From Synergistetes bacterium HGW-Synergistetes-1 (GTDB taxonomy: Bacteria; Synergistota; Synergistia; Synergistales; Synergistaceae), in contig PGXO01000001.1 in the NCBI GenBank assembly GCA_002839185.1, positions 248,001 to 312,000 on the forward strand: a stretch of DNA of 64,000 nucleotides, in the 5' to 3' direction. Made by a program: the position numbers and the translations under genes. Below, piece after piece: positions 1 through 64,000 of the stretch. The notes below the pieces were generated by a model. The model saw only the letters and a program-made list of their open reading frames with translations. It searched no databases and was not told the origin of the DNA. How positions within the stretch are numbered: position 1 is the stretch's first letter; each line of letters starts with the position of its first letter.

Positions 1-501
1 AGATGACTTTGGTATTGTGTAAACAGCCCCGCCTATCATTTCTGTACCTGTTGTAAAAAATTCCAGAGGATATTTGATCGAATTAAGGAGCATTGACTGC
101 GTAAGAAGACCCTTGAGCCTGGAAATTTCCGCTCTGGTCTCTGTTGCTTTCTTTTCTTTTTCCCGGAGTTCCGCAACAAATGCCCTGAATTTGCCTTCGT
201 CAGCTTTTGCCGCAAGCTCAGAAAATCCAATGGTAGGAATATCGCCCAACATCCTGGCGATCGAACTGCCCTTGTTTACTTCAAATGGTTCAAGAAGGCG
301 CACAGTAAATCTTACATCGCTGAGAAGCTCGTCTATCTGACGCTGCCTGGCCCGAAGCTGGAGCATTGCCGAGCTGTCTATCGCACCGCTGCCCTCTCCT
401 GTAAACTCGCAGCAGCCCAGTGCCTGCAATTTTTCTACAAGCTCATCTGCAACAGATTTATGAACAGCTATCCGCGCCTTACTCATTTCAGCAAGAGCCA
501 T
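1..501 (-). CDS. V-type ATP synthase subunit I, N-terminal part (runs off the left edge)
   Basis: The first 167 codons of a V/A-type ATPase subunit I (the 'a' subunit, which carries the proton or sodium half-channel). The protein begins MALAEMSKARIAVHKS, the usual opening of this family, and continues as the charged cytoplasmic N-terminal arm; the membrane part lies outside the window. The start ATG overlaps the end of the upstream stalk-subunit gene by 14 bases, so the two are translationally coupled. Identification is by family resemblance and by the neighbour. V-type rather than F-type ATPase is typical of Synergistota and some other anaerobes. Confidence 0.85.
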   Translation of the reverse strand, partial: MALAEMSKARIAVHKSVADELVEKLQALGCCEFTGEGSGAIDSSAMLQLRARQRQIDELLSDVRFTVRLLEPFEVNKGSSIARMLGDIPTIGFSELAAKADEGKFRAFVAELREKEKKATETRAEISRLKGLLTQSMLLNSIKYPLEFFTTGTEMIGGAVYTIPKSS

Positions 502-823
502 AAGTCGTCATCACCTCTTTCACCAGCCAATCGGCCACCTCTGCAGCGGAAGCCTTTCTATCCTCATAGCATTCCTGCGCTTCCTTCTGACCTTTTTCCA
601 GTATCTCTCTGGCTTTCAGTTCTGCATCTTTTTCAGCATTTGCGACAGATTCGCGCCACTGCCTGTGACATTGCTGTTTAGTGTCCTTTATTGATTGTTC
701 TGCCTCTGCCTGAGCCGACGCAATGGTCTTTGCCGCCTCAGCCTTAGCTTCAGCAATAATTGCCTTTGCCAGAGACTCTTGTTCACGTATTTCCTGTGCC
801 AAATTCTCTGTCAACAAACTCAC
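488..823 (-). CDS. V-type ATPase peripheral-stalk subunit (G/H-like)
   Basis: A 111-aa, highly charged, Ala/Glu/Lys-rich protein that is almost all predicted coiled coil, with many EA and AEAKAEA-type heptads. This matches the small stalk subunit (called G or H) that leads bacterial V-ATPase operons and pairs with subunit E to hold the catalytic head to subunit I. It ends inside the start of subunit I. The annotated start is GTG at 823; TTG codons a few residues in lie at a better distance from the GAGGGGAGG ribosome site, so the true start may be 2-3 codons later. Confidence 0.8.
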   Translation of the reverse strand: MSLLTENLAQEIREQESLAKAIIAEAKAEAAKTIASAQAEAEQSIKDTKQQCHRQWRESVANAEKDAELKAREILEKGQKEAQECYEDRKASAAEVADWLVKEVMTTYGSC

Positions 824-869
824 CTCCCCTCATAATATATGGGCCTTGCTTTAAGACAAATACCAAGTG

Positions 870-898
870 ATTTTAACCTCTGCAATTAATTGCGTCAA
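870..898 (-). promoter_or_regulatory. Sigma70-type promoter for the V-ATPase operon
   Basis: Read on the minus strand: -35 TTGACG (893-898), 17-base spacer, -10 TAAAAT (870-875), about 50 bases before the first gene. A second weaker match (TTGTCT/TATTAT, 832-859) would start transcription inside the ribosome site and is less likely. Confidence 0.5.
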
Positions 899-987
899 TT
901 TTCACACATTAGAATAAATTAAATACTTGGGCGATAATTTCGTTATAAATTAAATCGCTGCATCAATTTTATCAGTTTATAGTAATG

Positions 988-3900
988 CTAAACATGTTTT
1001 TTTGAACAAATATCCCCCCACGGACATCTTGAACAAAGTTCATATCTTGCCTCGAAAATATCCGAAAGTGCTGAGACAGCTGCTCCATGCACTTTTTCAC
1101 CTGTGCTTGACAACGCTTCTCCGGACATTTCAATTATTTTCTTTTTTTGAGAAGGACTTCTGAGATAATTTATCCCTATCTCGATCATTTTCTCAGGAAG
1201 TCCCTTTTCTTTCCTGAAAACGTACATTGCATAGGCATAGAACTTCAGCTGTTCCACATAGTATTCTCCCGGAGCGGTCTCTTCAGTGGTTGTTTTCCAG
1301 TCCCTGAGGCATATGCGGTCAGCTTCTTCCCAGAAAATGTCCGTAGATCCCACCATCAGCAAACCGTCGTCGAGGACCCTAAAGGGAGTCTCTCTCCATA
1401 ATCTGGTCTCTCCCTTCCGGGATAAAAACGCCGAGAGTCTTTTGCCTTCTTCACTCATTGCGTAATCACAGAGAATTTCTCTTATCTGCTTCCTTGAAAG
1501 GGCTGATCTGAATTCTTCCCTGACTTCGTACGGGACATTTTTCAGAACCTTTTCGTATGCGCTGTCATTCTCACCGCCAGGAAGCAAATCTGACAAAGTA
1601 TCATTGGAAAAATCCCACTTTGAGAGCACCCAGTGAGCAAGGCTTCCGAACTCTGAACCTCCGGCTCCCTCGCCGCCCCTCAATGTCCACTGCATTGTCC
1701 TCCCTTGCCTGTAGGCTAACCTGTATGCTGTCGGGCACCATGAAAGCATCGCATAGGCGGAGGCCGACAATCTGGCAAGCTTTGCAGGAGATACTATTTT
1801 GGGACAGAGCATGTAAGCTGACCCTGTTGACCCGCCGCACGCTCTTTTTTTATTCCTATAAGAAGGGGCAATCTCCTCTTCGGAGCATAACGTCCATTTA
1901 TCCCCGGCTTCCCGCGAACTGCTTATCATACCGAGGAAGCTCTCCTTTGCTGGGGGCAATTCTTCTCCGCTGCTGCTGTCGGTTTTTGTAAGACCGCAGA
2001 TGATCAGTTTGTCTCTTGCCCTTGTAGATGCCACATACCAGAAACGCTCATCCTCTTCCAGCAGTGCCCTGGTTTCTCTTTCTTCGTGCCACATGCCGGC
2101 GACCGTCAGCACCTCTTTTTTTTCGGGATACTTAAGGAAATCAGGCATCTGTTTTGCGATCACGCCATATCTCACAGATGTGTCTACAGAGGGTGGACCT
2201 TTGGGCCGATCCTCAGCTCCGCCCAGCGCAACGACAGGATATTCCAGCCCTTTTGCTGAGTGTATGGTAAGGACATTGACCGCATCGTTATCTTCGTCCG
2301 TTATTTCGGGTTCCTCCTGCTGCTTTGATTCTTTGACAGAAAAACGCATATATTCTGCACACCCCGCGAGTGAACGGCCCTGTGAAACTTCGTACTCAGC
2401 GGCTATCTCTGCCATGTAAGAGATATTGGCTCTTACACGGCGTCTCTGCTCCGGTTCGTATGAGGTCAGAAATTCAGGTGAACAGAGCAGTTCCCTGATG
2501 ATTGCAGAAACGCCCCTTAGTTCAGCTCTTTTTTTCATCTCTTCCAGATAAGAGATCAGTTCAGGATGTTCCTTCCTTATAATATCACTAAGCAAAAGGA
2601 GATCTCCGCTCTCCCTGCCGGCCTTTGACCTGGCAAGAAATTCTTCTGCGAGTCCGGGAGGCATCCCGCTCAGAGGAGAAGCCATCCAGCCCGCAAGATA
2701 TGAAGGATCATCCGGTTCAGCAAGAAGCGAGATCAAATTCACCAGATCCGCGATCTCCCCTCTCGTGAAGTAATCCCTCCGTGTACAGAGGACGTATGGT
2801 ATGCCCTCCGACTCGAAAGCATCTTCGATGGCCTCATAGAAGGTCCTTTTTGGAACGAGCAGAGCGAAATCGCTCCACTTTACAGGTCTGAACCTTTCTT
2901 CGTCACCTCTCTTCTTATCCCATATCAATTTTCCTGATCCGTGGATATCTTTGATCCTTGAAGCCAGTTCCTTGTAAAGCCTCACCCTTGTGTCAAATAT
3001 TTTCTCTTCTTTGACATACTTTTTCTTCTCATCATCAAAGCTTCTTTTCTGCCTTGATATCAGTACCTCAAACTCCGGAGCTATCGGGTTGGCATTTCTC
3101 TCTTTCCACCATTCCTCGGATGAGGGAGAACTCAACGGCTCATATTCCATGGACGACCCTTTTTCAATTCCTTCAGCCCATACCGAACCAAAGATGGAGT
3201 TAATCTTTTCTACAAGTTTGTCCCTTGTCCTGAAGCTTTTGTGGAGCGTTATATATTTGCAGCAGCCTCCGTGAGGATGTCTGGCTTTATCTATGTATCC
3301 CTGGAATATCTTCAGGTTGGCGTGACGGAAACGGTAGATGGACTGCTTGATGTCGCCAACGATAAAAAGAGTGTTGACATCCTCTTTCCATATCTCTTTC
3401 AGCAGTTCATCCTGCAGACCGTCCGTATCCTGGAACTCGTCCACCAGTATGTGCTTGAATTTATTACCATAGTCAGGACTCTTCCTAAGCACCTCACCGG
3501 CATATTTAATGAGGTCGTTGTTTGTAAGGATCCCCTCTCTTTGCCTTTTGGACTCCCAGCACTGCCAGCCGAGGGCGCTTGTACGGCGTAGCAGCATCAT
3601 CAGTTCTGTTTCCCTTTCCGAAGGAGGCAGAGCCATCGCAGCAGCCTTTTTCTTTTCATCCCGCCAGTCCTTCAAAGGCATACCAAGTGCCTCGTTGGCA
3701 GATGCTATTATTTTTCTGGGGCAGGACTGGAGGTTGGATATTCCCTCTTCAAGGAGGACAGAAGCAAACCGCCTGCACTTTTCCATGTCAGGCAGGACTC
3801 CGCGATACTCATACTCTATCTCGCTCAGTCTTGTCAGGCTTTTGCCGGGTTTTTCACTGAGCTCTTTCCTTATTGCGGGAAAGACTCTCTCCTGCCATGT

Positions 3901-4626
3901 CTCCCATATCTCGGCATATATCTGATCCCGGCTTTCAACATCTGAAAGCAGTTCGTCCATCGACTGGTCCCAAAGGTCGTCGGGGGTCCTTCCGAAGCTG
4001 CCTAGCTTCTCCGAGGCATTCCTGGATATTTCTGCCAGTTTTTCCGGACCGTAATGATTCACAAAGTCTTTGAAATGTTCCTCGCTGAAAAGGTTTTCAG
4101 CCCTCTCAGCCCATTTTTCTGTAACTGTCATCTTTACCCTGCGAAGCGAAAGCGTATCTATGATCTCGGAAAATGTTTTCCACCAGAGCTCTTCCACAGG
4201 TTTTGAAACTATTGAGGCTCCTGGGTCTATGTTGAGGACCAGTCCCGATTCCCTGATGATCTTCATTGCAAAAGAGTGAATGGTCGAAATATAAGCGTCA
4301 TCGATCCTCTGTATCCTGTTTTTGAGATGAGAAAGTTCCTTTTCGGACCTGCTGTGCCATTGCACCAGTGTCTCTTTTATCCTCTCGTGCATTTCTCGTG
4401 CTGCTTTTTCGGTAAAAGTCAGGACCAGTATCTGATCCACCGTGCATTTTTCGTCTGTCGCCAAAAGCCATGCAAAGCGCTGGGAAAGGGTCTGGGTCTT
4501 ACCCGTTCCCGCACCGGCGCTTACAACTGTGAGCGGGCTCATGCTCGTAACAGCCTCTATCTGTTCAGGCAGCCCCTTCAGGTTGCCGTACATGGTGGAA
4601 AGAGGATCTTCTCTATCAGGAATCAT
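988..4626 (-). CDS. addA: ATP-dependent helicase/nuclease AddA (UvrD-type helicase with PD-(D/E)XK nuclease)
   Basis: Helicase-nuclease subunit of the AddAB (RecBCD-like) complex for double-strand break end resection; 1212 aa from the chosen start. Visible motifs: Walker A AGAGTGKT (residues 37-44), Walker B VDEFQDTD (about 395), helicase motif QSIYRFRHA, and a C-terminal RecB-type nuclease with GSTD (about 1092) and DWKT (about 1109). Four cysteines (about 963, then C-x2-C-x5-C near 1200) bracket the nuclease like an Fe-S cluster site, which is usual for AddB and unexpected in AddA. The start at 4626 overlaps the addB stop and follows AGGGGG; an upstream in-frame extension exists but would lie deep inside addB. 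Confidence 0.9.
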   Translation of the reverse strand: MIPDREDPLSTMYGNLKGLPEQIEAVTSMSPLTVVSAGAGTGKTQTLSQRFAWLLATDEKCTVDQILVLTFTEKAAREMHERIKETLVQWHSRSEKELSHLKNRIQRIDDAYISTIHSFAMKIIRESGLVLNIDPGASIVSKPVEELWWKTFSEIIDTLSLRRVKMTVTEKWAERAENLFSEEHFKDFVNHYGPEKLAEISRNASEKLGSFGRTPDDLWDQSMDELLSDVESRDQIYAEIWETWQERVFPAIRKELSEKPGKSLTRLSEIEYEYRGVLPDMEKCRRFASVLLEEGISNLQSCPRKIIASANEALGMPLKDWRDEKKKAAAMALPPSERETELMMLLRRTSALGWQCWESKRQREGILTNNDLIKYAGEVLRKSPDYGNKFKHILVDEFQDTDGLQDELLKEIWKEDVNTLFIVGDIKQSIYRFRHANLKIFQGYIDKARHPHGGCCKYITLHKSFRTRDKLVEKINSIFGSVWAEGIEKGSSMEYEPLSSPSSEEWWKERNANPIAPEFEVLISRQKRSFDDEKKKYVKEEKIFDTRVRLYKELASRIKDIHGSGKLIWDKKRGDEERFRPVKWSDFALLVPKRTFYEAIEDAFESEGIPYVLCTRRDYFTRGEIADLVNLISLLAEPDDPSYLAGWMASPLSGMPPGLAEEFLARSKAGRESGDLLLLSDIIRKEHPELISYLEEMKKRAELRGVSAIIRELLCSPEFLTSYEPEQRRRVRANISYMAEIAAEYEVSQGRSLAGCAEYMRFSVKESKQQEEPEITDEDNDAVNVLTIHSAKGLEYPVVALGGAEDRPKGPPSVDTSVRYGVIAKQMPDFLKYPEKKEVLTVAGMWHEERETRALLEEDERFWYVASTRARDKLIICGLTKTDSSSGEELPPAKESFLGMISSSREAGDKWTLCSEEEIAPSYRNKKRACGGSTGSAYMLCPKIVSPAKLARLSASAYAMLSWCPTAYRLAYRQGRTMQWTLRGGEGAGGSEFGSLAHWVLSKWDFSNDTLSDLLPGGENDSAYEKVLKNVPYEVREEFRSALSRKQIREILCDYAMSEEGKRLSAFLSRKGETRLWRETPFRVLDDGLLMVGSTDIFWEEADRICLRDWKTTTEETAPGEYYVEQLKFYAYAMYVFRKEKGLPEKMIEIGINYLRSPSQKKKIIEMSGEALSSTGEKVHGAAVSALSDIFEARYELCSRCPWGDICSKKHV

Positions 4627-7489
4627 CCCCGTACCCCCTGACATCTTCATTCTCCGGATCGTCTCTGTATCCTTCCCTTTTCCGGCATATAACAAAGAAT
4701 TCACAGAACCTGCACATGGCAGATTCATAGTTTGCAGGAAAGAGACCGGCTTTTAACGACTCAGCCATATCTTCCATAGTCTTTTCTGCAAGGTCAAGAA
4801 ATTCTTCAATTCGCTTTCTCGGCTTTCTGGAGCGGTAGGCACTTCGCATTGTATCAGAGGCAAAATATCCATAAAAAGATGCGTCTTTGTGTCCTATCCA
4901 CCCGTAGCCGAGAGGCCTTTCTCCCGTCGTTTTGCTTATTATTACAGAGTATGCCGCCAGCTGCAGTTCGTTTCGGTGGTCATATGATCTGTTGGACTTG
5001 TAGTCGATCACAACAAAACCATCATTGAAAAAATCCACCCTGTCAGCCCGCCCTTTGAATATGACACCATCTGCCGCGTATTCAGGAAGTTTGTATTCAA
5101 GCTCTGTTCCTGTCCGTTTTTTAAGCTCCTCAGAGCATTCGATACTATCCAGAAGTTCCGCGACAGAGCCCATCTGCTTCATCAGGCTGTCAGCATGCCT
5201 TTCCAGCCTCGGATCAGTCAGCAGCTCGGGATAATGGTCGGATGAAGCTTTTTTCCACTCTTCTTTTGAAAGCAGAGTAAAGCTCCGCGGTGATGAAAGG
5301 TACTCTCTCCAAGAACGCTCCCACACTGTATGAAGAAGGGAACCGGCCCTAAGCGGGTCAAATAGTTCAATGTCGTGGTCCTGAAGCTTTATGTTGATCC
5401 TGCACCAGTATCTGTAAGGGCATTCCTTCCATTCATCGATGTTGCTCAATGAGACAGCAAGAACGTCAGAGGCTGATCCCTCCCCCGTTCTGGGAAAATC
5501 GCCCCTCTCTTTTTTCCCGGCAGAAAGAGGAACTTCAGCTCCGCTGAACCAAAAACAGCCGTCAGGGGGGATTACATCAGAGGGGTTATATTCTATGCTT
5601 CCTACCCTCTCCCATCCGCCCGGTCCCTTTTGAGGAATGAAAAGAGGATCTATAAACTGTGATCCTCCAAGAGGGCGTCCGCTCTGATCAGTAAGGGAAC
5701 GTGTTATGACAGTCCCTTCAAGGGAAGTTGCTATAAGCCTCCTGAAGAGGCCTTCCTTCTGCTCTCTTTCTTCATGCAGCTCGGGGATATGAGAAAGATG
5801 TTCTCCGGCCCCATCATCAGAAGGCTGGTTTTCATTGAACCTGATCTTGCTTTCGTTATCAAGGAGGGGGGATTCCCGGAGCTTCCCCGGCCATGTGCTG
5901 TAGTCTGCGTCCGTCATTATCCAGTACCTGTGAGTCGTAAGCACTGGAGGAAGCCCTGCGTATACCGTCAGGGAACGGCTTTGCGGCAGCCTTATCGGAA
6001 GGGTGGCATTCTTTCCCCACTCATGTATGTAGCTGACAGCTTCCAAGCCCTTCAGCAGCACCTTTGAAGCAGGCCCGATATCCTTGCTCATGTCTTCAAG
6101 TATTTCTATCTTTTGCTCAAGCTCTTTGATCGAGGATGATGTGTCTTTCAAAATTTCGTCCAGGCTTGGAGTGGTATCAATAAAGCTGCCTACTGCACTC
6201 TGGAGATCAAGGCCATTGATAAATTCAAGCCACATCTTCAGTATCTCGGGAGGGGTGCCTCCCGCTGAAAACTGCCTGCACAGCTTTTCAAGATTTTCAA
6301 ATGTAAGCAGGGACCTTCCCCTGAGCAGAGCCTTCCACGCCCTGCTGCCTTCCGGGAAGGCTGAAAGGGCTGAAGAGAGGTCAAACTCGGGGGATCTTAA
6401 CAGGGGGTTCGCAAGCAGGAATGCCGTACTCTCTCTTTCCCAGCCGGAGGCGAAGGCGTTCCATATTGCTTTGGGCAGTTCTCCTAATAGTGTATCTGCA
6501 ACAGTACCCCTTAGCTGAACATTAAATGGAATTTTATACCTCTGAAGAGAATTTTCGATCAGTGAGAGGTGCTGCGTGGTCACCATTATTCCGATATCAC
6601 CGAAATCATTTATAGATCCCAATGCCGAAAAGGCCCCTATGCCATGCGCCCAGAGGGCTGTCTCCCTTGCTGCCGCATCAAACTGCATCTGGCAGTCTCC
6701 CGCTTTCAGCTCAAATATCCTTGAGTGCCATTTAGGCCTCTCCCTATACTCTGCTCCAACCTGAACGATCGAATCATGCAATGAATCCAGACCGGTTTCG
6801 GGCAGTAAAAATATAGTTTTAGTAACTTCTTGAAGTTTTTTAATGAGTTTTGACTGGCTTCCGGTGAAAGTAAGAAAGCCTACCAGTACAAAGGTAAGAT
6901 CTGAAACAGCCTTAACAGATGCTTCTCTGCACAAGCATTCTCTGATCAGCGAAGCCATCTGTGCACTGTCAGCAATGCTATTTTCCTTAAGGTATTCAAG
7001 ATAATCGGAATAAAGCCTCAGAAGTATGTACCCGGGAGATGCTTCCGGCGGGCCGTTTTCCTGAAAAAGTCTTTCCCTGAGGTCGTCCGGTGATATACCC
7101 TCTGTCAGAAGTTCTCTTATGTTATTACCGAGCACCTCTGAAAATCCCCTGTGAAAGACTCCTTCGGGCAGGTCTTTTCTAAGGTCTCCCTCTTCTTCCA
7201 GAAATTTATATAAAATGTAAGAAATGATCAAGTCATGGTCTGGGGGGTCAATTACACGCTTTGGGATGAGCTGTGAGGACTGGTAGACCTCCCGGTAGAG
7301 GTCGCTCCATGTCCATACGACAGGCCTGGCCCCGAAAAATGAACCCCTGCGGGAAATAAGGTGCAGGATGGCGTCTTTGTCCAGCCCTGACGGGACTATA
7401 AAGACAGTCTTGCTTCCGCCGTCCTTATAGAGCCGGGAAAGCCTCTCTTCTTTCTCTGATATGTTGTAATAAGTTTCAACTATGGGCAT
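4616..7489 (-). CDS. addB: AddB-like nuclease subunit
   Basis: 957-aa partner of AddA. The N-terminal helicase-like part lacks a usable Walker A (no GKT/GKS where AddB or AddA would have one), so it is probably a structural, recognition-type domain. The C-terminal PD-(D/E)XK nuclease is intact: GRADRVDF (about 815) and VIDYKSN (about 829). A cysteine near 688 and a C-x2-C-x5-C cluster near 925 match the [4Fe-4S] site known for AddB nucleases. The gene starts inside the end of the metallohydrolase gene (14-base overlap) and overlaps addA by 11 bases, so the three are co-translated. Confidence 0.88.
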   Translation of the reverse strand: MPIVETYYNISEKEERLSRLYKDGGSKTVFIVPSGLDKDAILHLISRRGSFFGARPVVWTWSDLYREVYQSSQLIPKRVIDPPDHDLIISYILYKFLEEEGDLRKDLPEGVFHRGFSEVLGNNIRELLTEGISPDDLRERLFQENGPPEASPGYILLRLYSDYLEYLKENSIADSAQMASLIRECLCREASVKAVSDLTFVLVGFLTFTGSQSKLIKKLQEVTKTIFLLPETGLDSLHDSIVQVGAEYRERPKWHSRIFELKAGDCQMQFDAAARETALWAHGIGAFSALGSINDFGDIGIMVTTQHLSLIENSLQRYKIPFNVQLRGTVADTLLGELPKAIWNAFASGWERESTAFLLANPLLRSPEFDLSSALSAFPEGSRAWKALLRGRSLLTFENLEKLCRQFSAGGTPPEILKMWLEFINGLDLQSAVGSFIDTTPSLDEILKDTSSSIKELEQKIEILEDMSKDIGPASKVLLKGLEAVSYIHEWGKNATLPIRLPQSRSLTVYAGLPPVLTTHRYWIMTDADYSTWPGKLRESPLLDNESKIRFNENQPSDDGAGEHLSHIPELHEEREQKEGLFRRLIATSLEGTVITRSLTDQSGRPLGGSQFIDPLFIPQKGPGGWERVGSIEYNPSDVIPPDGCFWFSGAEVPLSAGKKERGDFPRTGEGSASDVLAVSLSNIDEWKECPYRYWCRINIKLQDHDIELFDPLRAGSLLHTVWERSWREYLSSPRSFTLLSKEEWKKASSDHYPELLTDPRLERHADSLMKQMGSVAELLDSIECSEELKKRTGTELEYKLPEYAADGVIFKGRADRVDFFNDGFVVIDYKSNRSYDHRNELQLAAYSVIISKTTGERPLGYGWIGHKDASFYGYFASDTMRSAYRSRKPRKRIEEFLDLAEKTMEDMAESLKAGLFPANYESAMCRFCEFFVICRKREGYRDDPENEDVRGYGDDS

Positions 7490-8393
7490 TTCTTCTCACA
7501 TAACCAAGATATCCGTCTACACTCTGACGCAGGAAAAAAGCCTCCCTTTCCCTATCCTTTTCGGGAAGCTTGCCGATCTGCGCAAGGGCCGGATCATGTT
7601 TAAGCAGCGCCTTGACTCCATCTTCCGTTCCTGCACCAGCAGGAAGTGCTGAAATAATGTCCTTCCAGAAAGCCATCTGTTCCTTAGCCATAACAAGCAG
7701 TCCCTTCGGATCGCGGCTGCAGCCCGAATGCGGATAGCATATGAGATCCGCGTCCCCAAGATCTATCAGCTTCTGGAGTGAACCCATCGCAGTTTCATAG
7801 AAAAATTTGTGCGGAGTCGCCGGCCTCATGAAGACAGACCCGTCCGGAAGCTCAAAATAACAGCCGGCAGCTTCTCCCGGGAAGAGTATCCTTACTCCGT
7901 CAAGGTCATAGAGGTATGAGCTGTGATGGGGAGCATGCCCAGGAGTATCAATTATCTTCAGTCCGTCCAGCTCAATATTTGGATTAGCAAGCGCCTCTTC
8001 AGGGAGGGGTATTGGCATTCCGTACACATCGCAGAGGTCCCCCAAATTCTCCCTGCTTCCCTGTATAAGCCTTTCCGGGTCCACAAGGTGGGGACGGCCT
8101 TTGAGCGGGGCGATGATCTTTGTGCCGGGGAATTTCTGATGGAACTGTCCTGCTCCTCCCGAATGGTCAAGATGGATATGCGTATAGAGAAGGTAATCAG
8201 GTTCGCCGGCATTCATCTGCTTCAGGTCCTCTATAAGCTGAGGAACGGAAGAAGCCGGTCCCGTCTCCATCAGGATCGACCTTCCTCTGGTTTTGTCGTC
8301 GATGTGCCATCCTATAATAAAAGATTCAAAACCGCCCCTTGGAACAGGCAGTATTATCTCCGTAAGTCCCTTGATGATTTCTTTTGTGTTCAT
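7476..8393 (-). CDS. Metallo-beta-lactamase-fold hydrolase
   Basis: 305-aa MBL-fold enzyme. The metal-binding motif THIHLDH lies near residue 73, followed by DTPGHAPHH and a late CYPHSG that can supply the last ligand. The family includes glyoxalase II-like, lactonase-like and other di-metal hydrolases; the substrate cannot be told from sequence. The ATG at 8393 follows a good AGGGGAG site. It sits between the ABC ATPase gene (91-base gap) and addB (overlap), an arrangement that says little about its role. Cytoplasmic: no signal peptide. Confidence 0.8.
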   Translation of the reverse strand: MNTKEIIKGLTEIILPVPRGGFESFIIGWHIDDKTRGRSILMETGPASSVPQLIEDLKQMNAGEPDYLLYTHIHLDHSGGAGQFHQKFPGTKIIAPLKGRPHLVDPERLIQGSRENLGDLCDVYGMPIPLPEEALANPNIELDGLKIIDTPGHAPHHSSYLYDLDGVRILFPGEAAGCYFELPDGSVFMRPATPHKFFYETAMGSLQKLIDLGDADLICYPHSGCSRDPKGLLVMAKEQMAFWKDIISALPAGAGTEDGVKALLKHDPALAQIGKLPEKDREREAFFLRQSVDGYLGYVRRNAHS

Positions 8394-8484
8394 TTGGATC
8401 TCCCCTTTTAAAGATTTCCTTGCCGTCAGAGAATTATCTTACGATGACCAGAGCAAAGAACCGTCCCCGGATTCGCCAGCCTTT

Positions 8485-9228
8485 TTACTCAGCGTCGTCG
8501 AGGGCCGACAGTACTTCATCAAGCAGGGTCTGGAAAGTTTCACAGTGACGGTCCCTTGGATATTCAAGCCCTATCGGGATGGAGGCCTCGATCTTTCCCT
8601 TTTTCAGGACGATAACACGTGTTCCGAGCCTGAGGGCCTCCCCTACGTCATGCGTCACCATGAGGAAGGTTTTGCCTCCCTCCAAATATATCCTTACAAG
8701 TTCACGCTGCAGTGCCCTTCTGGTAAAATAATCCAGTGCCCCTAGAGGTTCATCCAGAAGGACTATCTCAGGATCACACGACAGAGCCCTCCCTAGGGCG
8801 ACCCTCTGTGCCATCCCTCCAGAAAGCTGGTGCGGCATCGCATTTCCATATTCCTCAAGTCCAAGCATCTTCAACAGGCCGGTTGCCTTTGAATGCAGAT
8901 CTTTAGCCCTGTCTTCCGGATGAAAGGGAAAAAGGATATTGTTTTCGACAGAAAGCCAGGGAAGGAGGCGGGGCTCCTGAAAGACCATCCCTACGGGAAG
9001 CGGATGTTCCTGATCGCAGACTCTGCCTTTAAATAATATCCTGCCCTCTGTCTGCTGTTCAAGACCTGCCAGTATCCTGAGCAGTGTGGTCTTGCCAGAA
9101 CCGCTCCTTCCTACTATTACAATGAAGCCGCCTTGATCTATTTCCAGATCGATACCACTTAGGGCATCTACATTCATATCTTCAAGTGAATATTTTTTTT
9201 TCAGGTCTTCAATGCTGAGCCAGGTCAA
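8485..9228 (-). CDS. ABC transporter ATP-binding protein, nitrate/sulfonate/taurine (SsuB/TauB) type
   Basis: 247-aa ATPase. Walker A GRSGSGKT (about 39-46), Q-loop in GMVFQEPRLLPW, signature LSGGMAQRV (about 138), Walker B IVLLDEPLGALD (about 157) and H-loop in VTHDVGEA. The short Q-loop segment with LLPWL is typical of the SsuB/TauB/ThiZ branch. It overlaps the permease gene by 4 bases (ATGA type). No substrate-binding protein gene is adjacent, so the substrate remains open: sulfonate, taurine, nitrate, cyanate or a pyrimidine precursor. Confidence 0.88.
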   Translation of the reverse strand: MTWLSIEDLKKKYSLEDMNVDALSGIDLEIDQGGFIVIVGRSGSGKTTLLRILAGLEQQTEGRILFKGRVCDQEHPLPVGMVFQEPRLLPWLSVENNILFPFHPEDRAKDLHSKATGLLKMLGLEEYGNAMPHQLSGGMAQRVALGRALSCDPEIVLLDEPLGALDYFTRRALQRELVRIYLEGGKTFLMVTHDVGEALRLGTRVIVLKKGKIEASIPIGLEYPRDRHCETFQTLLDEVLSALDDAE

Positions 9229-9989
9229 GCTTCGATACCTCTCTTGAGGTAGTGCTTCATTGCCCAGAGAAAACCATAGTCCAGGAAAGCTCCCAGAGCT
9301 CCGATCACAAATATGCCCATGAGGACAACGTCTGAACGGGAAAGCTGTTCAGCATCAAGTATCATATACCCCAGCCCTGAAGATGCCGCAACAAGCTCCG
9401 CAGCCACGAGTGAGCGCCAGCTGTAACCAAGGCCAAGTCTGAGTCCGGTAAGTATCGACGGTATCGCCGAAGGCAGTATGACAAACTTGAACTGATGCCA
9501 CTTTTTGTAGCCAAATACCGTTGCTACCTCGATCAGTTTGGGATCGCAGTCCCTTATGCCCTGAAGTGCGTTCATGAACACAGGGAAAAATGTAGCAAGG
9601 ATTATAAGAATTATCTTCGGAGCCTCTCCTATCCCAAACCAGAGGATAAGCATGGGAATAACCGACATGGGCGGTATATGCCTCAAAAATTCCAGTGTGG
9701 GCTCAAGCTGTACCAGCAAGGGCGGGAACCATGAGCAGAGAAGTGCAAGTGAAAGCGCAATGGACGCAGAGAGTCCGAATCCTTTTATGATCCTCTCAAG
9801 GCTGGCCCAGACGTGCTTTTGCAGCTCTCCGTTCTGAATCGACAGGACGAAAGAATCAATGACTTTTTCCGGGGAAGGGAGAAGAAAAGCATTCCACCAG
9901 CCTGCGTTTGAACCTGCCCACCAAAGGAATAATAACAGTACAGGCAATATCAGACCGCTTTCCAGCAAATTCTCTTTTTCGAATTTCAT
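9225..9989 (-). CDS. ABC transporter permease, SsuC/TauC type
   Basis: 254-aa inner-membrane permease with about six predicted membrane helices and the BPD-transporter coupling motif EVATVFGYKKWHQFKFVILP (the EAA loop, about 155-175). This sequence class pairs with SsuB-like ATPases, as seen immediately downstream. The gene leads the minus-strand run that continues into the MBL hydrolase and addBA. The missing periplasmic binding protein must be encoded elsewhere, or the pair has lost it. Confidence 0.88.
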   Translation of the reverse strand: MKFEKENLLESGLILPVLLLFLWWAGSNAGWWNAFLLPSPEKVIDSFVLSIQNGELQKHVWASLERIIKGFGLSASIALSLALLCSWFPPLLVQLEPTLEFLRHIPPMSVIPMLILWFGIGEAPKIILIILATFFPVFMNALQGIRDCDPKLIEVATVFGYKKWHQFKFVILPSAIPSILTGLRLGLGYSWRSLVAAELVAASSGLGYMILDAEQLSRSDVVLMGIFVIGALGAFLDYGFLWAMKHYLKRGIEA

Positions 9990-10141
9990 TCCCTCACGCT
10001 CCCGTTATATTGTACATTTTTTTAGCTGATAAGCACAGTAAATGAGCCTGATTTATGTTAATCTATTATTACGAAGATCAGCAGCACCAAAATATGATAC
10101 TGCATACAGAACTCAGAAATCATCAGAAAGGGGCAGATAAA

Positions 10142-10711
10142 TTGGGAAAAGTGACCTGGAAGCCTGGGACCATGCTTTATCCTATCCCGCCCGTCATGGT
10201 CTCGTGCGGTACGATGGAAAGACCCAATGTCATAACAGTAGCCTGGACCGGGATCGTAAATTCCGATCCGGCAATGACCTACATATCAGTCAGACCGGAG
10301 CGTTACTCGCACGAACTGATAACGGCTTCTTCAGAGTTTGTAATAAACCTCACTACGGAGGCGCTGATATGGACCGCCGATTACTGCGGTGTAAAGTCCG
10401 GAAGGGACATAGACAAATTTTCACTGCCGTCAATAACCGCGATCCCGGCTTCAGAAGTGAGTGCGCCCATGATAGAGGAAAGTCCGCTCAGCCTCGAATG
10501 CCGCGTAGATCGCATACTCAGGCTCGGCACTCATGACATGTTCCTTTCAAAAATTGTTGCGGTAAACGCAGATGAAAAGCTTATCGACAGCAATGGCAGA
10601 CTTCACCTTGAAAAAGCCCGCTTAGTTGCAACAAGCCACGGGAAATATTTCTCACTAGGAAAACAGCTCGGTACTTTCGGCTACTCTGTTAAGAAAAAAA
10701 ATAAAAAATGA
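10142..10711 (+). CDS. Flavin reductase-like (FMN-binding split-barrel) protein
   Basis: 189 aa from a TTG start that follows AAAGGGG at the proper distance; the reading frame is open further upstream but that part does not look coding. The core TMLYPIPPVMVSCG...VITVAWTGIVNSDP is characteristic of the flavin reductase-like/flavoredoxin family, which binds FMN noncovalently. Such proteins act as electron carriers or FMN reductases in anaerobes. Monocistronic or followed by the tiny zinc-ribbon gene 69 bases on. Confidence 0.85.
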   Translation: MGKVTWKPGTMLYPIPPVMVSCGTMERPNVITVAWTGIVNSDPAMTYISVRPERYSHELITASSEFVINLTTEALIWTADYCGVKSGRDIDKFSLPSITAIPASEVSAPMIEESPLSLECRVDRILRLGTHDMFLSKIVAVNADEKLIDSNGRLHLEKARLVATSHGKYFSLGKQLGTFGYSVKKKNKK

Positions 10712-10780
10712 CTCCGGGATCATCTGATCCGCTTTAAAATTATTTTTATAATAAATCTGTTCATAAAGGGAGGAATAGAG

Positions 10781-10933
10781 ATGCTGGTTTGCGCTATATG
10801 CGGAAAAGCGCTGAAAGAGTGCTGCGACCTTTTTCACGAGGCTGTCACGCCAGACGGTGACACAGTGGTCGTATGCAACGACTGTGCAATAGAAAACGAT
10901 CTGCAGTTTGAGCCTGATATAAAAGAAAAGTAA
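10781..10933 (+). CDS. 50-aa CxxC...CxxC zinc-ribbon protein
   Basis: A short gene with a strong GGGAGG ribosome site 5 bases or so before the ATG. The product begins MLVCAICGK and has a second CNDC pair near residue 35, plus a CC at 13-14, giving a classic zinc ribbon or rubredoxin-like knuckle of the kind found in many small uncharacterised proteins. It has an acidic tail. No function can be assigned. Codon pattern and the ribosome site make it a real gene rather than a chance frame. Confidence 0.7.
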   Translation: MLVCAICGKALKECCDLFHEAVTPDGDTVVVCNDCAIENDLQFEPDIKEK

Positions 10934-11094
10934 AAAGTTAGAGATTGTTTATCATATCCCTCTGTGAGCCTGGAATAATGCTCTTTATGCCCCTTGCAGC
11001 AGAGAGCATATTCCCGATCTTTATAGTCTCAGTTCCGGCCGTCAGTTTAAGCGTGATCCTCTGCCGGAGTATCTTCTTTATAATAAAGCGATGG

Positions 11095-11868
11095 TCATGC
11101 CTTGAATTCTTCAAACTCCACAGCTCTGTACTGCTCCGCCGGCTTTCCCGGAACTACTATGGCATGGGCGGGGCAGAACGCCACACACCTCTGGCATGAC
11201 TCACAGAGATTTTTGTTGATAAATGGATACTCCCCTTTCTTGTCGATAGCTCCTACAGGGCAGTTTTCCAGACACCTATTGCATTTCATGCACTTATCAT
11301 TATCCACCGTTATCGGGAACATCCTGTAAAAGAACCTCAGTGATCTCCCGCTCGAGACCAGTTTGTACCACATCGACGGAATGAGAGGTATGCCGCGGTT
11401 CCAGGAGGCCTTTCCCTCTGAAAGCTTATCGGCAAACGACCTCGCTTTCTCAAGTGCCGCAGAGACCAATTTCTGATTTTTTTCAACAGGGATCACTCCG
11501 TTGTTGTAGTTGCCGGGCATCACAAACAATTCTGAGCCAATAGGCTTATAGCCTTTTTGCCTGACAAGCTTTCTGAACTTTCCCTCAGCACCGAGAGCGG
11601 AGCCGCCCATCGTAGCGGTCATGAATATCCTTCTCCCCTTCCCCTCAGGCAGTGAAGCAATAAATCTCAGAACAAGAGGATATGATGAGAAAAAAGCAAT
11701 CGGGAATGCCAGGCCGATAACACTGTCACCAGACATCCTGAAGGAATTAAGCTTTCCTATCATATGGAAGTTGACCTCGTGTCCTTTTTCTTCAAGCCTC
11801 CTGCCGACTTCCTTTGCTATCGTAAGAGTATTGCCGGTTCCGGAAAAAACATAATATTCGACTTTCAA
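11095..11868 (-). CDS. EFR1-type ferredoxin-flavodoxin fusion protein
   Basis: 257 aa. The N-terminus is a flavodoxin-like domain with the FMN phosphate loop FSGTGNT (about 8-14). The C-terminus carries two [4Fe-4S] motifs, CMKCNRCLENCP (about 200) and CESCQRCVAFCP (about 228). This is the architecture of the EFR1 family, putative electron-transfer proteins common in anaerobic Firmicutes and Synergistota, with no defined partner. Cytoplasmic and monocistronic. Confidence 0.88.
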   Translation of the reverse strand: MKVEYYVFSGTGNTLTIAKEVGRRLEEKGHEVNFHMIGKLNSFRMSGDSVIGLAFPIAFFSSYPLVLRFIASLPEGKGRRIFMTATMGGSALGAEGKFRKLVRQKGYKPIGSELFVMPGNYNNGVIPVEKNQKLVSAALEKARSFADKLSEGKASWNRGIPLIPSMWYKLVSSGRSLRFFYRMFPITVDNDKCMKCNRCLENCPVGAIDKKGEYPFINKNLCESCQRCVAFCPAHAIVVPGKPAEQYRAVEFEEFKA

Positions 11869-12187
11869 TTTTTATTCCCTCCCACGCCAGAACAATTATA
11901 CGAACAGCCATTTTCACATTATCATTATAGCCATTTACTCAGATATAATAACAGTATAAGCAGACATAGAAAAGTAAATATGCCCATACTGAGACCAATT
12001 AAGACAAATCAAAAGGCAACAGGTCCGGATTCTCTCCCTGAAGATCAAACTCTTTAATAGAGACCGCCCCTGCAGTTTCATGCGGCAGGGGCGGCCTCTT
12101 TTGCAATCATCCTTGCACTCAGCCGCAGTGATCATCAGCACGGCCTGTGCTATGACAGTTAATTCTTATCTCTCCGTTCTAAGCACC
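11869..12187. other. Intergenic region with one strong hairpin
   Basis: 319 bases between the EFR1 gene and the thiolase gene. Apart from the GC-rich hairpin at 12064-12094 no gene or other clear signal was seen. Part of it presumably holds the promoter of the EFR1 gene. Confidence 0.6.
12064..12094. terminator. GC-rich hairpin, probable terminator of the thiolase operon
   Basis: Perfect 10-bp stem CCGCCCCTGC / GCAGGGGCGG with an 11-base loop. It lies just past the end of the minus-strand thiolase operon. The better T-run (CTCTTTT) follows on the plus strand, so direction is uncertain; it may work both ways. Confidence 0.6.
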
Positions 12188-13372
12188 TCAGATGAGTCTT
12201 ACCACCATTGCCACACCCTGGCCTCCGCCTATGCAGGCGCTGGCGATGCCTACACTTTTGCCCTGCTGCTTCAGTGCGTACACGAGGGTCGTCAGTATCT
12301 TGGCACCGCTTGCTCCGATGGGATGTCCAAGAGCTATCGCACCCCCGTGGACATTCAGTCGGCCCATATCAAAGGGCATCTTACGGTGACATGCTATTAC
12401 CTGTGCCGCAAATGCTTCATTTATCTCGATCAGCTCCATGTCATCCATGGTCATACCTGCTTTTTTCAGCGCAATGTCCATTGCCTTTACAGGTGCTATC
12501 GGGAAATGTTCAGCGTCGACTGCTGCCGCCGAGTAACTTAATATTTCGGCGATAGGCCTGAGACCCTGCGCTTTGGCCCAATCATCGCCGGCGACCATTA
12601 CAGCGCTTCCCGCATCACATAGTGCGGAGCTTGAGCCTGCTGTGATAGTACCATCCTTTTTGAAGATCACGGGCAGTTTTGCAAGTGATTCTATCGAGGT
12701 ATCTTTTCTGGGGATCTCATCTGTGTCTAAGATAAGCTCTCCCTTCTTCCTGTCCTTCAGGATCACCTGCACTATCTCGTCCTTAAAAAGCCCTTTTTCT
12801 ATGGCATCGACAGCTTTCATATGGCTGTGATAAGAGAATTCATCCTGTTCCTGGCGTGTGATCGAAAATTCCTGGATCACAACATCCTCTGTGATCTCAC
12901 CCATGAGGCGGCCTGCCAGAGGGCAGATAAATCCATCTGCATGAAGAACGTCTTCGGCCTTTTTCTCACCCATCCTCATGCCCCATCTGGCATCCCTGAG
13001 TATGAAGGGAGTATTGGTCGCACTCTCCATTCCTCCTGCCAGTATCGTGTGAGCATCTCCCAGGCGAATCCTGTCAGCAGCGAGCATTATAGTGCGCAGC
13101 CCGGAACCGCAGCGGATATTTACAGTGAATGCCGGCACGGACTGGTCTATCCCCGCTTTGAACATGGCATTCCTGGCCGGGTTTGCTCCGACGCCTGCTT
13201 GCCAGCCATTTCCCATAATTACTTCTTCGACCGCATCAGCGGATGCGCCTGAACGGATAATAGTCTCTTTTAAGGCAGCTGCTCCAAGATCCACTGCAGA
13301 AAGTTTAGAGAACTGTCCTCCGAATTTTCCTCCTGCTGTCCTGCTGGCGCTCAATATTACTGCTTTAGCCAT
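12188..13372 (-). CDS. Acetyl-CoA C-acetyltransferase (thiolase)
   Basis: 394 aa, the usual length of a biosynthetic/degradative thiolase (AtoB/ThlA class). The nucleophilic cysteine lies in NIRCGSGLRT (about 88), the catalytic His in GGAIALGHPIGASGA (about 348) and the second Cys in ASACIGGGQG (about 380). It would cleave acetoacetyl-CoA to two acetyl-CoA. Last gene of the operon that begins with the aminotransferase; it starts one base after the CoA-transferase B stop codon, so it is translationally coupled to it. Confidence 0.93.
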   Translation of the reverse strand: MAKAVILSASRTAGGKFGGQFSKLSAVDLGAAALKETIIRSGASADAVEEVIMGNGWQAGVGANPARNAMFKAGIDQSVPAFTVNIRCGSGLRTIMLAADRIRLGDAHTILAGGMESATNTPFILRDARWGMRMGEKKAEDVLHADGFICPLAGRLMGEITEDVVIQEFSITRQEQDEFSYHSHMKAVDAIEKGLFKDEIVQVILKDRKKGELILDTDEIPRKDTSIESLAKLPVIFKKDGTITAGSSSALCDAGSAVMVAGDDWAKAQGLRPIAEILSYSAAAVDAEHFPIAPVKAMDIALKKAGMTMDDMELIEINEAFAAQVIACHRKMPFDMGRLNVHGGAIALGHPIGASGAKILTTLVYALKQQGKSVGIASACIGGGQGVAMVVRLI

Positions 13373-13373
13373 T

Positions 13374-14054
13374 TCATGCGACCTCCATTCCCTTTATCGG
13401 GTGGAGCGGATCAGCCACATCAAACTCAGCCTCGGTATGTTCCCTGATCTGCTCAAGTGTTACTTCGGGCGCTTTTTCGATCAGCGTCATTTTGCCGTCA
13501 GCTATTGAAAATACTGCGAATTCCGTCACTATCATACTCGCGACTCCTACTGCCGTAAGGGGAAGTCTGCATTGTTTCAGTATTTTTGCCCCACCCTTTT
13601 TAGTGGTGTGTGTCGTCGCTATGTACACTTTTTTTGCTCCTACGACTAGATCCATCGCTCCGCCCATCCCTGGAACGCTTTTGCCCGGAACGACCCAGTT
13701 CGCAATATCTCCTGTCTGATTTACCTCAAGCGTGCCAAGTACCGTTGCGTCGACATGCCCTCCTCTTATGAGCCCGAAACTTGTATCGCTTGCAAAAAAA
13801 CTTCCTCCTGGAAGCATCGATATTATGCGCCCACCGGCTCCAATACATCTGAGATCTGGTTCCGCCGGAGCAGGGCCTATGCCGATAGCTCCGTTTTCAG
13901 CCTGAAAAATTATGTGGACACCTTCGGGAATATAATCTGAAACAAGTGTCGGTATGCCTATTCCAAGGTTCACTACCTGTCCTTCTGAAAATTCCAGTGC
14001 TATCCGTTTGGCTATTCTTTCCTTTATAATGCATTCATCAAGTTCTGGAAGCAT
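13374..14054 (-). CDS. CoA-transferase subunit B (acetoacetate/butyrate type)
   Basis: 226-aa beta subunit of a family I 3-oxoacid CoA-transferase. The active-site glutamate that forms the acyl-glutamyl-CoA thioester is expected in QAENGAIGIG (about residue 52), and GIGIPTLV precedes it as in AtoA, ScoB and CtfB. With subunit A it would move CoA from acetyl- or butyryl-CoA onto acetoacetate or a similar 3-oxoacid. The gene overlaps subunit A by 17 bases and abuts the thiolase gene. Confidence 0.92.
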   Translation of the reverse strand: MLPELDECIIKERIAKRIALEFSEGQVVNLGIGIPTLVSDYIPEGVHIIFQAENGAIGIGPAPAEPDLRCIGAGGRIISMLPGGSFFASDTSFGLIRGGHVDATVLGTLEVNQTGDIANWVVPGKSVPGMGGAMDLVVGAKKVYIATTHTTKKGGAKILKQCRLPLTAVGVASMIVTEFAVFSIADGKMTLIEKAPEVTLEQIREHTEAEFDVADPLHPIKGMEVA

Positions 14055-14730
14055 AGTATGAACCTCCTTTCACAACTATCATGTCCACAAGGATCCCCTG
14101 TGTTATTATTTCATTCGGATCAAGCTCTCCCACGTCCACCACTGAGTCGACCTCAGCAATAACGATCTCCGCGGCAGTTGCCATAGCCGGGTTGAAGTTC
14201 TGGTTGGTGCCTTTGTATATGAGGTTGCCCATACGGTCAGCCTTGTACGCCCTCACCAGGGATACATCGGCCCTTAGGGGGAGCTCCAGGATGAATTTTC
14301 TTCCGTTTACTTCGAGCACCTGTTTGCCCTCTTCAACAATCGTTCCCACTCCTGTAGGAGTAAGAAAACCACCGAGGCCGAATCCGCCAGCTCTTATACG
14401 TTCAACGAAAGTCCCCTGAGGCGAGAGTTCAAGTTCCATTTTGCCTGAATTGAAATACTCGCCGGTTTTTTTGTTGAGACCGACATGGGATGCAATTACT
14501 TTCTTTATCCTGCCTGCGGCGACCAGTTTTCCATGCCCCACATTTTCATATGCGGTATCGTTAGCGATCATGGTCAGCTGATCTGTTCCGGCTTCAAATA
14601 GCGCGTCGACAAGCGTGTAGGGTATTCCTCCATAATTGAATCCCCCCACCATTATCGTGTCGCCCGGTTTGATGCATTTCACTGCTTCTTGCGCAGAGAC
14701 AACCGGTTTGATAATTTTTTTAGTCATCAT
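14038..14730 (-). CDS. CoA-transferase subunit A (acetoacetate/butyrate type)
   Basis: 230-aa alpha subunit. It shows the family landmarks DTIMVGGFNYGGIP (CoA-binding glycine stretch, about 24-37), ADVSLVRAYKADRMGN and the C-terminal ITQGILVDMIV. The ATG overlaps the stop of the TRAP permease gene (ATGA) and has a GGAGG site, which ties this enzyme to the transporter. Subunit pairs like this open the route from acetoacetate to acetyl-CoA via the thiolase encoded next. Confidence 0.92.
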   Translation of the reverse strand: MMTKKIIKPVVSAQEAVKCIKPGDTIMVGGFNYGGIPYTLVDALFEAGTDQLTMIANDTAYENVGHGKLVAAGRIKKVIASHVGLNKKTGEYFNSGKMELELSPQGTFVERIRAGGFGLGGFLTPTGVGTIVEEGKQVLEVNGRKFILELPLRADVSLVRAYKADRMGNLIYKGTNQNFNPAMATAAEIVIAEVDSVVDVGELDPNEIITQGILVDMIVVKGGSYYASRT

Positions 14731-16697
14731 ACGGTTCCTCCTTCAAGTTTATTTTTTTTCTTTCCGAAACCCTTTTGTTTCGCATATACCGCTCCGACAA
14801 TCACTGCCCCTATTAGATTTGTGAGCATTGTGGGATAAATGATAAGGAAAGGTACCGCAAATAAAAGCAGCCTTTCAATTATGCTGATGTCATCAGCAAA
14901 ATATCCCTGCACTGCAGCTGAGAGCCCTATGACTGCAATGAGTGCGGTCACGCTTGCAAAAACGATCTCAAAAATGCTCCCCTGCAGCAGAAGACCTGGA
15001 TTGTATATGAACATATAGGGCACTATAAATCCTGCAGCTGCCACCAAAAGAGCTGTAAATCCAGTTTTCAGCGGTTCCGATTTGGCTATCCCGGCAGAGG
15101 CGTATGTAGCCAGCGCTACGGGAGGTGTTACGTCAGCAAGCACTCCGAAATACAGACAGAAAAGGTGGGCAGAGAACATCGGAACTCCCATCTGAGAAAG
15201 GGCCGGAGCTGCCAGTGTTGAGGTAATGATATATTGGGCAGTTGTAGGAACTCCCATACCAAGGATTATTGACCCTATCATTGTAAGTATAAGAGCAAAA
15301 GGAAGTATACCTTGAGACATGCTCAGAACAAAGGATGAAAAAGCCAGCCCAACTCCCGTAATAGCAATAATACCAATAACGATGCCTGAACAGGCACATG
15401 CTGCAGCAACGTCAACAGCTCCGGTACCTCCTGCTATCATGGCGTCAATGATCCTCCTGGGCGTCATGCGGTGCTCTTTGTCTCCGAGCCATGATGCAAC
15501 AACGAGCGAAACAATGGACCAGAAGACCGCCATCGTCGGCGAATATCCGAAAGCAAGGAATACTACAAGTAAAACTATCGGAAGCAGAAGATGCCATCCC
15601 TGGCGTAAGACTTTTTTGACGTTAGGAAGCTGTTCTTCTGTAAGCCTCGGCATACGTTTTTTACCTGCCCTGAAATGGACCATTGCTCCGATGGAAATAA
15701 AATAGAGAGTTGCAGGAATGGCGGCACCAACGACTATTTCCCAATAGGATACTCCCAGAAACTGAGCCATTATGAAGGCAGCGGCTCCCATTACCGGCGG
15801 CATGACCTGTCCTCCTGTAGAAGCAGCAGCGACTATCGCTCCTGCAAATTCAGGAGAGTAACCTGACTGTTTCATAAGGGGGATCGTAAATGCTCCTGTA
15901 GTAACGGCATTGCCGCATGAGCTTCCAGAGACCATGCCCATGAATCCGCTGGCTGTTACCGCCGCTTTTCCTGGTCCTCCCTGACTCTTTCCTGCAAGTC
16001 CTACCGCAAGGTCGATAAAGAACTGACCTGCTCCGGACGTACTGAGAAAAGATCCAAAAAGGACAAAAAGGAAGATAAACGAGGCCGAGACGCCAAGCGG
16101 TACACCAAAGATACCGTCGGTGCGGAGATACATGAAGGGAGCCAGTTCTTCAAAAGAAAAACCTGCGTGACCAAGGATTCCCGGCATATAAGGACCAAAC
16201 ACGCCATAACACAGAGCAAGGATAGCCATTATCGGAAGCGGCCAGCCCATAGCTCTGCGTGCTCCTTCTATTACCAGTACTATCATTATTACGCCGAGGT
16301 AGATGTCAGAGGGGATCGCTGATCCTTCGCGTGCCGCGATTGCATCGTAATTCAGCAAAATGTTTGCACAGCCAATGATCATGAGTACCGCAGGTATCCA
16401 GTCCCAGATGTCTATCTTCATTTTGTTGCATTTTTTCTGTGATACTGGATAAATAAGAAATAGCAACGTTCCCATGAACATCCAGTGCCACGCTCTCTGT
16501 GTCATTGCTGCAAAAAGCCCGAAAGCCGCTGTATAAAGATGGAAACAGGAAGCTGTTATTGCTATCCCGGCAACAAGGTAAAACTGCCAGCCGGATAATC
16601 TCCGTTTTTTACTTTCATCAGGATCTTCAACTATCTCAGGGATAATATCAATCGTTTTCATGTTTTCTGCTGTATGCAGATCAAATTCATCAGCCAT
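14727..16697 (-). CDS. TRAP transporter fused permease (4TM/12TM fusion)
   Basis: 656-aa membrane protein in which the small DctQ-like and large DctM-like TRAP domains are fused, the form that accompanies TAXI-type binding proteins. About 16-18 hydrophobic helices are visible; GFMGMVSGSSCGNAVTTGAF and GMGVPTTAQY are typical permease motifs. The start at 16697 (MADEFDLH) follows a perfect AGGAGG; an in-frame upstream extension has no such site. It sits downstream of the TAXI binding protein across a hairpin and overlaps the CoA-transferase A start. Confidence 0.93.
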   Translation of the reverse strand: MADEFDLHTAENMKTIDIIPEIVEDPDESKKRRLSGWQFYLVAGIAITASCFHLYTAAFGLFAAMTQRAWHWMFMGTLLFLIYPVSQKKCNKMKIDIWDWIPAVLMIIGCANILLNYDAIAAREGSAIPSDIYLGVIMIVLVIEGARRAMGWPLPIMAILALCYGVFGPYMPGILGHAGFSFEELAPFMYLRTDGIFGVPLGVSASFIFLFVLFGSFLSTSGAGQFFIDLAVGLAGKSQGGPGKAAVTASGFMGMVSGSSCGNAVTTGAFTIPLMKQSGYSPEFAGAIVAAASTGGQVMPPVMGAAAFIMAQFLGVSYWEIVVGAAIPATLYFISIGAMVHFRAGKKRMPRLTEEQLPNVKKVLRQGWHLLLPIVLLVVFLAFGYSPTMAVFWSIVSLVVASWLGDKEHRMTPRRIIDAMIAGGTGAVDVAAACACSGIVIGIIAITGVGLAFSSFVLSMSQGILPFALILTMIGSIILGMGVPTTAQYIITSTLAAPALSQMGVPMFSAHLFCLYFGVLADVTPPVALATYASAGIAKSEPLKTGFTALLVAAAGFIVPYMFIYNPGLLLQGSIFEIVFASVTALIAVIGLSAAVQGYFADDISIIERLLLFAVPFLIIYPTMLTNLIGAVIVGAVYAKQKGFGKKKNKLEGGTV

Positions 16698-16731
16698 CAA
16701 ACAAACCTCCTGTGATCTAACGCTTCTAAAG

Positions 16732-16759
16732 TCAACGGGGAGCAGATGCCCCCCGTTGA
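16732..16759 (-). promoter_or_regulatory. Intercistronic hairpin between TAXI binding protein and TRAP permease
   Basis: Perfect 9-bp stem TCAACGGGG / CCCCGTTGA with a 10-base loop, no T-run after it on the minus strand. Position directly after a binding-protein gene suggests an RNA stabiliser or partial terminator that sets more binding protein than permease. Confidence 0.55.
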
Positions 16760-16783
16760 GATCCAACTATAAGCCGGGGTATC

Positions 16784-17737
16784 CTACTTAACTGTTATTC
16801 CCTGCTCCTTGAAGTACTTGATCGCTCCCGGGTGGAAAGGAATGATACCTACGGATGCCTTCTGAGGAACAAAGTTGACCGCATGCGGAGTTACTTTCAT
16901 AAGTTCATCTTTTTTGTCAATGAAAGTCTTCAGACAGTCGTATGCAACTTTTTCTGTCATTTTTCCGTTAACTACGAGGAAGTTGGCGTCAGCCACAGTC
17001 TTACAGGGCTGATCCTGTTTTGTGTAGGTTCCCTTTTCGATGGTGTATTTCAGGAGGAACTGGTGCTTCTTGGTAACCTTATCGATAACGTCATCGGGAA
17101 GAGATATCATGACTACGTCACGAACAGCCGCGATCTCCATGATCGCTGATCCGGGAGCTGCAAAATTGAAGAAAGCTGCGTCGATATTCCCGTCCTTAAG
17201 GGCTGTTACTGCTTCGGGCTGAGTAAGCTGCTGCTTGTTGATATCCTTTTCAGGGTCCCAGCCTGCGGCCTCAAGGATCATCAGGGAAAGAAGCTGGTCT
17301 CCGCCGCCAGGGGCGCCGAGCGATATTTTCTTGCCCTTAAGGTCAGCGAATGTCTTAATGCCTGTTTTTGTTGTCGTTACAAGGTGCTGGGGAGCTGCAT
17401 ACATGTTCATTAGGGTGAGGAGCGGGAGTTTTCCGTCCTGCTGGAAAGCCTCAGTTCCCGTGTAGGCCTGATAGAGAGTAGAACCCATGGTCATACCTAT
17501 CTGGGCCTTATTTGATGCTACAAGACGGCAATTCTCTTTGGATGCCGCTGTAGAGCGCGATGTTGCCTTGATGTCCATGCCGCCCTTGGTCAGCAGTTCA
17601 GCCATGACTCCGCCCAACGGGTAGTATGTTCCTCCGACTCCGCCTGATCCGATCGTGATGAAGGTCATTGCAGACGCGATCCCTGCAAAAAGCATAACTG
17701 TGATAATTCCGAGTGCGATAATATTCCTCTTCTTCAT
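16784..17737 (-). CDS. TAXI-family TRAP transporter substrate-binding protein
   Basis: 317-aa secreted protein. A signal peptide (MKKRNIIALGIITVMLFAG, cleavage after ASA) is followed by FITIGSGGVGGTYYPLGG, the hallmark N-terminus of TAXI proteins. It captures an organic acid or amino acid in the periplasm and delivers it to the fused permease. TAXI proteins are known mainly for glutamate/2-oxoglutarate-like ligands, but the family is broad. Strong AGGAGG site before the ATG. Second gene of the operon led by the aminotransferase. Confidence 0.93.
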   Translation of the reverse strand: MKKRNIIALGIITVMLFAGIASAMTFITIGSGGVGGTYYPLGGVMAELLTKGGMDIKATSRSTAASKENCRLVASNKAQIGMTMGSTLYQAYTGTEAFQQDGKLPLLTLMNMYAAPQHLVTTTKTGIKTFADLKGKKISLGAPGGGDQLLSLMILEAAGWDPEKDINKQQLTQPEAVTALKDGNIDAAFFNFAAPGSAIMEIAAVRDVVMISLPDDVIDKVTKKHQFLLKYTIEKGTYTKQDQPCKTVADANFLVVNGKMTEKVAYDCLKTFIDKKDELMKVTPHAVNFVPQKASVGIIPFHPGAIKYFKEQGITVK

Positions 17738-17815
17738 GAAACTTGTACCTCCTTAGAAAATAGTTTTGACGATATGTTATGAATTACCTGTCTTTGTGAC
17801 AGTGAAGCCCAATTA

Positions 17816-19150
17816 TCATACTAACTTTTTCGCTGCGGCATCGAGGCCTGCTGCAAGTTTTTCAAGCAGTTCGCCCACCTGTTGCTCGTTGATGATAAGA
17901 GGAGGAGCGACAATGAAATTGTCTCCCAAAAGTCCGTCCACCTGACCTGAACCGGGATAAATGATCAGTCCCCTGTCCACGCATTCCTTCGTGGCAACAT
18001 TTGCTGCTCCGGTTTTTTCAAAGGGCTCTCTGGCAGCTTTGTCCTTCACCAGTTCGAATCCCCACATAAGGCCTTTGCCGCGTACATCGCCCACTATCGG
18101 GTTTCCTGCTGCTATCTTTTTTACTCCTGCCCCAAGTATCTCCCCCATTGCGGCAGCGTTCTCGACCAGCTTGTGTTCCTTCATGTACTTGAAAACTGCA
18201 CATACAGCGGCAGCGCTTATCGGGTTTCCGTTATAGGTGTGGCCATGCATAAAAGATCCGCTTCCGTTTTTTATCTCTTCAACAAGACCGTTTCTTGCGA
18301 TTATCCCGCCTGTAGGCACATAACCCGCGGCAAGCCCCTTCGCAGTCGCGATGATGTCAGGCACCACATTCCAGTGATCGACTGCAAAATTCTTTCCTGT
18401 CCTTCCGCACCCTGTCATTACTTCATCAGAAATAAGAAGAACGTCATATTTGGTGCAGATATCTCTTATCATGGGCCAATATTCATCCGGCGGCGTGATC
18501 GCACCGACTGTTGAACCCACAAGAGGCTCCGCTATGAAGGACGAAACATACTGGGGACCTATTATCTTTATCATTTTTTCAAGATGCTTTGCACACATCA
18601 TTCCGCATGAGGGATATTCAGCCCCGAACTCACAGCGGTAACAATATGCGGCAGCTATTTTGGGAGATTCCCTGAACAGCGGCGAAAATACCCTGCGGCG
18701 CGCCATGGATCCGGCTATGGCCATAGTACCGATCGTGCTGCCATGGTAAGAATTCCAGCGGCCGATCGTCAGATGTTTGCTTGTGGCAGGTCCGTCCCTT
18801 TCAACAAAGTACTGTCTCGCCAATTTGACTGCGGACTCTATCGCTTCGCTGCCGCCGCTTACAAACCAGACCTGGTCCAGGTCACCGGGAGCTGTTTCTG
18901 CAACAGCAGATGCCGCCTCTTCAACTATTGAACAGCGCCAGCGTGAAGGATGGGCAAATTCGATCTTCCCATACTGCGCTTTAACTGCATCAATGACTTC
19001 CTTATTGCAGTGACCAAGGTTTGAGATCAGAGCTCCGCAGCATCCGTCAAGATACTTTTTGCCTTCGGTATCATATATATAGATACCCTCTCCATGATCC
19101 GCTTCGATGTAGTTTGTTTTGAAACTTCGAGGAAATGCGTGCTGTAACAT
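17816..19150 (-). CDS. Class III pyridoxal-phosphate aminotransferase
   Basis: 444 aa, normal length for the beta-alanine/GABA/ornithine aminotransferase family. Visible: SGGSEAIESAVKLARQYF (PLP-phosphate loop region), LLISDEVMTGCGRTGK (the Asp that contacts the pyridine nitrogen) and the PLP lysine in ATAKGLAAGYVPTGG (about 285). The CCGALISNLGHC opening is seen in omega-amino-acid aminotransferases. AGGAGG lies before the ATG. As first gene of an operon with uptake, CoA-transferase and thiolase genes, it probably converts the imported omega- or beta-amino acid into a 3-oxoacid. Confidence 0.9.
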   Translation of the reverse strand: MLQHAFPRSFKTNYIEADHGEGIYIYDTEGKKYLDGCCGALISNLGHCNKEVIDAVKAQYGKIEFAHPSRWRCSIVEEAASAVAETAPGDLDQVWFVSGGSEAIESAVKLARQYFVERDGPATSKHLTIGRWNSYHGSTIGTMAIAGSMARRRVFSPLFRESPKIAAAYCYRCEFGAEYPSCGMMCAKHLEKMIKIIGPQYVSSFIAEPLVGSTVGAITPPDEYWPMIRDICTKYDVLLISDEVMTGCGRTGKNFAVDHWNVVPDIIATAKGLAAGYVPTGGIIARNGLVEEIKNGSGSFMHGHTYNGNPISAAAVCAVFKYMKEHKLVENAAAMGEILGAGVKKIAAGNPIVGDVRGKGLMWGFELVKDKAAREPFEKTGAANVATKECVDRGLIIYPGSGQVDGLLGDNFIVAPPLIINEQQVGELLEKLAAGLDAAAKKLV

Positions 19151-19507
19151 CCTGCGTTCTACCTCCTGCCATAAAATTGAAGGAAATAAATCATAATGCT
19201 TTTAAATAGACAAGGTAAGCCAATGAAAAAATATCGGGTAAAAAATGAATAATGATTGCAATCACTTTAATTTCTCACAGTATTCACCTGCGATAACGTT
19301 TTTGCATATGAAGGATTTCCTTCAATTTTTTATACCTTATAACATTTTTTTTGTCAACCATTAATCAATTTTATATTTTTTGCTAAATCTGCACATCAAC
19401 AGCATCAAATTCGGCATTTTTTGTGATAAAGTTAGGATGTTATATTTTCGGACCGGAATTATGACAGTTTATAATGTATAATCTTCAAAACTTTGGGGGG
19501 AACGATC
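19151..19507. promoter_or_regulatory. Divergent control region of the aminotransferase operon and the RpiR regulator
   Basis: 357 A+T-rich bases between divergent genes. Two palindromes stand out: TGATTGCAATCA (19253-19264, perfect 12-mer) and TGAAGGA-TT-TCCTTCA (19309-19324, perfect 7+7). Either is a candidate RpiR operator. A TATAATGTATAAT run (19471-19482) is a likely -10 for the regulator gene. No gene seen inside. Confidence 0.5.
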
Positions 19508-20341
19508 ATGGGCTGGAGAAACGTTGAGAATAACCTGGGCAGTCTTTCGCCTGCTCAGAGGAAGATCGCAGAATATATGTTAAAGAACAAACTGGAATCG
19601 ATTTTTTTAACTGCGCTCCAGCTTGGTAAAAACGCGGGATCAAGCGAAGCTTCAGTTATACGGATGGCATCAAATCTGGGGTTTTCAAGTTTTCCCGATT
19701 TCATTAAGTCACTGCAGGAAGAGGCCAAAGATCAGCTTTCGACCCTTGGCCGTCTTCAGACACACAAACTTCAGCCTCAAACAGGGGGATTGATAGCCAG
19801 GATCATCAACAGCGACCTTGAACAGGCACGGGAATCCCTCTCAACTGTAGATGACGGATCCATAATAACCCTTGCCGAAAAAATATGCGCTTCGGACGCC
19901 ATCTATATAATCGGACTCAGAAGCACCAGATCACTGGCAGTATATATGGAATATTATCTCTCCTGGTTTTTTTCAAATGTATTTCTCCCCACCACAGATA
20001 CAATAGGGAACCACCTTGTGGCGGCTCCCCAAAACAGCATTGTCATAGGCATAAGCTATCCGCGTTATACAAGGCAGACCGTTGAATGCATTGCCCTGGC
20101 GAAAAAGAGGAAATTCCTTACCGCGGCTATAACAGACTCCCCGTTCAGCCCACTCGCCAAGGCAGCCGATCTGTGCATCGTATCTCCGTGTGCCCACATC
20201 GCGCACATAGACTCGCTTCTCATACCGATAGGGCTCATCAACACCCTGCTCATACAGGTTGCTGAGCAGCTTGGGCCGAAGGCGCTCAAGAGGCTTGAAG
20301 AGCTGGAGAGCAACTGGGCAGACAGCTCGGTCTACTGCTAG
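19508..20341 (+). CDS. MurR/RpiR-family transcriptional regulator
   Basis: 277 aa from an ATG that follows GGGGGG. The N-terminal RpiR helix-turn-helix (NNLGSLSPAQRKIAEYMLKN, then SEASVIRMASNLGFSSFPDF) is followed by a SIS sugar-isomerase-like domain (about 120-250; IYIIGLRSTRSLAVY, VIGISYPRYTRQTVE). SIS domains in this family bind phosphosugars or, in some members, organic acids. It is divergent from the aminotransferase/TRAP operon and is its probable regulator. Confidence 0.9.
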   Translation: MGWRNVENNLGSLSPAQRKIAEYMLKNKLESIFLTALQLGKNAGSSEASVIRMASNLGFSSFPDFIKSLQEEAKDQLSTLGRLQTHKLQPQTGGLIARIINSDLEQARESLSTVDDGSIITLAEKICASDAIYIIGLRSTRSLAVYMEYYLSWFFSNVFLPTTDTIGNHLVAAPQNSIVIGISYPRYTRQTVECIALAKKRKFLTAAITDSPFSPLAKAADLCIVSPCAHIAHIDSLLIPIGLINTLLIQVAEQLGPKALKRLEELESNWADSSVYC

Positions 20342-20375
20342 GGGCCTCTGTACAGGATTGCCTCAAAGCATCTTC

Positions 20376-23300
20376 TCAGGACATCAGCAGCCGGATCCTG
20401 TTCATCTGGTTTACGGAGCTTGTTCCTGAGTCGTAGTCCAGGGCAAGGAGACTAGTCCCGCTGTAGCGTCGCCTCAGTTCTTTTATCACGCCCTTTCCCG
20501 TAATGTGGTTTGGAAGGCATGCAAAAGGCTGGACACATATAATTTTTTTGACACCGCTCTCTATCAACGAGATCATTTCAGCAGTCAGAAGCCATCCTTC
20601 GCCTGCCTGGTTCGCACAGGAAACAACAGATGAAGCAGTATCGGCCATTGCGTATATGTCGTGGAGGCATCCGAACCTTGTCCCCCTTAGAGCGTCCCTG
20701 ACAGGCCTCCGGATGATCTCAATCGCTGCGATGGCAGCTCTTCCCTTTACAGCGGAACAAAAACTTCCGGAGAGAGACCTGTACCTGTAGACCGGATCAA
20801 AAAGACAGTAAAGCAGGAATGAAGCCATGTCAGTCAGAACAGCCTCTCCCCCGCTTGACTCTATAAGATCAACAAGACGCTCGTTCGCGCCTGAGTGGTA
20901 TTTGACCAGTATCTCACCAACTATTCCGACCTTTGGCTTTTCTATTTCACTTACCTGGATCCCGTTAAAATCGGACACAGTCTCACTCACAATCGAACTG
21001 AAGCCCGGTCCGCGGCCATTTGCGATCGCATGTTTATATTTGGATGACCATGCATTGTAGACTTTCGTTGCTTCTCCGGGCCTCAGTTCATATGGTCTGG
21101 TCCTCAACAGGAGCCTCATAAGCAGGTCACCGTAGACCATTGCTTTCGCGGTCCGAAATATCACCCTCGTGGGCAAATGGAAGCTTACTGAATTTTTGCC
21201 CTGTGAGTTGACTGCCAGCACCCTTACCTCTTCAAATCCTGCATCGTCAAGCGCCCTCCTCAAAAGCGGAACATAATTGCTCGCCCTGCAGGAACCGCCT
21301 GTCTGCGCATAGAAACAATCAGTCTTTTGGGGATCATATTGTCCGCTCTTGAGCGCATTCAGAAATTGCCCTACCACTATCATCGCGGGGTAACATGCAT
21401 CGTTGTTGACATAATTCAGCCCCAGTTCTACCGATTCCCTGCCGCCCTCGGCCAGGACCCTGAAATCATGCCCCTCCGCTCTCATTATGGATTCAAGGAA
21501 CTGGAAATGATACTGCGAAAGCGGCGGACAAAGTATCGTCCTCTTTCCGGAAGGACATCTGACATGAGTTGTGTTTGGAACTACAACTTTATCAGCCTCT
21601 TCACTGACATCATCTTTTGCTTTTACCGCAGCAAGAAGTGAGCGTATCCTTATCCTAACTGACCCGTTATTTTTGCTTTCATCTATCTTGAGGAGAGTGT
21701 GGAGTCGTCCCTCATTTTCAAGGATCTTCGCAGCCTGGTCTGCGCTTATTGCATCCAGTCCGCAGCCAAATGAGTTCAGCTGGACCATTTCGATCCTGCT
21801 GAAATCAGGATCGTTTGCCACCACATATGCAGTCCTATAAAGCCGCGAATGGTACACCCACTGATCGATTACTTTCAGCCCTTTGCCCGCTTCCGCGCCG
21901 ATCGATCTCCCGGCGACTGAGTCCTCTGTAAGGACTGCGACGTTGTACCCGTTGATAAGTTCGGGTATGCCGTGATTTACTTCGGGGTCCAGGTGATAGG
22001 GGTGGCCGGCGAGGACTATACCTACAATCCCCTTCTCCTTAACGTATCTGACAGCCCTCTCACCCATCGCCCCGATATCTTTTTTAAATTCCTCCTGCGC
22101 CTTATATGCTTTTTTGAGAGCCTTCGCTGCTTCATCATGAGTCACGCCTTGACACCTGAACTCTTTTACTATGTGCCCGGCCATTTTCCCCGGTGAATCT
22201 ATCGGAAAGAAGCTGTGGATATAGCTTACTTTACCTGAGCTTAACCCGTCGACATTTAGTCCGGCGACATCGGGATAGCCTGCCACCACGGGGCAGTTGA
22301 AGGAGTCGTCTGCGTCCCTGTACTCCTTTTTTTCCTGCTGTATACCCGGGTAAAAAATAATTTCAGCTCCCCTGTCTATCAGTTCCTGCAGGTGGCGGTG
22401 GACCAGCTTGGCAGGAAAACAAAGTGTCTGGGATGGAATAGTGTCAATCGCAAGCGACCCGTCAGGGCGCTCGGAAGAGAGTTCTACCCTGAAGCCCAGA
22501 TTGGTAAAAAGGGTGAACCAGAAAGGGTAATTCTCATACATGTTAAGTACCCTTGGGATGCTGACGGTACCCCTTGGAGCATGCCCTTCCTCTATCGGCA
22601 CATAATAATCAAAGAGCCGTTTATACTTTTCGCTGTAAAGATTAGGAGGAAGATCAGGCCTTGCCTGTCCTGCGTTCTCCCCTTTCGAGCACATGTTGCC
22701 AGTTACATGACTGCGCTCTCCGCTGAAGGTGGTCACGGTCAGAAGACAATTGTTCCCGCAGCCTGAGCAGCGCCTTGTCTCCGACTTCGAATCGAAGGAT
22801 AGAAGGGCCTCTCTTGAAATTATCGAGCTTTTCGCGCCGCTTTCACGGTCTGTTGATACAAGCGCAGCCCCGTATGCACCCATGAACTCTGATATATCGG
22901 GCCTCAGCACATTGCGCCCGGTAATTTTCTCGAAAGCCCTCAAAAGGGCATTGTTCTTAAATGTTCCGCCCTGCACCACTATATGTTCGCCGATATCCTC
23001 CATCTTTCTGATCTTCAACACTTTATAGAGGGCATTGCGTACAACTGAATAGACGAGGCCTGCTGAAATATCCTCTATCGCTGCTCCCTCTTTTTGCGCC
23101 TGCCTCACCCTTGAGTTCATGAAGACCGTGCATCTTGAGCCGAGATCTACCGGAGAGCGGGATCTTTCCGCACTCGCCACGAACTCATCCATTCCCATAC
23201 CCAGAGATTCGGCAAAATTCTGGAGGAATGAGCCGCATCCGGAAGAACAGGCTTCATTCAGAAATATCTGCCTGATGCTTCCCTTCTCTATCTTCAGGCA

Positions 23301-24587
23301 TTTCATATCCTGTCCGCCGATGTCAATTATAAAATCCACATCCGGGTCGATTTGCTTTGCCGCCCGTGTATGGGCAACAGTCTCTATCTCTCCGATATCT
23401 ATCCCGAATGCCGACTGGATCAGTTTTTCCCCGTAGCCTGTCACACAGCTGTTCTTTATGAAAAGCCCCTCCGGCATCAGAGAATAGAGATCAAGAATGA
23501 TCTCCCTGACCGTATTTATCGGCTCACTTCCGCCACGCATCCTGTAATCGGAGAAAAGCAAATTTCCATCACCGTCTGTAAGCACGGCCTTAGTCGTAGT
23601 AGATCCCACGTCTATGCCAAGATAGGCAGGTCCTGAAGCCGATCCGATCGGCCTTCTTTCGGCAGAGGCATTGCTGTGCCGCTTCTCAAATTCAATTTTG
23701 TCCTCGAGGCCGGAAAAGAGCGGCGGGAGGTCAGAACCGCAAGCCATTTTCAATGGAGAGAAATAGGTCACAGACCTGCGGTCCAGTTCGGAGACCGTAA
23801 CTTCATCATTCTTTTTTCCAAGCAATGCAGCGCCAAGGGCAACAAAGAGGTGAGAGTTTTCTGGTGATATGGACTGGATCGGCAATAACCTCAGCGTTTC
23901 TGAAAACCTTTTTCTCAGTTCCGGGAGAAAATAGAGAGGGCCTCCAAGGAATGCAACATTCCCTACGATCCTTCTTCCGCAGGCAAGGCCGCTTATAGTC
24001 TGATTTACAACAGCCTGGAATATCGAGGCTGCGATGTCGGCTCTTTCCGCCCCCTCTTTCATCAGGGACTGGACATCGGTCTTTGCAAAGACACCGCAGC
24101 GCGACGCAATCGGGTAGACCATCCTGGATCTCGCCGCAAGCTCGTTCAGCCCGGCGGGGTCCGTTCCCATAAGGAGGGCCATGTGGTCAAGAAAAGCGCC
24201 TGTTCCGCCTGCACAGGTTTCGTTCATCCTCTGGTCGGCTCCGCTTTCGTCAAAGTATGTAAGTTTGGCATCTTCTCCGCCAAGCTCTATGCAGACATTA
24301 GCCTGAGGGATAAACCTGTTCACTGATGCAGAACAGGCAATAAGTTCCTGAGTAAAAGGAAGTCTCATCTCCTCCGCGATCCCCATGCCTCCGGAACCAG
24401 CTATCTCCAGTGTTATCCTTGAATTTTTAAAACCATGCCTTATTTCGTTAAAAATTTCACAGACGGTTGTCCGGACATCTGAAAAATGCCGACAGTACCT
24501 GCTGTGGACGAGTCTGTCTCTTTCGTCCAATAGTACAGCTTTTGCCGTAGTTGAACCTATATCGAGCCCCATGTGCAAATGCGGCAT
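20376..24587 (-). CDS. Giant acyl-CoA dehydratase activase-related fusion (two BcrA/D ATPase domains + DUF2229 + HgdB-like)
   Basis: 1403 aa. Two actin-like BadF/BcrA-type ATPase domains in tandem, each starting with a phosphate loop (DIGSTTAKAV at 8, DVGSTTTKAV near 323) and each with the Fe-S/helix motif (CAGGTGAF near 127; CSSGCGSF near 447). Then a four-cysteine cluster CSGCGNNC...C (about 605), a DUF2229 domain (about 680-900) and a C-terminal 2-hydroxyglutaryl-CoA-dehydratase-subunit-like part (TGGSCRASNY near 1095). The class is widespread in anaerobes, but its true reaction is unproven; ATP-driven low-potential electron transfer is the family inference. Start 24587 follows GGGGGAAG. 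It appears monocistronic and convergent with RpiR. Confidence 0.9.
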   Translation of the reverse strand: MPHLHMGLDIGSTTAKAVLLDERDRLVHSRYCRHFSDVRTTVCEIFNEIRHGFKNSRITLEIAGSGGMGIAEEMRLPFTQELIACSASVNRFIPQANVCIELGGEDAKLTYFDESGADQRMNETCAGGTGAFLDHMALLMGTDPAGLNELAARSRMVYPIASRCGVFAKTDVQSLMKEGAERADIAASIFQAVVNQTISGLACGRRIVGNVAFLGGPLYFLPELRKRFSETLRLLPIQSISPENSHLFVALGAALLGKKNDEVTVSELDRRSVTYFSPLKMACGSDLPPLFSGLEDKIEFEKRHSNASAERRPIGSASGPAYLGIDVGSTTTKAVLTDGDGNLLFSDYRMRGGSEPINTVREIILDLYSLMPEGLFIKNSCVTGYGEKLIQSAFGIDIGEIETVAHTRAAKQIDPDVDFIIDIGGQDMKCLKIEKGSIRQIFLNEACSSGCGSFLQNFAESLGMGMDEFVASAERSRSPVDLGSRCTVFMNSRVRQAQKEGAAIEDISAGLVYSVVRNALYKVLKIRKMEDIGEHIVVQGGTFKNNALLRAFEKITGRNVLRPDISEFMGAYGAALVSTDRESGAKSSIISREALLSFDSKSETRRCSGCGNNCLLTVTTFSGERSHVTGNMCSKGENAGQARPDLPPNLYSEKYKRLFDYYVPIEEGHAPRGTVSIPRVLNMYENYPFWFTLFTNLGFRVELSSERPDGSLAIDTIPSQTLCFPAKLVHRHLQELIDRGAEIIFYPGIQQEKKEYRDADDSFNCPVVAGYPDVAGLNVDGLSSGKVSYIHSFFPIDSPGKMAGHIVKEFRCQGVTHDEAAKALKKAYKAQEEFKKDIGAMGERAVRYVKEKGIVGIVLAGHPYHLDPEVNHGIPELINGYNVAVLTEDSVAGRSIGAEAGKGLKVIDQWVYHSRLYRTAYVVANDPDFSRIEMVQLNSFGCGLDAISADQAAKILENEGRLHTLLKIDESKNNGSVRIRIRSLLAAVKAKDDVSEEADKVVVPNTTHVRCPSGKRTILCPPLSQYHFQFLESIMRAEGHDFRVLAEGGRESVELGLNYVNNDACYPAMIVVGQFLNALKSGQYDPQKTDCFYAQTGGSCRASNYVPLLRRALDDAGFEEVRVLAVNSQGKNSVSFHLPTRVIFRTAKAMVYGDLLMRLLLRTRPYELRPGEATKVYNAWSSKYKHAIANGRGPGFSSIVSETVSDFNGIQVSEIEKPKVGIVGEILVKYHSGANERLVDLIESSGGEAVLTDMASFLLYCLFDPVYRYRSLSGSFCSAVKGRAAIAAIEIIRRPVRDALRGTRFGCLHDIYAMADTASSVVSCANQAGEGWLLTAEMISLIESGVKKIICVQPFACLPNHITGKGVIKELRRRYSGTSLLALDYDSGTSSVNQMNRIRLLMS

Positions 24588-24692
24588 CAGTTGCTTCCCC
24601 CTAACTTTCCTGTCAGAACAAGAGCTGTGCAAGACAGCCCTGACGTTTGAAACTTATCTGAAGTTTTGAAAGTTTAAAAAGGAGAAGTCGGT

Positions 24693-25070
24693 CTAAATCA
24701 GAAGAACAAGATCCAAAACAGGCAGGAAAAGGTGTTCCCTTTCCGCTGTAAGGTTGCCTTTATCAAGAATGTTGGGTAAGGAACGAAATGAGGAATAATC
24801 TAACAGATCTTTTTTTAATGTATAAAAGGACTGATTAGCGTTTAAAAGTGAATTCAGCGACCTGTAAAGCCTGGAAAGTGTCTGTCTGTGTGTCGGGTTT
24901 ACTGCGGCAGAAGATGTTTCGATACTGTTCATCATAATCTTTGCGGAGCTCGGACCAAGGCTGTACCGGATATTGTGTCCGGACAAAACAACAACAGCCG
25001 TCTGGAAAATGATCAGAGACGTCAGAAGGATATATGCGTACTTTTTCATAATATTACTGAATCTATACAA
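24693..25070 (-). CDS. Small secreted or membrane-anchored protein of unknown function
   Basis: 125 aa. A hydrophobic N-terminal segment (about residues 9-31, YAYILLTSLIIFQTAVVVL) acts as signal peptide or anchor; the rest is polar with many Ser, Asn and Leu and no recognised domain. Start is TTG at 25070 with GGAG ten bases upstream; an ATG seven codons in has no clear site. It stands alone between the activase and cupin genes. It could be a spurious frame, but the intact hydrophobic leader argues for a gene. Confidence 0.5.
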   Translation of the reverse strand: MYRFSNIMKKYAYILLTSLIIFQTAVVVLSGHNIRYSLGPSSAKIMMNSIETSSAAVNPTHRQTLSRLYRSLNSLLNANQSFYTLKKDLLDYSSFRSLPNILDKGNLTAEREHLFLPVLDLVLLI

Positions 25071-25247
25071 ACAATACCATCTCCGTTTGCGAAGATTATC
25101 ACATCTCTGAAATAAATTCCATACCTAATTTTCAGTCAGTAAAATAAGACATGTGATTAAAGCTGATATAAAGATATAATTATGTAAAGGTAAAGTTATT
25201 CACCCAAATAGCATGTAATGATCAAACAATCACAAGGAGTGAGATAA

Positions 25248-25604
25248 ATGGTCAGATACATCAAAAACATACCTGTGGAAGAAATTTTTACACTTGCAGA
25301 TCAGGTGGAATACCTCCCCGGTCAGGTAGTCAGCAGGACTATTTCACAAAACGATGCCCAGAGCCTTACGATATTCGCTTTTGACAAGGGAGAGGAAATA
25401 AGCTCACATTCATCCCACGGAGACGCAATGATTACAGCCCTTGACGGAGAGGGCAGGGTAACAATAGACGGAAAGCCATTCGTGCTGCACAAGGGAGAGA
25501 GCGTTCTTATGCCCGCAGGCAAACCGCATGCTGTTTTCGCACTTGAAAAATTCAAAATGTTCCTAGTGGTGGTTTTCCCGCTCCCAATAACTCAAAATAA
25601 GTGA
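25248..25604 (+). CDS. Cupin-domain protein
   Basis: 118-aa single cupin barrel. The metal-site motifs are HSSHGDAMITALDGEG (G-x5-H-x-H-type motif 1, here with two His and a downstream Asp) and PAGKPHAVFALEKF (motif 2 with His). Small cupins of this type bind a metal and a small effector or catalyse isomerisation/oxygenation; no substrate can be named. Good AAGGAGTG ribosome site. The CpcT-like gene follows 16 bases later, so the two probably form a pair. Confidence 0.85.
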   Translation: MVRYIKNIPVEEIFTLADQVEYLPGQVVSRTISQNDAQSLTIFAFDKGEEISSHSSHGDAMITALDGEGRVTIDGKPFVLHKGESVLMPAGKPHAVFALEKFKMFLVVVFPLPITQNK

Positions 25605-25620
25605 GAGGTGACCATCTCAG

Positions 25621-26184
25621 ATGAAAATAATCAGGATGCTCTCAGGAGCCTTCACCAACGAGGAACAGATCAGGAATGAAGAGGAGGAAGGCATGAGAGT
25701 CCACCCGGCTGCTAAACACGTCATCACCCCATGCGGACATTTGATCTCAAACACTCCGGAAGAGCTTAAGTGCGGCTTTGTCATCGAAGAAAGCTACTTC
25801 GAAATGGGCGACCGGATCATCGATAAACATTACCTATTCCTCTATGAAGATGTCGATGAAAAGACTGTCAGGCTCACCTCGTATGATCTGCCGGAAGCTA
25901 TCAGGACAGAAAATTTCACCGGAAGCAACGATTCGATCAGGTTGGATTTCAGGGATCTTAGGGTCTCTCCAAGGTTTGAGCCGCTGATCCTTGAAAAAAA
26001 CAATGATGAATACTACGGAGAGAATGTCAGCAGCTTTGGACCCGGAAAGGTATTCCGTTTCAGCCTGAGGGTCTCCGAAAAGGGGTTCGAGGTCAAGGAG
26101 CTACTGGAAGCAGACGGCAAAAGATTCGCAGGTTATGATACCCCTGTTGTTTATAAAAGGACTGTGGCTGTAAAGCCACAGTGA
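25621..26184 (+). CDS. Hypothetical protein, possibly CpcT/CpeT-like lipocalin-fold
   Basis: 187 aa, no signal peptide. The opening MLSGAFTNEEQIRNEEEEG and later VIEESYF..., PGKVFRFSLRVSEKGFEVKE resemble the CpcT/CpeT family (chromophore lyases and their many non-photosynthetic relatives), with a beta-barrel-like alternation of charged and hydrophobic residues. The match is by eye and weak. The last codons (VKPQ stop) fall inside the first hairpin of the adjacent repeat array, so the C-terminus may have been reshaped by repeat insertion. Confidence 0.6.
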   Translation: MKIIRMLSGAFTNEEQIRNEEEEGMRVHPAAKHVITPCGHLISNTPEELKCGFVIEESYFEMGDRIIDKHYLFLYEDVDEKTVRLTSYDLPEAIRTENFTGSNDSIRLDFRDLRVSPRFEPLILEKNNDEYYGENVSSFGPGKVFRFSLRVSEKGFEVKELLEADGKRFAGYDTPVVYKRTVAVKPQ

Positions 26185-26300
26185 GTTTAATGGCTGTGGC
26201 TTTTCAAGCCACGGAGAATTTGCGAGAAAAACACTCGCGGTGAATTTACAGCCTTTAGGCTGCGGAGAATTCGCTGAATGAATCCTTCAGCGGTGAATTG
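26163..26300. repeat. Array of five hairpins with constant GGWGAATT linkers (array A)
   Basis: Five small hairpins in tandem with stems of different sequence: TGTGGCT/AGCCACA (26163-26180), GTGGCTT/AAGCCAC (26196-26212), GCGAG/CTCGC (26222-26238), CAGCCT/AGGCTG (26249-26262), GCTGAA/TTCAGC (26273-26291). Between and after the last four the linker is GGAGAATT or GGTGAATT in alternation. Stems vary but stay paired, while linkers are nearly constant. Confidence 0.75.
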
Positions 26301-26332
26301 GTCCATAATTCATTGAAGATCTGGCCCCTCTT

Positions 26333-26454
26333 CGTCGTTCCCGAATGCTTAAATCGGGAATCCAGCGGCTTTTATTTTGGTTCTAAAAAGCAAGTAATAA
26401 CCTGGATTTAGAGCCACTGGGCCCCGGCATCTCAAAGCGCATTCGAAATGGTTC
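26333..26454. repeat. ~118-bp palindromic element, copy 1
   Basis: Left end CGTCGTTCCCGAATGC with an inner hairpin TTCCCGA...TCGGGAA, followed by a long hairpin CCAGCGGCT...AGCCACTGG; right end GCATTCG then decayed. Related to copies at 28959, 31476 and 40125. Confidence 0.65.
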
Positions 26455-26551
26455 GAGCACCAAGGTCAATTTAAAAAGTTTTCCTGACGGAAAACGGTGT
26501 TCTCCCGACAACACCATACAGGGGAGACGGAGAAATGGTTTTAGGTCCCAA

Positions 26552-26595
26552 CAATCGATTTACCATTGATTACCAATTGATTTGCAATAAATTCC
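26552..26595. repeat. Tandem degenerate 11-bp repeat, four units
   Basis: CAATCGATTTA, CCATTGATTAC, CAATTGATTTG and CAATAAATTCC follow each other with an exact 11-base step. The rest of the 26185-26725 gap holds array A, element copy 1 and a hairpin near 26493-26514 (GGTGTT/AACACC); no gene seen. Confidence 0.6.
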
Positions 26596-26725
26596 AGCGG
26601 TATGAATATCTCAGCTGTACCATACGACTGCTCGCCGATGCTTGCCAGTTTTTACAACTGATCAGCGTCATCTTCATGACCGGCTTTACATGAATATCTC
26701 GATTTCACGAAAGATGGTGAAAAAG

Positions 26726-27811
26726 ATGTCCCTAATATTCCAGGATCTTCCTGAGAAAATTATCAGCCTTTCAAAAAAAATATATGAGAGGCATTTTGAA
26801 GCAGATCCGAAGCTTGCAGACGAGTACGACAACAGGCAGAAGAGAATGATGTACAACGACATCCTCTACAATCTGGGATACCTTGATGCCGCGGTAAGAC
26901 TAGGGGATGAAAAGATATTCACTGAGTACTCGGTCTGGCTTTACAGGCTACTCTGCCATCTGATGAAAGGCCTCAGCAGGGAGAGGATCCGTGATCAGAT
27001 GACCGGACACTTCTCCGTTATGAAGTCGGCTGTGCTGGAAGACCCTTTTTTTTATGAAAGGGAAAAGGCCGCAGGGTTCATCGACCTTGCTATAGAGGCC
27101 ACTGTCAGGGACTGCGATGAGTATTCGGAGTCCGAAGACTTTAGCATGACTGAACACTTCGAGATAAAAAAGAAATACTTGGAAACACTGCTGGACAACG
27201 ACACAAAGAAAGCGATGGACTATATCAGCGATACTCTGAAATCGGGCGCAAAGCTTGAAGAAATATACAAGATACTTGAAAGCGCAATGCACGACGTAGG
27301 CGAACTATGGCACAAAAACAAGATATCCGTGGACAAGGAACACTATATAACCTCAGCAACACAGACAGCCATGTCGCAATTCTATCCTTTAATATATTCG
27401 AAAACAGAAAAGAACGGATATCTTCTTCTCTCTTCTGCTGTGGGGAGCGAACTCCACGAGATGGGCGTAAGGATGATATCCGACCTCTTCGAATACCACG
27501 GCTGGGACACGATATATCTTGGCGCTGCTGTTCCCATGGGGAATATACTTAACTCAATAGAAGAAAACAGGCCAGACCTGATCGCACTCTCTGTGACCAT
27601 GCCTCCCCATCTTGTGCTCTGCAAAGAAATAGTCGATTCCATCAGGGAGCTCTACCCGAAGGTTATGATCGCAGTCGGCGGGATGGCTTTCAAATCTACC
27701 GAAAAAATATGGGAAAAGTGGAATGTAGACGTATATGCAGAGGATGCCCAACAGCTTCTTGAGTGGGCTCAAAGGGCAATTGCGGAAAAGGCAGCAGGAA
27801 AAAGGATTTGA
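26726..27811 (+). CDS. Cobalamin-binding sensor protein (B12-binding-2 cap + B12-binding domain)
   Basis: 361 aa from the chosen ATG (GGTG six bases upstream; an ATG at 26714 and a longer open frame upstream are alternatives). N-terminal helical part of unknown type, then a cap domain with the LWHKNKISVDKEHY motif (about 193-206; the Trp-x9-Glu-His motif of CarH/MetH caps), then a Rossmann B12-binding domain with ELHEMG (about 241; the His that ligates cobalt in the D/ExHxxG motif), and later SVTMPPH and AVGGMAF. No DNA-binding domain. It overlaps the next gene by TTGA, so the two are co-translated: a B12 (perhaps light) sensor for a diguanylate cyclase. Confidence 0.88.
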   Translation: MSLIFQDLPEKIISLSKKIYERHFEADPKLADEYDNRQKRMMYNDILYNLGYLDAAVRLGDEKIFTEYSVWLYRLLCHLMKGLSRERIRDQMTGHFSVMKSAVLEDPFFYEREKAAGFIDLAIEATVRDCDEYSESEDFSMTEHFEIKKKYLETLLDNDTKKAMDYISDTLKSGAKLEEIYKILESAMHDVGELWHKNKISVDKEHYITSATQTAMSQFYPLIYSKTEKNGYLLLSSAVGSELHEMGVRMISDLFEYHGWDTIYLGAAVPMGNILNSIEENRPDLIALSVTMPPHLVLCKEIVDSIRELYPKVMIAVGGMAFKSTEKIWEKWNVDVYAEDAQQLLEWAQRAIAEKAAGKRI

Positions 27812-28854
27812 TCAGCTTACTGGTATATACAGATACTGACGGGATCATCAATGAGATCAGGCTGAGCGAACCTCCCTATCTCATTTCAAGGCTCAATGTG
27901 CCTCTATCAGGAATATTCAATGATGCTGAAAAGGAGAGGTTCAATGACATTCTTACAGGGATCCGTGGGACGAATATAGAAGACCTCCCGATCTTCACAC
28001 TGAAAGACAAGGGATTGCCCATCAGGCTCCACATATCGGCCGTCGGCAAGAGAAAGATAGTATTCGGGATCGATGATGATTCGTTCCTGCAGATCAGCGA
28101 AAATACAACAATGAAAAGACTTCTCCGCGACCTTGTCTCTGCCTTCAACATCAGCTCAGGGGAGATACAGATGCTCGACAAGGACATGGTCCAGATGAAC
28201 TTCGAGCAGATCCAGATGCTAAACAACAGGCTTGTAAACACGGAGAGGGTCCTGCAAAGGGAACGGGCAAAGCTCCAGGTACTTAACAAGGAGCTAAACA
28301 ACAGGCTGGTCAAGGATGCACTTACGGGTCTTGTAAGCCGTTACCAGTACCGTGCCGAGATCGAGCATACGATAGCATCGGCCCCAAATGAGAGGGGCAT
28401 CTTCGTCTTCATCGACATCGACGATTTCAAAAAAGTCAACGACACACACGGACATCAGATAGGTGATATGTACCTGATCGAATTTGCAAACAGGCTTCAG
28501 GCGATACCCATAGAGGGCTCTGTCAAAATGAGGATATCTGGTGACGAATTCGGCTTCTTCGCTCACCGGATAACAGGGGACGTAAAAGATGAGATGGCAC
28601 ATATGTGGGAACTCATCAGAAGCCACATACTTTTTGGGCCTATCAAGACAGAAGGCGGCGACATACCTCTGTCAGTAAGCGCCGGCATGGCATGCTACGG
28701 CGAAGACACTACTGACATTTACGATCTCATAGAATATGCCGACTTCGCTATGTACATTGCTAAAAGGTCGGGCAAAAACCAATATGCTGTTTTCGATCTG
28801 GAAGACTACGAAAAAACAAAAGAAGAAAAAAATCAGGCTCTGGGTCGGATCTGA
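27808..28854 (+). CDS. Diguanylate cyclase (GGDEF domain)
   Basis: 348 aa. TTG start overlapping the stop of the B12-sensor gene, with AGGAAAAAGGA upstream. The N-terminal ~110 residues look like a PAS-type fold, then a coiled coil (NNRLVNTERVLQRERAKLQ, about 130-175), then a GGDEF domain beginning DALTGLVSRYQYRAE, with the active-site loop as RISGDEFGFF (SGDEF, about 243), a variant still found in active cyclases. It makes c-di-GMP from GTP. Soluble: no membrane helix. Partner of the upstream sensor and opposed by the EAL protein encoded convergently. Confidence 0.9.
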   Translation: MISLLVYTDTDGIINEIRLSEPPYLISRLNVPLSGIFNDAEKERFNDILTGIRGTNIEDLPIFTLKDKGLPIRLHISAVGKRKIVFGIDDDSFLQISENTTMKRLLRDLVSAFNISSGEIQMLDKDMVQMNFEQIQMLNNRLVNTERVLQRERAKLQVLNKELNNRLVKDALTGLVSRYQYRAEIEHTIASAPNERGIFVFIDIDDFKKVNDTHGHQIGDMYLIEFANRLQAIPIEGSVKMRISGDEFGFFAHRITGDVKDEMAHMWELIRSHILFGPIKTEGGDIPLSVSAGMACYGEDTTDIYDLIEYADFAMYIAKRSGKNQYAVFDLEDYEKTKEEKNQALGRI

Positions 28855-28862
28855 TCTACTCT

Positions 28863-28943
28863 GGGGATTTGCAGTGTCAACGCTGCGGGGAATTCGCGAC
28901 ATTTATCGCTGGAGAATTGCCTGACTTAGTCAGGCGGTGAATG
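28863..28943. repeat. Array of three hairpins with constant linkers (array B)
   Basis: Linker GGGGATTT, hairpin GCAGTG/CGCTGC, linker GGGGAATT, hairpin GCGA/TCGC (28896-28909), linker GGAGAATT, hairpin GCCTGAC/GTCAGGC (28919-28935), linker GGTGAATG. Same architecture as array A with different stems. Starts 9 bases after the cyclase stop codon. Confidence 0.7.
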
Positions 28944-28958
28944 AAGCCCTTATGAACT

Positions 28959-29076
28959 GTCGTCCCCGAATGCTTATATCAGTGACGACAGTGTCTCTAG
29001 ATTCTGGCTATGACTATATTTGTAGGTCTTAAATTCCAAGTCGATGGATTCCGGTTAAATAGCGTATCGGAACGAC
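28959..29076. repeat. ~118-bp palindromic element, copy 2
   Basis: Begins GTCGTCCCCGAATGCTTA and ends TATCGGAACGAC; the internal GATTC/CTGG and GGATTCCGG parts match the other copies, though the first inner hairpin has drifted. Lies between the cyclase and EAL genes, which converge here. Confidence 0.6.
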
Positions 29077-29109
29077 AAAGAGGTGGCAGATCATCAATGA
29101 ATTTTGGTC

Positions 29110-31392
29110 CTATTCACCGCCGGATGGGGCTTCCGGCAAATTCTCCTTGGGTTGAAAAGCCATAGCATGTTCGGGGGCGAGAGGTCTGCTGAAGAAGTAG
29201 CCCTGGATGGTATCACAATCAGCACCCACAAGATAATCCCTCTGGGCCTCGACCTCCACCCCTTCAGCTATAACTTTGAGTCCAAGTTTATGTGCCATTG
29301 ATATGATGTCGGGTATTATGAGTTCTTCTCTTTTATCGACAAGGATTTTGTCGATAAACTGTTTGTCGATCTTGACTATATCGACATTAAGATCGCGAAG
29401 TCTGGAAAGGGATGAGTATCCTGTCCCGAAATCGTCCACAGAAATATTTATCCCCATGCTCTTAAGCATACCCAGTTTTTCGTTCGCCATTATAAAGTCA
29501 TCCATGAAAAGAGATTCTGTAATCTCGAACTCAAGGTCGCTTTTTTCGATGCCACAGACCTCTATCAGGACTTTCATGTCCTCGACAAAATCTGATCGCA
29601 TCAGGTCTGCTCCAGAGATGTTGACAGCAACACGAACTCCACGGCAGGATCTCTCCTTCATCATCTTTACAAATAATGAGGTTTTTTTCACGATCAGCTT
29701 TGTCAAAGGTGTTATCAGTCTTTTTCTCTCCGCTACTTCTATAAATTCAACCGGGGATACGTTTCCCAGCGTATCTGACTTCATTCTTGCAAGCGTTTCA
29801 AAACCCGTTACTTTTCCTGTGCCCGCTTCGACCTGCGGCTGGAAGAGAACATAGATACTCCCCTCTTTGCCATCATTTTCATCGTTAATTGCACGGATGA
29901 TCTCTTTTTCGATAAGGCTTTCTCTTTCGATAACTGCTTCCATCTCCGCGTTGAAATACTGGTAACTTACGCTTCCGTCTTCTTTCGCCCGGCTGATCGC
30001 AATAAGGGCTTTTTTGAGTATCCGTGACGGATCTTCCTCTTCTTCAGAAATTTTGGCTATGCCAATTTCTACCGGCATATAAATGTTCTGATCAGAAAAG
30101 GTATTTTTTTTAAAAAGATCCTTAACCCTCTCAAGTGAACGGTCCAAAGAATCATTAGTAATGAGATCTTCAGAGTATATGACCAGGCGGTCGCTTGCTA
30201 TCCTGAATGTTATCCCGTCATCGTCAAAATTCTCTTTAACCTTTTCTGCTATTTCTGTGAAAACTTTGTCAGCGTATTCATAGCCGTAGAGAAGGGCCAT
30301 ATTTGCAAGATGGCTGAAGTTGAGCATAAAAATTGCTCCTCTCCACTTTTTCTGTCTCAAAAGATTATCGAGGAAATACTTGAGTGATTCCTGGTTGGGA
30401 AGCCCGGTGTTGGTGTCATAGTAAGCAAGCCTGAGATAATTCCGACCGTTTCTGTATATCATCAGCATTATCCCGCCGGTAGCAATAAAGACGGTTACCA
30501 ACAGCCAAATACTATTTTTCAGTTCTTCTGCCGCAAAATAAGCTGCTTCTTTTTGCTGTGAGCTTACAAAAAGAGCGCCAACAACTGCGCCTTTATCAAT
30601 AAGGGGAATAAAAGAGTTGTACAGTACTTCCTTCCCAGATCTGTCAACATAGCTTATCTCTTTTCCTTCGCTGATAGAAAGAGCCGCCTCGGGAATGTCA
30701 ATTTTTGTGCCTTTCGATTCATGTTTTGAGCTCTCCACAATTATTTGATCCCTGTTGATCAAACTAACCTGGTCGATGTTTGGATCTTCGTTGAGTTCAT
30801 CCAGCAATTTGCTTATTTCAAATCTGCCTAAGAATTTTTTGACATCTCCCGCGGAGATACCTATCTGGACGAATTCTCCTGACGGAAGTCTGTAATATGC
30901 ATATTTGTAGTATTCTCCTGAAACCGTGTCTGCCCTTATCTCATCCATTGCTTCCTTTTTACCGCTCTTTATGAAATTATGTACAGGATGTCCTTCCTCG
31001 GCTTTCCAGCCAACATATCTGTCAATATTAGAGTACGTGATCACTCCATCTCTGTTATGGACAGATATTTGATCAACGTTCAGGGATGCTGCAAGAGCTT
31101 TTACCCCAGCCTGTGAAAACCGCCCATGATACAACATTACAGTTTTACTTGCTGCTATGAGTTTTTCTTCAAGAAGTTCATTTATGATCCTGCTTGCTGC
31201 CACTGATTTTTTCAGGCTGTAGGAATAATTTCGCGCAGCATCAATGGCATCCTCTTTGAAGCGATCATAGTTTTCATTTATCTTGCGTTCTACGGAAGAA
31301 TACATCCCGATCGAAAAAAGAACAGAAATTACTAAAAATGGAATTATAAAAAACCATATGTTGATCTGTTTCAGAAGTTTTTTATCATTCAT
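29110..31392 (-). CDS. Membrane sensor with degenerate GGDEF and intact EAL domain (c-di-GMP phosphodiesterase)
   Basis: 760 aa. TM helix near the N-terminus, a periplasmic Cache-like sensor (about 35-300), a second TM helix, then a GGDEF domain whose active loop reads ASDRL and cannot be catalytic, then an EAL domain with ETL in GFETLARM, DDFGTGYSSLSRL, KIDKQFI, VIAEGVE and QGYFFSRP. It should hydrolyse c-di-GMP, with the dead GGDEF possibly sensing GTP. Start is one of several ATG codons (31401, 31395, 31392); GGGAG lies six bases before 31395 and nine before 31392. Convergent with the B12 sensor/cyclase pair. Confidence 0.9.
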   Translation of the reverse strand: MNDKKLLKQINIWFFIIPFLVISVLFSIGMYSSVERKINENYDRFKEDAIDAARNYSYSLKKSVAASRIINELLEEKLIAASKTVMLYHGRFSQAGVKALAASLNVDQISVHNRDGVITYSNIDRYVGWKAEEGHPVHNFIKSGKKEAMDEIRADTVSGEYYKYAYYRLPSGEFVQIGISAGDVKKFLGRFEISKLLDELNEDPNIDQVSLINRDQIIVESSKHESKGTKIDIPEAALSISEGKEISYVDRSGKEVLYNSFIPLIDKGAVVGALFVSSQQKEAAYFAAEELKNSIWLLVTVFIATGGIMLMIYRNGRNYLRLAYYDTNTGLPNQESLKYFLDNLLRQKKWRGAIFMLNFSHLANMALLYGYEYADKVFTEIAEKVKENFDDDGITFRIASDRLVIYSEDLITNDSLDRSLERVKDLFKKNTFSDQNIYMPVEIGIAKISEEEEDPSRILKKALIAISRAKEDGSVSYQYFNAEMEAVIERESLIEKEIIRAINDENDGKEGSIYVLFQPQVEAGTGKVTGFETLARMKSDTLGNVSPVEFIEVAERKRLITPLTKLIVKKTSLFVKMMKERSCRGVRVAVNISGADLMRSDFVEDMKVLIEVCGIEKSDLEFEITESLFMDDFIMANEKLGMLKSMGINISVDDFGTGYSSLSRLRDLNVDIVKIDKQFIDKILVDKREELIIPDIISMAHKLGLKVIAEGVEVEAQRDYLVGADCDTIQGYFFSRPLAPEHAMAFQPKENLPEAPSGGE

Positions 31393-31421
31393 CATCAGCA
31401 TCTCCCATTTCGATAGTTAGG

Positions 31422-31454
31422 GGCGGTCAAGCGATCGTTTAACAATTGTCAAAT
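31422..31454. repeat. 11-bp-period repeat, left flank of element copy 3
   Basis: Read on the minus strand: CGATCATTTGA, CAATTGTTAAA, CGATCGCTTGA, then CCGCC. The outer part is an inverted copy of the sequence at 31630-31656, so element copy 3 sits between inverted flanks. Confidence 0.55.
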
Positions 31455-31475
31455 GATCGTGAGACCCAAAATCAC

Positions 31476-31593
31476 CGTCGTCCCCGAGTGCTTAAATCGG
31501 GGATCCAGTGACTTTAAATTAAGTCTGTTACTAGTTTTTAAGGATCCTAAACCAAAGCTGCTGGATTCCCAATTAAGGCATTCGGGAACGACG
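31476..31593. repeat. ~118-bp palindromic element, copy 3 (best preserved ends)
   Basis: Left end CGTCGTCCCCGAGTGC and right end GCATTCGGGAACGACG are inverted repeats with two mismatches over 16 bases. Inside: hairpin TCCCCGA/TCGGGGA, then GATCCAGTG...CTGGATTC. Confidence 0.7.
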
Positions 31594-31622
31594 GAATGGG
31601 GTCGATCCTCAGGTCCTCACAG

Positions 31623-31740
31623 CTGTTTGACAACGTTTGACGATCATTTGACCGCCCTGCAACTGCTTAGCAACCGCTCAGCAATTGCTTAGCAATGTCT
31701 TGAAAACAACCGTTTCACCATTGCTTCACTATTGTTTCAC
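31623..31740. repeat. Ten tandem degenerate 11-bp units in three blocks
   Basis: Block 1 (31623-31655): CTGTTTGACAA, CGTTTGACGAT, CATTTGACCGC. Block 2 (31660-31703): CAACTGCTTAG, CAACCGCTCAG, CAATTGCTTAG, CAATGTCTTGA. Block 3 (31707-31739): CAACCGTTTCA, CCATTGCTTCA, CTATTGTTTCA. A GCCGG/CCGGC hairpin follows. The step is exactly 11 bases in each block. The rest of 31402-31879 has no gene. Confidence 0.7.
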
Positions 31741-31802
31741 GCCGGCAATCTTCCGGCAGTCTCACAATTGTTCTATAAATACATTTTACTTCATAAAATA
31801 AT

Positions 31803-31839
31803 AAAAATGACCGCCATTCAAACAGAGGCAGTCATTTTT
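31803..31839 (-). terminator. Terminator after the first universal stress gene
   Basis: Hairpin AAAAATGAC-GCC / GGC-GTCATTTTT with T-rich ends on the minus strand, 40 bases past the stop of the gene at 31880. Confidence 0.65.
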
Positions 31840-31879
31840 GATATTTTTAATTTATTAATTTGATACTTTGCAGGACATC

Positions 31880-32755
31880 TCACCGTTTTGTCGGGATGAG
31901 AAGAACAGAAGAAAGGGCCTTTCTGGCAACATTTCCGCTTACGCTTCCAAGGAAAAATTCCTTGACGTATCCCCTGCCCTGGCTGCCCATAACAACAAGC
32001 TGTATGACCTGTTCTTCAACTGTTTTTATTATCTCTACAGCAGGGGAACCATATTTAACAAGGACATCGACTTCAATTTCTCCTCTTTCCTGAAGAAGTT
32101 TCTTCATCCCTTCAAGCCTTGCCGAATCTATCCTGTTGAATTCTTCAACTTTTTCATCAAGGTGCGGGCTTAGCTTCGCAGAATCCTGGACATGGAGGAG
32201 CGTGACTTTTTTAACCCTTCCTGGAGCCATTTCAAGTACCTTTGTAAAAGCTATGTCGGCATTGTTTGAAAAGTCCGTAGGGTATAGCAGATGTTTTGCG
32301 ACTTCACACCCATCAATACTAATTCCCTCAACGTCGTTCCTCCTCGGCCTCATTATAAGCAGCGGCTTCGATACAGCGTGCATAAGGTCATTAGCCAGAG
32401 TACTGAAATAGAGTTCACCGGAGGAGGTCCGCCTCCGTGCTCCCACCACTATCAGAGAATAATCTTCTGCAACTGCTATCTTGTTGATCTCCGTTGCGGG
32501 ATACCCTGCAAGCACCCTTGTTTCTACTTCAAAGCCCTCTTCGATAAGGTTTTGTTGGTTTTCTTTGAAGACCTCTTCGTATTTATGAAGAGGAAGGTTT
32601 GATTGTCCCCTTGTGTAGTCGATGACTTCGTCTACGGTCCTGTATTGGATCAGAAGACATTTTTGCGCATCGTAGGCTTTCAGCCTCCCTACACACCCCA
32701 TGAGCTCAAGCGAGTCGTCAGACAGGTCAGTAGCTACAATGAACTTTTTAAACAC
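31880..32755 (-). CDS. Universal stress protein with two Usp domains (1 of 3)
   Basis: 291 aa, two UspA domains in tandem. The C-terminal domain keeps the ATP-binding signature G-x2-G-x9-G-S (MGSQGRGYVKEFFLGSVS, about 252-269); the equivalent loop in the N-terminal domain (VGARRRTSSGELYFSTLA) is degenerate. GTG start with AGGGAG seven bases upstream. Closely related to the next gene upstream, and clearly a recent duplicate. Tandem Usp proteins bind ATP and are linked to survival under starvation or oxidative stress; the specific role is unknown. Confidence 0.9.
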   Translation of the reverse strand: MFKKFIVATDLSDDSLELMGCVGRLKAYDAQKCLLIQYRTVDEVIDYTRGQSNLPLHKYEEVFKENQQNLIEEGFEVETRVLAGYPATEINKIAVAEDYSLIVVGARRRTSSGELYFSTLANDLMHAVSKPLLIMRPRRNDVEGISIDGCEVAKHLLYPTDFSNNADIAFTKVLEMAPGRVKKVTLLHVQDSAKLSPHLDEKVEEFNRIDSARLEGMKKLLQERGEIEVDVLVKYGSPAVEIIKTVEEQVIQLVVMGSQGRGYVKEFFLGSVSGNVARKALSSVLLIPTKR

Positions 32756-32792
32756 AGCATTCTCCCTCCCTTTGTTAAATCAGCTGACCGGG

Positions 32793-33680
32793 TCAACGTC
32801 TGGTCGGTATCAGAAGCACTGAAGAAGGGCTGAGCCTGGCTATGTTCTGGCTTACGCTGCCAAGGAAAAACTCCTTCACGTAACCCCTGCCCTGGCTGCC
32901 CATCACAACAAGCTTAACATCCAGATCTTCGACAAGTCTAAGTATTTCAAGTGACGGTGATCCATATTTCACAACAGTTCCCACTTCGGCCTTGCCTTCC
33001 CGCTCAAGCATATCTTTCATACCTTTCAGCCTTGCCTCATCCAGCCTGTTGAACTCTTCGATCTTGCTCTCCAGATGAGGGCTGAGCCTCGATTTATCCT
33101 GTACGTGAAGGAGTGTGATCTTTTCTACGCTTCCGGCTGCCATCTCCTTTATATACCTGAACGCCATGTCAGCGTTATCGGAGAAATCTGTTGGATAGAG
33201 GATATGGCTGCTGATATCAAGCAAATTTCTTTCTGAGTCATCTTCCTCAGTAACTCCTGCAGGGTCTTCCGTCCTTATCTGCAGAACAGGGAACTGCGCC
33301 GAATGTGTCAGATCGTTTGCGATCCTTCCAAAAAATATCTCACTTGACGAGGAATATCTCCTTGACGCTATTACAGTCAGAGAGTAACCCTCTTCCTCAC
33401 ATATTCTGTTTATCTGCGCCGGAGAAAATCCGGGAAGGATCCTGGTCTCGACTTCAAATCCCTCTTTTTCAATCTCTCTCTTTTGTCTTGAAAGCGTCTT
33501 TTCATACTCGTAAAGAAGTTCGTTGGAGTATATACCGGAAAAATCGATTATTTCGTTCAGATCTCTGAACTGGACTAAAAGGCATTTCTTTGCTCCAAAA
33601 GGTTTCAGTCCGCCAATACATGACATGGAGATTGAAAAGTCTTTCGAGATATCTGTTGCAACAATAAATTTTTCAAACAT
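32793..33680 (-). CDS. Universal stress protein with two Usp domains (2 of 3)
   Basis: 295 aa. Same build as its neighbour: degenerate N-terminal ATP loop (IASRRYSSSSEIFFGRIA), intact C-terminal one (MGSQGRGYVKEFFLGSVS). The stretch HILYPTDFSDNADMAF is nearly identical in all three paralogues. AGGAGG before the ATG. 37 bases separate it from copy 1, so the two are probably one transcript. Confidence 0.9.
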   Translation of the reverse strand: MFEKFIVATDISKDFSISMSCIGGLKPFGAKKCLLVQFRDLNEIIDFSGIYSNELLYEYEKTLSRQKREIEKEGFEVETRILPGFSPAQINRICEEEGYSLTVIASRRYSSSSEIFFGRIANDLTHSAQFPVLQIRTEDPAGVTEEDDSERNLLDISSHILYPTDFSDNADMAFRYIKEMAAGSVEKITLLHVQDKSRLSPHLESKIEEFNRLDEARLKGMKDMLEREGKAEVGTVVKYGSPSLEILRLVEDLDVKLVVMGSQGRGYVKEFFLGSVSQNIARLSPSSVLLIPTRR

Positions 33681-33840
33681 CTGAATTCCTCCTTTCAGGA
33701 GTTGTTTGCCTGCCTAACCTTCTTTGTAATACATAAATGATGTCTCTTTACCCTGTTAGCGTAATTATACCTGTTTTAAACAAAATTGACTAATATATTA
33801 AATTGATTTAATGTCGTCATTATTACACAGGGATCAAAAA

Positions 33841-33883
33841 AACCGGCCCCTCTTATTCCTCATGGGAGGAGTGGGGAGCCGGT
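33841..33883 (-). terminator. Terminator after the 2-hydroxyacid dehydrogenase gene
   Basis: On the minus strand ACCGGCTCCCC...GGGGCCGGT followed by seven T. About 28 bases past the stop codon. Confidence 0.8.
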
Positions 33884-33910
33884 ATGAATGTTGATTTCTG
33901 TCAAATATTA

Positions 33911-34888
33911 TTACTTTTTGATATTTTTTACATACTCCGGGTTGAGCAGGCTGTCTGGAGCAAGCCCTTTAAGAATCTGTATTACGGAGTCCGATGTACC
34001 CTGGGTTTCCCTTGCAAGACATTCATTGGTCCATCCTGCCAGGTGAGGCGTACAGATAATGTTGTCCAGTGCAAAGAGGGGGTTGTCCCTTGATGTAGGT
34101 TCCACACTGTAAACATCTATCCCGGCTCCCGCGATCCGCTTTTCACGCAGAGCTTCCGCAAGGGCGGCCTCGTCGACCAATGCTCCTCTTGCAGTGTTTA
34201 CAAGGAATGCGCTTTCCTTCATCTTTTTGAGTTTTTCACCATCAATGAACCCGCGTGTATCATCACAAAGCTGGCAGTGGAGCGAAACAACATCGCTCTG
34301 CTCAAGAAGGGTATCCATATCGACAGCCCTTGCTCCTGCCTGTGCGATCCTCTCCGGGTCAGCATAGGGGTCAAAGCAGAGAAGGTCGACATTGAAGGGC
34401 TTAAGCATTTCTGCAAGGCTTGAGCCGGCAGCTCCGAGACCTATTATGCCCACGGTCTTTCCGGTGAGCTCTGACGCCTGAAGGGATTCGCTCTTCCATC
34501 CGCCGGTCTTCTGTATCTCCGCCGACTTCGGCATAAGCTTGAGGAGGGCCATCATCAGTGTAAGGGCATGTTCGGCAACACTGACCTTGTTGGCGCCGGG
34601 GGTGTAGGTAACTGCGACTCCATACTCTGTCGCCGCATCCACATCTATATTGTTCGGAACAGAGCCGCACTTTGCGATTATTTTCAGGTTTTTCGAGGAA
34701 GCAATGACGTTCCTGGTGAACTTGCCTCTGGCTGTACATACTACCGCATCAGCATCACCTATCAACTCGATAAGTTCCTTTTCATCCGTGTAGTTGCATT
34801 TAGGATCGCCAAACCTGACGTTCCCAACTTCACTCATGAGCATATGGAGTTCACGGACTTCACACTCAACAACAACGATATCAAACAT
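33911..34888 (-). CDS. D-isomer-specific 2-hydroxyacid dehydrogenase
   Basis: 325 aa from the ATG behind GGAGG (34888). NAD-binding motif GLGAAGSSLAEML (GxGxxG type, about 143-155), and catalytic Arg in NTARGALVDE (about 228), Glu in GIDVYSVEP (about 257) and His in CTPHLAGWTNE (about 279). Members include phosphoglycerate, glycerate, lactate and 2-hydroxyisocaproate dehydrogenases; the exact substrate is not clear. Sits alone between stress-protein genes with terminators on both sides. Confidence 0.9.
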   Translation of the reverse strand: MFDIVVVECEVRELHMLMSEVGNVRFGDPKCNYTDEKELIELIGDADAVVCTARGKFTRNVIASSKNLKIIAKCGSVPNNIDVDAATEYGVAVTYTPGANKVSVAEHALTLMMALLKLMPKSAEIQKTGGWKSESLQASELTGKTVGIIGLGAAGSSLAEMLKPFNVDLLCFDPYADPERIAQAGARAVDMDTLLEQSDVVSLHCQLCDDTRGFIDGEKLKKMKESAFLVNTARGALVDEAALAEALREKRIAGAGIDVYSVEPTSRDNPLFALDNIICTPHLAGWTNECLARETQGTSDSVIQILKGLAPDSLLNPEYVKNIKK

Positions 34889-35078
34889 ATAAAAACCTCC
34901 GGGATCATTCATCTACATTGATCTGAAAAAACTGCAGTAGAATTACACGGCGGTTTTTCAGACAATGCGGGTATATTATCCATCAAAAAGAGGTTCGATG
35001 CACATGCCCCCGGACAACTCTGCGGAATATTTATGCAATTGGACTTTGCAGTGAACATTTAAGGACAAATATAAAATA

Positions 35079-35111
35079 AGGGGAAGGCCCCTTTTCTTCA
35101 GGCTCTCCCCT
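35079..35111 (-). terminator. Terminator after the third universal stress gene
   Basis: On the minus strand AGGGGAGAGCC...GGCCTTCCCCT followed by TATTTTATATTT; 27 bases past the stop of the gene at 35138. Confidence 0.75.
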
Positions 35112-35137
35112 ACGGTCATTTTTCAATATTTTAAAAA

Positions 35138-36007
35138 TTACTGTCTTATGACAGGGATAAGCAGTACAGGAACAGGTGACTCGCGCGCTATGTTGTGGCT
35201 GACGCTTCCGAGGAAAAATTCATTTACGAAACCCCGGCCCTGGCTTCCCATAATAACCAGCTGCGCAGAAAGTTCCTTTACGCTTTTCAGTATCTCCGAA
35301 GAGGGTGAGCCATATTTCAGGACAGTCTCAACATCGGGGCATCCATTATCCAGAAGCACCTTTTTCATTGCTTCGAGCCTACCTGAATCTATCCTGTTGA
35401 ACTCTTCGATTTTATCGTCAAGGTAAGGCGTTATCCTGTATTCATCCTGGATGTGGATAAGTGATATCTTATTTTTTACCAAAGGTATCATCTCTATCAG
35501 ATAATTGAACGCAACCTCAGAGTTCTTTGAGAAGTCTGTCGCAAAAAGGACATGGTCTGCGACGCCACCTGAAAGTTTTTGTTTATCATATTCTCCTGCT
35601 GATTTCCCGTCAGCAGACTTGAATATGTAGGTCGGTCTCTGGGCGTTGTGTATGAGTTCGTTTGCCATCGAGCTAAAAATATACCTGTCAGATCCCACGC
35701 TTATCAGTGAGTAGTTTTCATCCACCGCGATCTTGTTTACCTGAGATGCTGAAAGACCTTCCAGCACTCTGGTCTCAACTTTGAATCCCTGTTCCTCAAG
35801 TGTAGTTTTCTGTTTCTGAAGGTTTTTTTCGAAATCTTCGAAGACAGTAGGCTTGTAAAAGCTGTCTACTCCGAGGACATCAAGGGTACCCCAGAACTGA
35901 AGAAGCAATATCTCTGCCGTCCCAAATCCTTTCAGGCCTCCCGAAGTGTTGACTAACGCCATCGATTCCCTTGAAAAATCAGATGCGACAATCGCACGTT
36001 TAAACAT
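35138..36007 (-). CDS. Universal stress protein with two Usp domains (3 of 3)
   Basis: 289 aa, more diverged than copies 1 and 2. The N-terminal domain is again without an ATP loop (VGSDRYIFSSMANELI), the C-terminal one intact (MGSQGRGFVNEFFLGSVS). It keeps HVLFATDFSKNSEVAF. GGGGGGAG site before the ATG. Followed upstream by the duplicated membrane protein gene on the same strand. Confidence 0.9.
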   Translation of the reverse strand: MFKRAIVASDFSRESMALVNTSGGLKGFGTAEILLLQFWGTLDVLGVDSFYKPTVFEDFEKNLQKQKTTLEEQGFKVETRVLEGLSASQVNKIAVDENYSLISVGSDRYIFSSMANELIHNAQRPTYIFKSADGKSAGEYDKQKLSGGVADHVLFATDFSKNSEVAFNYLIEMIPLVKNKISLIHIQDEYRITPYLDDKIEEFNRIDSGRLEAMKKVLLDNGCPDVETVLKYGSPSSEILKSVKELSAQLVIMGSQGRGFVNEFFLGSVSHNIARESPVPVLLIPVIRQ

Positions 36008-36104
36008 TACGACTCCCCCCTTTTATCAATTTTAGCTCTCTGAAATACTCTTCTATAACATATAACATTGTTATCTGGTTAAAGCAAGAGCATGGATACT
36101 TAAC

Positions 36105-37301
36105 CTATGCCAAGGCTTTCTTCATCTCATCAATTTTGGCAAGGATGGAGATAAGGTAAAGCAGCACTATTCCGTTCGCGGTAAGTACCACTCCAATTAC
36201 CGGCCCGGGAATCAAATTATTTATCAGCATAGATACTCCGAAAACTATCGAAAGAATGTTCAGCGTCGACTGGGTGAGAAACAGCTTTTTTATTATTGAA
36301 GGAACATCTGCAGATCCTCTCCCCTTCTTCCCTGATCTTGAGTGGATCATTTTTACCAAGGGTATCACCCCTCCGCCTATGTTCAGCAGGGCGATGATCA
36401 AGGTCAGGCAGGGTACAAGTATTCCCGGAACAATGCATGAGATTATCCCCATTGATGCAAAGATGAGTCCCATAAATACCAGAGGCCATGTTCTTGTAAA
36501 GGACCTCAGTGGCGTATTTCCGAAGGCTATCATCTGTATGGACATGATCACTACAAGAAGTCCTAACTGTGCGCTGCCCGAAAAAGGCAGAAGGCCAATA
36601 GTAACCGGAATGAGCAATATCCCCAGCAGTACCATGAACACTCCCGTTATAAGGATCACCGCACGGTCATCTGAAAGCTGCACACCTGCGGATGGTCTCT
36701 CCGCCGCATCTGGATAAAGGGCATATATTTTAAAAAGCACAGCAGTCAACGTAAAAACAAGCACCCCGTAAAGGAGGACTGAAAAGGAGATAAGTCCACC
36801 GGAAATATAATTTTTATCGATCAGGAGAATCGATATGAATACCGAAAGGGAATAGACTGCGGTGCAATTGACTGCAAGCGTCATAAGTATCCCGCCCTTT
36901 TTCCTCCACAGCGGAAATTTGTCTTTTGAAAAAAACATCTGCAGCAAAAGAAGTATGCCTCCGGGGCCGAAACATATGAATAATATGAACCGTGGGATCC
37001 CTTTCAGAAGATCGGGGATAAAACATGTGATTATTCCAATGCAGGCAACAAAGATACCCAGGATAAGAACAGAGAGAGGTCTTTGAGGAACGTCCCCGAA
37101 AGGTGTCTTGCCAAGTACCGTGATCTGAAGTGCATATATGAATATCAGAAGTCCGAAAAGACCGTTTTCATAATACGACACTTTGCCTGCGTAAGAAGCA
37201 AAAAGCAAAAGCCCGGCGATGACCATGGTCAGGCCAGCAATCACCAGTATGACAAGGTCGATGGGTATATCAGCTTTTTTTGAAGACCATCCGCCAAACA
37301 T
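36105..37301 (-). CDS. Polytopic membrane protein with internal duplication, unknown function
   Basis: 398 aa, about 12 predicted membrane helices. The two halves are related: FGLLIFIYALQITVLGKTPF (about 50-70) matches LGLLVVIMSIQMIAFGNTPL (about 255-275), each followed by a loop and GIITCFIP or GIISCIVP. This points to an ancient six-helix duplication. A linker rich in Ser/Arg/Lys lies near 215. GAGGAGG seven bases before the ATG at 37301. No known transporter family recognised. Encoded beside stress proteins, same strand. Confidence 0.8.
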   Translation of the reverse strand: MFGGWSSKKADIPIDLVILVIAGLTMVIAGLLLFASYAGKVSYYENGLFGLLIFIYALQITVLGKTPFGDVPQRPLSVLILGIFVACIGIITCFIPDLLKGIPRFILFICFGPGGILLLLQMFFSKDKFPLWRKKGGILMTLAVNCTAVYSLSVFISILLIDKNYISGGLISFSVLLYGVLVFTLTAVLFKIYALYPDAAERPSAGVQLSDDRAVILITGVFMVLLGILLIPVTIGLLPFSGSAQLGLLVVIMSIQMIAFGNTPLRSFTRTWPLVFMGLIFASMGIISCIVPGILVPCLTLIIALLNIGGGVIPLVKMIHSRSGKKGRGSADVPSIIKKLFLTQSTLNILSIVFGVSMLINNLIPGPVIGVVLTANGIVLLYLISILAKIDEMKKALA

Positions 37302-37381
37302 ATCCAAGCCTCCTCAGGATCGGATCCGGTTTAAACGATGCGCCGGGCTAACAAATCATCAATTTGAGCAAGTAAAAACTT

Positions 37382-38188
37382 TTAGCAGTAGGTACCCTTT
37401 GTACGGTAGTTTTCCCGTCTTTCATCCGCAAGTTGTTTCATTAACTTGTCGAAATCATCTCTCTTTTCCCTGTAAAGATAGTCAGCTCGCCTCACTGCTT
37501 CAGGGAATATGATCATGAGAGATCCTTTCTCGATCTCATCGAATATATATTCCACAGCCTCTTCTACGCTTACTGAATCAGCGGGAGGGTTTACCCCTGC
37601 GAATATAGGGGTACGGACATTTCCAGGGCAAAAAACGCTGAACTGCAGTCCATCGTTCTCCAGTTCGTACTGGAGACATTCTGTCATAGATATGACAGCG
37701 CTCTTGGTCGCCGCGTAAACAGCCTGATAAGGAATGGGGATCTTTCCGGCGATGGAGCCAGTATTGACAATGTGGCCGAATCCCTGCTCCCTCATTACTG
37801 GAATGGCAGTATAGGTCCCGTGGATCACTCCCATCAGGTTAAGGTCTATTATGAATTTCCATATGTCGAAGGTGATCTTTTCTGTCGGCAGGGTAAGGCC
37901 CATACCTGCGTTGTTGAAAAGAAAGTCAAGATGACCCGCATGTTTTTTTGCGTCAAATATTAGTTTTTGTACCTGGTCGAGTTTAGTGACATCCGTAAGT
38001 ATGGGAAAAACTTTGCCGGGATATTGGATGTTCAGCCTATCTGATTCACGCTTGAGCCCTTCTTCATTGAAGTCTCCCATGAAGACTGCTTCAGCACCCC
38101 TTTTCAAAAGCTCTTCAGAGATTCCCAGGCCAAGGCCTGACGCCGCTCCTGTAACTGCTGCAACTTTGTGTTCAAAATATCCGCTCAT
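37382..38188 (-). CDS. Short-chain dehydrogenase/reductase (SDR)
   Basis: 268 aa from the ATG behind AAGGAG. Classical SDR: cofactor loop TGAASGLGLGI (about 13-23), NNAG (about 92), catalytic Ser in NTGSIAGK (about 144) and YAATK (Tyr-x3-Lys, about 157). An Asp at the end of beta-2 (FMGDFNEE) favours NAD over NADP. The C-terminal extension (PADSVSVEEAVEYIFDEIEK...) is seen in ketoreductases acting on larger substrates. Substrate unknown. Confidence 0.88.
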   Translation of the reverse strand: MSGYFEHKVAAVTGAASGLGLGISEELLKRGAEAVFMGDFNEEGLKRESDRLNIQYPGKVFPILTDVTKLDQVQKLIFDAKKHAGHLDFLFNNAGMGLTLPTEKITFDIWKFIIDLNLMGVIHGTYTAIPVMREQGFGHIVNTGSIAGKIPIPYQAVYAATKSAVISMTECLQYELENDGLQFSVFCPGNVRTPIFAGVNPPADSVSVEEAVEYIFDEIEKGSLMIIFPEAVRRADYLYREKRDDFDKLMKQLADERRENYRTKGTYC

Positions 38189-38278
38189 GGCATTCTCCTT
38201 CCGAGGATCGTAAGATCCTGCTGCACCTACCACAATGATCTTGAATTACCCACGTTAAATCATTAAACGTAAAACGAT

Positions 38279-39388
38279 TTAATTGAGAAGTTCCTCATGC
38301 GCTAAGGCAAGAAGTTCTCTTATCTTCAGCCCCTGCGGACAGTGAAGCTCGCACACGCCGCAGGATACACATCTGTCCGCGCCCCTGCCGGGTTTGAAGA
38401 AGACTTCTTTATAATGGTCTTTTACCGATGTGTCCATGGTATTGCGGTATTTGTTATAGAGGGCAAAGACAGCCGTTATCATTACCCCGTGCGAACAGGG
38501 CATGCAGTATTTGCAGTCTGTGCAGGGTATGATGACACTGCTCCCGTACTCCTTTGCGATCATGTCGATAAGATTTTTGTCTTCTTTGCTCATTACGCCC
38601 GGCGCCGAATCGCTGAAGATCCTCAAATTGTCCTCAAGCTGTTCCATATTGCTTGTGCCGCTTAAGACAACTGATACTTCCTGCTGGTCATAAAGCCACC
38701 TGAAACACCATTCTGCAAGGGATCGTTTTTCAAAATATTCCTCGACCAGATCCAGAACGGTCTTTGGAGCATCCTTCAGCAGGGAGCCTCCCCTCAGGGG
38801 TTCCATCACAGTTACAGGAAGTCCTTTCGATGAGGCATAACGAAGCCCTTCTACACCGCCGGCCTGATTCTTTTCATCAAGAATATTCAGCTGTATCTGC
38901 GTCATGTCCCAGGGATAGTAATCTATTATCTCTTTAAAGGCTTCGAAGCTGTTGTGAAGCGAGAACCCCTTATGGAGTATCTTCCCCTTTATTGCAGCTT
39001 TGTCGAGAAAGTCCGCTCCATCGTATTTTTTAACTTTTTCCCATACCGCGGGACTCAGGTTATGGAGCAGATATATGTCTGCATAATCTGTCTGAAGCCT
39101 CTTCAGCTGCTCGTCGAGATATCTTTCCATATCTTTCTGACATGAAGACATGGCAACCGGGCACTTTGTAACAAGGCATACTTTTTCCCTGTAACCATTC
39201 TTAAGCGCATTTCCGACTATTTGCTCACTCCCGGGATATGTGTATGCCGTATCAATGTAATTGACTCCGCTGTCGATTGCATGCCTGACCATTTGTATCG
39301 CTTCTTTTTCATCTGCCGGAAACCTCATACAGCCAAGGCCAAAGCGAGATACCCTTAACCCTGTTTTTCCAAAATCAACATACTCCAT
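38279..39388 (-). CDS. Aldo-keto reductase with C-terminal 4Fe-4S ferredoxin-like cysteines
   Basis: 369 aa from the ATG (MEYVDFGKTG) behind GGGGTG. TIM-barrel AKR: DTAYTYPGSE contains the catalytic Asp/Tyr, with Lys in VTKCP and the following region in place of the usual His. The C-terminus carries CTDCKYCMPC and CVSCGVCELHCPQG, the cysteine pattern that defines the Fe-S AKR subfamily of anaerobes. The physiological substrate of the subfamily is not established. Divergent from the DUF523 gene across a mirror-image promoter region. Confidence 0.88.
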   Translation of the reverse strand: MEYVDFGKTGLRVSRFGLGCMRFPADEKEAIQMVRHAIDSGVNYIDTAYTYPGSEQIVGNALKNGYREKVCLVTKCPVAMSSCQKDMERYLDEQLKRLQTDYADIYLLHNLSPAVWEKVKKYDGADFLDKAAIKGKILHKGFSLHNSFEAFKEIIDYYPWDMTQIQLNILDEKNQAGGVEGLRYASSKGLPVTVMEPLRGGSLLKDAPKTVLDLVEEYFEKRSLAEWCFRWLYDQQEVSVVLSGTSNMEQLEDNLRIFSDSAPGVMSKEDKNLIDMIAKEYGSSVIIPCTDCKYCMPCSHGVMITAVFALYNKYRNTMDTSVKDHYKEVFFKPGRGADRCVSCGVCELHCPQGLKIRELLALAHEELLN

Positions 39389-39418
39389 AAACATCACCCC
39401 AAGTTTGCGATATCCTTT

Positions 39419-39524
39419 CATTAGTCTTAATAGTATACACTCTAATAAATAAATGAACTGATGTGTTAATAGAAAGACGATTTGGAGGATCAATCCTAAT
39501 GTTATACTTCTATTAAGACAAATG
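39419..39524. promoter_or_regulatory. Mirror-image divergent promoter/operator
   Basis: CATTAGTCTTAATAG (39419-39433) and its inverted near-copy CTATTAAGACAAATG (39510-39524) differ at one position. Each lies directly after a TATACT-like -10 box on the strand read toward its gene, so the aldo-keto reductase and DUF523 genes seem to share one operator type at their start sites. Confidence 0.45.
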
Positions 39525-39567
39525 ATAATGACCAATAATATAAAAAAACGGAAGGCTGGAGATCTAT

Positions 39568-40005
39568 TTGAAAATTTTAGTCAGTGCGTGTCTGCTGGGT
39601 ATAAATTCCAGATATTGCGGAGGAGGCTGCCTCAATGAAAAAATTGCCGCACTGATCGGAAACCACAACCTCATACCTGTATGCCCCGAACAGCTTGGCG
39701 GGCTGCCCACACCGAGAGAGCCGGATGAGATAAGGGAAGGAAGAGTCTTTGAGAAAAGCGGAAAAGAGAACACTGACAACTTCCAAAAAGGGGCTGAGGA
39801 AACGTTGAGACTTGCCCGGCTTCTTAAAGTTGACATGGCAATACTCAAGCAGAACAGCCCCTCGTGCGGATCTTCCATGATCTACGACGGAACTTTCAGC
39901 AGTAAAAAGATCCCCGGCTCAGGCATAACTGCATCTTTGCTTATCGAAAACGGCATCAGGGTGATCAGCGAGGAAGACATTACCGAGTTAAGAGAATTGT
40001 CTTAA
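39568..40005 (+). CDS. DUF523 family protein
   Basis: 145 aa, the usual length of a stand-alone DUF523 domain. Conserved family marks: VSACLLGINSRYCGG (about 5-19), VCPEQLGGLPTPREP (about 37-51) and LKQNSPSCGS (about 92-101), three cysteine sites that suggest metal or Fe-S binding; function unknown in general. TTG start with GGAG eight bases upstream. The stop codon lies in the first unit of an 11-bp tandem repeat. Confidence 0.88.
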   Translation: MKILVSACLLGINSRYCGGGCLNEKIAALIGNHNLIPVCPEQLGGLPTPREPDEIREGRVFEKSGKENTDNFQKGAEETLRLARLLKVDMAILKQNSPSCGSSMIYDGTFSSKKIPGSGITASLLIENGIRVISEEDITELRELS

Positions 40006-40044
40006 CAATCGTGAAGCGGCAGTGAAGCACTTGTGAAACGGTTG
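40001..40044. repeat. Tandem degenerate 11-bp repeat, four units, overlapping a stop codon
   Basis: CTTAACAATCG, TGAAGCGGCAG, TGAAGCACTTG, TGAAACGGTTG: exact 11-base step. On the other strand it reads CAACCGTTTCA..., the same first unit as block 3 at 31707. The first unit supplies the TAA stop of the DUF523 gene. Confidence 0.65.
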
Positions 40045-40124
40045 TAGGTGCTGGGAGTCAAGGGGAAGTTAATAGCAAATCTATTGGCAGTCCATACATT
40101 AGAACCTCGGAACAAGATCTTAAT

Positions 40125-40241
40125 CGTCTCCTCCGAATGACCCAGCCGGAGATCCAGTGTCTTTAGGTTAAGCCTATGACTGATTTTTCAGGATATAAGC
40201 AAAAGCCGCTGGGGCTTAGACAGGGTCACTCAGGGAATACG
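40125..40241. repeat. ~118-bp palindromic element, copy 4
   Basis: Begins CGTCTCCTCCGAATGACC and ends TCAGGGAATACG. It shares GATCCAGTGTCTTTA, TTAAG, ATTTTTCAGGAT and CCGCTGG with copies 1 and 3 in the same order. The 40006-40388 gap otherwise holds only repeats and no gene. Confidence 0.6.
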
Positions 40242-40302
40242 TAATAGGTTCGCTTCTCAGGACTAAACTACCGCCTAAGACATACTTTCGTCGCACTTCA
40301 AG

Positions 40303-40350
40303 CCAGGATGTTTTTTACTGGTAAATTCACCGCGGCATGCTGTTTGCCGC
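40303..40350. repeat. Hairpin-linker array C (two hairpins)
   Basis: CCAG/CTGG (40303-40321), linker AATTCACC (40324-40331, the reverse of GGTGAATT), then GCGGCA/TGCCGC (40332-40350). Same layout as arrays A and B, opposite orientation. Confidence 0.55.
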
Positions 40351-40388
40351 AGTATTGATGTTTCGAGATCAGAGAATCATTTATTCTC

Positions 40389-41690
40389 TTACAGCTTAAA
40401 TTCTTCTTTGCTTAGCTTTGATAAGTTGTTGTATATATGCACATAGCCCAAAAGAGCTTTTTCCATATAATCAATCCTGACCTTGTCCACCGGCCTGTGA
40501 CAATAATACTCCTGCATCGGCGAATATCCGATCGAAGGAATTTTGTGATGCACTGCAGCTACAGGCAGATCAGTCCCAAAATCCCAGTAACCGAATTTAA
40601 CTTCCTGACCTGCTTCTGCGAGTCCTTTTGCGCATGCTTTTGCGACAGCGTGTTCTTTCTCCAATTTCCATGCTTCCTTTTTGTTTTCCATTAGTTCTGA
40701 CTTGCCCGTATATGAAGTTCTCATTACAGCACCGATCTTTACTTCAGCACGAAAGTTCTTGTCTTCTGCAGAAATTTCATCTATTACACGTTCTATCTGT
40801 TTTATACAGCTTTCAACAGTTTCATCAGGGGTGAAACGACGGTCATAGGTTATATGGCATCTGTCTGGGACTATGCACATCGATCCGGGTGTGCAGGAAA
40901 TAACTGTGAGTGCAATGCTTGATTTACCAAGTTCCGGATCAGTGGATTTCTCTTTTTCAACGACCTGTTCTACCTTGTCTATGAATTTGGTGGCAGAATT
41001 TACGGCATTTACACCAAGCCATGGTGCGCTGCCATGGGAGGTTACACCCGAAACAGTAACCTGGATTTCGACTCTCCCCCTATGCCCAAGGTAAAGTTTT
41101 AAACTTGTTGCCTCACAAGAAATACATACATCGGGAGATATTCCTCTCTGTGGGAAAGTCTCATCAAAAAGTTTCAGCATGCCAAGCATTTCTGCCGGTT
41201 CTTCAAGAACAGTCATTGTAAATATTAACCTGCCTGCCAATTTGTATCCCTGTTTTTTTAAGGCAATTAGTGCTGCTCCGGCATAAACCATTGTCGCACC
41301 GCCGCCTTTTACATCAGATGCAGCACGTCCATGTATAACTTCTGCATCCTCGGTACCGTTCATATCCTGATTGAACATCCCGCAGACATCTATCTTGCCT
41401 CCGTAGGGGTCGTAACCTTCCCATTCACTTAAATCCCCGGTGTCTACATGGTCAAGATGCCCGTTGAACATAATGGAAGGACCGGACAGATCTCCGTTGA
41501 TAATTCCTACAACATTGCCCCATTCATCTCTAAAAACATCGCTGTAGCCAAGTTTCTTCATTTCGGACAAATAAAGATCAGCTACTCCTTTTTCTTCGCC
41601 TGGGAGTGATGGGACTAGTATTAACCTCTGACAAAAATCTATCATTTCCGGTTTCAGCATAGCTGCAATTGCTTTTAGTTCATTCTCCAT
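40389..41690 (-). CDS. M20 family metallohydrolase, YgeY-like
   Basis: 433 aa from the ATG behind GAGGAGG. Dinuclear zinc motifs: MFNGHLDHVDTG (His/Asp, about 80), GRAASDVKGG (bridging Asp), VLEEPAE (catalytic Glu pair) and the final HRPVDKVR. Dimerisation-domain text GVTSHGSAPWLG is present. The sequence style is that of the YgeY branch, often annotated as selenium-metabolism-linked hydrolase, whose substrate is not proven; deacylation or decarbamoylation of an amino acid derivative is the family inference. It overlaps no gene but follows the OCD gene by 25 bases. Confidence 0.85.
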   Translation of the reverse strand: MENELKAIAAMLKPEMIDFCQRLILVPSLPGEEKGVADLYLSEMKKLGYSDVFRDEWGNVVGIINGDLSGPSIMFNGHLDHVDTGDLSEWEGYDPYGGKIDVCGMFNQDMNGTEDAEVIHGRAASDVKGGGATMVYAGAALIALKKQGYKLAGRLIFTMTVLEEPAEMLGMLKLFDETFPQRGISPDVCISCEATSLKLYLGHRGRVEIQVTVSGVTSHGSAPWLGVNAVNSATKFIDKVEQVVEKEKSTDPELGKSSIALTVISCTPGSMCIVPDRCHITYDRRFTPDETVESCIKQIERVIDEISAEDKNFRAEVKIGAVMRTSYTGKSELMENKKEAWKLEKEHAVAKACAKGLAEAGQEVKFGYWDFGTDLPVAAVHHKIPSIGYSPMQEYYCHRPVDKVRIDYMEKALLGYVHIYNNLSKLSKEEFKL

Positions 41691-41715
41691 TTTGGTCCTC
41701 CTCATACAATTATAT

Positions 41716-42837
41716 TTAGGAAAGTGCAGGTGCATCCCAAAGCAGCAGCTTCTGTCCTATTCCCTTTTCAAGAGCCCGCCTGTACAGCTCATAGCCCCAG
41801 GCAACGTCAAATACAGCCATTCCGCATGCCACAAAAACGATATTCTCTTCATCGTTGGTACGGCCTTCGCCGGCGCCAAGAATTACATGGCCCAGATCGA
41901 CAGAATCTTTTAAATCAGGAAGTTTATTTTCATCGATCAAATTATAGATCGGACCTCCGATAACTCCGCTGTAATAATTTTTTCTATCTCCGGACACCAC
42001 TGCTTCTTCTACATATGCTTCATGCAGTCCAATATGGTCATAGACTATTTTGCTCTCAAGCCAGAATTCATCATCTCCTCTGACCGGTCCTGACAGGAGT
42101 ACCAACGCGCCTTTTTTAAGCCATTTTTTTTCTATGAAAAGCGGCTTTATGCGGGAAGCTGCAACAGTTACAATGTCAGCTTCGCCAAGAAGCACAGGCA
42201 GATCGGAAGAAACCTCTGTTTCTACCCCGTATTCTTTCTTTGCCCATTCTGCAATCTCCCTGGCCTTATCTTCAAACAGATCATAAAATATTACTTTCTT
42301 AATAGTTTTGGCCTGAGTCATAATGTTTCTATAGCAGGATTTATTAATTGGTCCGCAGCCAAGAAGTGCACAAACTTCCGAATCCTCTCTGCCCAGACGG
42401 CGCACCGCCACAGCAGGGATAGCGCCGGTCCTTGCAGCACTTAAAAGATTAGCAGACATGAGACAGAGAGGAGCTCCTGTATCCTTGTCGTTAAGCAAAA
42501 CAGTAAGGATAGACCGTGGAAGGCCCTTGGAAGAATTGGCTGCATTCGAGCCATACCATTTATTTCCACACACATCAAATCTGCCGCCAAGATATGCCGG
42601 CATGGCAAAAAAACGCCTGTCCGGACCCGCAGTGGGCATATTGGGAAATTCAGATTCTTTCGGGAAAATTATGCCAATCCCATGGCTGTTATGGTTGGTA
42701 CCTCCCATCAAGTAATCTCCCTGCGCAAGAAGTTTGAAAACTTCTTCGCAGACTTCAACACATTCTGAAGCATTATTGACTCCTACTTTGATAGTGTCCT
42801 GCTCCGACAGATATAAAAATTCAATTCTTGAGTCCAT
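41716..42837 (-). CDS. Ornithine cyclodeaminase/mu-crystallin family protein
   Basis: 373 aa. The substrate-carboxylate Arg and family signature are in SANLLSAARTGAIPAVAVRR (about 127-146), followed by an NAD-binding Rossmann fold (ALLGCGPINKSCYRNIM). The family covers ornithine cyclodeaminase, ketimine reductases and opine-type or alanine dehydrogenases, so the reaction cannot be fixed. Paired with the M20 hydrolase downstream, it may handle the amino or imino acid released by that enzyme. First gene of a two-gene operon divergent from the AraC regulator. Confidence 0.85.
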   Translation of the reverse strand: MDSRIEFLYLSEQDTIKVGVNNASECVEVCEEVFKLLAQGDYLMGGTNHNSHGIGIIFPKESEFPNMPTAGPDRRFFAMPAYLGGRFDVCGNKWYGSNAANSSKGLPRSILTVLLNDKDTGAPLCLMSANLLSAARTGAIPAVAVRRLGREDSEVCALLGCGPINKSCYRNIMTQAKTIKKVIFYDLFEDKAREIAEWAKKEYGVETEVSSDLPVLLGEADIVTVAASRIKPLFIEKKWLKKGALVLLSGPVRGDDEFWLESKIVYDHIGLHEAYVEEAVVSGDRKNYYSGVIGGPIYNLIDENKLPDLKDSVDLGHVILGAGEGRTNDEENIVFVACGMAVFDVAWGYELYRRALEKGIGQKLLLWDAPALS

Positions 42838-43274
42838 AAATAATCAGCACCCTTCCATAACTTGATTTGGGAAATCGACTTTTTAATGACCATTTTTCCT
42901 ATATATGTATAATCTTACTGATCATAAATATCTATGCTTTTGTTAATCGTTTTTCTTGTTATATTAACAGTAATATTTTTTTGACCCTGACAGTAAGATC
43001 GTTATATTTTTGCTAAATTAAATTCACAGAAAATACTATTTACCTTGAATACTTGGTGCAGTTCAATAGCTGTAATATGTGACTTGCTGCTTAAATGGGC
43101 TTTTATCTATTCTGCAAAATACTTCTGAACAGATAAATAATCACAGGTCAATATAATGATATCGAACTTATAAGCCTTGCACATCATGTACTCTCAAAAT
43201 ATACCTATATATGCATGATAGAATTAAACAAGTGTGAAATAATTTGGACATACGGCAGAAAGGAAAGTGTTAAC
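42838..43274. promoter_or_regulatory. A+T-rich divergent control region between the OCD gene and the AraC regulator
   Basis: 437 bases with no gene. A perfect inverted repeat TGTTA-TAT-TAACA lies at 42957-42969 and could be a regulator site. No riboswitch or strong promoter was recognised. Confidence 0.4.
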
Positions 43275-44186
43275 ATGAAGTTTAGGCCGATATTTGTCGA
43301 CAGCAATCTGCAGGAACTTACTGAGCATGGTACAGCTGATTTCCCGATGTCAATGGATGAACAGCAGGTCTCACTTGAGCACTGCGGTCAGGTTTTGCAT
43401 TGGCATTATGAAATTCAGATAGCAGTAGTAACAAAAGGAAGTATTTTGTTTAAAACTTCGGATTCTGAATTCCTTGTGAGATGCGGACAGGGTATATTCT
43501 TCAATTCGGGCTGTCTGCATGAAGCCATTTCGACTGAAGATCAAAACAGCGTTTATGTCTGTGTAAATTTCAATCCTAAACTAATTTCGGGGCATTCAAA
43601 TAGTGCTATTCAGCGTGATTACGTAGATCCACTGATATTTTCCACTAAAATGCAGGTTATACCTCTCTATTCTGCAGATTGGCATGAGGAAATCTGCCAA
43701 TTTGTCCTTGAAATGGCACGAGTAAATGATGCTCAGCAATACGGATACGAGATAGAACTTAAGGTCCTGTTATGCCGTATTTGGATTAATTTGTTAAAAA
43801 ATAACCGCCAGCTTATTGAAATTAAAGCAGCTGTGACTTTTTCAGAAAAACAGCGTTTGAAAACATTGCAGAATTTCATACATAAAAATTATATGGAACG
43901 CATATCTCTCATGGATATAGCAAATACTGTCCATATCAGCAGAGGAGAGTGCTGCAGGATATTTGCCCGTATACTGCACACGACACCTTTTCGTTATCTT
44001 ATAAATTATCGAATTTCGCAGAGTCTGAAATTGCTGTCGACAACAGATTTAAGCGTCCTTGAGATTTCCGCACAAACAGGATTCGGAAGCAGCAGCTATT
44101 TTACAGAATGCTTTAAAAAGGAAATGCTTTGTACTCCTATTGAATATCGTAAACAGGCAAAACATACAAAAAAAATCTCCGGTTAA
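43275..44186 (+). CDS. AraC-family transcriptional regulator
   Basis: 303 aa. N-terminal cupin-like sensor (GQVLHWHYEIQIAVVTKG, about 37-54; HEAISTEDQN), C-terminal AraC double helix-turn-helix: YMERISLMDIANTVHISRGE then LEISAQTGFGSSSYFTECFK with the usual PIEYRKQ end (about 205-297). ATG at 43275 with AGGAAAG nine bases before. Divergent from the OCD/M20 pair and upstream of the glycerate kinase genes; it could control either. Confidence 0.9.
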   Translation: MKFRPIFVDSNLQELTEHGTADFPMSMDEQQVSLEHCGQVLHWHYEIQIAVVTKGSILFKTSDSEFLVRCGQGIFFNSGCLHEAISTEDQNSVYVCVNFNPKLISGHSNSAIQRDYVDPLIFSTKMQVIPLYSADWHEEICQFVLEMARVNDAQQYGYEIELKVLLCRIWINLLKNNRQLIEIKAAVTFSEKQRLKTLQNFIHKNYMERISLMDIANTVHISRGECCRIFARILHTTPFRYLINYRISQSLKLLSTTDLSVLEISAQTGFGSSSYFTECFKKEMLCTPIEYRKQAKHTKKISG

Positions 44187-44347
44187 TTTAATGTGCCCGT
44201 TCCGCCACCCAAAAGTTACATGCATATAATATTCTATCGTTATTTTACCCTTAAATATCAATATATTCTGTTTAAGTTGACTCTTCAACATTTAGAATAG
44301 TATACTGAAAATACTGTTGGAGACTATGAATATTAAGGGTGACAAAA

Positions 44348-45754
44348 ATGAATATTAAGATCAAAAATCGTGATATATTGCTTTCCCATGGAGACATTGA
44401 ATCAAAGCGTATCGTCCTTGATATTGCAGAAAACACACTCCAGCGACTTGACTCGTACAGACGGATAAAGAGCATCGCACATATGAAAGATGAAATTTTG
44501 CATATTGGCACAAAAAGCTGGGACCTCTCTAAAAAAAAGAATGTATATCTTATTGGGGCAGGAAAAGCCTGCAACGCGATGGCAATGGCAGTTGAAGAGA
44601 TACTTGGAGATCATTTGACCAGAGGGATAGCCATTGTCAAAATCGCGGAAGAAACCGACATCTTTGATAAAACCGAGATATTTGTCGGAGGACATCCGCT
44701 TCCAAATGAAAATGGACTTCTTGCATGCAAAAAAATCATAGACCTTGTCGACAATGCAACAGCCGATGATCTGTTTATTGTAGTAATCAGCGGCGGCAGT
44801 TCTGCTTTGATGAGTTGTCCTATTGACGGCATCTCACTACAGGACGAAATCGACACAACTGATATTATGCTCAAATCAGGTGCAGATATTTATGAAATAA
44901 ATTCGATCCGAAGGCATATCTCTCAATTAAACGGAGGTATGCTTGCAAAACGCATCCAAAAATCCGGGGCGGAGCTGATCGGCTTCGGAATAAGTGACGC
45001 GGTTGGCAGTCCCGCAACAACAAATATCGGGGAACCTTATCTCAAATACAGAGGAACGCCGATGGGACCCGATCAGACAACACTTGAAGATGCCCGGCGT
45101 GTCATTCAGGATTATGATGTCATTGGCAGACTTCCTGGATCGGTAGTAAGTTTTTTGATGACTTCAGGACCTGAAGCAGAGACACCCAAGGCCTTTCCTG
45201 ATAATACATATTTTTTGATCAACACCTTGCCTGATTCATGCATCTATGCTAAAGAAGCCGCAGAAAAAATGGGGATACCTGCAATCATATTGTCATCGTT
45301 CTTAGAAGGAGAAAGCAGGGAAGCCGGAACCTTTTTTGCTGCTATTGCTAAAGAAATCCAGACCTATGGCAATCCTGTAAAGGCACCATGTGTCTTAATA
45401 AGCTCAGGAGAAACAACGACCCGGATCCTTGACAACAAGACTATATCGGGTCATGGAGGTCCCGGCCAGGAACTCACTGCCAGTTTTGCTATAGCAGCGG
45501 CAGGGGCTGAGGGATGCTGTATGCTTTCAATAGATTCAGAAGGTACAGACGGTACAACCGATGTGGCTGGAGGACTGACAGATTCACAGACATCCCGCCT
45601 CGCATCAGAAAAAGGGGTCGATCTTAATGCCTCTTTGCGCAGCCATGCCTGCTACGAGGCATTATATGAGATCGGAGACACAATTTTTACAGGAAATACC
45701 GGAACAAACTTATGCGATTTGAATATTTTGTATGTTCCGGAAAGAAAAAAATAG
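44348..45754 (+). CDS. Glycerate 2-kinase (MOFRL/TtuD-GckA family)
   Basis: 468 aa. N-terminal kinase core has YLIGAGKACNAMAMAVEEI (about 60-78) and VISGGSSALMSCP (about 148-160); the C-terminal MOFRL domain is marked by SGETTTRI, GHGGPGQELT and DSEGTDGTTDVAGG. The family phosphorylates D-glycerate at C2, giving 2-phosphoglycerate. The ATG follows AAGGGTG. The enolase paralogue starts 30 bases downstream, which at first sight continues 2-phosphoglycerate toward PEP. Confidence 0.9.
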   Translation: MNIKIKNRDILLSHGDIESKRIVLDIAENTLQRLDSYRRIKSIAHMKDEILHIGTKSWDLSKKKNVYLIGAGKACNAMAMAVEEILGDHLTRGIAIVKIAEETDIFDKTEIFVGGHPLPNENGLLACKKIIDLVDNATADDLFIVVISGGSSALMSCPIDGISLQDEIDTTDIMLKSGADIYEINSIRRHISQLNGGMLAKRIQKSGAELIGFGISDAVGSPATTNIGEPYLKYRGTPMGPDQTTLEDARRVIQDYDVIGRLPGSVVSFLMTSGPEAETPKAFPDNTYFLINTLPDSCIYAKEAAEKMGIPAIILSSFLEGESREAGTFFAAIAKEIQTYGNPVKAPCVLISSGETTTRILDNKTISGHGGPGQELTASFAIAAAGAEGCCMLSIDSEGTDGTTDVAGGLTDSQTSRLASEKGVDLNASLRSHACYEALYEIGDTIFTGNTGTNLCDLNILYVPERKK

Positions 45755-45784
45755 ACAAAATCAGTTACAAACGGAGGCTAATTG

Positions 45785-47056
45785 ATGTCAGATCATATTA
45801 AATCAGTAAAAGCCAGGCAGATGTTGGATTGCAAATGCCGTCCAATGGTTGAGGTAGATGTCATAACGAACAACGGTGCATTTGGCCGCGGAAGTGCCCC
45901 GACAGGTGTTTCTGTAGGACATTATGAGGCCTTTGTTCTTAGGGATAATGATCCGGGATCATACAACGGAATGAGTGTCCACAAGGCAGTCAATAACGTA
46001 AATCAGATAATTGCTCCGGCTATCATAGGATTAAACGTTGCTGACCAAAAGGCAATAGACCAGAGGATGATCGAATTAGATGGGACCACTGATAAAAGCA
46101 GCCTGGGAAGCAATTCTATTTACAGCACATCCATAGCGTGTTTTCGTGCGGCTGCTGATGCAAAAAAAATGCCCTTGTACGAATATATCGGTAATGATGT
46201 TAGCTCAGTACCTATCCCCTCTTTCAACATGATAAACGGAGGAAAATACGCAAACCTTACTCAGGCAGTAAATGAATTTATTGTCATGCCATACAAAGCT
46301 GATGACATAGATGAAGCGGTAGAAATTGCCGTTCGTGTATTTCAGCGCCTGGATCATGTAATAAAAAAGAACACGGGCGCGGAGCCAGGAATCGGGAGTT
46401 CTTATGGATGGATCGCCACCTCGGAAGACCCTGAAATAATTTTTTCTTTAATACAGGAAGCCATAGATGACTGTGGCTATACAAAGAAGTGTGCATTTGC
46501 CATTGACTGTGCGTCAAGCGAAATGTTCAACGACACGACCGGAACCTACTATATGAACGGGAATAACCTCTCCACAGCTGAAATGGTGCAATATATGAAA
46601 GGCCTGACAGAGAGATGGAATTTAATTTTTATTGAAGATATGCTGGATGAAAATGATTGGGATGGATATGCTCTGGCACATCAGCTTATCAAGAGGACTC
46701 TCCTCGTAGCTGATGATCTGACTGTCACAAATAAGGACCGGATAGAAAAGGCGTGTAAAACAAATTCGATCGACGGCTTTGTTCTCAAACCAAACCAGGT
46801 AGGTACTATTACCGAAGCTCTAGAAGCACACGAATTCGCAAAAGCAAGAGGACTCTTTTCCATTCCCTCGGGCAGATCAGGCGGCGTTATCGGCGATGTC
46901 GTAATGGACCTTGCTGTCGGCTTAAAGGTCGATTTCATCAAAAACGGATGCCCACGCTCAGGAGAACGCATAGACAAACTGAACTTTCTTATGCGAGTGT
47001 CAAATATGCACAATGGATGCAGGATGAGTGATATTTCGTCAAAAGTAAAATTCTAG
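45785..47056 (+). CDS. Enolase paralogue with missing catalytic residues
   Basis: 423 aa, clearly full-length enolase fold: SVKARQMLDCKCRPMVEVDV opens it, PIPSFNMINGGKYAN, NEFIVMP, IDCASSEMF, IEDMLDENDWDG, VADDLTVTN and LKPNQVGTITEALEA follow in enolase order. The metal ligands (Asp in IDCASSE, Glu in IEDM, Asp in VADD) and both lysines (LKPNQ, FIKNG) are kept. But the GDEGG loop with the catalytic Glu reads GIGSSYGW, the loop His of GGxHA is Tyr (GGKYA), and SHRSGETED reads PSGRSGGVIGD without His. It is therefore unlikely to be an ordinary enolase. Start chosen at the ATG seven bases after GGAGG. Confidence 0.88.
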   Translation: MSDHIKSVKARQMLDCKCRPMVEVDVITNNGAFGRGSAPTGVSVGHYEAFVLRDNDPGSYNGMSVHKAVNNVNQIIAPAIIGLNVADQKAIDQRMIELDGTTDKSSLGSNSIYSTSIACFRAAADAKKMPLYEYIGNDVSSVPIPSFNMINGGKYANLTQAVNEFIVMPYKADDIDEAVEIAVRVFQRLDHVIKKNTGAEPGIGSSYGWIATSEDPEIIFSLIQEAIDDCGYTKKCAFAIDCASSEMFNDTTGTYYMNGNNLSTAEMVQYMKGLTERWNLIFIEDMLDENDWDGYALAHQLIKRTLLVADDLTVTNKDRIEKACKTNSIDGFVLKPNQVGTITEALEAHEFAKARGLFSIPSGRSGGVIGDVVMDLAVGLKVDFIKNGCPRSGERIDKLNFLMRVSNMHNGCRMSDISSKVKF

Positions 47057-47073
47057 AAAATATCCTAATTTAT

Positions 47074-47134
47074 AAAAAATAATGATTCTAATAAATTATT
47101 TGATGCATTTATAATTTATGAATCATTATTTTTT
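47074..47134. terminator. Bidirectional terminator between convergent genes
   Basis: Perfect 15-bp A/T-rich stem: AAAAAATAATGATTC (47074-47088) and GAATCATTATTTTTT (47120-47134), T-runs on both strands. The right arm lies inside the last codons of the GntR-family gene. Confidence 0.75.
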
Positions 47135-47817
47135 TTATAATCATGTTTGGCTTTGTAAGCAGCAATAATGTTTGAGTGATGTCCATTTATACAGGAAAGA
47201 GCCCTTTCTAAATCACAATGCCAGAAAGCATCTATCAGCATTTTATGTTCCTCGATTATTGTGTCCGGCTGTCTTTTGGCATGTAATGCATAAATGGCTA
47301 CGCGGGTCATTTCATCGCTGATTTTCTGCCACATTTGTGAAAGTTTATTTATTCCAAGGTAATTTATAATTGTGCTGTGGAAGACCATATCCTGTTTCAT
47401 CAACTCAACATGAGAATTTTTTAAATTTTCCATTTCCTTGACTATTGGTACTAATATTCCTGCAAGCAGTTCAGGTTCTCCATGTTCTATGATTTTTTTT
47501 ATTGCAAAAGGCTCTATCATCTCCCGCATTAAGAAAAGCTCAACCACGTCCTTTTCACTTATATCAGAAACAACAGCCCTTCTTCTTTCTTCCCAAAGGA
47601 TCAATCCATCAAGGGAAAGCCTTTTCAGAGCCTCCCTTACTGGAGTGCGGCTGACACCAAAATCTACTGCTATTGCCCGTTCAAGCAACATAGTGTTAGG
47701 CGCAAGATCTCCCACAATTATCTTGTCCTTTATAGTCTCATATATCACTACAGAAAGATTTTGTTCTTTTTGTATGGCATTTTCCGATGGAAAAAGATTA
47801 AAAGACAAAAAAATCAT
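47116..47817 (-). CDS. GntR-family regulator, FadR/FCD type
   Basis: 233 aa. Winged helix-turn-helix with ERAIAVDFGVSRTPVREALKRLSLDGL (recognition region in two parts, about 45-72) and an all-helical FCD ligand domain (FLMREMIEPFA, QDMVFHSTI with Asp/His metal ligands, HH near 217). FCD members sense organic acids. Divergent from the TRAP transporter operon, which it probably controls, and convergent with the enolase paralogue. The end of the gene forms half of the terminator stem. Confidence 0.9.
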   Translation of the reverse strand: MIFLSFNLFPSENAIQKEQNLSVVIYETIKDKIIVGDLAPNTMLLERAIAVDFGVSRTPVREALKRLSLDGLILWEERRRAVVSDISEKDVVELFLMREMIEPFAIKKIIEHGEPELLAGILVPIVKEMENLKNSHVELMKQDMVFHSTIINYLGINKLSQMWQKISDEMTRVAIYALHAKRQPDTIIEEHKMLIDAFWHCDLERALSCINGHHSNIIAAYKAKHDYKKNNDS

Positions 47818-47975
47818 CCTTTCCTTGTTCTAACGGTGCAGGAATATTAGTATTATATATTATTAATCAACAATTATTAAGGGAAATAGCAATTAAAATA
47901 AAAGAAAATTTACTATTTCCCTAATTGAACTCTTAGAAATTATTTTTTTAAGTTACTGAAAGTGTAATTTTCAGC

Positions 47976-49268
47976 CTATATCATCATACCTAAAGATTTC
48001 GGTATAAACAATGCAATCTGTGGAAAAGCTAAAGTCAGTATTATCGCAACCAGAAGCGCAGCAGCAAGAGGTATTGCCTCTTTTATCATTTTTTCAAACG
48101 GAGCCTTGCATATCCCCTGGGCAACATACAAATTTACACCAACAGGCGGTGTTATCATTCCAAGACATAGGTTCATTGTCATTACAACACCAAAAAGCAC
48201 AGGACTATAGCCCAGTTCTATTACCATTGGCAGGAAAAGCGGAGTAAATAGAACTACATTCGATGTCGTATCAATAAACATACCTGTTATAAGAAGGAAT
48301 CCCATAATTAACATCATAATTATTATTGGCGAGCTTGTAATCGATAACATAGCCGCAGCCAATGTCTGTGGAATTCTCTCCATTGTCATAAGTCTTCCGA
48401 ATGTAGTCGCTCCGCCAAGTATAAACATTGAAAGGCAAGAAAGGAGCCCCGCTTCTACCATGGCATCATATACTTTTTTGAAAGTAAGCTGCTTGTAAAT
48501 TACAGAACCGGTGAATAGGGCATAAACAACTCCCACGACAGCCGCTTCTGTAGGTGTGAATACCCCTCCGTAAATTCCGCCAAGTATCAGGATAGGCAGA
48601 AAAAGAGCCCATTTTGCCTTCCAACAACGGGCAAAAACCCATTTTGCTCCACCCTGGCGTTCCTTGCCAACATAACCACGCTTTTTTGAAGTGATATAGT
48701 TGACAATAATCAAAGACAAACCCATCAATATCCCAGGACCGATCCCTGCTGCAAACATGCTGACAACAGAAGTGCCTGCAATAACACTAAAAATTATCAT
48801 TGGTATGCTTGGCGGTATAACCGGACCGATAGTAGCACCAGCGGCTACAAGCGACCCGGCGTATGCGCTGTCGTAACCACGCTCAACCATAGCCGGGACC
48901 AATATTACCCCCAGAGCGGCTACAACGGCCGGACCTGAGCCCGAAATTGCCGCAAAAATCATGCATGCTACGATCGTTGAAGTTCCGAGTCCTCCGGGAC
49001 GGCTGCCTGTAAGAGCATCGCCAACGTTGATGATTTCTTCTGCCAGACCGGATCTCGACATGATAGTTCCAACAAGCATAAAAAACGGAATTGCCATTAG
49101 GGGAAATGAATCCGCTGTTGTTATCATTGCCTGGGCAAGAAGCTGGATCATACTTCCACCGCCATAGAAAAACATGAAAACCAAAGCGCATGCGCCTGCC
49201 ATAGCTATTGCGACGGGAACTGAAAGGGCTAATCCCACAAGAAGGGAGATAAGCAATGTTGCAATCAT
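47976..49268 (-). CDS. dctM: TRAP transporter large permease (DctM)
   Basis: 430 aa, about 12 predicted helices. Family motifs GPAVVAALGVILVPAMVERGY, PPSIPMIIFSVIAG and the C-terminal GMITPPVGVNLYVAQGI are present. The ATG shares its first base with the stop codon of dctQ (TAATG), so it is translationally coupled. It forms the ion-coupled channel for the organic acid delivered by the DctP protein. Confidence 0.93.
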   Translation of the reverse strand: MIATLLISLLVGLALSVPVAIAMAGACALVFMFFYGGGSMIQLLAQAMITTADSFPLMAIPFFMLVGTIMSRSGLAEEIINVGDALTGSRPGGLGTSTIVACMIFAAISGSGPAVVAALGVILVPAMVERGYDSAYAGSLVAAGATIGPVIPPSIPMIIFSVIAGTSVVSMFAAGIGPGILMGLSLIIVNYITSKKRGYVGKERQGGAKWVFARCWKAKWALFLPILILGGIYGGVFTPTEAAVVGVVYALFTGSVIYKQLTFKKVYDAMVEAGLLSCLSMFILGGATTFGRLMTMERIPQTLAAAMLSITSSPIIIMMLIMGFLLITGMFIDTTSNVVLFTPLFLPMVIELGYSPVLFGVVMTMNLCLGMITPPVGVNLYVAQGICKAPFEKMIKEAIPLAAALLVAIILTLAFPQIALFIPKSLGMMI

Positions 49269-49828
49269 TAACAATGCACCTCCTTGTCTTCGTGTTTAAA
49301 ATCCTCATTAACAACTGCTTCATTGTTTCTTATATTCTCTGCATGGTCATGGCCGCGTTTTTCTGTAAAACTAGAATAAATATTTTGTGCTGTTCGAACT
49401 GAAAGTCCGAATAAACCGATTACTCCAGCAATGTACATTGACCAAGTCGGCAACCATGGGATTGAAGAAAAATACTGTTTTAATTCAAACTGCATAACTA
49501 CTGTTTTTAAAATCAAGAATCCCATTCCGAAACCAAAAAAAATCGTAATGGTATTGGAAATGAAATTTACATATTTTGCTGTTTTTGGGAAAAACTGAGG
49601 CAAAGCATCGATTTTCAGATGCATACCTTTTTTTGCAGCAAGGCTTATTCCAACCATTGTCAGCCATACAAAGCCGATTCTTGATGCCTGTTCAGCCCAA
49701 GAGAAGCTGAAAGAGAGAACGTAACGGCAAAAAACCTGCGCTGTCAGTGTTATGAGCATAAATGTCATAAAAATTGCAAGAAGATATTCTTCCCACTTAT
49801 CGAAATAATGAAAAACAGATTTTTTCAA
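49268..49828 (-). CDS. dctQ: TRAP transporter small permease (DctQ)
   Basis: 186 aa with four predicted membrane helices and the usual FCRYVLSFSFSWAEQASR (about 33-50) motif. The C-terminal tail is long, charged and cytoplasmic (about 155-186). TTG start seven bases after AGGAGG. Middle gene of a DctP-DctQ-DctM operon. Confidence 0.9.
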   Translation of the reverse strand: MKKSVFHYFDKWEEYLLAIFMTFMLITLTAQVFCRYVLSFSFSWAEQASRIGFVWLTMVGISLAAKKGMHLKIDALPQFFPKTAKYVNFISNTITIFFGFGMGFLILKTVVMQFELKQYFSSIPWLPTWSMYIAGVIGLFGLSVRTAQNIYSSFTEKRGHDHAENIRNNEAVVNEDFKHEDKEVHC

Positions 49829-49848
49829 GACAGAGCCTCCTTATTGCT

Positions 49849-49896
49849 TAAGCCTGAGGCCCCTGGGTGATGACGCCCTGGGGCCTGTTAGGCTTA
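49849..49896 (-). promoter_or_regulatory. Long intercistronic hairpin between dctP and dctQ
   Basis: TAAGCCT...AGGCTTA outside and AGGCCCC-GGG / CCC-GGGGCCT inside make a 48-base near-perfect hairpin. No T-run follows on the minus strand, so it is more likely to protect the dctP message or attenuate dctQM than to stop all transcription. Confidence 0.65.
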
Positions 49897-49945
49897 TTTT
49901 TATGCTAGATCCGATGCGTGGCGCTATTAATACTTTAATAACTGG

Positions 49946-50965
49946 TTATTTAAAATCTATCTTGCGTCCAAGCTGATGGTATATTTTTTCAAGGAGACCG
50001 TTTGTTGAAGGAGCATGCTTTTTGTAAAGGGGCAACAGCTTCGCGCGGAATGCATTCTTCTGTTCAGGTGTTAGAGTAACGATAGTACAGGTTTTACTCT
50101 TTACTATTCCATCACGAAGATCCTTATTGATCTTTTCCTGTGCTTCGCGCTCATAAATCTTGGTTTCATCAGCTGCTTCCTGAATCATTTTCTGCTGTTC
50201 AGGAGTAAGTTTATCCCATACTTTCTTTGAGAATACAAGCGGCAACGGACCATAAAGATGCCCTGTCTCAATAATAAATTTCTGTACTTTGTCAAAGCCA
50301 GACTGAACTATGTTCTGGTAAGGATTCTCCTGTGCATCAAGTACGCCCTGCTGAAGGCTTGTCAGAACTTCTGAAAATGCCATAGGGATAGCACTGGCTC
50401 CAAGGGTGTTCCATGCTTCTATATGAAGCGGATTATCCATTACACGGATCTTAAGTCCCTTGAGGTCTTCGGGTTTTACAAACTTGCGGTTAGATGTTGA
50501 TTCACGGAATCCCTGTGACCACCATGATATGATCTTTACTCCAGATTTCTCAACAGACTTAGCTACAGACTTACCCACTTCTCCGTCAAGGACCTTTTCT
50601 GCCTCTTTGCGATCATTAAAGAGATAGAGGAGGTCAAAAACCTTTGTTGCATCTGTAAAACCACCAAGAGCTGGAAGTGCCGGCAGCCCCATATCAAGTG
50701 CACCTGCCTGCATTGATTCGATCATTTCGCGGTTCTGTCCCATCGAACCATTGGGGTATATTTCCACAATAATTTTCCCGCCTGATTTTTTCTCAAGAAT
50801 TTCTTTTAACTTAAGGGATCCAAGATGTTCGCCGCCTTTTTCGGTTACAACATGGGCAATGCGAAGCGTGAGGGGTTTTTCACTTGCTGCAAAGGCAGGA
50901 ATACATGCAAAAACTAAAAGAATAATTACGAGCGCTGATACTGCAAAATTAACGTGCTTTTTCAT
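49946..50965 (-). CDS. dctP: TRAP transporter substrate-binding protein (DctP)
   Basis: 339 aa from the second ATG (nine bases after AGGGAG; an ATG three codons upstream touches that site). Signal peptide with cleavage near AFAAS. DctP marks: RIAHVVTEKGGEHLGSLKLKE (split), VEIYPNGSMGQNREMIE, the ligand-carboxylate Arg in KGLKIRVMDNPLH (about 155) and VLDAQENPYQNI. Typical ligands are C4-dicarboxylates and other organic acids, including sugar acids and 2-hydroxyacids. Confidence 0.92.
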   Translation of the reverse strand: MKKHVNFAVSALVIILLVFACIPAFAASEKPLTLRIAHVVTEKGGEHLGSLKLKEILEKKSGGKIIVEIYPNGSMGQNREMIESMQAGALDMGLPALPALGGFTDATKVFDLLYLFNDRKEAEKVLDGEVGKSVAKSVEKSGVKIISWWSQGFRESTSNRKFVKPEDLKGLKIRVMDNPLHIEAWNTLGASAIPMAFSEVLTSLQQGVLDAQENPYQNIVQSGFDKVQKFIIETGHLYGPLPLVFSKKVWDKLTPEQQKMIQEAADETKIYEREAQEKINKDLRDGIVKSKTCTIVTLTPEQKNAFRAKLLPLYKKHAPSTNGLLEKIYHQLGRKIDFK

Positions 50966-51026
50966 ATCTGACATCTCCCTTTACTTAATTTGTGTTGCAT
51001 GGAACATCTTTATTGCAAACTCGTGT

Positions 51027-52031
51027 TTAAAAATTAAATTTTTCAAGTACTGATTTATTCACTACATTCAGAGGTTTTTCACCGACAAGGAATCTGCGTA
51101 TCTCGGAAGCCACCTTCACCCGCAGTTCAGGAATAGCATCTTCAGAATTCCAAGCTGCGTGAGGTGTTATGATAACATTCGAAAGCGATGCCAGTTTGGG
51201 CTTTTCAATAAACTTTGTATGACCTGCAGGAGGTTCCGCAATTGTTACATCAAGTGCTGCACCTGCAATTTTCTTCTGCTGGCAGGCATTATAAAGTGCT
51301 TCTTCATCCACCATAGGACCTCGGGCTGTATTGATCAGATAGGCTGTCGGTTTCATAAGAGAGAGAGTCCTTTCATTAACAAGATTGGTACTCTCCTGCG
51401 TTAGCGGCATATGAAGCGAGAGAAAATCTGCATCAGCAAAAAGTTTGTCCAGATCATCATATCTGATTATTCCATTCTTCTCAAAAACTTCTTCCGGAAG
51501 ATACGGGTCATAACCTATCACTTTGATACCGAAAGGGTGCAGCCTGTTTGCAACCATTCTTCCAATGCCTCCGCATCCTGCCAGAGCAAAAACCTTATTG
51601 CGATAGCGAGGCACAGGGTCTGCTATTGACATATCCCACCCGCCCGCTCTTGTCTGATTTACGAGTTCTACGATCTTTCTGGTGATGTCGAGGAAGAGGG
51701 CTATCGTATGATCTGCTACCTCTTCCTGACAGTAATCTGGAACATTGCAGACAATAATGCCCATATCTGTTGCAGCATCAAGGTCTACACTATTAGTTCC
51801 AATTCCCGTCCGAAGAAGAATTTTGGCATTTTTAAAATATGACAGATTTTTACGGTTCATCGGAGTAAACAGGGCCATTATTGCATCCGCATCTTCACCC
51901 TGCATACAGATTTCTTCCGGGCTTCCTCCTTTTGACAGAATAACATCGGCATCAATTTCTTTCAAAATTGATTTTTCAATTTCAAGATCCGGCCAAGTTA
52001 TATCTGTTGCAAAAACTTTAAATTTGGACAT
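51027..52031 (-). CDS. D-isomer-specific 2-hydroxyacid dehydrogenase, phosphoglycerate-dehydrogenase-like (C-terminal binding protein type)
   Basis: 334 aa. Rossmann motif GCGGIGRMVANRL (about 155-167); catalytic Arg in NTARGPMVDEEA (about 237), Glu in DVTIAEPP (about 265) and His in ITPHAAWNSE (about 292). It lies directly downstream of the nitrilase-like gene and upstream of the DctP gene, in the same direction. With glycerate kinase in the same cluster, a glycerate/hydroxypyruvate-type substrate is conceivable, but the family is too broad to be certain. Confidence 0.9.
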   Translation of the reverse strand: MSKFKVFATDITWPDLEIEKSILKEIDADVILSKGGSPEEICMQGEDADAIMALFTPMNRKNLSYFKNAKILLRTGIGTNSVDLDAATDMGIIVCNVPDYCQEEVADHTIALFLDITRKIVELVNQTRAGGWDMSIADPVPRYRNKVFALAGCGGIGRMVANRLHPFGIKVIGYDPYLPEEVFEKNGIIRYDDLDKLFADADFLSLHMPLTQESTNLVNERTLSLMKPTAYLINTARGPMVDEEALYNACQQKKIAGAALDVTIAEPPAGHTKFIEKPKLASLSNVIITPHAAWNSEDAIPELRVKVASEIRRFLVGEKPLNVVNKSVLEKFNF

Positions 52032-52069
52032 GGATAAATACTTCCTTCCTTATGTATAAAATTTGCTTA

Positions 52070-52861
52070 TTATTCGATATAAAGTTCAGGGTGACGGACG
52101 TTGAAAACCTTCAAATGGTCCCGGATTTCCTGAACCTTTTCAGGGTTTATTTCAACAAATATACCTTCTTCTTTATCTGAACCTTCATAAAGAACTTCAC
52201 CCCAGGGGTCAAGAACCAATGAATGTCCGCCGAAATCAGTACCTTTTGAATTCCCCACTCTATTGCATGCGACAACATACATCATGTTTTCAATAGCACG
52301 CGCTTTCAGGAGTGCGATCCAGTGGTCAATACGACAAGTCGGCCATTCAGCTGAGACAAAGAGCACTTTGGCTCCATGAAGAGCGTTGATCCTTAACCAT
52401 TCGCAAAACCGGATGTCATAACATATAACACAGCCTGCTGTTACTCCTCCTACCTCAAAAAGACATTCCCGTTTTCCGCCGTTCAAATACTTATCTTCAT
52501 CCATTAACGGAATAAGGTGGACCTTATCATAGTGATTTATATATTCGCCTTTTGGGTTTATTACCTGAGCTCTGTTAACTGAACCTTCCTGAGTTCCGGC
52601 AAGAACAGAACCGGCAGCAAACCATACATTGTACTTTTTAGCGAGTTCGCCCAAAAATTTTGCTGCCTGCAGGCCTTCGGGATCAGCATATTTTTCAGCT
52701 TCTTCAATTGCATACCCTACATCCCAAATCTCCGGCAGAACAATAAGTGTTTCTGTTTCAGACGGTTTGAAATATTTGCCCATCCATGTCTCAACATTTT
52801 TGTAATTTGCATTCCTATCACCGAGCTTGATATCTATTTGAGCAATTCCAACACGCAGCAA
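52070..52861 (-). CDS. Carbon-nitrogen hydrolase (nitrilase superfamily, omega-amidase-like)
   Basis: 263 aa. Catalytic triad visible: Glu in VLPEIWD (about 43), Lys in YDKVHLIP (about 113) and Cys in GCVICYDIRFCEW (about 147). The YDIRF context is that of omega-amidases and Nit2-like enzymes, which release ammonia from an amide such as 2-oxoglutaramate. TTG start after GAGGGGG. First gene of the TRAP/dehydrogenase operon, so its substrate is probably the imported compound or a derivative of it. Confidence 0.88.
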   Translation of the reverse strand: MLRVGIAQIDIKLGDRNANYKNVETWMGKYFKPSETETLIVLPEIWDVGYAIEEAEKYADPEGLQAAKFLGELAKKYNVWFAAGSVLAGTQEGSVNRAQVINPKGEYINHYDKVHLIPLMDEDKYLNGGKRECLFEVGGVTAGCVICYDIRFCEWLRINALHGAKVLFVSAEWPTCRIDHWIALLKARAIENMMYVVACNRVGNSKGTDFGGHSLVLDPWGEVLYEGSDKEEGIFVEINPEKVQEIRDHLKVFNVRHPELYIE

Positions 52862-53292
52862 CCTAATGCCCCCTCTTTAAATCCCCTCAAGTACTCAGGG
52901 ATCAATCAATATTTTCATGTTGTTACTTTATTTGGTATTCCAAGTTATGTCAAGTACACTGAATACATAAAGAAATATTGTTTTATCTTTAGTACACATA
53001 TGATAAAAAATTAACAGACTCACTCCTTTGAAGGAAGAGAGAGCCAAGGAATAGATTTCTAACTTGTCGTTATTTGGGAAACAATACTATTTACGATAGA
53101 TTTACGCGACATGTTTTAGTCGCAGCTTCACACAGTTTGAAAAACCGCACTTCCGCCGGCACATTTCCGGCCGCTTCCTTTGCCACATTACATGCCACAC
53201 AAAGTCAGTTATAATTTACAATGAATACTCGAACAGACCATTTAGTGTTTTCTTTGAAAATATGATAGGTTATTTTTTAAGGGGGTATGCTT
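52862..53292. other. Repeat-bearing intergenic region at the right border of the A+T-rich cluster
   Basis: No gene. Hairpins GCGAC/GTCGC (53106-53123) and GCCGG/CCGGC (53155-53171) are each followed by a GCTTC-type motif and resemble the hairpin near 31741. A perfect TATAAT lies at 53210-53215 and is a candidate -10 for the small membrane protein gene, with no convincing -35. Confidence 0.5.
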
Positions 53293-53490
53293 ATGATAGA
53301 GATTTTTAAAATATGCGGCGTGCTGGCAGGCATACTTATGACTATAGCCGGATTCACTGGTTTTTTCGGTCCCAGCCTTAGAAAAAAGATCAAAGGGCCG
53401 GCGGTACTGAGGGTCCACCGCTGGTGCGGGATAGGCGCGGTTGTTTTCGGATTGACGCACGTGATCATTTACTTGCTATATCTTGGATAA
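53293..53490 (+). CDS. Small two-helix membrane protein
   Basis: 65 aa. Two hydrophobic helices (about 5-25 and 43-63) around a basic loop (GPSLRKKIKGPAVLRVHRW). His residues at the start and within the second helix (VHRWCG, LTHVIIY) have the spacing of heme-binding His pairs in cytochrome b561/ferric-reductase helices, but one short protein cannot show heme binding. ATG chosen seven bases after GGGGG. Followed 25 bases later by the exported SOR-like gene; likely a two-gene operon. Confidence 0.7.
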   Translation: MIEIFKICGVLAGILMTIAGFTGFFGPSLRKKIKGPAVLRVHRWCGIGAVVFGLTHVIIYLLYLG

Positions 53491-53515
53491 AAATACGTAA
53501 GGAGGAATTTTGACG

Positions 53516-53863
53516 ATGCGTAAGATCGTGAAGTCACTTTTAACATTGATGATCGTGATCCTTATCTGCAGTCCTGTATTTGCACATCCCGCTGAAAAAA
53601 TGGAGCTTAAATGGGATGAAACGGCATCTGCTCTGGATGTCTCGATCGTCCATCCGGTCAAAAATACTGTAAAACACTATATAAGCAAGATAGTGGTCTC
53701 TGTCGGTGGAAAGGTAATGGAAGAGAGGGTCCTCAAATCCCAGACCGATCCAAAAACAGAACAGGCAGTATTTGAGATCAAAGATCTTAAAAAAGGATCA
53801 AAGATAGAGGTAGAGGCGACCTGCAACGTATTTGGAAAACTTAAGGGAAGCATAGTGATCTAA
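53516..53863 (+). CDS. Exported desulfoferrodoxin/superoxide-reductase-like protein with altered metal site
   Basis: 115 aa. Signal peptide (hydrophobic 8-22, cleavage near VFAHP). The mature part follows the superoxide reductase fold: IVHPVKNTVKHYISKIVV matches the HPxxxxHxI segment with two iron-ligand His, and VEATCNVFGKLKG matches CNxHG, the Cys kept but the ligand His replaced by Phe. The N-terminal Glu/His ligands are not obvious. It may bind a metal differently or act as a redox-inactive relative. AAGGAGG precedes it. Terminator at 53888-53920 ends the operon. Confidence 0.7.
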   Translation: MRKIVKSLLTLMIVILICSPVFAHPAEKMELKWDETASALDVSIVHPVKNTVKHYISKIVVSVGGKVMEERVLKSQTDPKTEQAVFEIKDLKKGSKIEVEATCNVFGKLKGSIVI

Positions 53864-53887
53864 CCGCAAGTCATTCATATAAACCAC

Positions 53888-53920
53888 AAAGCGGCTGCCT
53901 TCTCGGGCAGCCGCTTTTTT
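53888..53920 (+). terminator. Rho-independent terminator
   Basis: AGCGGCTGCC / GGCAGCCGCT stem with a six-base loop and six T; also serves the convergent serine hydrolase gene from the other side. Confidence 0.9.
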
Positions 53921-53935
53921 CTGCTGTAATTGCTC

Positions 53936-55960
53936 TTATTTTACGTTAACGGTGAACATGTCTCCGGGTTGTCCTATGCAGACAACATAGCTGCCTTCAG
54001 GCACATAGACCTCTCCATCGTCGGTAATGCTGTCGAAGAGAGCAAGCCTTTCTGACTCCTCTCTCAAAACCATTACCCTGTCCTTTTCGGGTTTTTCGAA
54101 TGAAAGGATAGAACCGCTGCCTGTCCTGTACCATTCATTGTATCCCTTTTCACCTATCATCACCGAGTTCCGGCCACTCTTTAAAACCTTGGTCTTTTCG
54201 GCATCAGAGAAAAGAAATATTCCTGATTTGACCCATAAAGTACCATCGCTTTCGAATATCTCAAGTTCCGACTGGTCCCGGAAAAGAGGCGCAGCATATG
54301 TTGCACTGTGGTCATCCTCGACTCTTAGCGGGCTCATAAAGGTCAGGTATCCGGGCAACTCACTGTATGTATCTGAAGATACCATAGCTGTCTCCCTGTA
54401 TAACTGGATCGAAGGCGTCAGATTTCTGATAAGCCATATTTTATCCTTCATATCCGCCAAAAGTTTCTTTGGTTCTTCCTCCTCTGATACTTTCTGGAAC
54501 ATTAAATTGTCAATTCCATAAAAGGGGTCTTTCTCGGCAATAAAGCATGAAGTATCCCGATTTCTTATAAAGTATCCTCGCAAATCTTTTTCAAACGAGT
54601 AGAAAGAGCCTCCGTTATAGACAAAGGACATCAGCACAGGCCCCTCTTTTCCCGCCGGGACTTCATCCCCTTCGGGCAGCAGCTGCAAAACCTCCATTTT
54701 CTTTCTCTCCTTGTTAAACCTGATCCTGACAAAGGATCCGCCGTTCGCATAGAGGCCCTGAAAGGCAGAAAGCTCGGACGGGATGATCTCCGGGTCAACG
54801 GGCTTTTCTTTTTTCCTCTCTTCGGGGACAGGAAGTCCCTTATCCTTCATAAGAGCATTCAGGACAGGTCTTGTGACTGCTTCGCCGTTCAGCTTTCCTG
54901 ATATGCTTGCCGCAACAACAAGCCTCTGCTCAGGTAATACCTGCAGTCCGGTGGAGTAAGCTCCGGTGCCTCCGCCCTTTGAATATACTTTTATGCCGTT
55001 TTCCTCATATGACGGAAGCAAAGAATAGTCCCAGCCAAAAGAGTCCATTATTACCTGTCCGCGAAGCCCTGCTGAAAAAGGTGTCGGCTGGCTTTTGAGT
55101 ATTTCTTCGATGGAGCTTTGGGATAGTATTTTTTTCCCTCCCGGGGAGAAGCTGTCGCCAAATCTGCAAAGATCCTCAGCAGTCGAAGAGAGGCCTCCTG
55201 CGGCGTGTACAAGGATCACTTCAGGAGGATATTTCTTCCCAGTTTCAGGATCATAAAAATTTGAGATGTTTCCCGCCGACTCACCTATGCTTGCACCGGT
55301 GTCCTTCATTCCAAGAGGCTGAAAGACCCTCTTTTCAAGGAAATTTAAAAATTTCTGGCCGGAGACCCTTTCGACGATCATCTCTGCAAGGGTGAATCCG
55401 TCATTGCAGTAGATCCCCACAGCGCCAGGGTCATGCTTCAGGTTCGATCTCTTCATCCTTTCAAGCAACATCTCGTAAGGTTCACCTTCAGGATCATATC
55501 CAAAGAGAAAAGTCGATCCCGGCAGGCCGGAAGAGTGGTTGAAGAGCATCCTTACAGTTATTTCCCTGTACCTCTGGTCCTTCATTTCAAATTCAGGGAT
55601 GTATTTCACGACAGGATCGTCGAGGTTGACCTTTCCCTCGTCAACAAGCAGAAGAACAGAAACAGCAACAAACATTTTGCTTGTTGAGCCGATGTTGAAC
55701 CGTGTTGATCTGTCTACGACTCTGCCTGCCTTTCTGTCAGCAGCACCAAACCCTTCAGAATAGACTATTTTTCCACCGTCCATCACTGCCACAGTTGCAG
55801 AACTTCCCTGTCCTGACGTGATGACTTTCCAGACTGCTTCGCGAGCTGCCTCTTTCGTATTTTGATAAGATGTTGATGAGGCCCCCGCTTGAGGTATGGT
55901 GATAACGAACATAAAAGTAAATATTAAAAATTCGATAACGATATTTTTAAATTTTGTCAT
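53936..55960 (-). CDS. Secreted serine hydrolase, beta-lactamase/penicillin-binding (class C, S12) fold
   Basis: 674 aa. Signal peptide (hydrophobic residues 8-24), then a class C-type domain: NIGSTSKMFVA holds the nucleophile as Ser-Thr-Ser-Lys (about 89), YCNDGF is the Tyr-x-Asn motif (about 185) and KGGGTG is the third box. Residues beyond about 390 form a second, beta-rich C-terminal part of unknown role (DUF-like). Such proteins are D-amino acid amidases, esterases or wall peptidases rather than resistance enzymes. The ATG at 55960 is nine bases after AAGGAG. Confidence 0.85.
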   Translation of the reverse strand: MTKFKNIVIEFLIFTFMFVITIPQAGASSTSYQNTKEAAREAVWKVITSGQGSSATVAVMDGGKIVYSEGFGAADRKAGRVVDRSTRFNIGSTSKMFVAVSVLLLVDEGKVNLDDPVVKYIPEFEMKDQRYREITVRMLFNHSSGLPGSTFLFGYDPEGEPYEMLLERMKRSNLKHDPGAVGIYCNDGFTLAEMIVERVSGQKFLNFLEKRVFQPLGMKDTGASIGESAGNISNFYDPETGKKYPPEVILVHAAGGLSSTAEDLCRFGDSFSPGGKKILSQSSIEEILKSQPTPFSAGLRGQVIMDSFGWDYSLLPSYEENGIKVYSKGGGTGAYSTGLQVLPEQRLVVAASISGKLNGEAVTRPVLNALMKDKGLPVPEERKKEKPVDPEIIPSELSAFQGLYANGGSFVRIRFNKERKKMEVLQLLPEGDEVPAGKEGPVLMSFVYNGGSFYSFEKDLRGYFIRNRDTSCFIAEKDPFYGIDNLMFQKVSEEEEPKKLLADMKDKIWLIRNLTPSIQLYRETAMVSSDTYSELPGYLTFMSPLRVEDDHSATYAAPLFRDQSELEIFESDGTLWVKSGIFLFSDAEKTKVLKSGRNSVMIGEKGYNEWYRTGSGSILSFEKPEKDRVMVLREESERLALFDSITDDGEVYVPEGSYVVCIGQPGDMFTVNVK

Positions 55961-56205
55961 CTTCAACATCTCCTTATATTGATTTACCTGGCAGGAATAA
56001 TCAAATCTTATTTTTTCAACTTATTTACTATATCCCCTTTAATTTATACATCCTTTTTGCCAAAAATCAAGCTTCTAATTTTAATAAGCATATATTAAAC
56101 TCTAGTTTCTGAACCTTTCTATTTCTTTATTTTATAGACGTGATATCATAATTTTATCGTTGACCGATCTTGAGACATTACCGGTAAGAAGGGGTGGAGC
56201 ATCCA

Positions 56206-56766
56206 ATGTCAACAACAGAAGAATTCATGGTCTATCTTACCGATCAACTGAGAGACGCCGGCATAATAACTTACAGGAAAATGTTCGGCGAATATGCTAT
56301 TTACTGCGATTCCAAAGTTATTGGACTGGTCTGTGACGGGCAGTTTTTTCTTAAAAAAACAGATGCCGGACGTAGGCTTCTTAAAGAAGTATGCGAGGCT
56401 CCTGCGTATAATGGTGCAAAACCCTCATTTCTGATAACATCCACTGACGACAGGGAGTATCTGACAAAACTTGTCAGGGCGACCTGCAGTGAATTGCCTT
56501 TTCCCAAACAAAAAAAGAAAAAGGTAAAAAATAACTGTCACAACGTGGAGTATGTCTGCTACTGTTCAAAGGTAACAGAAAAAATGATCGCTGAAGCAGT
56601 CAGGGATGGAGCCGACTCGCCGGAAAAGGTGATTGCAGCTACAGGCGCTATGAAAAACAGCAACTGCAAAGTCAACAATCCTAAGGGTACCTGATGCTAC
56701 GGTGAAATAGTCAGGGTGTTTGGAAAACACCTTATAAAACAGGAAGCAAATAAAAGCAAAGAATAA
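56206..56766 (+). CDS. TfoX N-terminal domain fused to a BFD-like [2Fe-2S] domain; candidate selenoprotein (in-frame TGA at 56692-56694)
   Basis: Residues 1-105 are a TfoX N-terminal-like domain (TYRKMFGEYAIYCDSKVIG). A KKKKVKNN linker leads to a BFD-like cysteine domain: YVCYCSKVTEKMIAEAVRDG, then TGAMKNSNCKVNNPKGT, where TGA interrupts the frame. Translation beyond it reads CYGEIVRVFGKHL and ends at TAA 56764, continuing the family sequence, whose usual form is NPKGTCC. The TGA thus replaces the first Cys of the pair. A SECIS-like hairpin follows at 56715-56731, and the flavoprotein ribosome site overlaps the distal TAA. With readthrough 186 aa; without, 162. Start by ATG after GGGGTGG; a GTG four codons upstream is possible. 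Confidence 0.75.
56715..56731 (+). promoter_or_regulatory. SECIS-like hairpin downstream of the in-frame TGA
   Basis: Perfect 7-bp stem GGTGTTT / AAACACC with apical loop GGA. The loop begins 28 bases after the TGA and has G in its first positions, fitting the rules for bacterial selenocysteine insertion elements (apical loop about 16-37 bases after UGA, G among the first two loop bases). Confidence 0.5.
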
Positions 56767-56778
56767 GGAGTGATAATG

Positions 56779-57405
56779 ATGAAAGTAATTGCCCTGAACG
56801 GAAGCCCGAGAAAAGAGGGAAACACTGCTTACGCCATTAAGCTGATGGCAGAAGAGCTGAGAAAAGATGGTATAGAAACCGAGATAATAGAGATAGGTCA
56901 TTTAGCAATTCATGGCTGCACAGGATGCGGCTACTGCACAAATTCAGAAAAGAACGAATGTGTTTTCAAAGATGATCCTGTCAACGAAACGGCTGCAAAG
57001 ATACGCGGGGCCGACGGACTAATCCTGGCCTCCCCCACTTACTACGCCGGGATAGCCGGTACGATGAAATCATTCCTGGACAGGCTGTTCTATTCAAGTT
57101 CCAGACATTTCAAATACAAGGTTGCGACCGCGGTAACAGCCGTAAGGCGTACCGGAGGAATAGACACGCTGCACCAGCTCAACAACTATCTGAGCCTTGC
57201 ACAGACTGTAACCCCGCCTTCCCAATACTGGACCGTCGTATACGGAAGATCGGAGGGAGAGATGATGCAGGATCTGGAGGGCATGCAGACCATCCGTAAA
57301 AATGCAGGGGCTATGGCATGGCTGATAAAGGTCATCAATGAGGGCAAAAAGACCATTCCTCTGCCTGCTGAGGAAAAGCGAGTCTTTACTAATTTCATCC
57401 GCTAG
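56779..57405 (+). CDS. Iron-sulfur flavoprotein / NADPH-dependent FMN reductase family
   Basis: 208 aa. Flavodoxin-like fold with the FMN loop ALNGSPRKEGNTAYA (about 5-19) and the ISF-type cysteine motif HGCTGCGYCTNSEKNEC (about 46-62), which in this family binds a [4Fe-4S] cluster in some members. ASPTYYAGI forms the second flavin loop. AAGGAG overlaps the stop codon of the upstream readthrough gene, suggesting coupling of the two. Likely an electron-transfer partner in oxidative-stress handling; exact role unknown. Confidence 0.9.
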   Translation: MKVIALNGSPRKEGNTAYAIKLMAEELRKDGIETEIIEIGHLAIHGCTGCGYCTNSEKNECVFKDDPVNETAAKIRGADGLILASPTYYAGIAGTMKSFLDRLFYSSSRHFKYKVATAVTAVRRTGGIDTLHQLNNYLSLAQTVTPPSQYWTVVYGRSEGEMMQDLEGMQTIRKNAGAMAWLIKVINEGKKTIPLPAEEKRVFTNFIR

Positions 57406-57426
57406 TCTTGTCATCCTGACTGCAGA

Positions 57427-58116
57427 ATGGACAAAGATAAAATGAAGAATAACTATTATGCGCAAAGTCTAAACGCCAAAATGTTATGGCAGGTCTATGA
57501 CACTGCGATACCAAGGATATCCCGGTACCTTGAACAAGAGATAGCCTTTGTACGTGACAGGCTAAAAAAAAATGACGACGTGCTTGAGCTGGCCGCCGGT
57601 TATGGCCGGATCATGAAGGAGCTCGCGCCATTTGTGAACAGTATTACCGGCATAGAGATATCCGGCAACAACGTAAGTTTTGGGGAGGAATATCTTAGTG
57701 GCATCCCAAATACAGAGTTACTGACGCTGGATGTCCACGATATTGACTACTGCAACCGTTTCGACGCTGTGCTATGCCTCCAGAACGGACTTTCCGCTGT
57801 AAGGGCAGATGTCCCGGAGGCTTTTGCAGTAAAAGTAATAAAGGCTCTGAAAAAAGGCGGCAAAGCCTATTTCAGCACTTATCACCCAAATTTCTGGGAA
57901 CAGAGGGTCGCGTGGTTTCAGGAACAGTCAAGGAAAGGGCTGATCGGAGAGCTCGACATGGAGAAGACAAAAAATGGAGTCATCATTTGCAAAGACGGCT
58001 TCCGTGCCACCACACACTCCATAGCCGACCTTGAAAAAATCGGGCGCTCTACGAACTGTCACTGGCAGATATTTGAAGTGGACGATTCAAGCATATTCCT
58101 AGTCATTGAGAAATAG
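57427..58116 (+). CDS. Class I SAM-dependent methyltransferase
   Basis: 229 aa. SAM-binding motif I DVLELAAGYGRIMKELAPF (about 48-66), acidic end of beta-2 in ITGIEISGNN, motif near LLTLDVHDIDY, and LKKGGKAYFSTYHP (about 138-151) as post-motif. The acceptor is not predictable; the family includes many small-molecule methyltransferases. No strong ribosome site is seen before the ATG; it follows the flavoprotein gene by 21 bases and probably shares its transcript. Confidence 0.85.
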   Translation: MDKDKMKNNYYAQSLNAKMLWQVYDTAIPRISRYLEQEIAFVRDRLKKNDDVLELAAGYGRIMKELAPFVNSITGIEISGNNVSFGEEYLSGIPNTELLTLDVHDIDYCNRFDAVLCLQNGLSAVRADVPEAFAVKVIKALKKGGKAYFSTYHPNFWEQRVAWFQEQSRKGLIGELDMEKTKNGVIICKDGFRATTHSIADLEKIGRSTNCHWQIFEVDDSSIFLVIEK

Positions 58117-58130
58117 AGATGAAAATAGAC

Positions 58131-58170
58131 ATGAAAAATGGCTTCGATCAGCGTCGGAGCCATTTTTCAT
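58131..58170. terminator. Bidirectional terminator
   Basis: ATGAAAAATGGCTTCGA / TCGGAGCCATTTTTCAT, near-perfect 17-bp stem with A/T-rich ends on both strands. Confidence 0.85.
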
Positions 58171-58261
58171 GTCTAACTGTATCTTTTGGTTGTTTCAGTG
58201 GTTTCTTTCTTTCAGGAACTGCTTTTTTTGATCCATTTCTTAGAAAGACCTTGGGTAGTTT

Positions 58262-59413
58262 TTACCTCTTGTTCTTTTGAATTTTAACGCTCTCTTCATA
58301 GTTGATTCCACGGCTTCTCTGTTCCGCCATAACAAAATCATAGAGTTCGTCGGAAGCGGCAAGCTTTTCGGGCGCAATAACGCCCTTTTCTTTTATCAGT
58401 CCCTTTACGATTGCCTGTGCGAATATCGAGCATGAAAAACCCGTGCAGCGTCCCATAGAGTTTTTCCAGCTCTTCTCGTCAAAGATATCCCAGAGATCCC
58501 ACGTGTAGGTTACAAAATCCCTTCCTTTGTATCCGGAAACTTCGACCTGCATTATTGTAAGATCCCTGTCGCCCTTTTTCGGCTCCATTTTCCACATTGG
58601 AAACAGAAGGTCACAGGCAATATCACGCGGAATTACTTCAACCCCGCCGAGGTTCCGCTTTTCTTCGTCAAATAGTCCCATCTCGCGAAGAAGACGCATC
58701 TGTGCCACATGTCCCGGCCATCTCATCGTTCGTTCCTCCATGTTTTTCGCTTTAATGTTTTTTATCAGGGAACGGAGCCCGTCAGTGATGAATGTCTCTA
58801 GGAGTCCCGCTTTGGGAAATTCCTTCTCGTAAAGCTCTCCCATCGCCTCGCATACTACAGGGCGGTGGTCCTTTACGTATCTTGCAGGGCGGGTATATTC
58901 CTCTATAACATCCGCAGCGGACCAAGTGATCTGATAATTGAAAGGCGGAACAGGTTTATGAGGAATCCCTCCCACGTATATCACTGCATTTTCCACTTCA
59001 TCCAGAAGATGAGTTCCCCTCCCGATGAGAAAGTTGGACATGCCCGGCGCGACTCCCATATCGGGAACCACAGTGACTCCGTGTTCCTTTGCCAGTCCGT
59101 CAAGCTCTTCGAAATCCTCCGGCATAAAGGAGATGTCAGCCATATTTTTACCCGACTTTATGACGATCTCCATCATTTTTCTCCCGAATTTTCCTGGAAC
59201 TCCGGCAGTCACGATATCCGCATCCCTGACTAACTGGGAAAGGCAAACTGAATCTGTACAGGAACAGACAGCTGTTGTGATTTCAGGGTGATCCTCTCTT
59301 ATCGATGAAAGCGTGTTTTCGTTAAGATCAACTACAGTTACATCGAAACTCCTGCCCATGTCAGCGGCAATAATACTGCCTACCAGTCCTGCTCCGATCT
59401 GAACTGCTTTCAT
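58262..59413 (-). CDS. Saccharopine dehydrogenase-family oxidoreductase (lysine dehydrogenase-like)
   Basis: 383 aa. NAD-binding IGAGLVGSIIAADMGRSF (about 6-23) with an Asp at the end of beta-2 (VVDLNE), DMGVAPGMSNFL (about 118-129) and the YTRPARYV segment found in lysine 6-dehydrogenase and carboxynorspermidine-synthase-like enzymes. It should reductively deaminate or oxidise a basic amino acid. Good GGAGGTG site. Stands alone between terminator and DUF2993 gene; the substrate is inferred only from family. Confidence 0.85.
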   Translation of the reverse strand: MKAVQIGAGLVGSIIAADMGRSFDVTVVDLNENTLSSIREDHPEITTAVCSCTDSVCLSQLVRDADIVTAGVPGKFGRKMMEIVIKSGKNMADISFMPEDFEELDGLAKEHGVTVVPDMGVAPGMSNFLIGRGTHLLDEVENAVIYVGGIPHKPVPPFNYQITWSAADVIEEYTRPARYVKDHRPVVCEAMGELYEKEFPKAGLLETFITDGLRSLIKNIKAKNMEERTMRWPGHVAQMRLLREMGLFDEEKRNLGGVEVIPRDIACDLLFPMWKMEPKKGDRDLTIMQVEVSGYKGRDFVTYTWDLWDIFDEKSWKNSMGRCTGFSCSIFAQAIVKGLIKEKGVIAPEKLAASDELYDFVMAEQRSRGINYEESVKIQKNKR

Positions 59414-59478
59414 AAGAACACCTCCGCCTGCAGAATATTAACTTTATTTAAGTCTGAATCAGCACCGTAAGTCCCCTG

Positions 59479-60240
59479 TCATGATCTGCTGTAGTTCCAT
59501 ACGTTTGAATCTTTGAGTGGCTGGGGGTTCCCGGTTATTACTATCCTGTCGTCTTTAAAATCTATTTTTGATATTCTTACAGGGAAAGGGATCCTCTCCC
59601 TTTCTATTAGCGGGTTTATTCTTTGAAGAAGCTGTGAAGTCAAGTATTCAGGCTGTTTGACTCCCGCAACGAAGAGCGTGGTGTCTGTTAGACAAAGGCC
59701 CTTCTCGTTAAAGGAGAGTTTGGAAAGGACCTCCATCCTTATGTTGAATGTAAAAAGGAATGTTGCAACGTACGATCCTGAGACACGTATGCCGTTCTTT
59801 GAAAAATCGCATTCAAGGTTTTTGAATCCCTTAATGTCTTCCATCTCTTTACTCGTGTACTCGGTAAAATCTTTTTCAAGGAGCACGACTTCCCCCCTTG
59901 AGTAATGGATCAGGTCTGCAAGCTTGTACTTATGGTTTTCATCATTTTCATTAATTTCGTTTGGAGGCTCTTTCATCATTGCATAGAGTGAAACGCTCTC
60001 TATCCTTACACCTTTGATAACTATCCCCGTCGCCTTGGCATAAAGGAAGCTCCCTCCCCCTGTCGCCTGGACTGTAAGTTTTTCAGGGTCGAACTCTTTT
60101 ACCAGAAGCTTCCCAACTTTTTCTTCTATGCGCTCCTGCGCACCTGATATTGATGGAAAAATAAACAATGCTGCAATGACGAACAAAAAAACAAAAAGGT
60201 ACGTTGAACGAGCTTTTAAAAGGTCAGCAGAAACGTGCAT
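59479..60240 (-). CDS. Secreted DUF2993/LmeA-like phospholipid-binding protein
   Basis: 253 aa. Signal peptide (hydrophobic about 9-31, ending near ISGAQE). The remainder is beta-rich with FSKNGIRVSGSY, ISKIDFKDDRIVITG and repeated K-x-hydrophobic strands, in line with the DUF2993 (LmeA) family implicated in lipid handling at the envelope. The start is uncertain: ATG at 60240 is 13 bases after GAGAGG; a TTG at 60252 is immediately after it. Monocistronic. Confidence 0.65.
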   Translation of the reverse strand: MHVSADLLKARSTYLFVFLFVIAALFIFPSISGAQERIEEKVGKLLVKEFDPEKLTVQATGGGSFLYAKATGIVIKGVRIESVSLYAMMKEPPNEINENDENHKYKLADLIHYSRGEVVLLEKDFTEYTSKEMEDIKGFKNLECDFSKNGIRVSGSYVATFLFTFNIRMEVLSKLSFNEKGLCLTDTTLFVAGVKQPEYLTSQLLQRINPLIERERIPFPVRISKIDFKDDRIVITGNPQPLKDSNVWNYSRS

Positions 60241-60462
60241 TATGTCTATCAATCCTCTCTGCAGTCGGCATCTTCGAACATTCTACCACCCAGGAAATAC
60301 TTCAAATTGGTATTATGTGCAAGAACCATCTCGTAATATTCCATATTTTATTTCTCTGAAGAATCTACATAAAAGTCCATCCAAATGTATATTCTACTCT
60401 GAAAATCATCCATTTTATTATTGCTCGTTCAAGTTTTTATGTTTTGATATAGAAACTTTCCT

Positions 60463-61011
60463 TTACTTAATGATCATGACTTTCATCGACACTCTGATGT
60501 AGTTCTCCTTCAATTCTGTCAGATCCGCGTTTTTGAGCCTTATACAGCCCTCTGTGACGTTTTTCCCGATCGAATCCGGATCATGTGTACCATGGATACC
60601 TATGCCTTTCCATGGAGTTTTTAATCGGATGAACCAAGGACCGTATGCCCCCTTTATCATGCCCTTGCCATCCCTGAAGTCATGTTTCCAACCTCTTGAA
60701 TTCTGTATCTGAAATACTTCAAAACTGCCCTCAGGAGTCCTCTTGTCCCCGGGACGCTCTTTCTGTCCCGAATTGTTTCCAACTGCAACAGGGTACTTCC
60801 TGATCGTTTCATCGCCCTTCATAACATATAAGGTGTGTTCTCCCTTGACTATCTTCAGCCACAGGGTATCGTTTTTGCAGGAAAGGCCGGGGGATACGCT
60901 TTCGGGAGCAGCATGAAGTATCTCATGCCCTGATGAGAGAATGATGAAAATTGAGAGAGGGATCAGGCAAATAAGTTTGAGTAATCTCAAGGTGCTTTTA
61001 TTGTTATCCAT
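60463..61011 (-). CDS. L,D-transpeptidase (YkuD domain), exported
   Basis: 182 aa. Signal peptide (hydrophobic 12-32, ILHAAP). The YkuD catalytic motif HGTHDPDSIGKNVTEGCIRL holds the His and the nucleophilic Cys (about 147-166). It makes 3-3 peptidoglycan crosslinks or attaches lipoproteins, or in a small version acts as carboxypeptidase. No LysM domain. The start overlaps a small upstream frame with a good ribosome site (60987-61148). Confidence 0.9.
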   Translation of the reverse strand: MDNNKSTLRLLKLICLIPLSIFIILSSGHEILHAAPESVSPGLSCKNDTLWLKIVKGEHTLYVMKGDETIRKYPVAVGNNSGQKERPGDKRTPEGSFEVFQIQNSRGWKHDFRDGKGMIKGAYGPWFIRLKTPWKGIGIHGTHDPDSIGKNVTEGCIRLKNADLTELKENYIRVSMKVMIIK

Positions 61012-61148
61012 GGGATCTTCCTGTACTCCTCTACTATGAAAACATAAAAGCCGTGGCCTTTTTCACCCCTGTCCCGGGCAGCCTCTGCAGAATGATCGCC
61101 TGCATCATGCGCAGAGATCAAAAGCCTTGGGTCGGTTATGGCAGACAC
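60987..61148 (-). CDS. Possible 53-aa leader protein upstream of the L,D-transpeptidase
   Basis: GTG start seven bases after AGGGGAG; the product (VSAITDPRLLISAHDAGDHS...) ends 25 bases inside the transpeptidase gene, in another frame. No family recognised. It could be a remnant of an upstream domain, a coupling peptide or a chance frame. The rest of 61012-61374 shows nothing else recognisable. Confidence 0.3.
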   Translation of the reverse strand: MSAITDPRLLISAHDAGDHSAEAARDRGEKGHGFYVFIVEEYRKIPWITIKAP

Positions 61149-61374
61149 ATGCTTAGCTCCCCTATGAAGCTGTCTTTCTGATCTTGATTACCGATCTGTT
61201 TGCAATGGACTCCCAAGGCACCTTCTTAACCGATGACTTCTATGACAATTTTAACATCTCCACTGCCCCTTGTTTTAAAGGGATCGCCTGATAAAGTTAA
61301 TTCACCGATGTAAAGAGGTGTCGTGTGAGGTAAAATATTATATATGCAAAGGTCACGAAATGGAGGGCAGCATT

Positions 61375-62421
61375 ATGTACAAGTTCAAAGCACGGTTTAT
61401 TAAGAGTTTAATTTTTACGCTGGCTTCACTCGTCATCCTTGGGGTCCCATTACCATCACATTCTGAGATCCTACAGAGCAGATCATTGCTTGGCATGTAT
61501 ATTTCAGGTCAGGAAAGGCTGATAGTAAGAGAGAACAATGGAATACTTGAGGTCCTCTGCGATACTGAGAAGGAAGAGGAAAAAATGTTTAGTACATATA
61601 CAAGTTTTCCGCTCATACAAACAGGGGGAAATAAGTACTTATTATTGAACAACAGTCCGATGAAAAATGAACGGCTGAAAACCGAGTTCACCATAGATGC
61701 AGGTGGCAATGGATCTTCTCTGCTTGTCGCCGGAAAAGAATTCCAGAGAAAATTTTTCGACGTTGAAAGGGGCAGGACATTCAAGATCAAGCCCCTCATG
61801 GGAGAAGAGGTGCTTAGGAAACGCGCACTGGCTGCCGAGCCTCCTGCTGAGCCCGGAGAATTTTTTAAACCGGACCTCATCGAGCTGATAAGCATAGACC
61901 CCACAATAAAAACAGATATCCGTTACGCAACAGAGAATAACTTCATGGGTATCCGCCTCTATGATCAGCCGCGTGCTTTTCTTCAAAGGGAAGCTGCAGC
62001 TGCCTTGGTAATGGCAAACAGCAAATTTTCTAAATATGGTTACGGACTGATCGTCTACGACGCATACAGACCCTGGTACGTGACAAAGATGTTTTATGAT
62101 GCCACACCTGACCACCAAAAGGATTTTGTGGCAAACCCGTCACAGGGTTCAAGACACAACCGAGGAGGCGCTGTGGACGTTGGACTCTACGAGCTCAAAA
62201 CTGGCAAAACGCTTGATATGGGAAGCGGATATGATGAATTTTCAATTCGAGCCCACCCTGATTATCCGGGAGGAACATCTGAGCAACGAGAGCTGCGGGA
62301 TAAGCTTCGTGTAATAATGGAAGGAGAGGGTTTCAAGGTCTTTCACAACGAATGGTGGCATTTCGACTACCGGAAGTGGAAGAAATATCCGATCATGAAC
62401 CTGAGATTCGAGGAAATATGA
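61375..62421 (+). CDS. Secreted D-alanyl-D-alanine dipeptidase (VanX/DdpX, peptidase M15D)
   Basis: 348 aa from the ATG after GGAGGG. Signal peptide (about 6-26). The C-terminal half is the M15D zinc peptidase: SRHNRGGAVDVGLY (His and Asp ligands, about 258-271), EWWHFDYRKW (His ligand and catalytic Glu, about 325-334), and a VYDAYRPW Arg site. The N-terminal ~140 residues are a beta-rich unknown extension. Such enzymes recycle D-Ala-D-Ala in the periplasm; vancomycin resistance is not implied, since no vanHA genes are nearby. Confidence 0.88.
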   Translation: MYKFKARFIKSLIFTLASLVILGVPLPSHSEILQSRSLLGMYISGQERLIVRENNGILEVLCDTEKEEEKMFSTYTSFPLIQTGGNKYLLLNNSPMKNERLKTEFTIDAGGNGSSLLVAGKEFQRKFFDVERGRTFKIKPLMGEEVLRKRALAAEPPAEPGEFFKPDLIELISIDPTIKTDIRYATENNFMGIRLYDQPRAFLQREAAAALVMANSKFSKYGYGLIVYDAYRPWYVTKMFYDATPDHQKDFVANPSQGSRHNRGGAVDVGLYELKTGKTLDMGSGYDEFSIRAHPDYPGGTSEQRELRDKLRVIMEGEGFKVFHNEWWHFDYRKWKKYPIMNLRFEEI

Positions 62422-62460
62422 ATTATTTCCGGTTCATAATTGCACTAAGGAGGGATGAGC

Positions 62461-62673
62461 ATGTTTGAATTCATCGACAGGATCATCAAAGCGGCCAACA
62501 GGTATACGTTCTGGGACTACTTCTTCCTTAAAACTACGGTCCTTGTTTTTGGTATATTGATAGGCACATATTTCGCAAGCTTTTTTATTGACCACACGCT
62601 CTTCCTGTGGCTGGTATTTCTTGTGACATATGTTTACATAATGTACAGGACTTTTATCAAGCACATGAAATGA
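62461..62673 (+). CDS. Small membrane protein
   Basis: 70 aa. Two hydrophobic helices (about 24-42 and 46-64) after an amphipathic N-terminus (MFEFIDRIIKAANRYTFWDY). ATG chosen seven bases after AAGGAGG; an ATG two codons upstream abuts the site. No family recognised. It follows the dipeptidase gene by 39 bases and may share its transcript. Confidence 0.7.
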   Translation: MFEFIDRIIKAANRYTFWDYFFLKTTVLVFGILIGTYFASFFIDHTLFLWLVFLVTYVYIMYRTFIKHMK

Positions 62674-62697
62674 TGATCAGTCCAGAAAGTAATGGCA

Positions 62698-62736
62698 AAC
62701 TAAAGAGGCACCCCAAAGGGGATGCCTCTTTAGTTA
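62698..62736. terminator. Bidirectional terminator
   Basis: AACTAAAGAGGCA / TGCCTCTTTAGTT stem with an inner CCCC/GGGG; A/T-rich tails on both sides. Confidence 0.9.
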
Positions 62737-62776
62737 ATAATTTAGGATCAAAAGCATATATTTCTTTTGTTTATGA

Positions 62777-63076
62777 TCAGTCTTCTATTCCGGCGTACTC
62801 TTTGGCTTTTTCCAAAGCCTTGAGCAACTGCTTTTCATACTTGGCCGGCACATCAAAACTTTTGAGCTTTTCCATATTGAAGATCTGCGCCTGATCCATG
62901 CTGCCAGCGGAAAATCTGCCTCCACCGCCACCACCTTTTGACCTTTTGCGGATTTTTTCAAGCTCGGAATTCAGAGCCCTCAATACCTCTTTTGCCATAG
63001 TTCTTGAAGGGTGCTTCGAGTCTTTGCACAGTTCTCTTATCTCTTCGTTGATCCTTTTTGCTTCATCGTACAGCAT
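62777..63076 (-). CDS. Small hypothetical protein with poly-glycine stretch
   Basis: 99 aa from the ATG behind AGGAG. Helical, charged N-terminal part (MLYDEAKRINEEIRELCKDS), then RSKGGGGGGRFSAG (about 44-57) and a second helical part ending KAKEYAGIED. No known family. The long open frame upstream of 63076 has no ribosome site and is probably not translated. Confidence 0.6.
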   Translation of the reverse strand: MLYDEAKRINEEIRELCKDSKHPSRTMAKEVLRALNSELEKIRKRSKGGGGGGRFSAGSMDQAQIFNMEKLKSFDVPAKYEKQLLKALEKAKEYAGIED

Positions 63077-63272
63077 AATATATTCTCCTGTTCTCAACAG
63101 GGAAAAGCCAGTTGTTTTTGCCTTCTGCCTAAACCCCTTATCGTTCCAGCTTAATTTTTTCAACCTATCTATTATAAACTTCCTTGATGTAAAAATGGAG
63201 TACCGTCTTTTTAGGATACCATATTTCTCTTACTTTTTCATTTTTATCGGACAATATCTGAAAATTCAGGGT

Positions 63273-63309
63273 AAAAAAAGATGAGAGATCTATTATAAGA
63301 CCTCCCATC
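63273..63309 (-). terminator. Terminator after the PDZ protein gene
   Basis: On the minus strand GATGGGAGGTCT / AGATCTCTCATC (12-bp stem with two G-T pairs), then seven T. Confidence 0.8.
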
Positions 63310-63369
63310 CTTATACGTTCCTGTCCGTTTTTATTTTATAAAAAACGGGCAACCAGCGCGCCTTAATTT

Positions 63370-64000
63370 TTAAAGCTGGATCTCAAATCTTTTCTCTGCT
63401 CCGTTTCTGGAGATCGATAATGTTATCAATGACTTTGACTGGTGTCTGTTTGAAATGTAGTCCATGAACCAGACTGGATCGAAGTTTCTGGTTTCATATA
63501 CATCCACCTTCAGCAATACATCTCCCGGCCTTATGCCGGCATAGTATGCCGCAGTCCCCTTGCCGACTTCCCTGATGATCATATGTCCGGAAGGGCTTCG
63601 CATCGTTCTTTCAAGTTCAAACCCGGCATATTGCAGGGTATCTCCCTGATCAGATACGATAATCGCAGCAGGAGTATAGCTTGGGGCTACAGGTACCTGA
63701 CGGATTCCCTCCGAAGGAGCCGGTATTGCCTGGCCTGCGGGCCCGGAATAATAATCGCTCTCCTCCGCTGAAAGTGAATATTCCGGAACTGATATGCGGA
63801 CATATACCTTTCTGTTCTCAGGAAGGAAAGTATAAGAGATCTGACTGCCATCATATAAACCCGTGACTTTTAATACCTGCAGTCCACTCCTTTTGTCAAT
63901 ATTTGTCCTCTTTCCCTCTCCATCCCAGGTTTTCGCAATAAGTGCAGCAGCCTGTTCTGCTCCAAACTCTGAAGCCATTTTTGAAGCACGGTCTGCCTCT
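63370..64000 (-). CDS. PDZ-domain protein, C-terminal part (runs off the right edge)
   Basis: At least 210 residues; the frame is open to the window end, so the N-terminus is missing. The C-terminal PDZ domain is clear: REVGKGTAAYYAGIRPGDVL (about 70-50 residues from the end) with the carboxylate-binding loop, then TLSISRNGAEKRFEIQL. The upstream part is Ala/Glu-rich then beta-rich (GSQISYTFLPENRKVYVRIS). The protein could be a periplasmic protease accessory or a scaffold; no protease motif is visible in the present part. Confidence 0.75.
   Translation of the reverse strand, partial: EADRASKMASEFGAEQAAALIAKTWDGEGKRTNIDKRSGLQVLKVTGLYDGSQISYTFLPENRKVYVRISVPEYSLSAEESDYYSGPAGQAIPAPSEGIRQVPVAPSYTPAAIIVSDQGDTLQYAGFELERTMRSPSGHMIIREVGKGTAAYYAGIRPGDVLLKVDVYETRNFDPVWFMDYISNRHQSKSLITLSISRNGAEKRFEIQL

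Follow-up and report, generated by a model that had tools for sequence, protein, structure and literature searches.

Organization of the repeat region

The window analysed here is a stretch of 64,000 nucleotides from the genome of Synergistetes bacterium HGW-Synergistetes-1. The repeat region lies in the spacer between two genes on the minus strand, a universal stress protein (Usp) gene (31880-32755), which contains two Usp stretches and turns its 3' end toward the repeat, and a GGDEF-EAL protein gene (29110-31401), which turns its promoter side toward it; both were identified using Pfam. The Usp gene belongs to a pair of adjoining genes (31880-33680) with two universal stress protein stretches apiece, again according to Pfam.

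The left arm of the repeat (31421-31466, plus strand) is a TCAA-type block of 11-mers, GGGCGGTCAAGCGATCGTTTAACAATTGTCAAATGATCGTGAGACC, in the orientation of strand B, which we define as the strand reading GTGAAGC... It is an inverted repeat of the right arm (31612-31657, minus strand) and folds onto it. The right arm is likewise a TCAA-type block, with TTTGAC (plus strand) at 31626, 31636 and 31647, in steps of 10 and 11 bp, and stretches 85-92% identical to it occur at several places in genome G001. Between the two arms lie two CGTC-tagged palindromes, and the hairpin measures about 237-245 bases from arm to arm. The first palindrome (31475-31508), CCGTCGTCCCCGA...TCGGGGATCCAG, has the tag and the CCA tail described in PMC3733652, and the second (31560-31594) is inverted relative to it, the two inverted copies agreeing at 28 of 34 aligned positions. 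Beyond the right arm, and also on the minus strand, follow a GCTRAGC-type block (31658-31698), with CTYAGC (plus strand) at 31666, 31677 and 31688, and a GTGAARC-type block (31709-31740), with YTTCAC (plus strand) at 31713, 31724 and 31735, both in steps of 11 bp. A fourth tag of the latter block, TCTCAC, is found at 31760, 25 bp past the third, because one unit has a hairpin module, GCCGGCAATCTTCCGGC (31741-31759, minus strand), instead of its variable bases. The last tag and core of the block, TCTCACAATTGTTC, extend from 31760 to 31773 on the minus strand.

The copy in the window was predicted to fold as a single hairpin with its arms paired (z = -6.8 as DNA, compared to dinucleotide shuffles). 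Its arms are unequal, the left one consisting of one block and the right one of three, and this imbalance means that it is not a clean terminal-inverted-repeat element. Further family members in the window are a GGTAATC-type block (26552-26595, minus strand) and a GTGAARC-type block (40001-40044, plus strand), the latter with a similarity match at G000:C1:288010. The initial annotation had reported the same period at these two places and at 31422-31454, and all three are real members of the family, the last one being the arm that pairs, in inverted orientation, with the first (TTTGAC) block.

An 11-bp period carried by a dispersed repeat family

Over 110-bp stretches, the lag-11 score in the window peaked at 65, in the region of 31623-31740, and the best score never exceeded 55 in 200 dinucleotide-preserving shuffles at lags 5-30. 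The lag-11 identity over 31600-31780 was 0.51, compared to 0.15-0.38 at the other tested lags (2-60). The lag-11 signal is therefore real and not due to chance. The exact 11-bp step that had been claimed for this region holds within each block, with one step of 10 bp, but not across the whole 118 bp.

The period was followed in a 304-kb sample composed of the window and 12 evenly chosen 20-kb stretches. The lag-11 autocorrelation of intergenic DNA, which the initial annotation had suggested as a check, showed no raised mean identity (0.2723, the median over lags 4-40 being 0.2695). Discrete segments do stand out: at least 28 of 44 positions agreed at lag 11 in 6 of the 125 intergenic segments of 60 bp or more, and in at most one segment at any other lag. 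Similarly, chains of three CRRYNG cores were found 17 times at step 11, and no more than once at any of the other steps between 7 and 19. The 11-bp period thus belongs to a discrete, dispersed repeat family and does not characterise intergenic DNA as a whole. The initial annotation overlooked that these arrays belong, as modules, to a dispersed palindromic family that also has hairpins and CGTC-tagged palindromes.

Grammar of the 11-bp unit

Cores were aligned on the 7-base tag only, with no core assumed, which yielded the unit consensus GNNRARC-DRTN, where GNNRARC is the tag and DRTN the core. Among the 313 inter-tag tetranucleotides, position 1 was A in 174, G in 95, T in 33 and C in 11; position 2 was a purine in 312 (A 187, G 125, C 1); position 3 was T in 310 (C 2, G 1); and position 4 could be any base. 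There are at least five tag classes (GTGAARC, GCTRAGC, GGCAAGC, GTCAAAC, GGGAATC and their close kin), and the class is mostly constant within a block, adjacent spacers being identical in 44 of 81 cases when 10.2 are expected. Adjacent cores, in contrast, differ from each other beyond what position-stratified shuffling gives (Hamming sum 479 versus 420.5, sd 12.3), with none of 2000 shuffles reaching as high a value. Core position 2 shows this dissimilarity most strongly, G beside G being under-represented there.

Short tandem arrays commonly arise by replication slippage, and the blocks might simply be an 11-bp word repeated in tandem and drifting neutrally, as the five identical consecutive units at one Bacteroidetes locus (L087) would suggest. 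Slippage, however, predicts that cores and tags are equally alike, whereas here the tags are homogeneous and the similarity of adjacent cores is below chance; it also leaves the dispersal, the polarity and the hairpin modules unexplained, and we consider it very improbable.

The tag-to-tag steps, counted on distinct sequences, were 11 bp in 109 cases, 10 bp in 11 and 12 bp in 2. This distribution agrees with the phasing on one helical turn put forward in the initial annotation, with the caveat that base loss is the commoner mutation anyway. Nearly all of the 10-bp steps lack one free base and retain RTN. The curved-DNA element suggested at the same time was not borne out, as AATT is present in only 22 of 296 cores and A and G are freely exchanged in the core positions, which speaks against phased A-tract curvature.

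Dispersal, polarity and gene context in Synergistaceae

A search with the 154-bp array gave 25 matching places in its own genome at E <= 0.001. A two-unit consensus gave 40 matches in the 304-kb sample, against 2 for the reversed pattern, and 36 of the 40 were intergenic, at 14 places, although IGRs make up 10.7% of the sample. By simple scaling, about 100 places may be occupied by the family genome-wide. Several copies are located at contig ends (G000:C7:100693 of 101182, C12:51267 of 51929 and C10:275), so the repeats probably interrupt the assembly and their count is too low.

The dispersed modules have a marked polarity. Among 82 pairs of neighbouring blocks at most 400 bp apart in the Synergistaceae loci, 33 were arranged as B...A, 1 as A...B and 48 in the same direction; the evenly chosen stretches alone gave 4, 0 and 10, respectively. 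The modules thus point inwards from both sides, and every copy is therefore a large imperfect palindrome.

The blocks also show a site preference. Of 114 blocks, 39 were between convergent and 7 between divergent genes, compared to 15 and 22 of 95 background spacers (Fisher p = 5.5e-5, an optimistic value because blocks sharing one spacer are not independent). The 114 blocks are those remaining of 163 distinct blocks after 30 in predicted ORFs of at least 80 aa, many of which ORFs may be spurious, and 19 without a flanking gene had been set aside. For 67 of the 114, the nearest gene end was a 3' end, strand B being directed away from the gene. A phased operator, the third possibility raised in the initial annotation, is therefore unlikely, as the blocks avoid divergent, promoter-sharing gene pairs and favour convergent pairs, and are mostly found at gene 3' ends.

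Hairpin modules

In 73 loci, 58 distinct inserts of 13-20 bases replace the 4-base core between GTGAARC tags. These inserts form 33 different stems, and yet 290 of their 305 base pairs are Watson-Crick pairs, which indicates that the two sides of the stems change in step and that the hairpin is maintained. The mismatches comprise 8 G-T and 5 A-C; as the two are about equally frequent, the hairpin modules give no indication that an RNA strand is under selection.

The family could be made of RNA elements, i.e. transcribed hairpins acting as terminators or 3' stabilisers, with 11 bp corresponding to one turn of the A-form. The location near gene 3' ends and the strong predicted folding would be in line with this, but the near-equality of the two mismatch types just mentioned is not, nor is that found in long Bacteroidota palindromes, where 31 G-U and 32 A-C were counted on the gene strand of 11 codirectional hairpins. 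This wobble count was made on hairpins scoring at least 20, with convergent, divergent, one-gene-missing and lower-scoring hairpins excluded. Hairpins between adjacent units, formed by neighbouring CRRTNG cores with G-U wobble allowed, were also considered and rejected, as the cores do not covary as paired bases between position 2 of one unit and position 5 of the next (mutual information 0.013, versus 0.010 when shuffled). Moreover, 10-bp steps are tolerated and 12-bp steps are not, and no Rfam family matched in the window. RNA elements are thus an improbable explanation.

A second type of module is present in the same spacers. It consists of GGRGAATTTGC followed by variable short hairpins (with AGCC..GGCT or GGAC..GTCC stems, for instance) in several repeats, and was seen in L006 near 1610-1760, in L129 at 16600-16870 and in L093. 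At two places, L017 near 1400-1540 and L129 at 5560-5640, a conserved centre, TTTTTMAAGACRTCYGAAYTATKGTTTYATCTTAAA, lies between the B arm and the A arm, and is possibly the core of one type of element.

Turnover between species

The uspA-EAL gene order of the window is kept in genomes G005 and G006, in which the EAL protein is 63% and 69% identical, respectively, but the 11-mer array is absent from both. The spacers are too divergent for a base-exact empty site to be defined, and the orthologous spacer of G006 contains a different short hairpin module. TA precedes most starts of TCAA blocks; as TA also ends the preceding block, the boundary is ambiguous.

Closer relatives also show presence/absence differences. 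When G003 was compared with G002 and G007, from which it diverges by about 13%, 30 indels of 15 bp or more were listed. Some of these border N runs or lie in genes, and whole family modules account for at least four (47, 57, 86 and 92 bp). G002 and G007 are 99.8% identical over the compared stretches (L123-L130) and their large differences are N runs, so that this pair is uninformative for turnover. Some orthologous arrays are identical between species differing by 13%, and others are rearranged. The identical arrays could reflect selection for a host function, but this is blurred by recombination tracts: tracts of about 2% divergence are found near them, and as these point to recombination, we make no claim of selection on the orthologous arrays. 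One such tract of about 2% divergence, in L234 (4743-6170) compared to L245, lies within surroundings that are 12% divergent and suggests a recent recombination between species.

These observations bear on whether the arrays are sites kept by the host, along which a nucleoid, domain-boundary or termination protein would coat one face of the DNA over several turns. The steps of 10 and 11 bp, with hardly any of 12, and the purine-only and T-only core positions would suit such a protein, as would the unlikeness of adjacent cores, which looks as if perfect repeats were avoided, and the arrays unchanged at 13% genome divergence, were their conservation not blurred by the recombination tracts. On the other hand, the five or more tag classes mean that there is no single motif, the presence of the array in the same spacer varies between species, and no candidate protein is at hand. 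A host-function site is therefore possible but unlikely.

Distribution among genomes

The pattern GTGAARCRRTNGTGAARC was found in all 8 genomes of the genus, in 2 of 28 other genomes of the family and in 0 of 24 other genomes of the order, with no match of the reversed control. A wider three-unit pattern matched 12 of 185 Synergistota genomes (8/8 in the genus, 4/44 in the rest of the family and 0/133 outside the family), and its control matched 1 of the 185. Related genomes thus carry the lag-11 signal, the lack of which the initial annotation had named as evidence against its own reading. Among named records, 16 of 22 stretches are from Synergistaceae MAGs and the other six are in bins of other taxa. 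One of these, L084, from a Methanomethylovorans bin, has Synergistaceae-style linkers and, judged by these, is probably mis-binned.

A related pattern matched 11 times, at five contig places, in the Bacteroidetes genome G063 (control, 0). In 395 Bacteroidota genomes, the matches were 7 in G063, 10 in G307 and 1 in G564, and those of the control 8 in 6 genomes. The tag pattern gave 39 + 39 matches in G307 (control, 0) and 5 + 5 in G063 (control, 3 + 1), where the counts on the two strands overlap because the pattern is partly self-complementary. Two of the 395 Bacteroidota genomes thus carry dispersed arrays of the same grammar. The array carriers comprise G000-G007, G011, G015, G016, G029, G063 and G307. 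In the Bacteroidota loci, core position 2 was a purine in 94 of 94 cases, a feature partly built into the search pattern, and the arrays are compact B-A palindromes between genes. Pseudomonadota were chosen as the phylum of L085, a record titled Alphaproteobacteria; 8 of 398 genomes had 9 matches, and as the control matched equally often (7 genomes, 9 matches), no Pseudomonadota genome stands out. In L083, from a Bacteroidia bin, CGTGAAACAAT units lie around 5960-6020, just upstream of a gene that by eye resembles a tyrosine recombinase, and may possibly be the binding array of this candidate recombinase.

Viral contigs carry 11-bp GTTGAACGGTC arrays, many of them inside initiator-like genes, which we take to be replication initiators, the arrays then probably being origin iterons. 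In the viral contigs L195, L199, L202, L203, L205-L209, L218 and L220, these arrays translate as STTVEQPLNDR-like peptides. The family could accordingly descend from replication iterons or from a parC-like partition centromere, bound by an initiator or a ribbon-helix-helix protein and scattered from plasmids or phages. Besides the viral arrays, the binding sites of partition proteins would fit, as ParR of R1 needs two 11-bp repeats and ParR of pB171 binds 10-bp repeats (PMC9426499). The viral link is weak, however, because the reversed control gives 16 viral stretches against 29 for the grammar, and a similarity search of plasmid and phage records returned no similar sequence. Although the GTGAAAC tag, as we see it, resembles half of parS, ParB half-sites were rejected, as there was a single parS-like site, with 2 mismatches, the same as in the control. 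None of six neighbouring proteins scanned with Pfam was a Par or Rep protein either, and this origin seems barely credible.

Proposed nature of the element

We propose that the copy in the window is a dispersed, non-autonomous, mosaic palindromic intergenic repeat that works like REP/BIME elements or MITEs, to which we assign a probability of about 0.65. Its modules are interchangeable and form short head-to-tail runs with a step of 11 bp, 10 being tolerated, and some have a hairpin in place of the core. A trans-acting enzyme recognising the palindromic ends, or recombination between modules, would spread the copies toward places where an insertion does little harm. A DNA-binding protein, either the mobilising enzyme or a host protein, would read the units along a single face of the DNA, and such reading would maintain the spacing of one turn as well as the positions restricted to purine or to T.

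Spread driven by a RAYT was considered and rejected for this genome. The Y1/RAYT family (PF01797) had 0 matches in the genome of the window (G000, 99.93% complete), and among the 8 genomes of the genus it was found in 2 (G002 and, as a broken copy, G007), when arrays are present in 8 of 8. The family may thus serve as a test case of a non-autonomous repeat spreading without a RAYT. The one-turn word, combined into modules by simple rules that recur in two Bacteroidota genomes, also makes a compact bait in the search for a protein reading or moving the units. It is conceivable, if rather doubtful, that unrelated bacteria use the GNNRARC-DRTN grammar through a conserved family of tag-switching proteins forming a phased filament, which would constitute a dispersed nucleoid or mobilisation system across Synergistota and scattered Bacteroidota. 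A word of caution also follows for annotation, as tandem 11-mers in spacers can belong to mobile repeats and need not be operators.

Comparison with known systems

In the literature surveyed, mainly titles and beginnings of abstracts of open-access articles, no description of the 11-mer family was found. Tandem 11-bp direct repeats are known from ParR/parC of R1, and 10-bp repeats from pB171 (PMC9426499), and in this respect resemble the arrays described here. The parC of a plasmid, however, is one site beside the par genes, whereas the present family has about 100 dispersed palindromic places, as scaled, and several tag classes.

The CGTC-tagged repeats (PMC3733652) are close to the centre of the window copy, an inverted palindrome pair whose outer ends bear CGTC and whose inner tails contain CCA. 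This comparison concerns only the 31475-31594 part of the copy, which has both the terminal CGTC and the CCA-like tail. For the repeats of that article, too, no dedicated transposase is reported. The loops of its families are 4-5 nt, with some other lengths, whereas the loop here is about 9 nt (CCCCGA-GTGCTTAAA-TCGGGG); in the part of the article accessible to us, 11-mer arms around the palindromes are not among the features described, and the term 'Synergist' is absent from the article.

As in MITEs, terminal inverted repeats are present (31421-31466 and 31612-31657). The enterobacterial MITE-like RU repeats (PMC2759123, PMC2229807) are likewise small, non-autonomous and intergenic with inverted ends, but the arms vary in module content in the present family.

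The family finally resembles REP sequences, BIMEs and REPINs, the last being described with RAYT transposases (PMC2817692 and PMC3116915), in that it is short, dispersed, extragenic, palindrome-forming, mosaic, opposed in orientation and non-autonomous. Like BIMEs, it combines several short motifs as a mosaic at dispersed extragenic places, and has opposed palindromes, as seen in the 33 BA and 1 AB pairs, the hairpin modules and the fold of the whole element. In contrast to REPIN/RAYT systems, in which the transposase is in the genome, the own genome of this family is devoid of a RAYT, and instead of a head tetranucleotide we found 7-base tags of at least five classes, mostly without a palindrome. 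A REP is a single palindrome of 20-40 bp with a GTAG-type head, whereas here an 11-bp word is repeated head to tail. The usual description of a small intergenic repeat is that of one palindrome; the present one is built from a DNA word of one helical turn with fixed and free positions. It is thus a known kind of repeat, of which the 11-bp word grammar is the unusual and new part.

Follow-up and report, generated by a model that had tools for sequence, protein, structure and literature searches.

A TfoX_N/[2Fe-2S] fusion gene with an in-frame TGA, predicted to encode a selenoprotein of the CopZ-like GxUC family in one Synergistaceae genus

A two-domain gene with an in-frame TGA

The window (the whole 64-kb stretch of DNA that we analyzed) contains, at 56206-56766 on the forward strand, a frame of 162 codons, a TGA (56692..56694), 23 further codons and a TAA. 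Its start codon, ATG 56206, is closely preceded by a G-rich ribosome site, and GTG 56194 is a possible alternative start. Read through the TGA, the frame would encode a complete selenoprotein of 186 residues with selenocysteine (Sec) at position 163. The Shine-Dalgarno sequence of the next gene (AAGGAG) overlaps the distal TAA, as the initial annotation of this DNA had observed.

To characterize the product, we performed a Pfam search, which bore out the earlier description of a TfoX/[2Fe-2S] fusion: TfoX_N (PF04993) matched residues 13-65 (E = 1.6e-11) and Fer2_BFD (PF04324) matched residues 116-151 (E = 1.8e-7). In the AlphaFold2 model (mean pLDDT 77.6), two domains are separated by a lysine-rich linker predicted to be disordered (56509..56544, forward strand; residues 102-113). 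The first is the TfoX_N domain (56206..56508, forward strand; residues ~1-101), delimited by PF04993, the AlphaFold2 domain and a weak match to 2od0. The second is a CopZ-like, BFD-type [2Fe-2S] domain (56545..56757, forward strand), identified by PF04324, NF045877, a match to 2hu9 and the alignment column counts given below. Its cysteine pattern is C118-x-C120 ... C154 ... U163-C164, and the motif at the predicted Sec site is GTUC. The last helix of the model begins at residue 164, with Sec163 immediately before it. Foldseek placed 2od0, a Vibrio protein, at the top (E = 3.5e-3) and Bfd structures next (E = 0.06), both weak matches. An Rfam scan of 56206-56766 returned only sub-threshold chance matches.

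Genomic neighborhood

Directly downstream is a gene for an NADPH-dependent FMN reductase-like flavoprotein (56770..57405, forward strand; PF03358, E = 3.9e-35) with the cysteine motif CxxCxxCx7C, which resembles iron-sulfur flavoproteins. The flavoprotein gene also adjoins the fusion gene in four related loci (L127, L129, L130 and L131), making it a candidate electron partner. It is retained at the Sec loci and absent after the Cys-encoding gene of one congener (G012), so the partnership is not fixed. A class I SAM methyltransferase identified by Pfam (57427..58116, forward strand) is a conserved neighbor, found also in L127, L128 and L131. Elsewhere in the window, 53510-53863 encodes a small desulfoferrodoxin-like protein that falls just below the Pfam cut-off, and L127 and L131 have a similar gene upstream of the locus.

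Homology past the TGA

To assess how much an open frame beyond the TGA means, we used the window as a control: 30 of the 70 TGA-ended ORFs of at least 100 amino acids stay open for at least 23 more codons. Open-frame length was therefore dropped as evidence for Sec. Since open tails of 23 codons are common by chance, it is the homology past the TGA, rather than openness, that carries weight. The tail raises the NF045877 score from 51.8 to 61.5 bits, in agreement with the earlier remark that these 23 codons carry family-like sequence. The best solved relative is 2hu9, the N-terminal domain of A. fulgidus CopZ (E = 1.4e-9), which aligns through the site with CC.

Homologues carry either CC or UC at this site. 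Position 163 is C in 40, U in 8 and another residue or a gap in 5 of 53 distinct homologues, and position 164 is C in 52 of the 53. The TGA thus falls, as first proposed, where most relatives have the leading Cys of a CC pair, and the outcome that would have spoken against Sec, homologues ending here without the CC motif, did not appear; Cys itself is not invariant at 163. The in-frame UGA aligns with Cys in one fusion orthologue (L072) and about 40 distinct homologues, and the eight distinct sequences with U at 163 come from five Synergistota genera. Four of these genera, other than that of the fusion, have stand-alone homologues with U at the identical site (G041, G004, G174 and G077). In G174, two genes closely precede the stand-alone GxUC homologue (L134, about 4650-4850), one resembling a metal-transporting P-type ATPase and the other an arsenate reductase/phosphatase, both judged by eye from their translations; this neighborhood is a hint of a metal-related role.

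These column counts also bear on what the selenocysteine would do. The initial annotation had placed Sec either next to a [2Fe-2S] ligand or as a ligand itself, and the first of these fares better: because 164 is a near-invariant Cys and 163 varies among C, U and other residues, a place for Sec next to the cluster is more likely than one among its ligands. The cluster ligands of 2hu9 are Cys75, Cys77, Cys109 and Cys119, and Cys164 aligns with the last of these. Ligation by Sec163, with Cys164 left free, is unlikely on these grounds. It gains something from the Csac_0668-type proteins of form 2 (see below), in which the second residue of the pair is Sec (CU), so that the two positions may be partly interchangeable.

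Sec, Cys and decaying copies among congeners

The TGA at 56692..56694 is retained in L018, L073, L075 and L076, and L072 has TGC. By genome, the TGA is retained in the same-genus G006, G007 and G011, the last with a partial TfoX_N, and in a decayed copy in G009; the same-genus G012 has TGC, giving CC. G012 also has a selB fragment at a contig edge, which points to Sec/Cys exchange among Sec-using relatives. The decayed G009 copy (L130, about 4680-4910) has lost the bulk of TfoX_N along with the first two cluster cysteines, indicating that the gene is dispensable; its UGA, tail and hairpin are intact and the flavoprotein gene is still next to it. The L018 record is labelled Spirochaetales bacterium Spiro_01, and its protein is almost identical to that of Synergistaceae UBA1037; either this MAG or the name given to it is probably incorrect.

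A bSECIS-like hairpin downstream of the TGA

We identified a bSECIS-like hairpin at 56713..56733 on the forward strand, with a GGA loop at 56722-56724: AGGGTGTTT[GGA]AAACACCTT. The loop begins 28 nt past the UGA, as first noted, and the stem, originally given as 7 bp, has 9 bp including one G-U. The published bSECIS model allows a loop of 3-9 nt, a stem of 4-16 bp and a spacing of 16-37 nt, with G in the first two loop positions and MFE <= -7.5 (PMC13188914). Our hairpin lies within all of these limits (loop 3, stem 9, GG, spacing about 27-28 nt, -8.7 kcal/mol), and only 0.85% of 2595 TGA sites in the 64-kb window score as well. Shuffle z-scores were modest (-2.0 for this hairpin, less in orthologues) and we did not rely on them. 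We also scanned the whole window for further TGA/hairpin candidates, requiring at least 30 codons past the TGA, which put the 56206-56766 gene itself outside the reach of the scan, and found none.

The orthologue hairpins fit the same geometry. In G006 and G011, the 38-nt cores fall short of -7.5 kcal/mol and are unexceptional against shuffles. The stem persists in four Sec orthologues, with one terminal C-A in G006, and one of its pairs is G-C, G-U or A-U depending on the orthologue; the Cys orthologue of G012 has lost three pairs. Covariation is thin: the fusion has only four distinct Sec orthologues, and one pair changes on both sides. Given the weaker orthologue energies, the hairpin evidence across orthologues appears good but not overwhelming.

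Tail and hairpin together weigh against the UGA being an ordinary stop, in which case the protein would end at residue 162 and the tail would be a relic of a CC-type ancestor. A 162-residue product still matches TfoX_N and Fer2_BFD above cut-off, and the partial deletion of the gene in G009 can also be cited for a stop. However, a protein ending there would lack the last helix and, with it, near-invariant Cys164, and several species keep both the hairpin and the tail, CYxxI(V/A)(R/Q)VFGKH; in those species the codon is always UGA, never UAA or UAG, and one species has Cys. We consider an ordinary stop very improbable. A sequencing or assembly error turning TGC or TGT into TGA, for which the Cys codon at the site in G012 might be cited, can be practically dismissed, as the same TGA recurs in separately assembled genomes whose proteins are 70-80% identical, and stand-alone homologues of four other genera have it at this site too.

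The Sec machinery of the genome

The source genome (2.17 Mb, 99.9% complete) has all four genes that the initial annotation had named as a check. selB scores over its curated cut-off; a SelA-like gene, read from its translation, directly adjoins it (L009, 9481-10917); and tRNA-Sec (selC) has the anticodon TCA. selD is present and itself has an in-frame TGA (L067), with a GGA-loop hairpin, GTCCGGC[GGA]GCTGGAC. Glycine reductase GrdA is found in two copies with in-frame TGA (L140/L141), one of them at a contig end. From this machinery and the TGA-bearing selD and GrdA genes, we consider it very probable that UGA is decoded as Sec in this cell. Genome-wide reassignment of UGA, for example to Trp or Gly, had nothing in its favor and is hardly credible beside this machinery, the 70 of 144 long ORFs that end at TGA, and homologues that carry Cys, not Trp or Gly, at the site.

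The Sec machinery, the CC homologues and the TGA in independent assemblies strongly support the original proposal that this TGA is decoded as selenocysteine. We put the probability of Sec decoding of the UGA in this known domain family at roughly 0.93.

Relation to known families

Reviews list a selenoprotein "(2Fe-2S)-binding protein, CopZ family, form 1, GxUC" (cd10141) and a CU selenoprotein of form 2, Csac_0668 (PMC13188914, PMC9312934). The suggestion of a new selenoprotein type is thus not supported: family and Sec site are already known, and only the TfoX_N fusion looks undescribed. PF04324, the 2hu9 match and GTUC, which fits GxUC, place our protein with form 1, with the same BFD/CopZ-type domain and the same Sec position. 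Here, the domain is fused behind TfoX_N; the example listed for form 1 is WP_245779778.1. The Csac_0668 family (NF045877) has a homologous domain, and the 61.5-bit match spans positions 96-158 of the 161 in the model, covers the domain part only and stays under the cut-off of 190, leaving the protein outside that family. The N-terminal Cys-rich region of the Csac_0668 family is absent here, and Sec is first in the pair (UC) rather than second (CU). The N-terminal domain of A. fulgidus CopZ (2hu9) shares the C-x-C ... C ... CC pattern, with CC in place of UC; CopZ lacks TfoX_N, and the Cu-binding domain that follows in CopZ is absent here. The TfoX/Sxy family shares the N-terminal TfoX_N domain, but where TfoX_C would be expected our protein has the [2Fe-2S] domain. 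TfoX_C (PF04994) was not found anywhere in the genome, and with TfoX_N only the protein does not have the TfoX_N + TfoX_C composition of a TfoX/Sxy competence regulator.

To determine how widespread the fusion is, we searched other genomes. No other TfoX-BFD fusion was found outside the genus in 53 Synergistaceae genomes (full query), in 188 Synergistota genomes (domain query, considering upstream frames among the matches listed), or in 391 Clostridia genomes, plasmids and IMG/VR. In our sample, the fusion is confined to one Synergistaceae genus. In the literature searched, we found no paper linking TfoX with selenoproteins, and the fusion of TfoX_N to a Sec [2Fe-2S] domain appears undescribed.

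Two further observations concern related proteins. A Csac_0668-type CC protein is identical or nearly so in Prevotella, Porphyromonas, Peptoniphilus, Gordonibacter, Veillonella and others (L033-L063, e.g. L033 3001-3186; L158 1722-2201) and occurs on the conjugative plasmid pAPRE01 too, which suggests recent cross-phylum spread on a mobile element. The source genome also has a second BFD-like gene (L095; G000 C7:98660-98812) that has lost several cluster cysteines.

A possible redox module

We propose that SelB and tRNA-Sec read UGA codon 163 as Sec with the help of the bSECIS hairpin that immediately follows it. In the resulting protein of 186 residues, a flexible lysine-rich linker would join the TfoX N-terminal domain to the CopZ-type BFD [2Fe-2S] domain. 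By homology, the cluster is predicted to be bound through C118, C120, C154 and C164. Sec163 would adjoin Cys164, the probable fourth ligand, where the last helix begins, and its low-pKa selenol beside the cluster may pass electrons or handle a metal or oxidant. The adjacent iron-sulfur flavoprotein-like FMN reductase may reduce the [2Fe-2S]/Sec domain, and TfoX_N may be a docking or regulatory domain. Electron transfer, its partner and the role of TfoX are what we infer from this arrangement, and we give the redox-module function, taken alone, about even odds. The iron-sulfur domain of A. fulgidus CopZ mediates Cu(II) reduction according to a review (PMC7558416), which makes metal or oxidant reduction by the Sec/[2Fe-2S] module a reasonable guess. 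It is doubtful that Sec beside or replacing a [2Fe-2S] ligand tunes a redox-sensing TfoX_N protein, which would be a selenium-dependent switch of an uncharacterized kind.

The gene represents a new domain architecture for a catalogued but uncharacterized selenoprotein family, and standard gene callers will cut its product at residue 162. With Sec orthologues, Cys orthologues and a decaying copy in one genus, it offers a natural set for studying why a [2Fe-2S] cluster should have selenium next to it.
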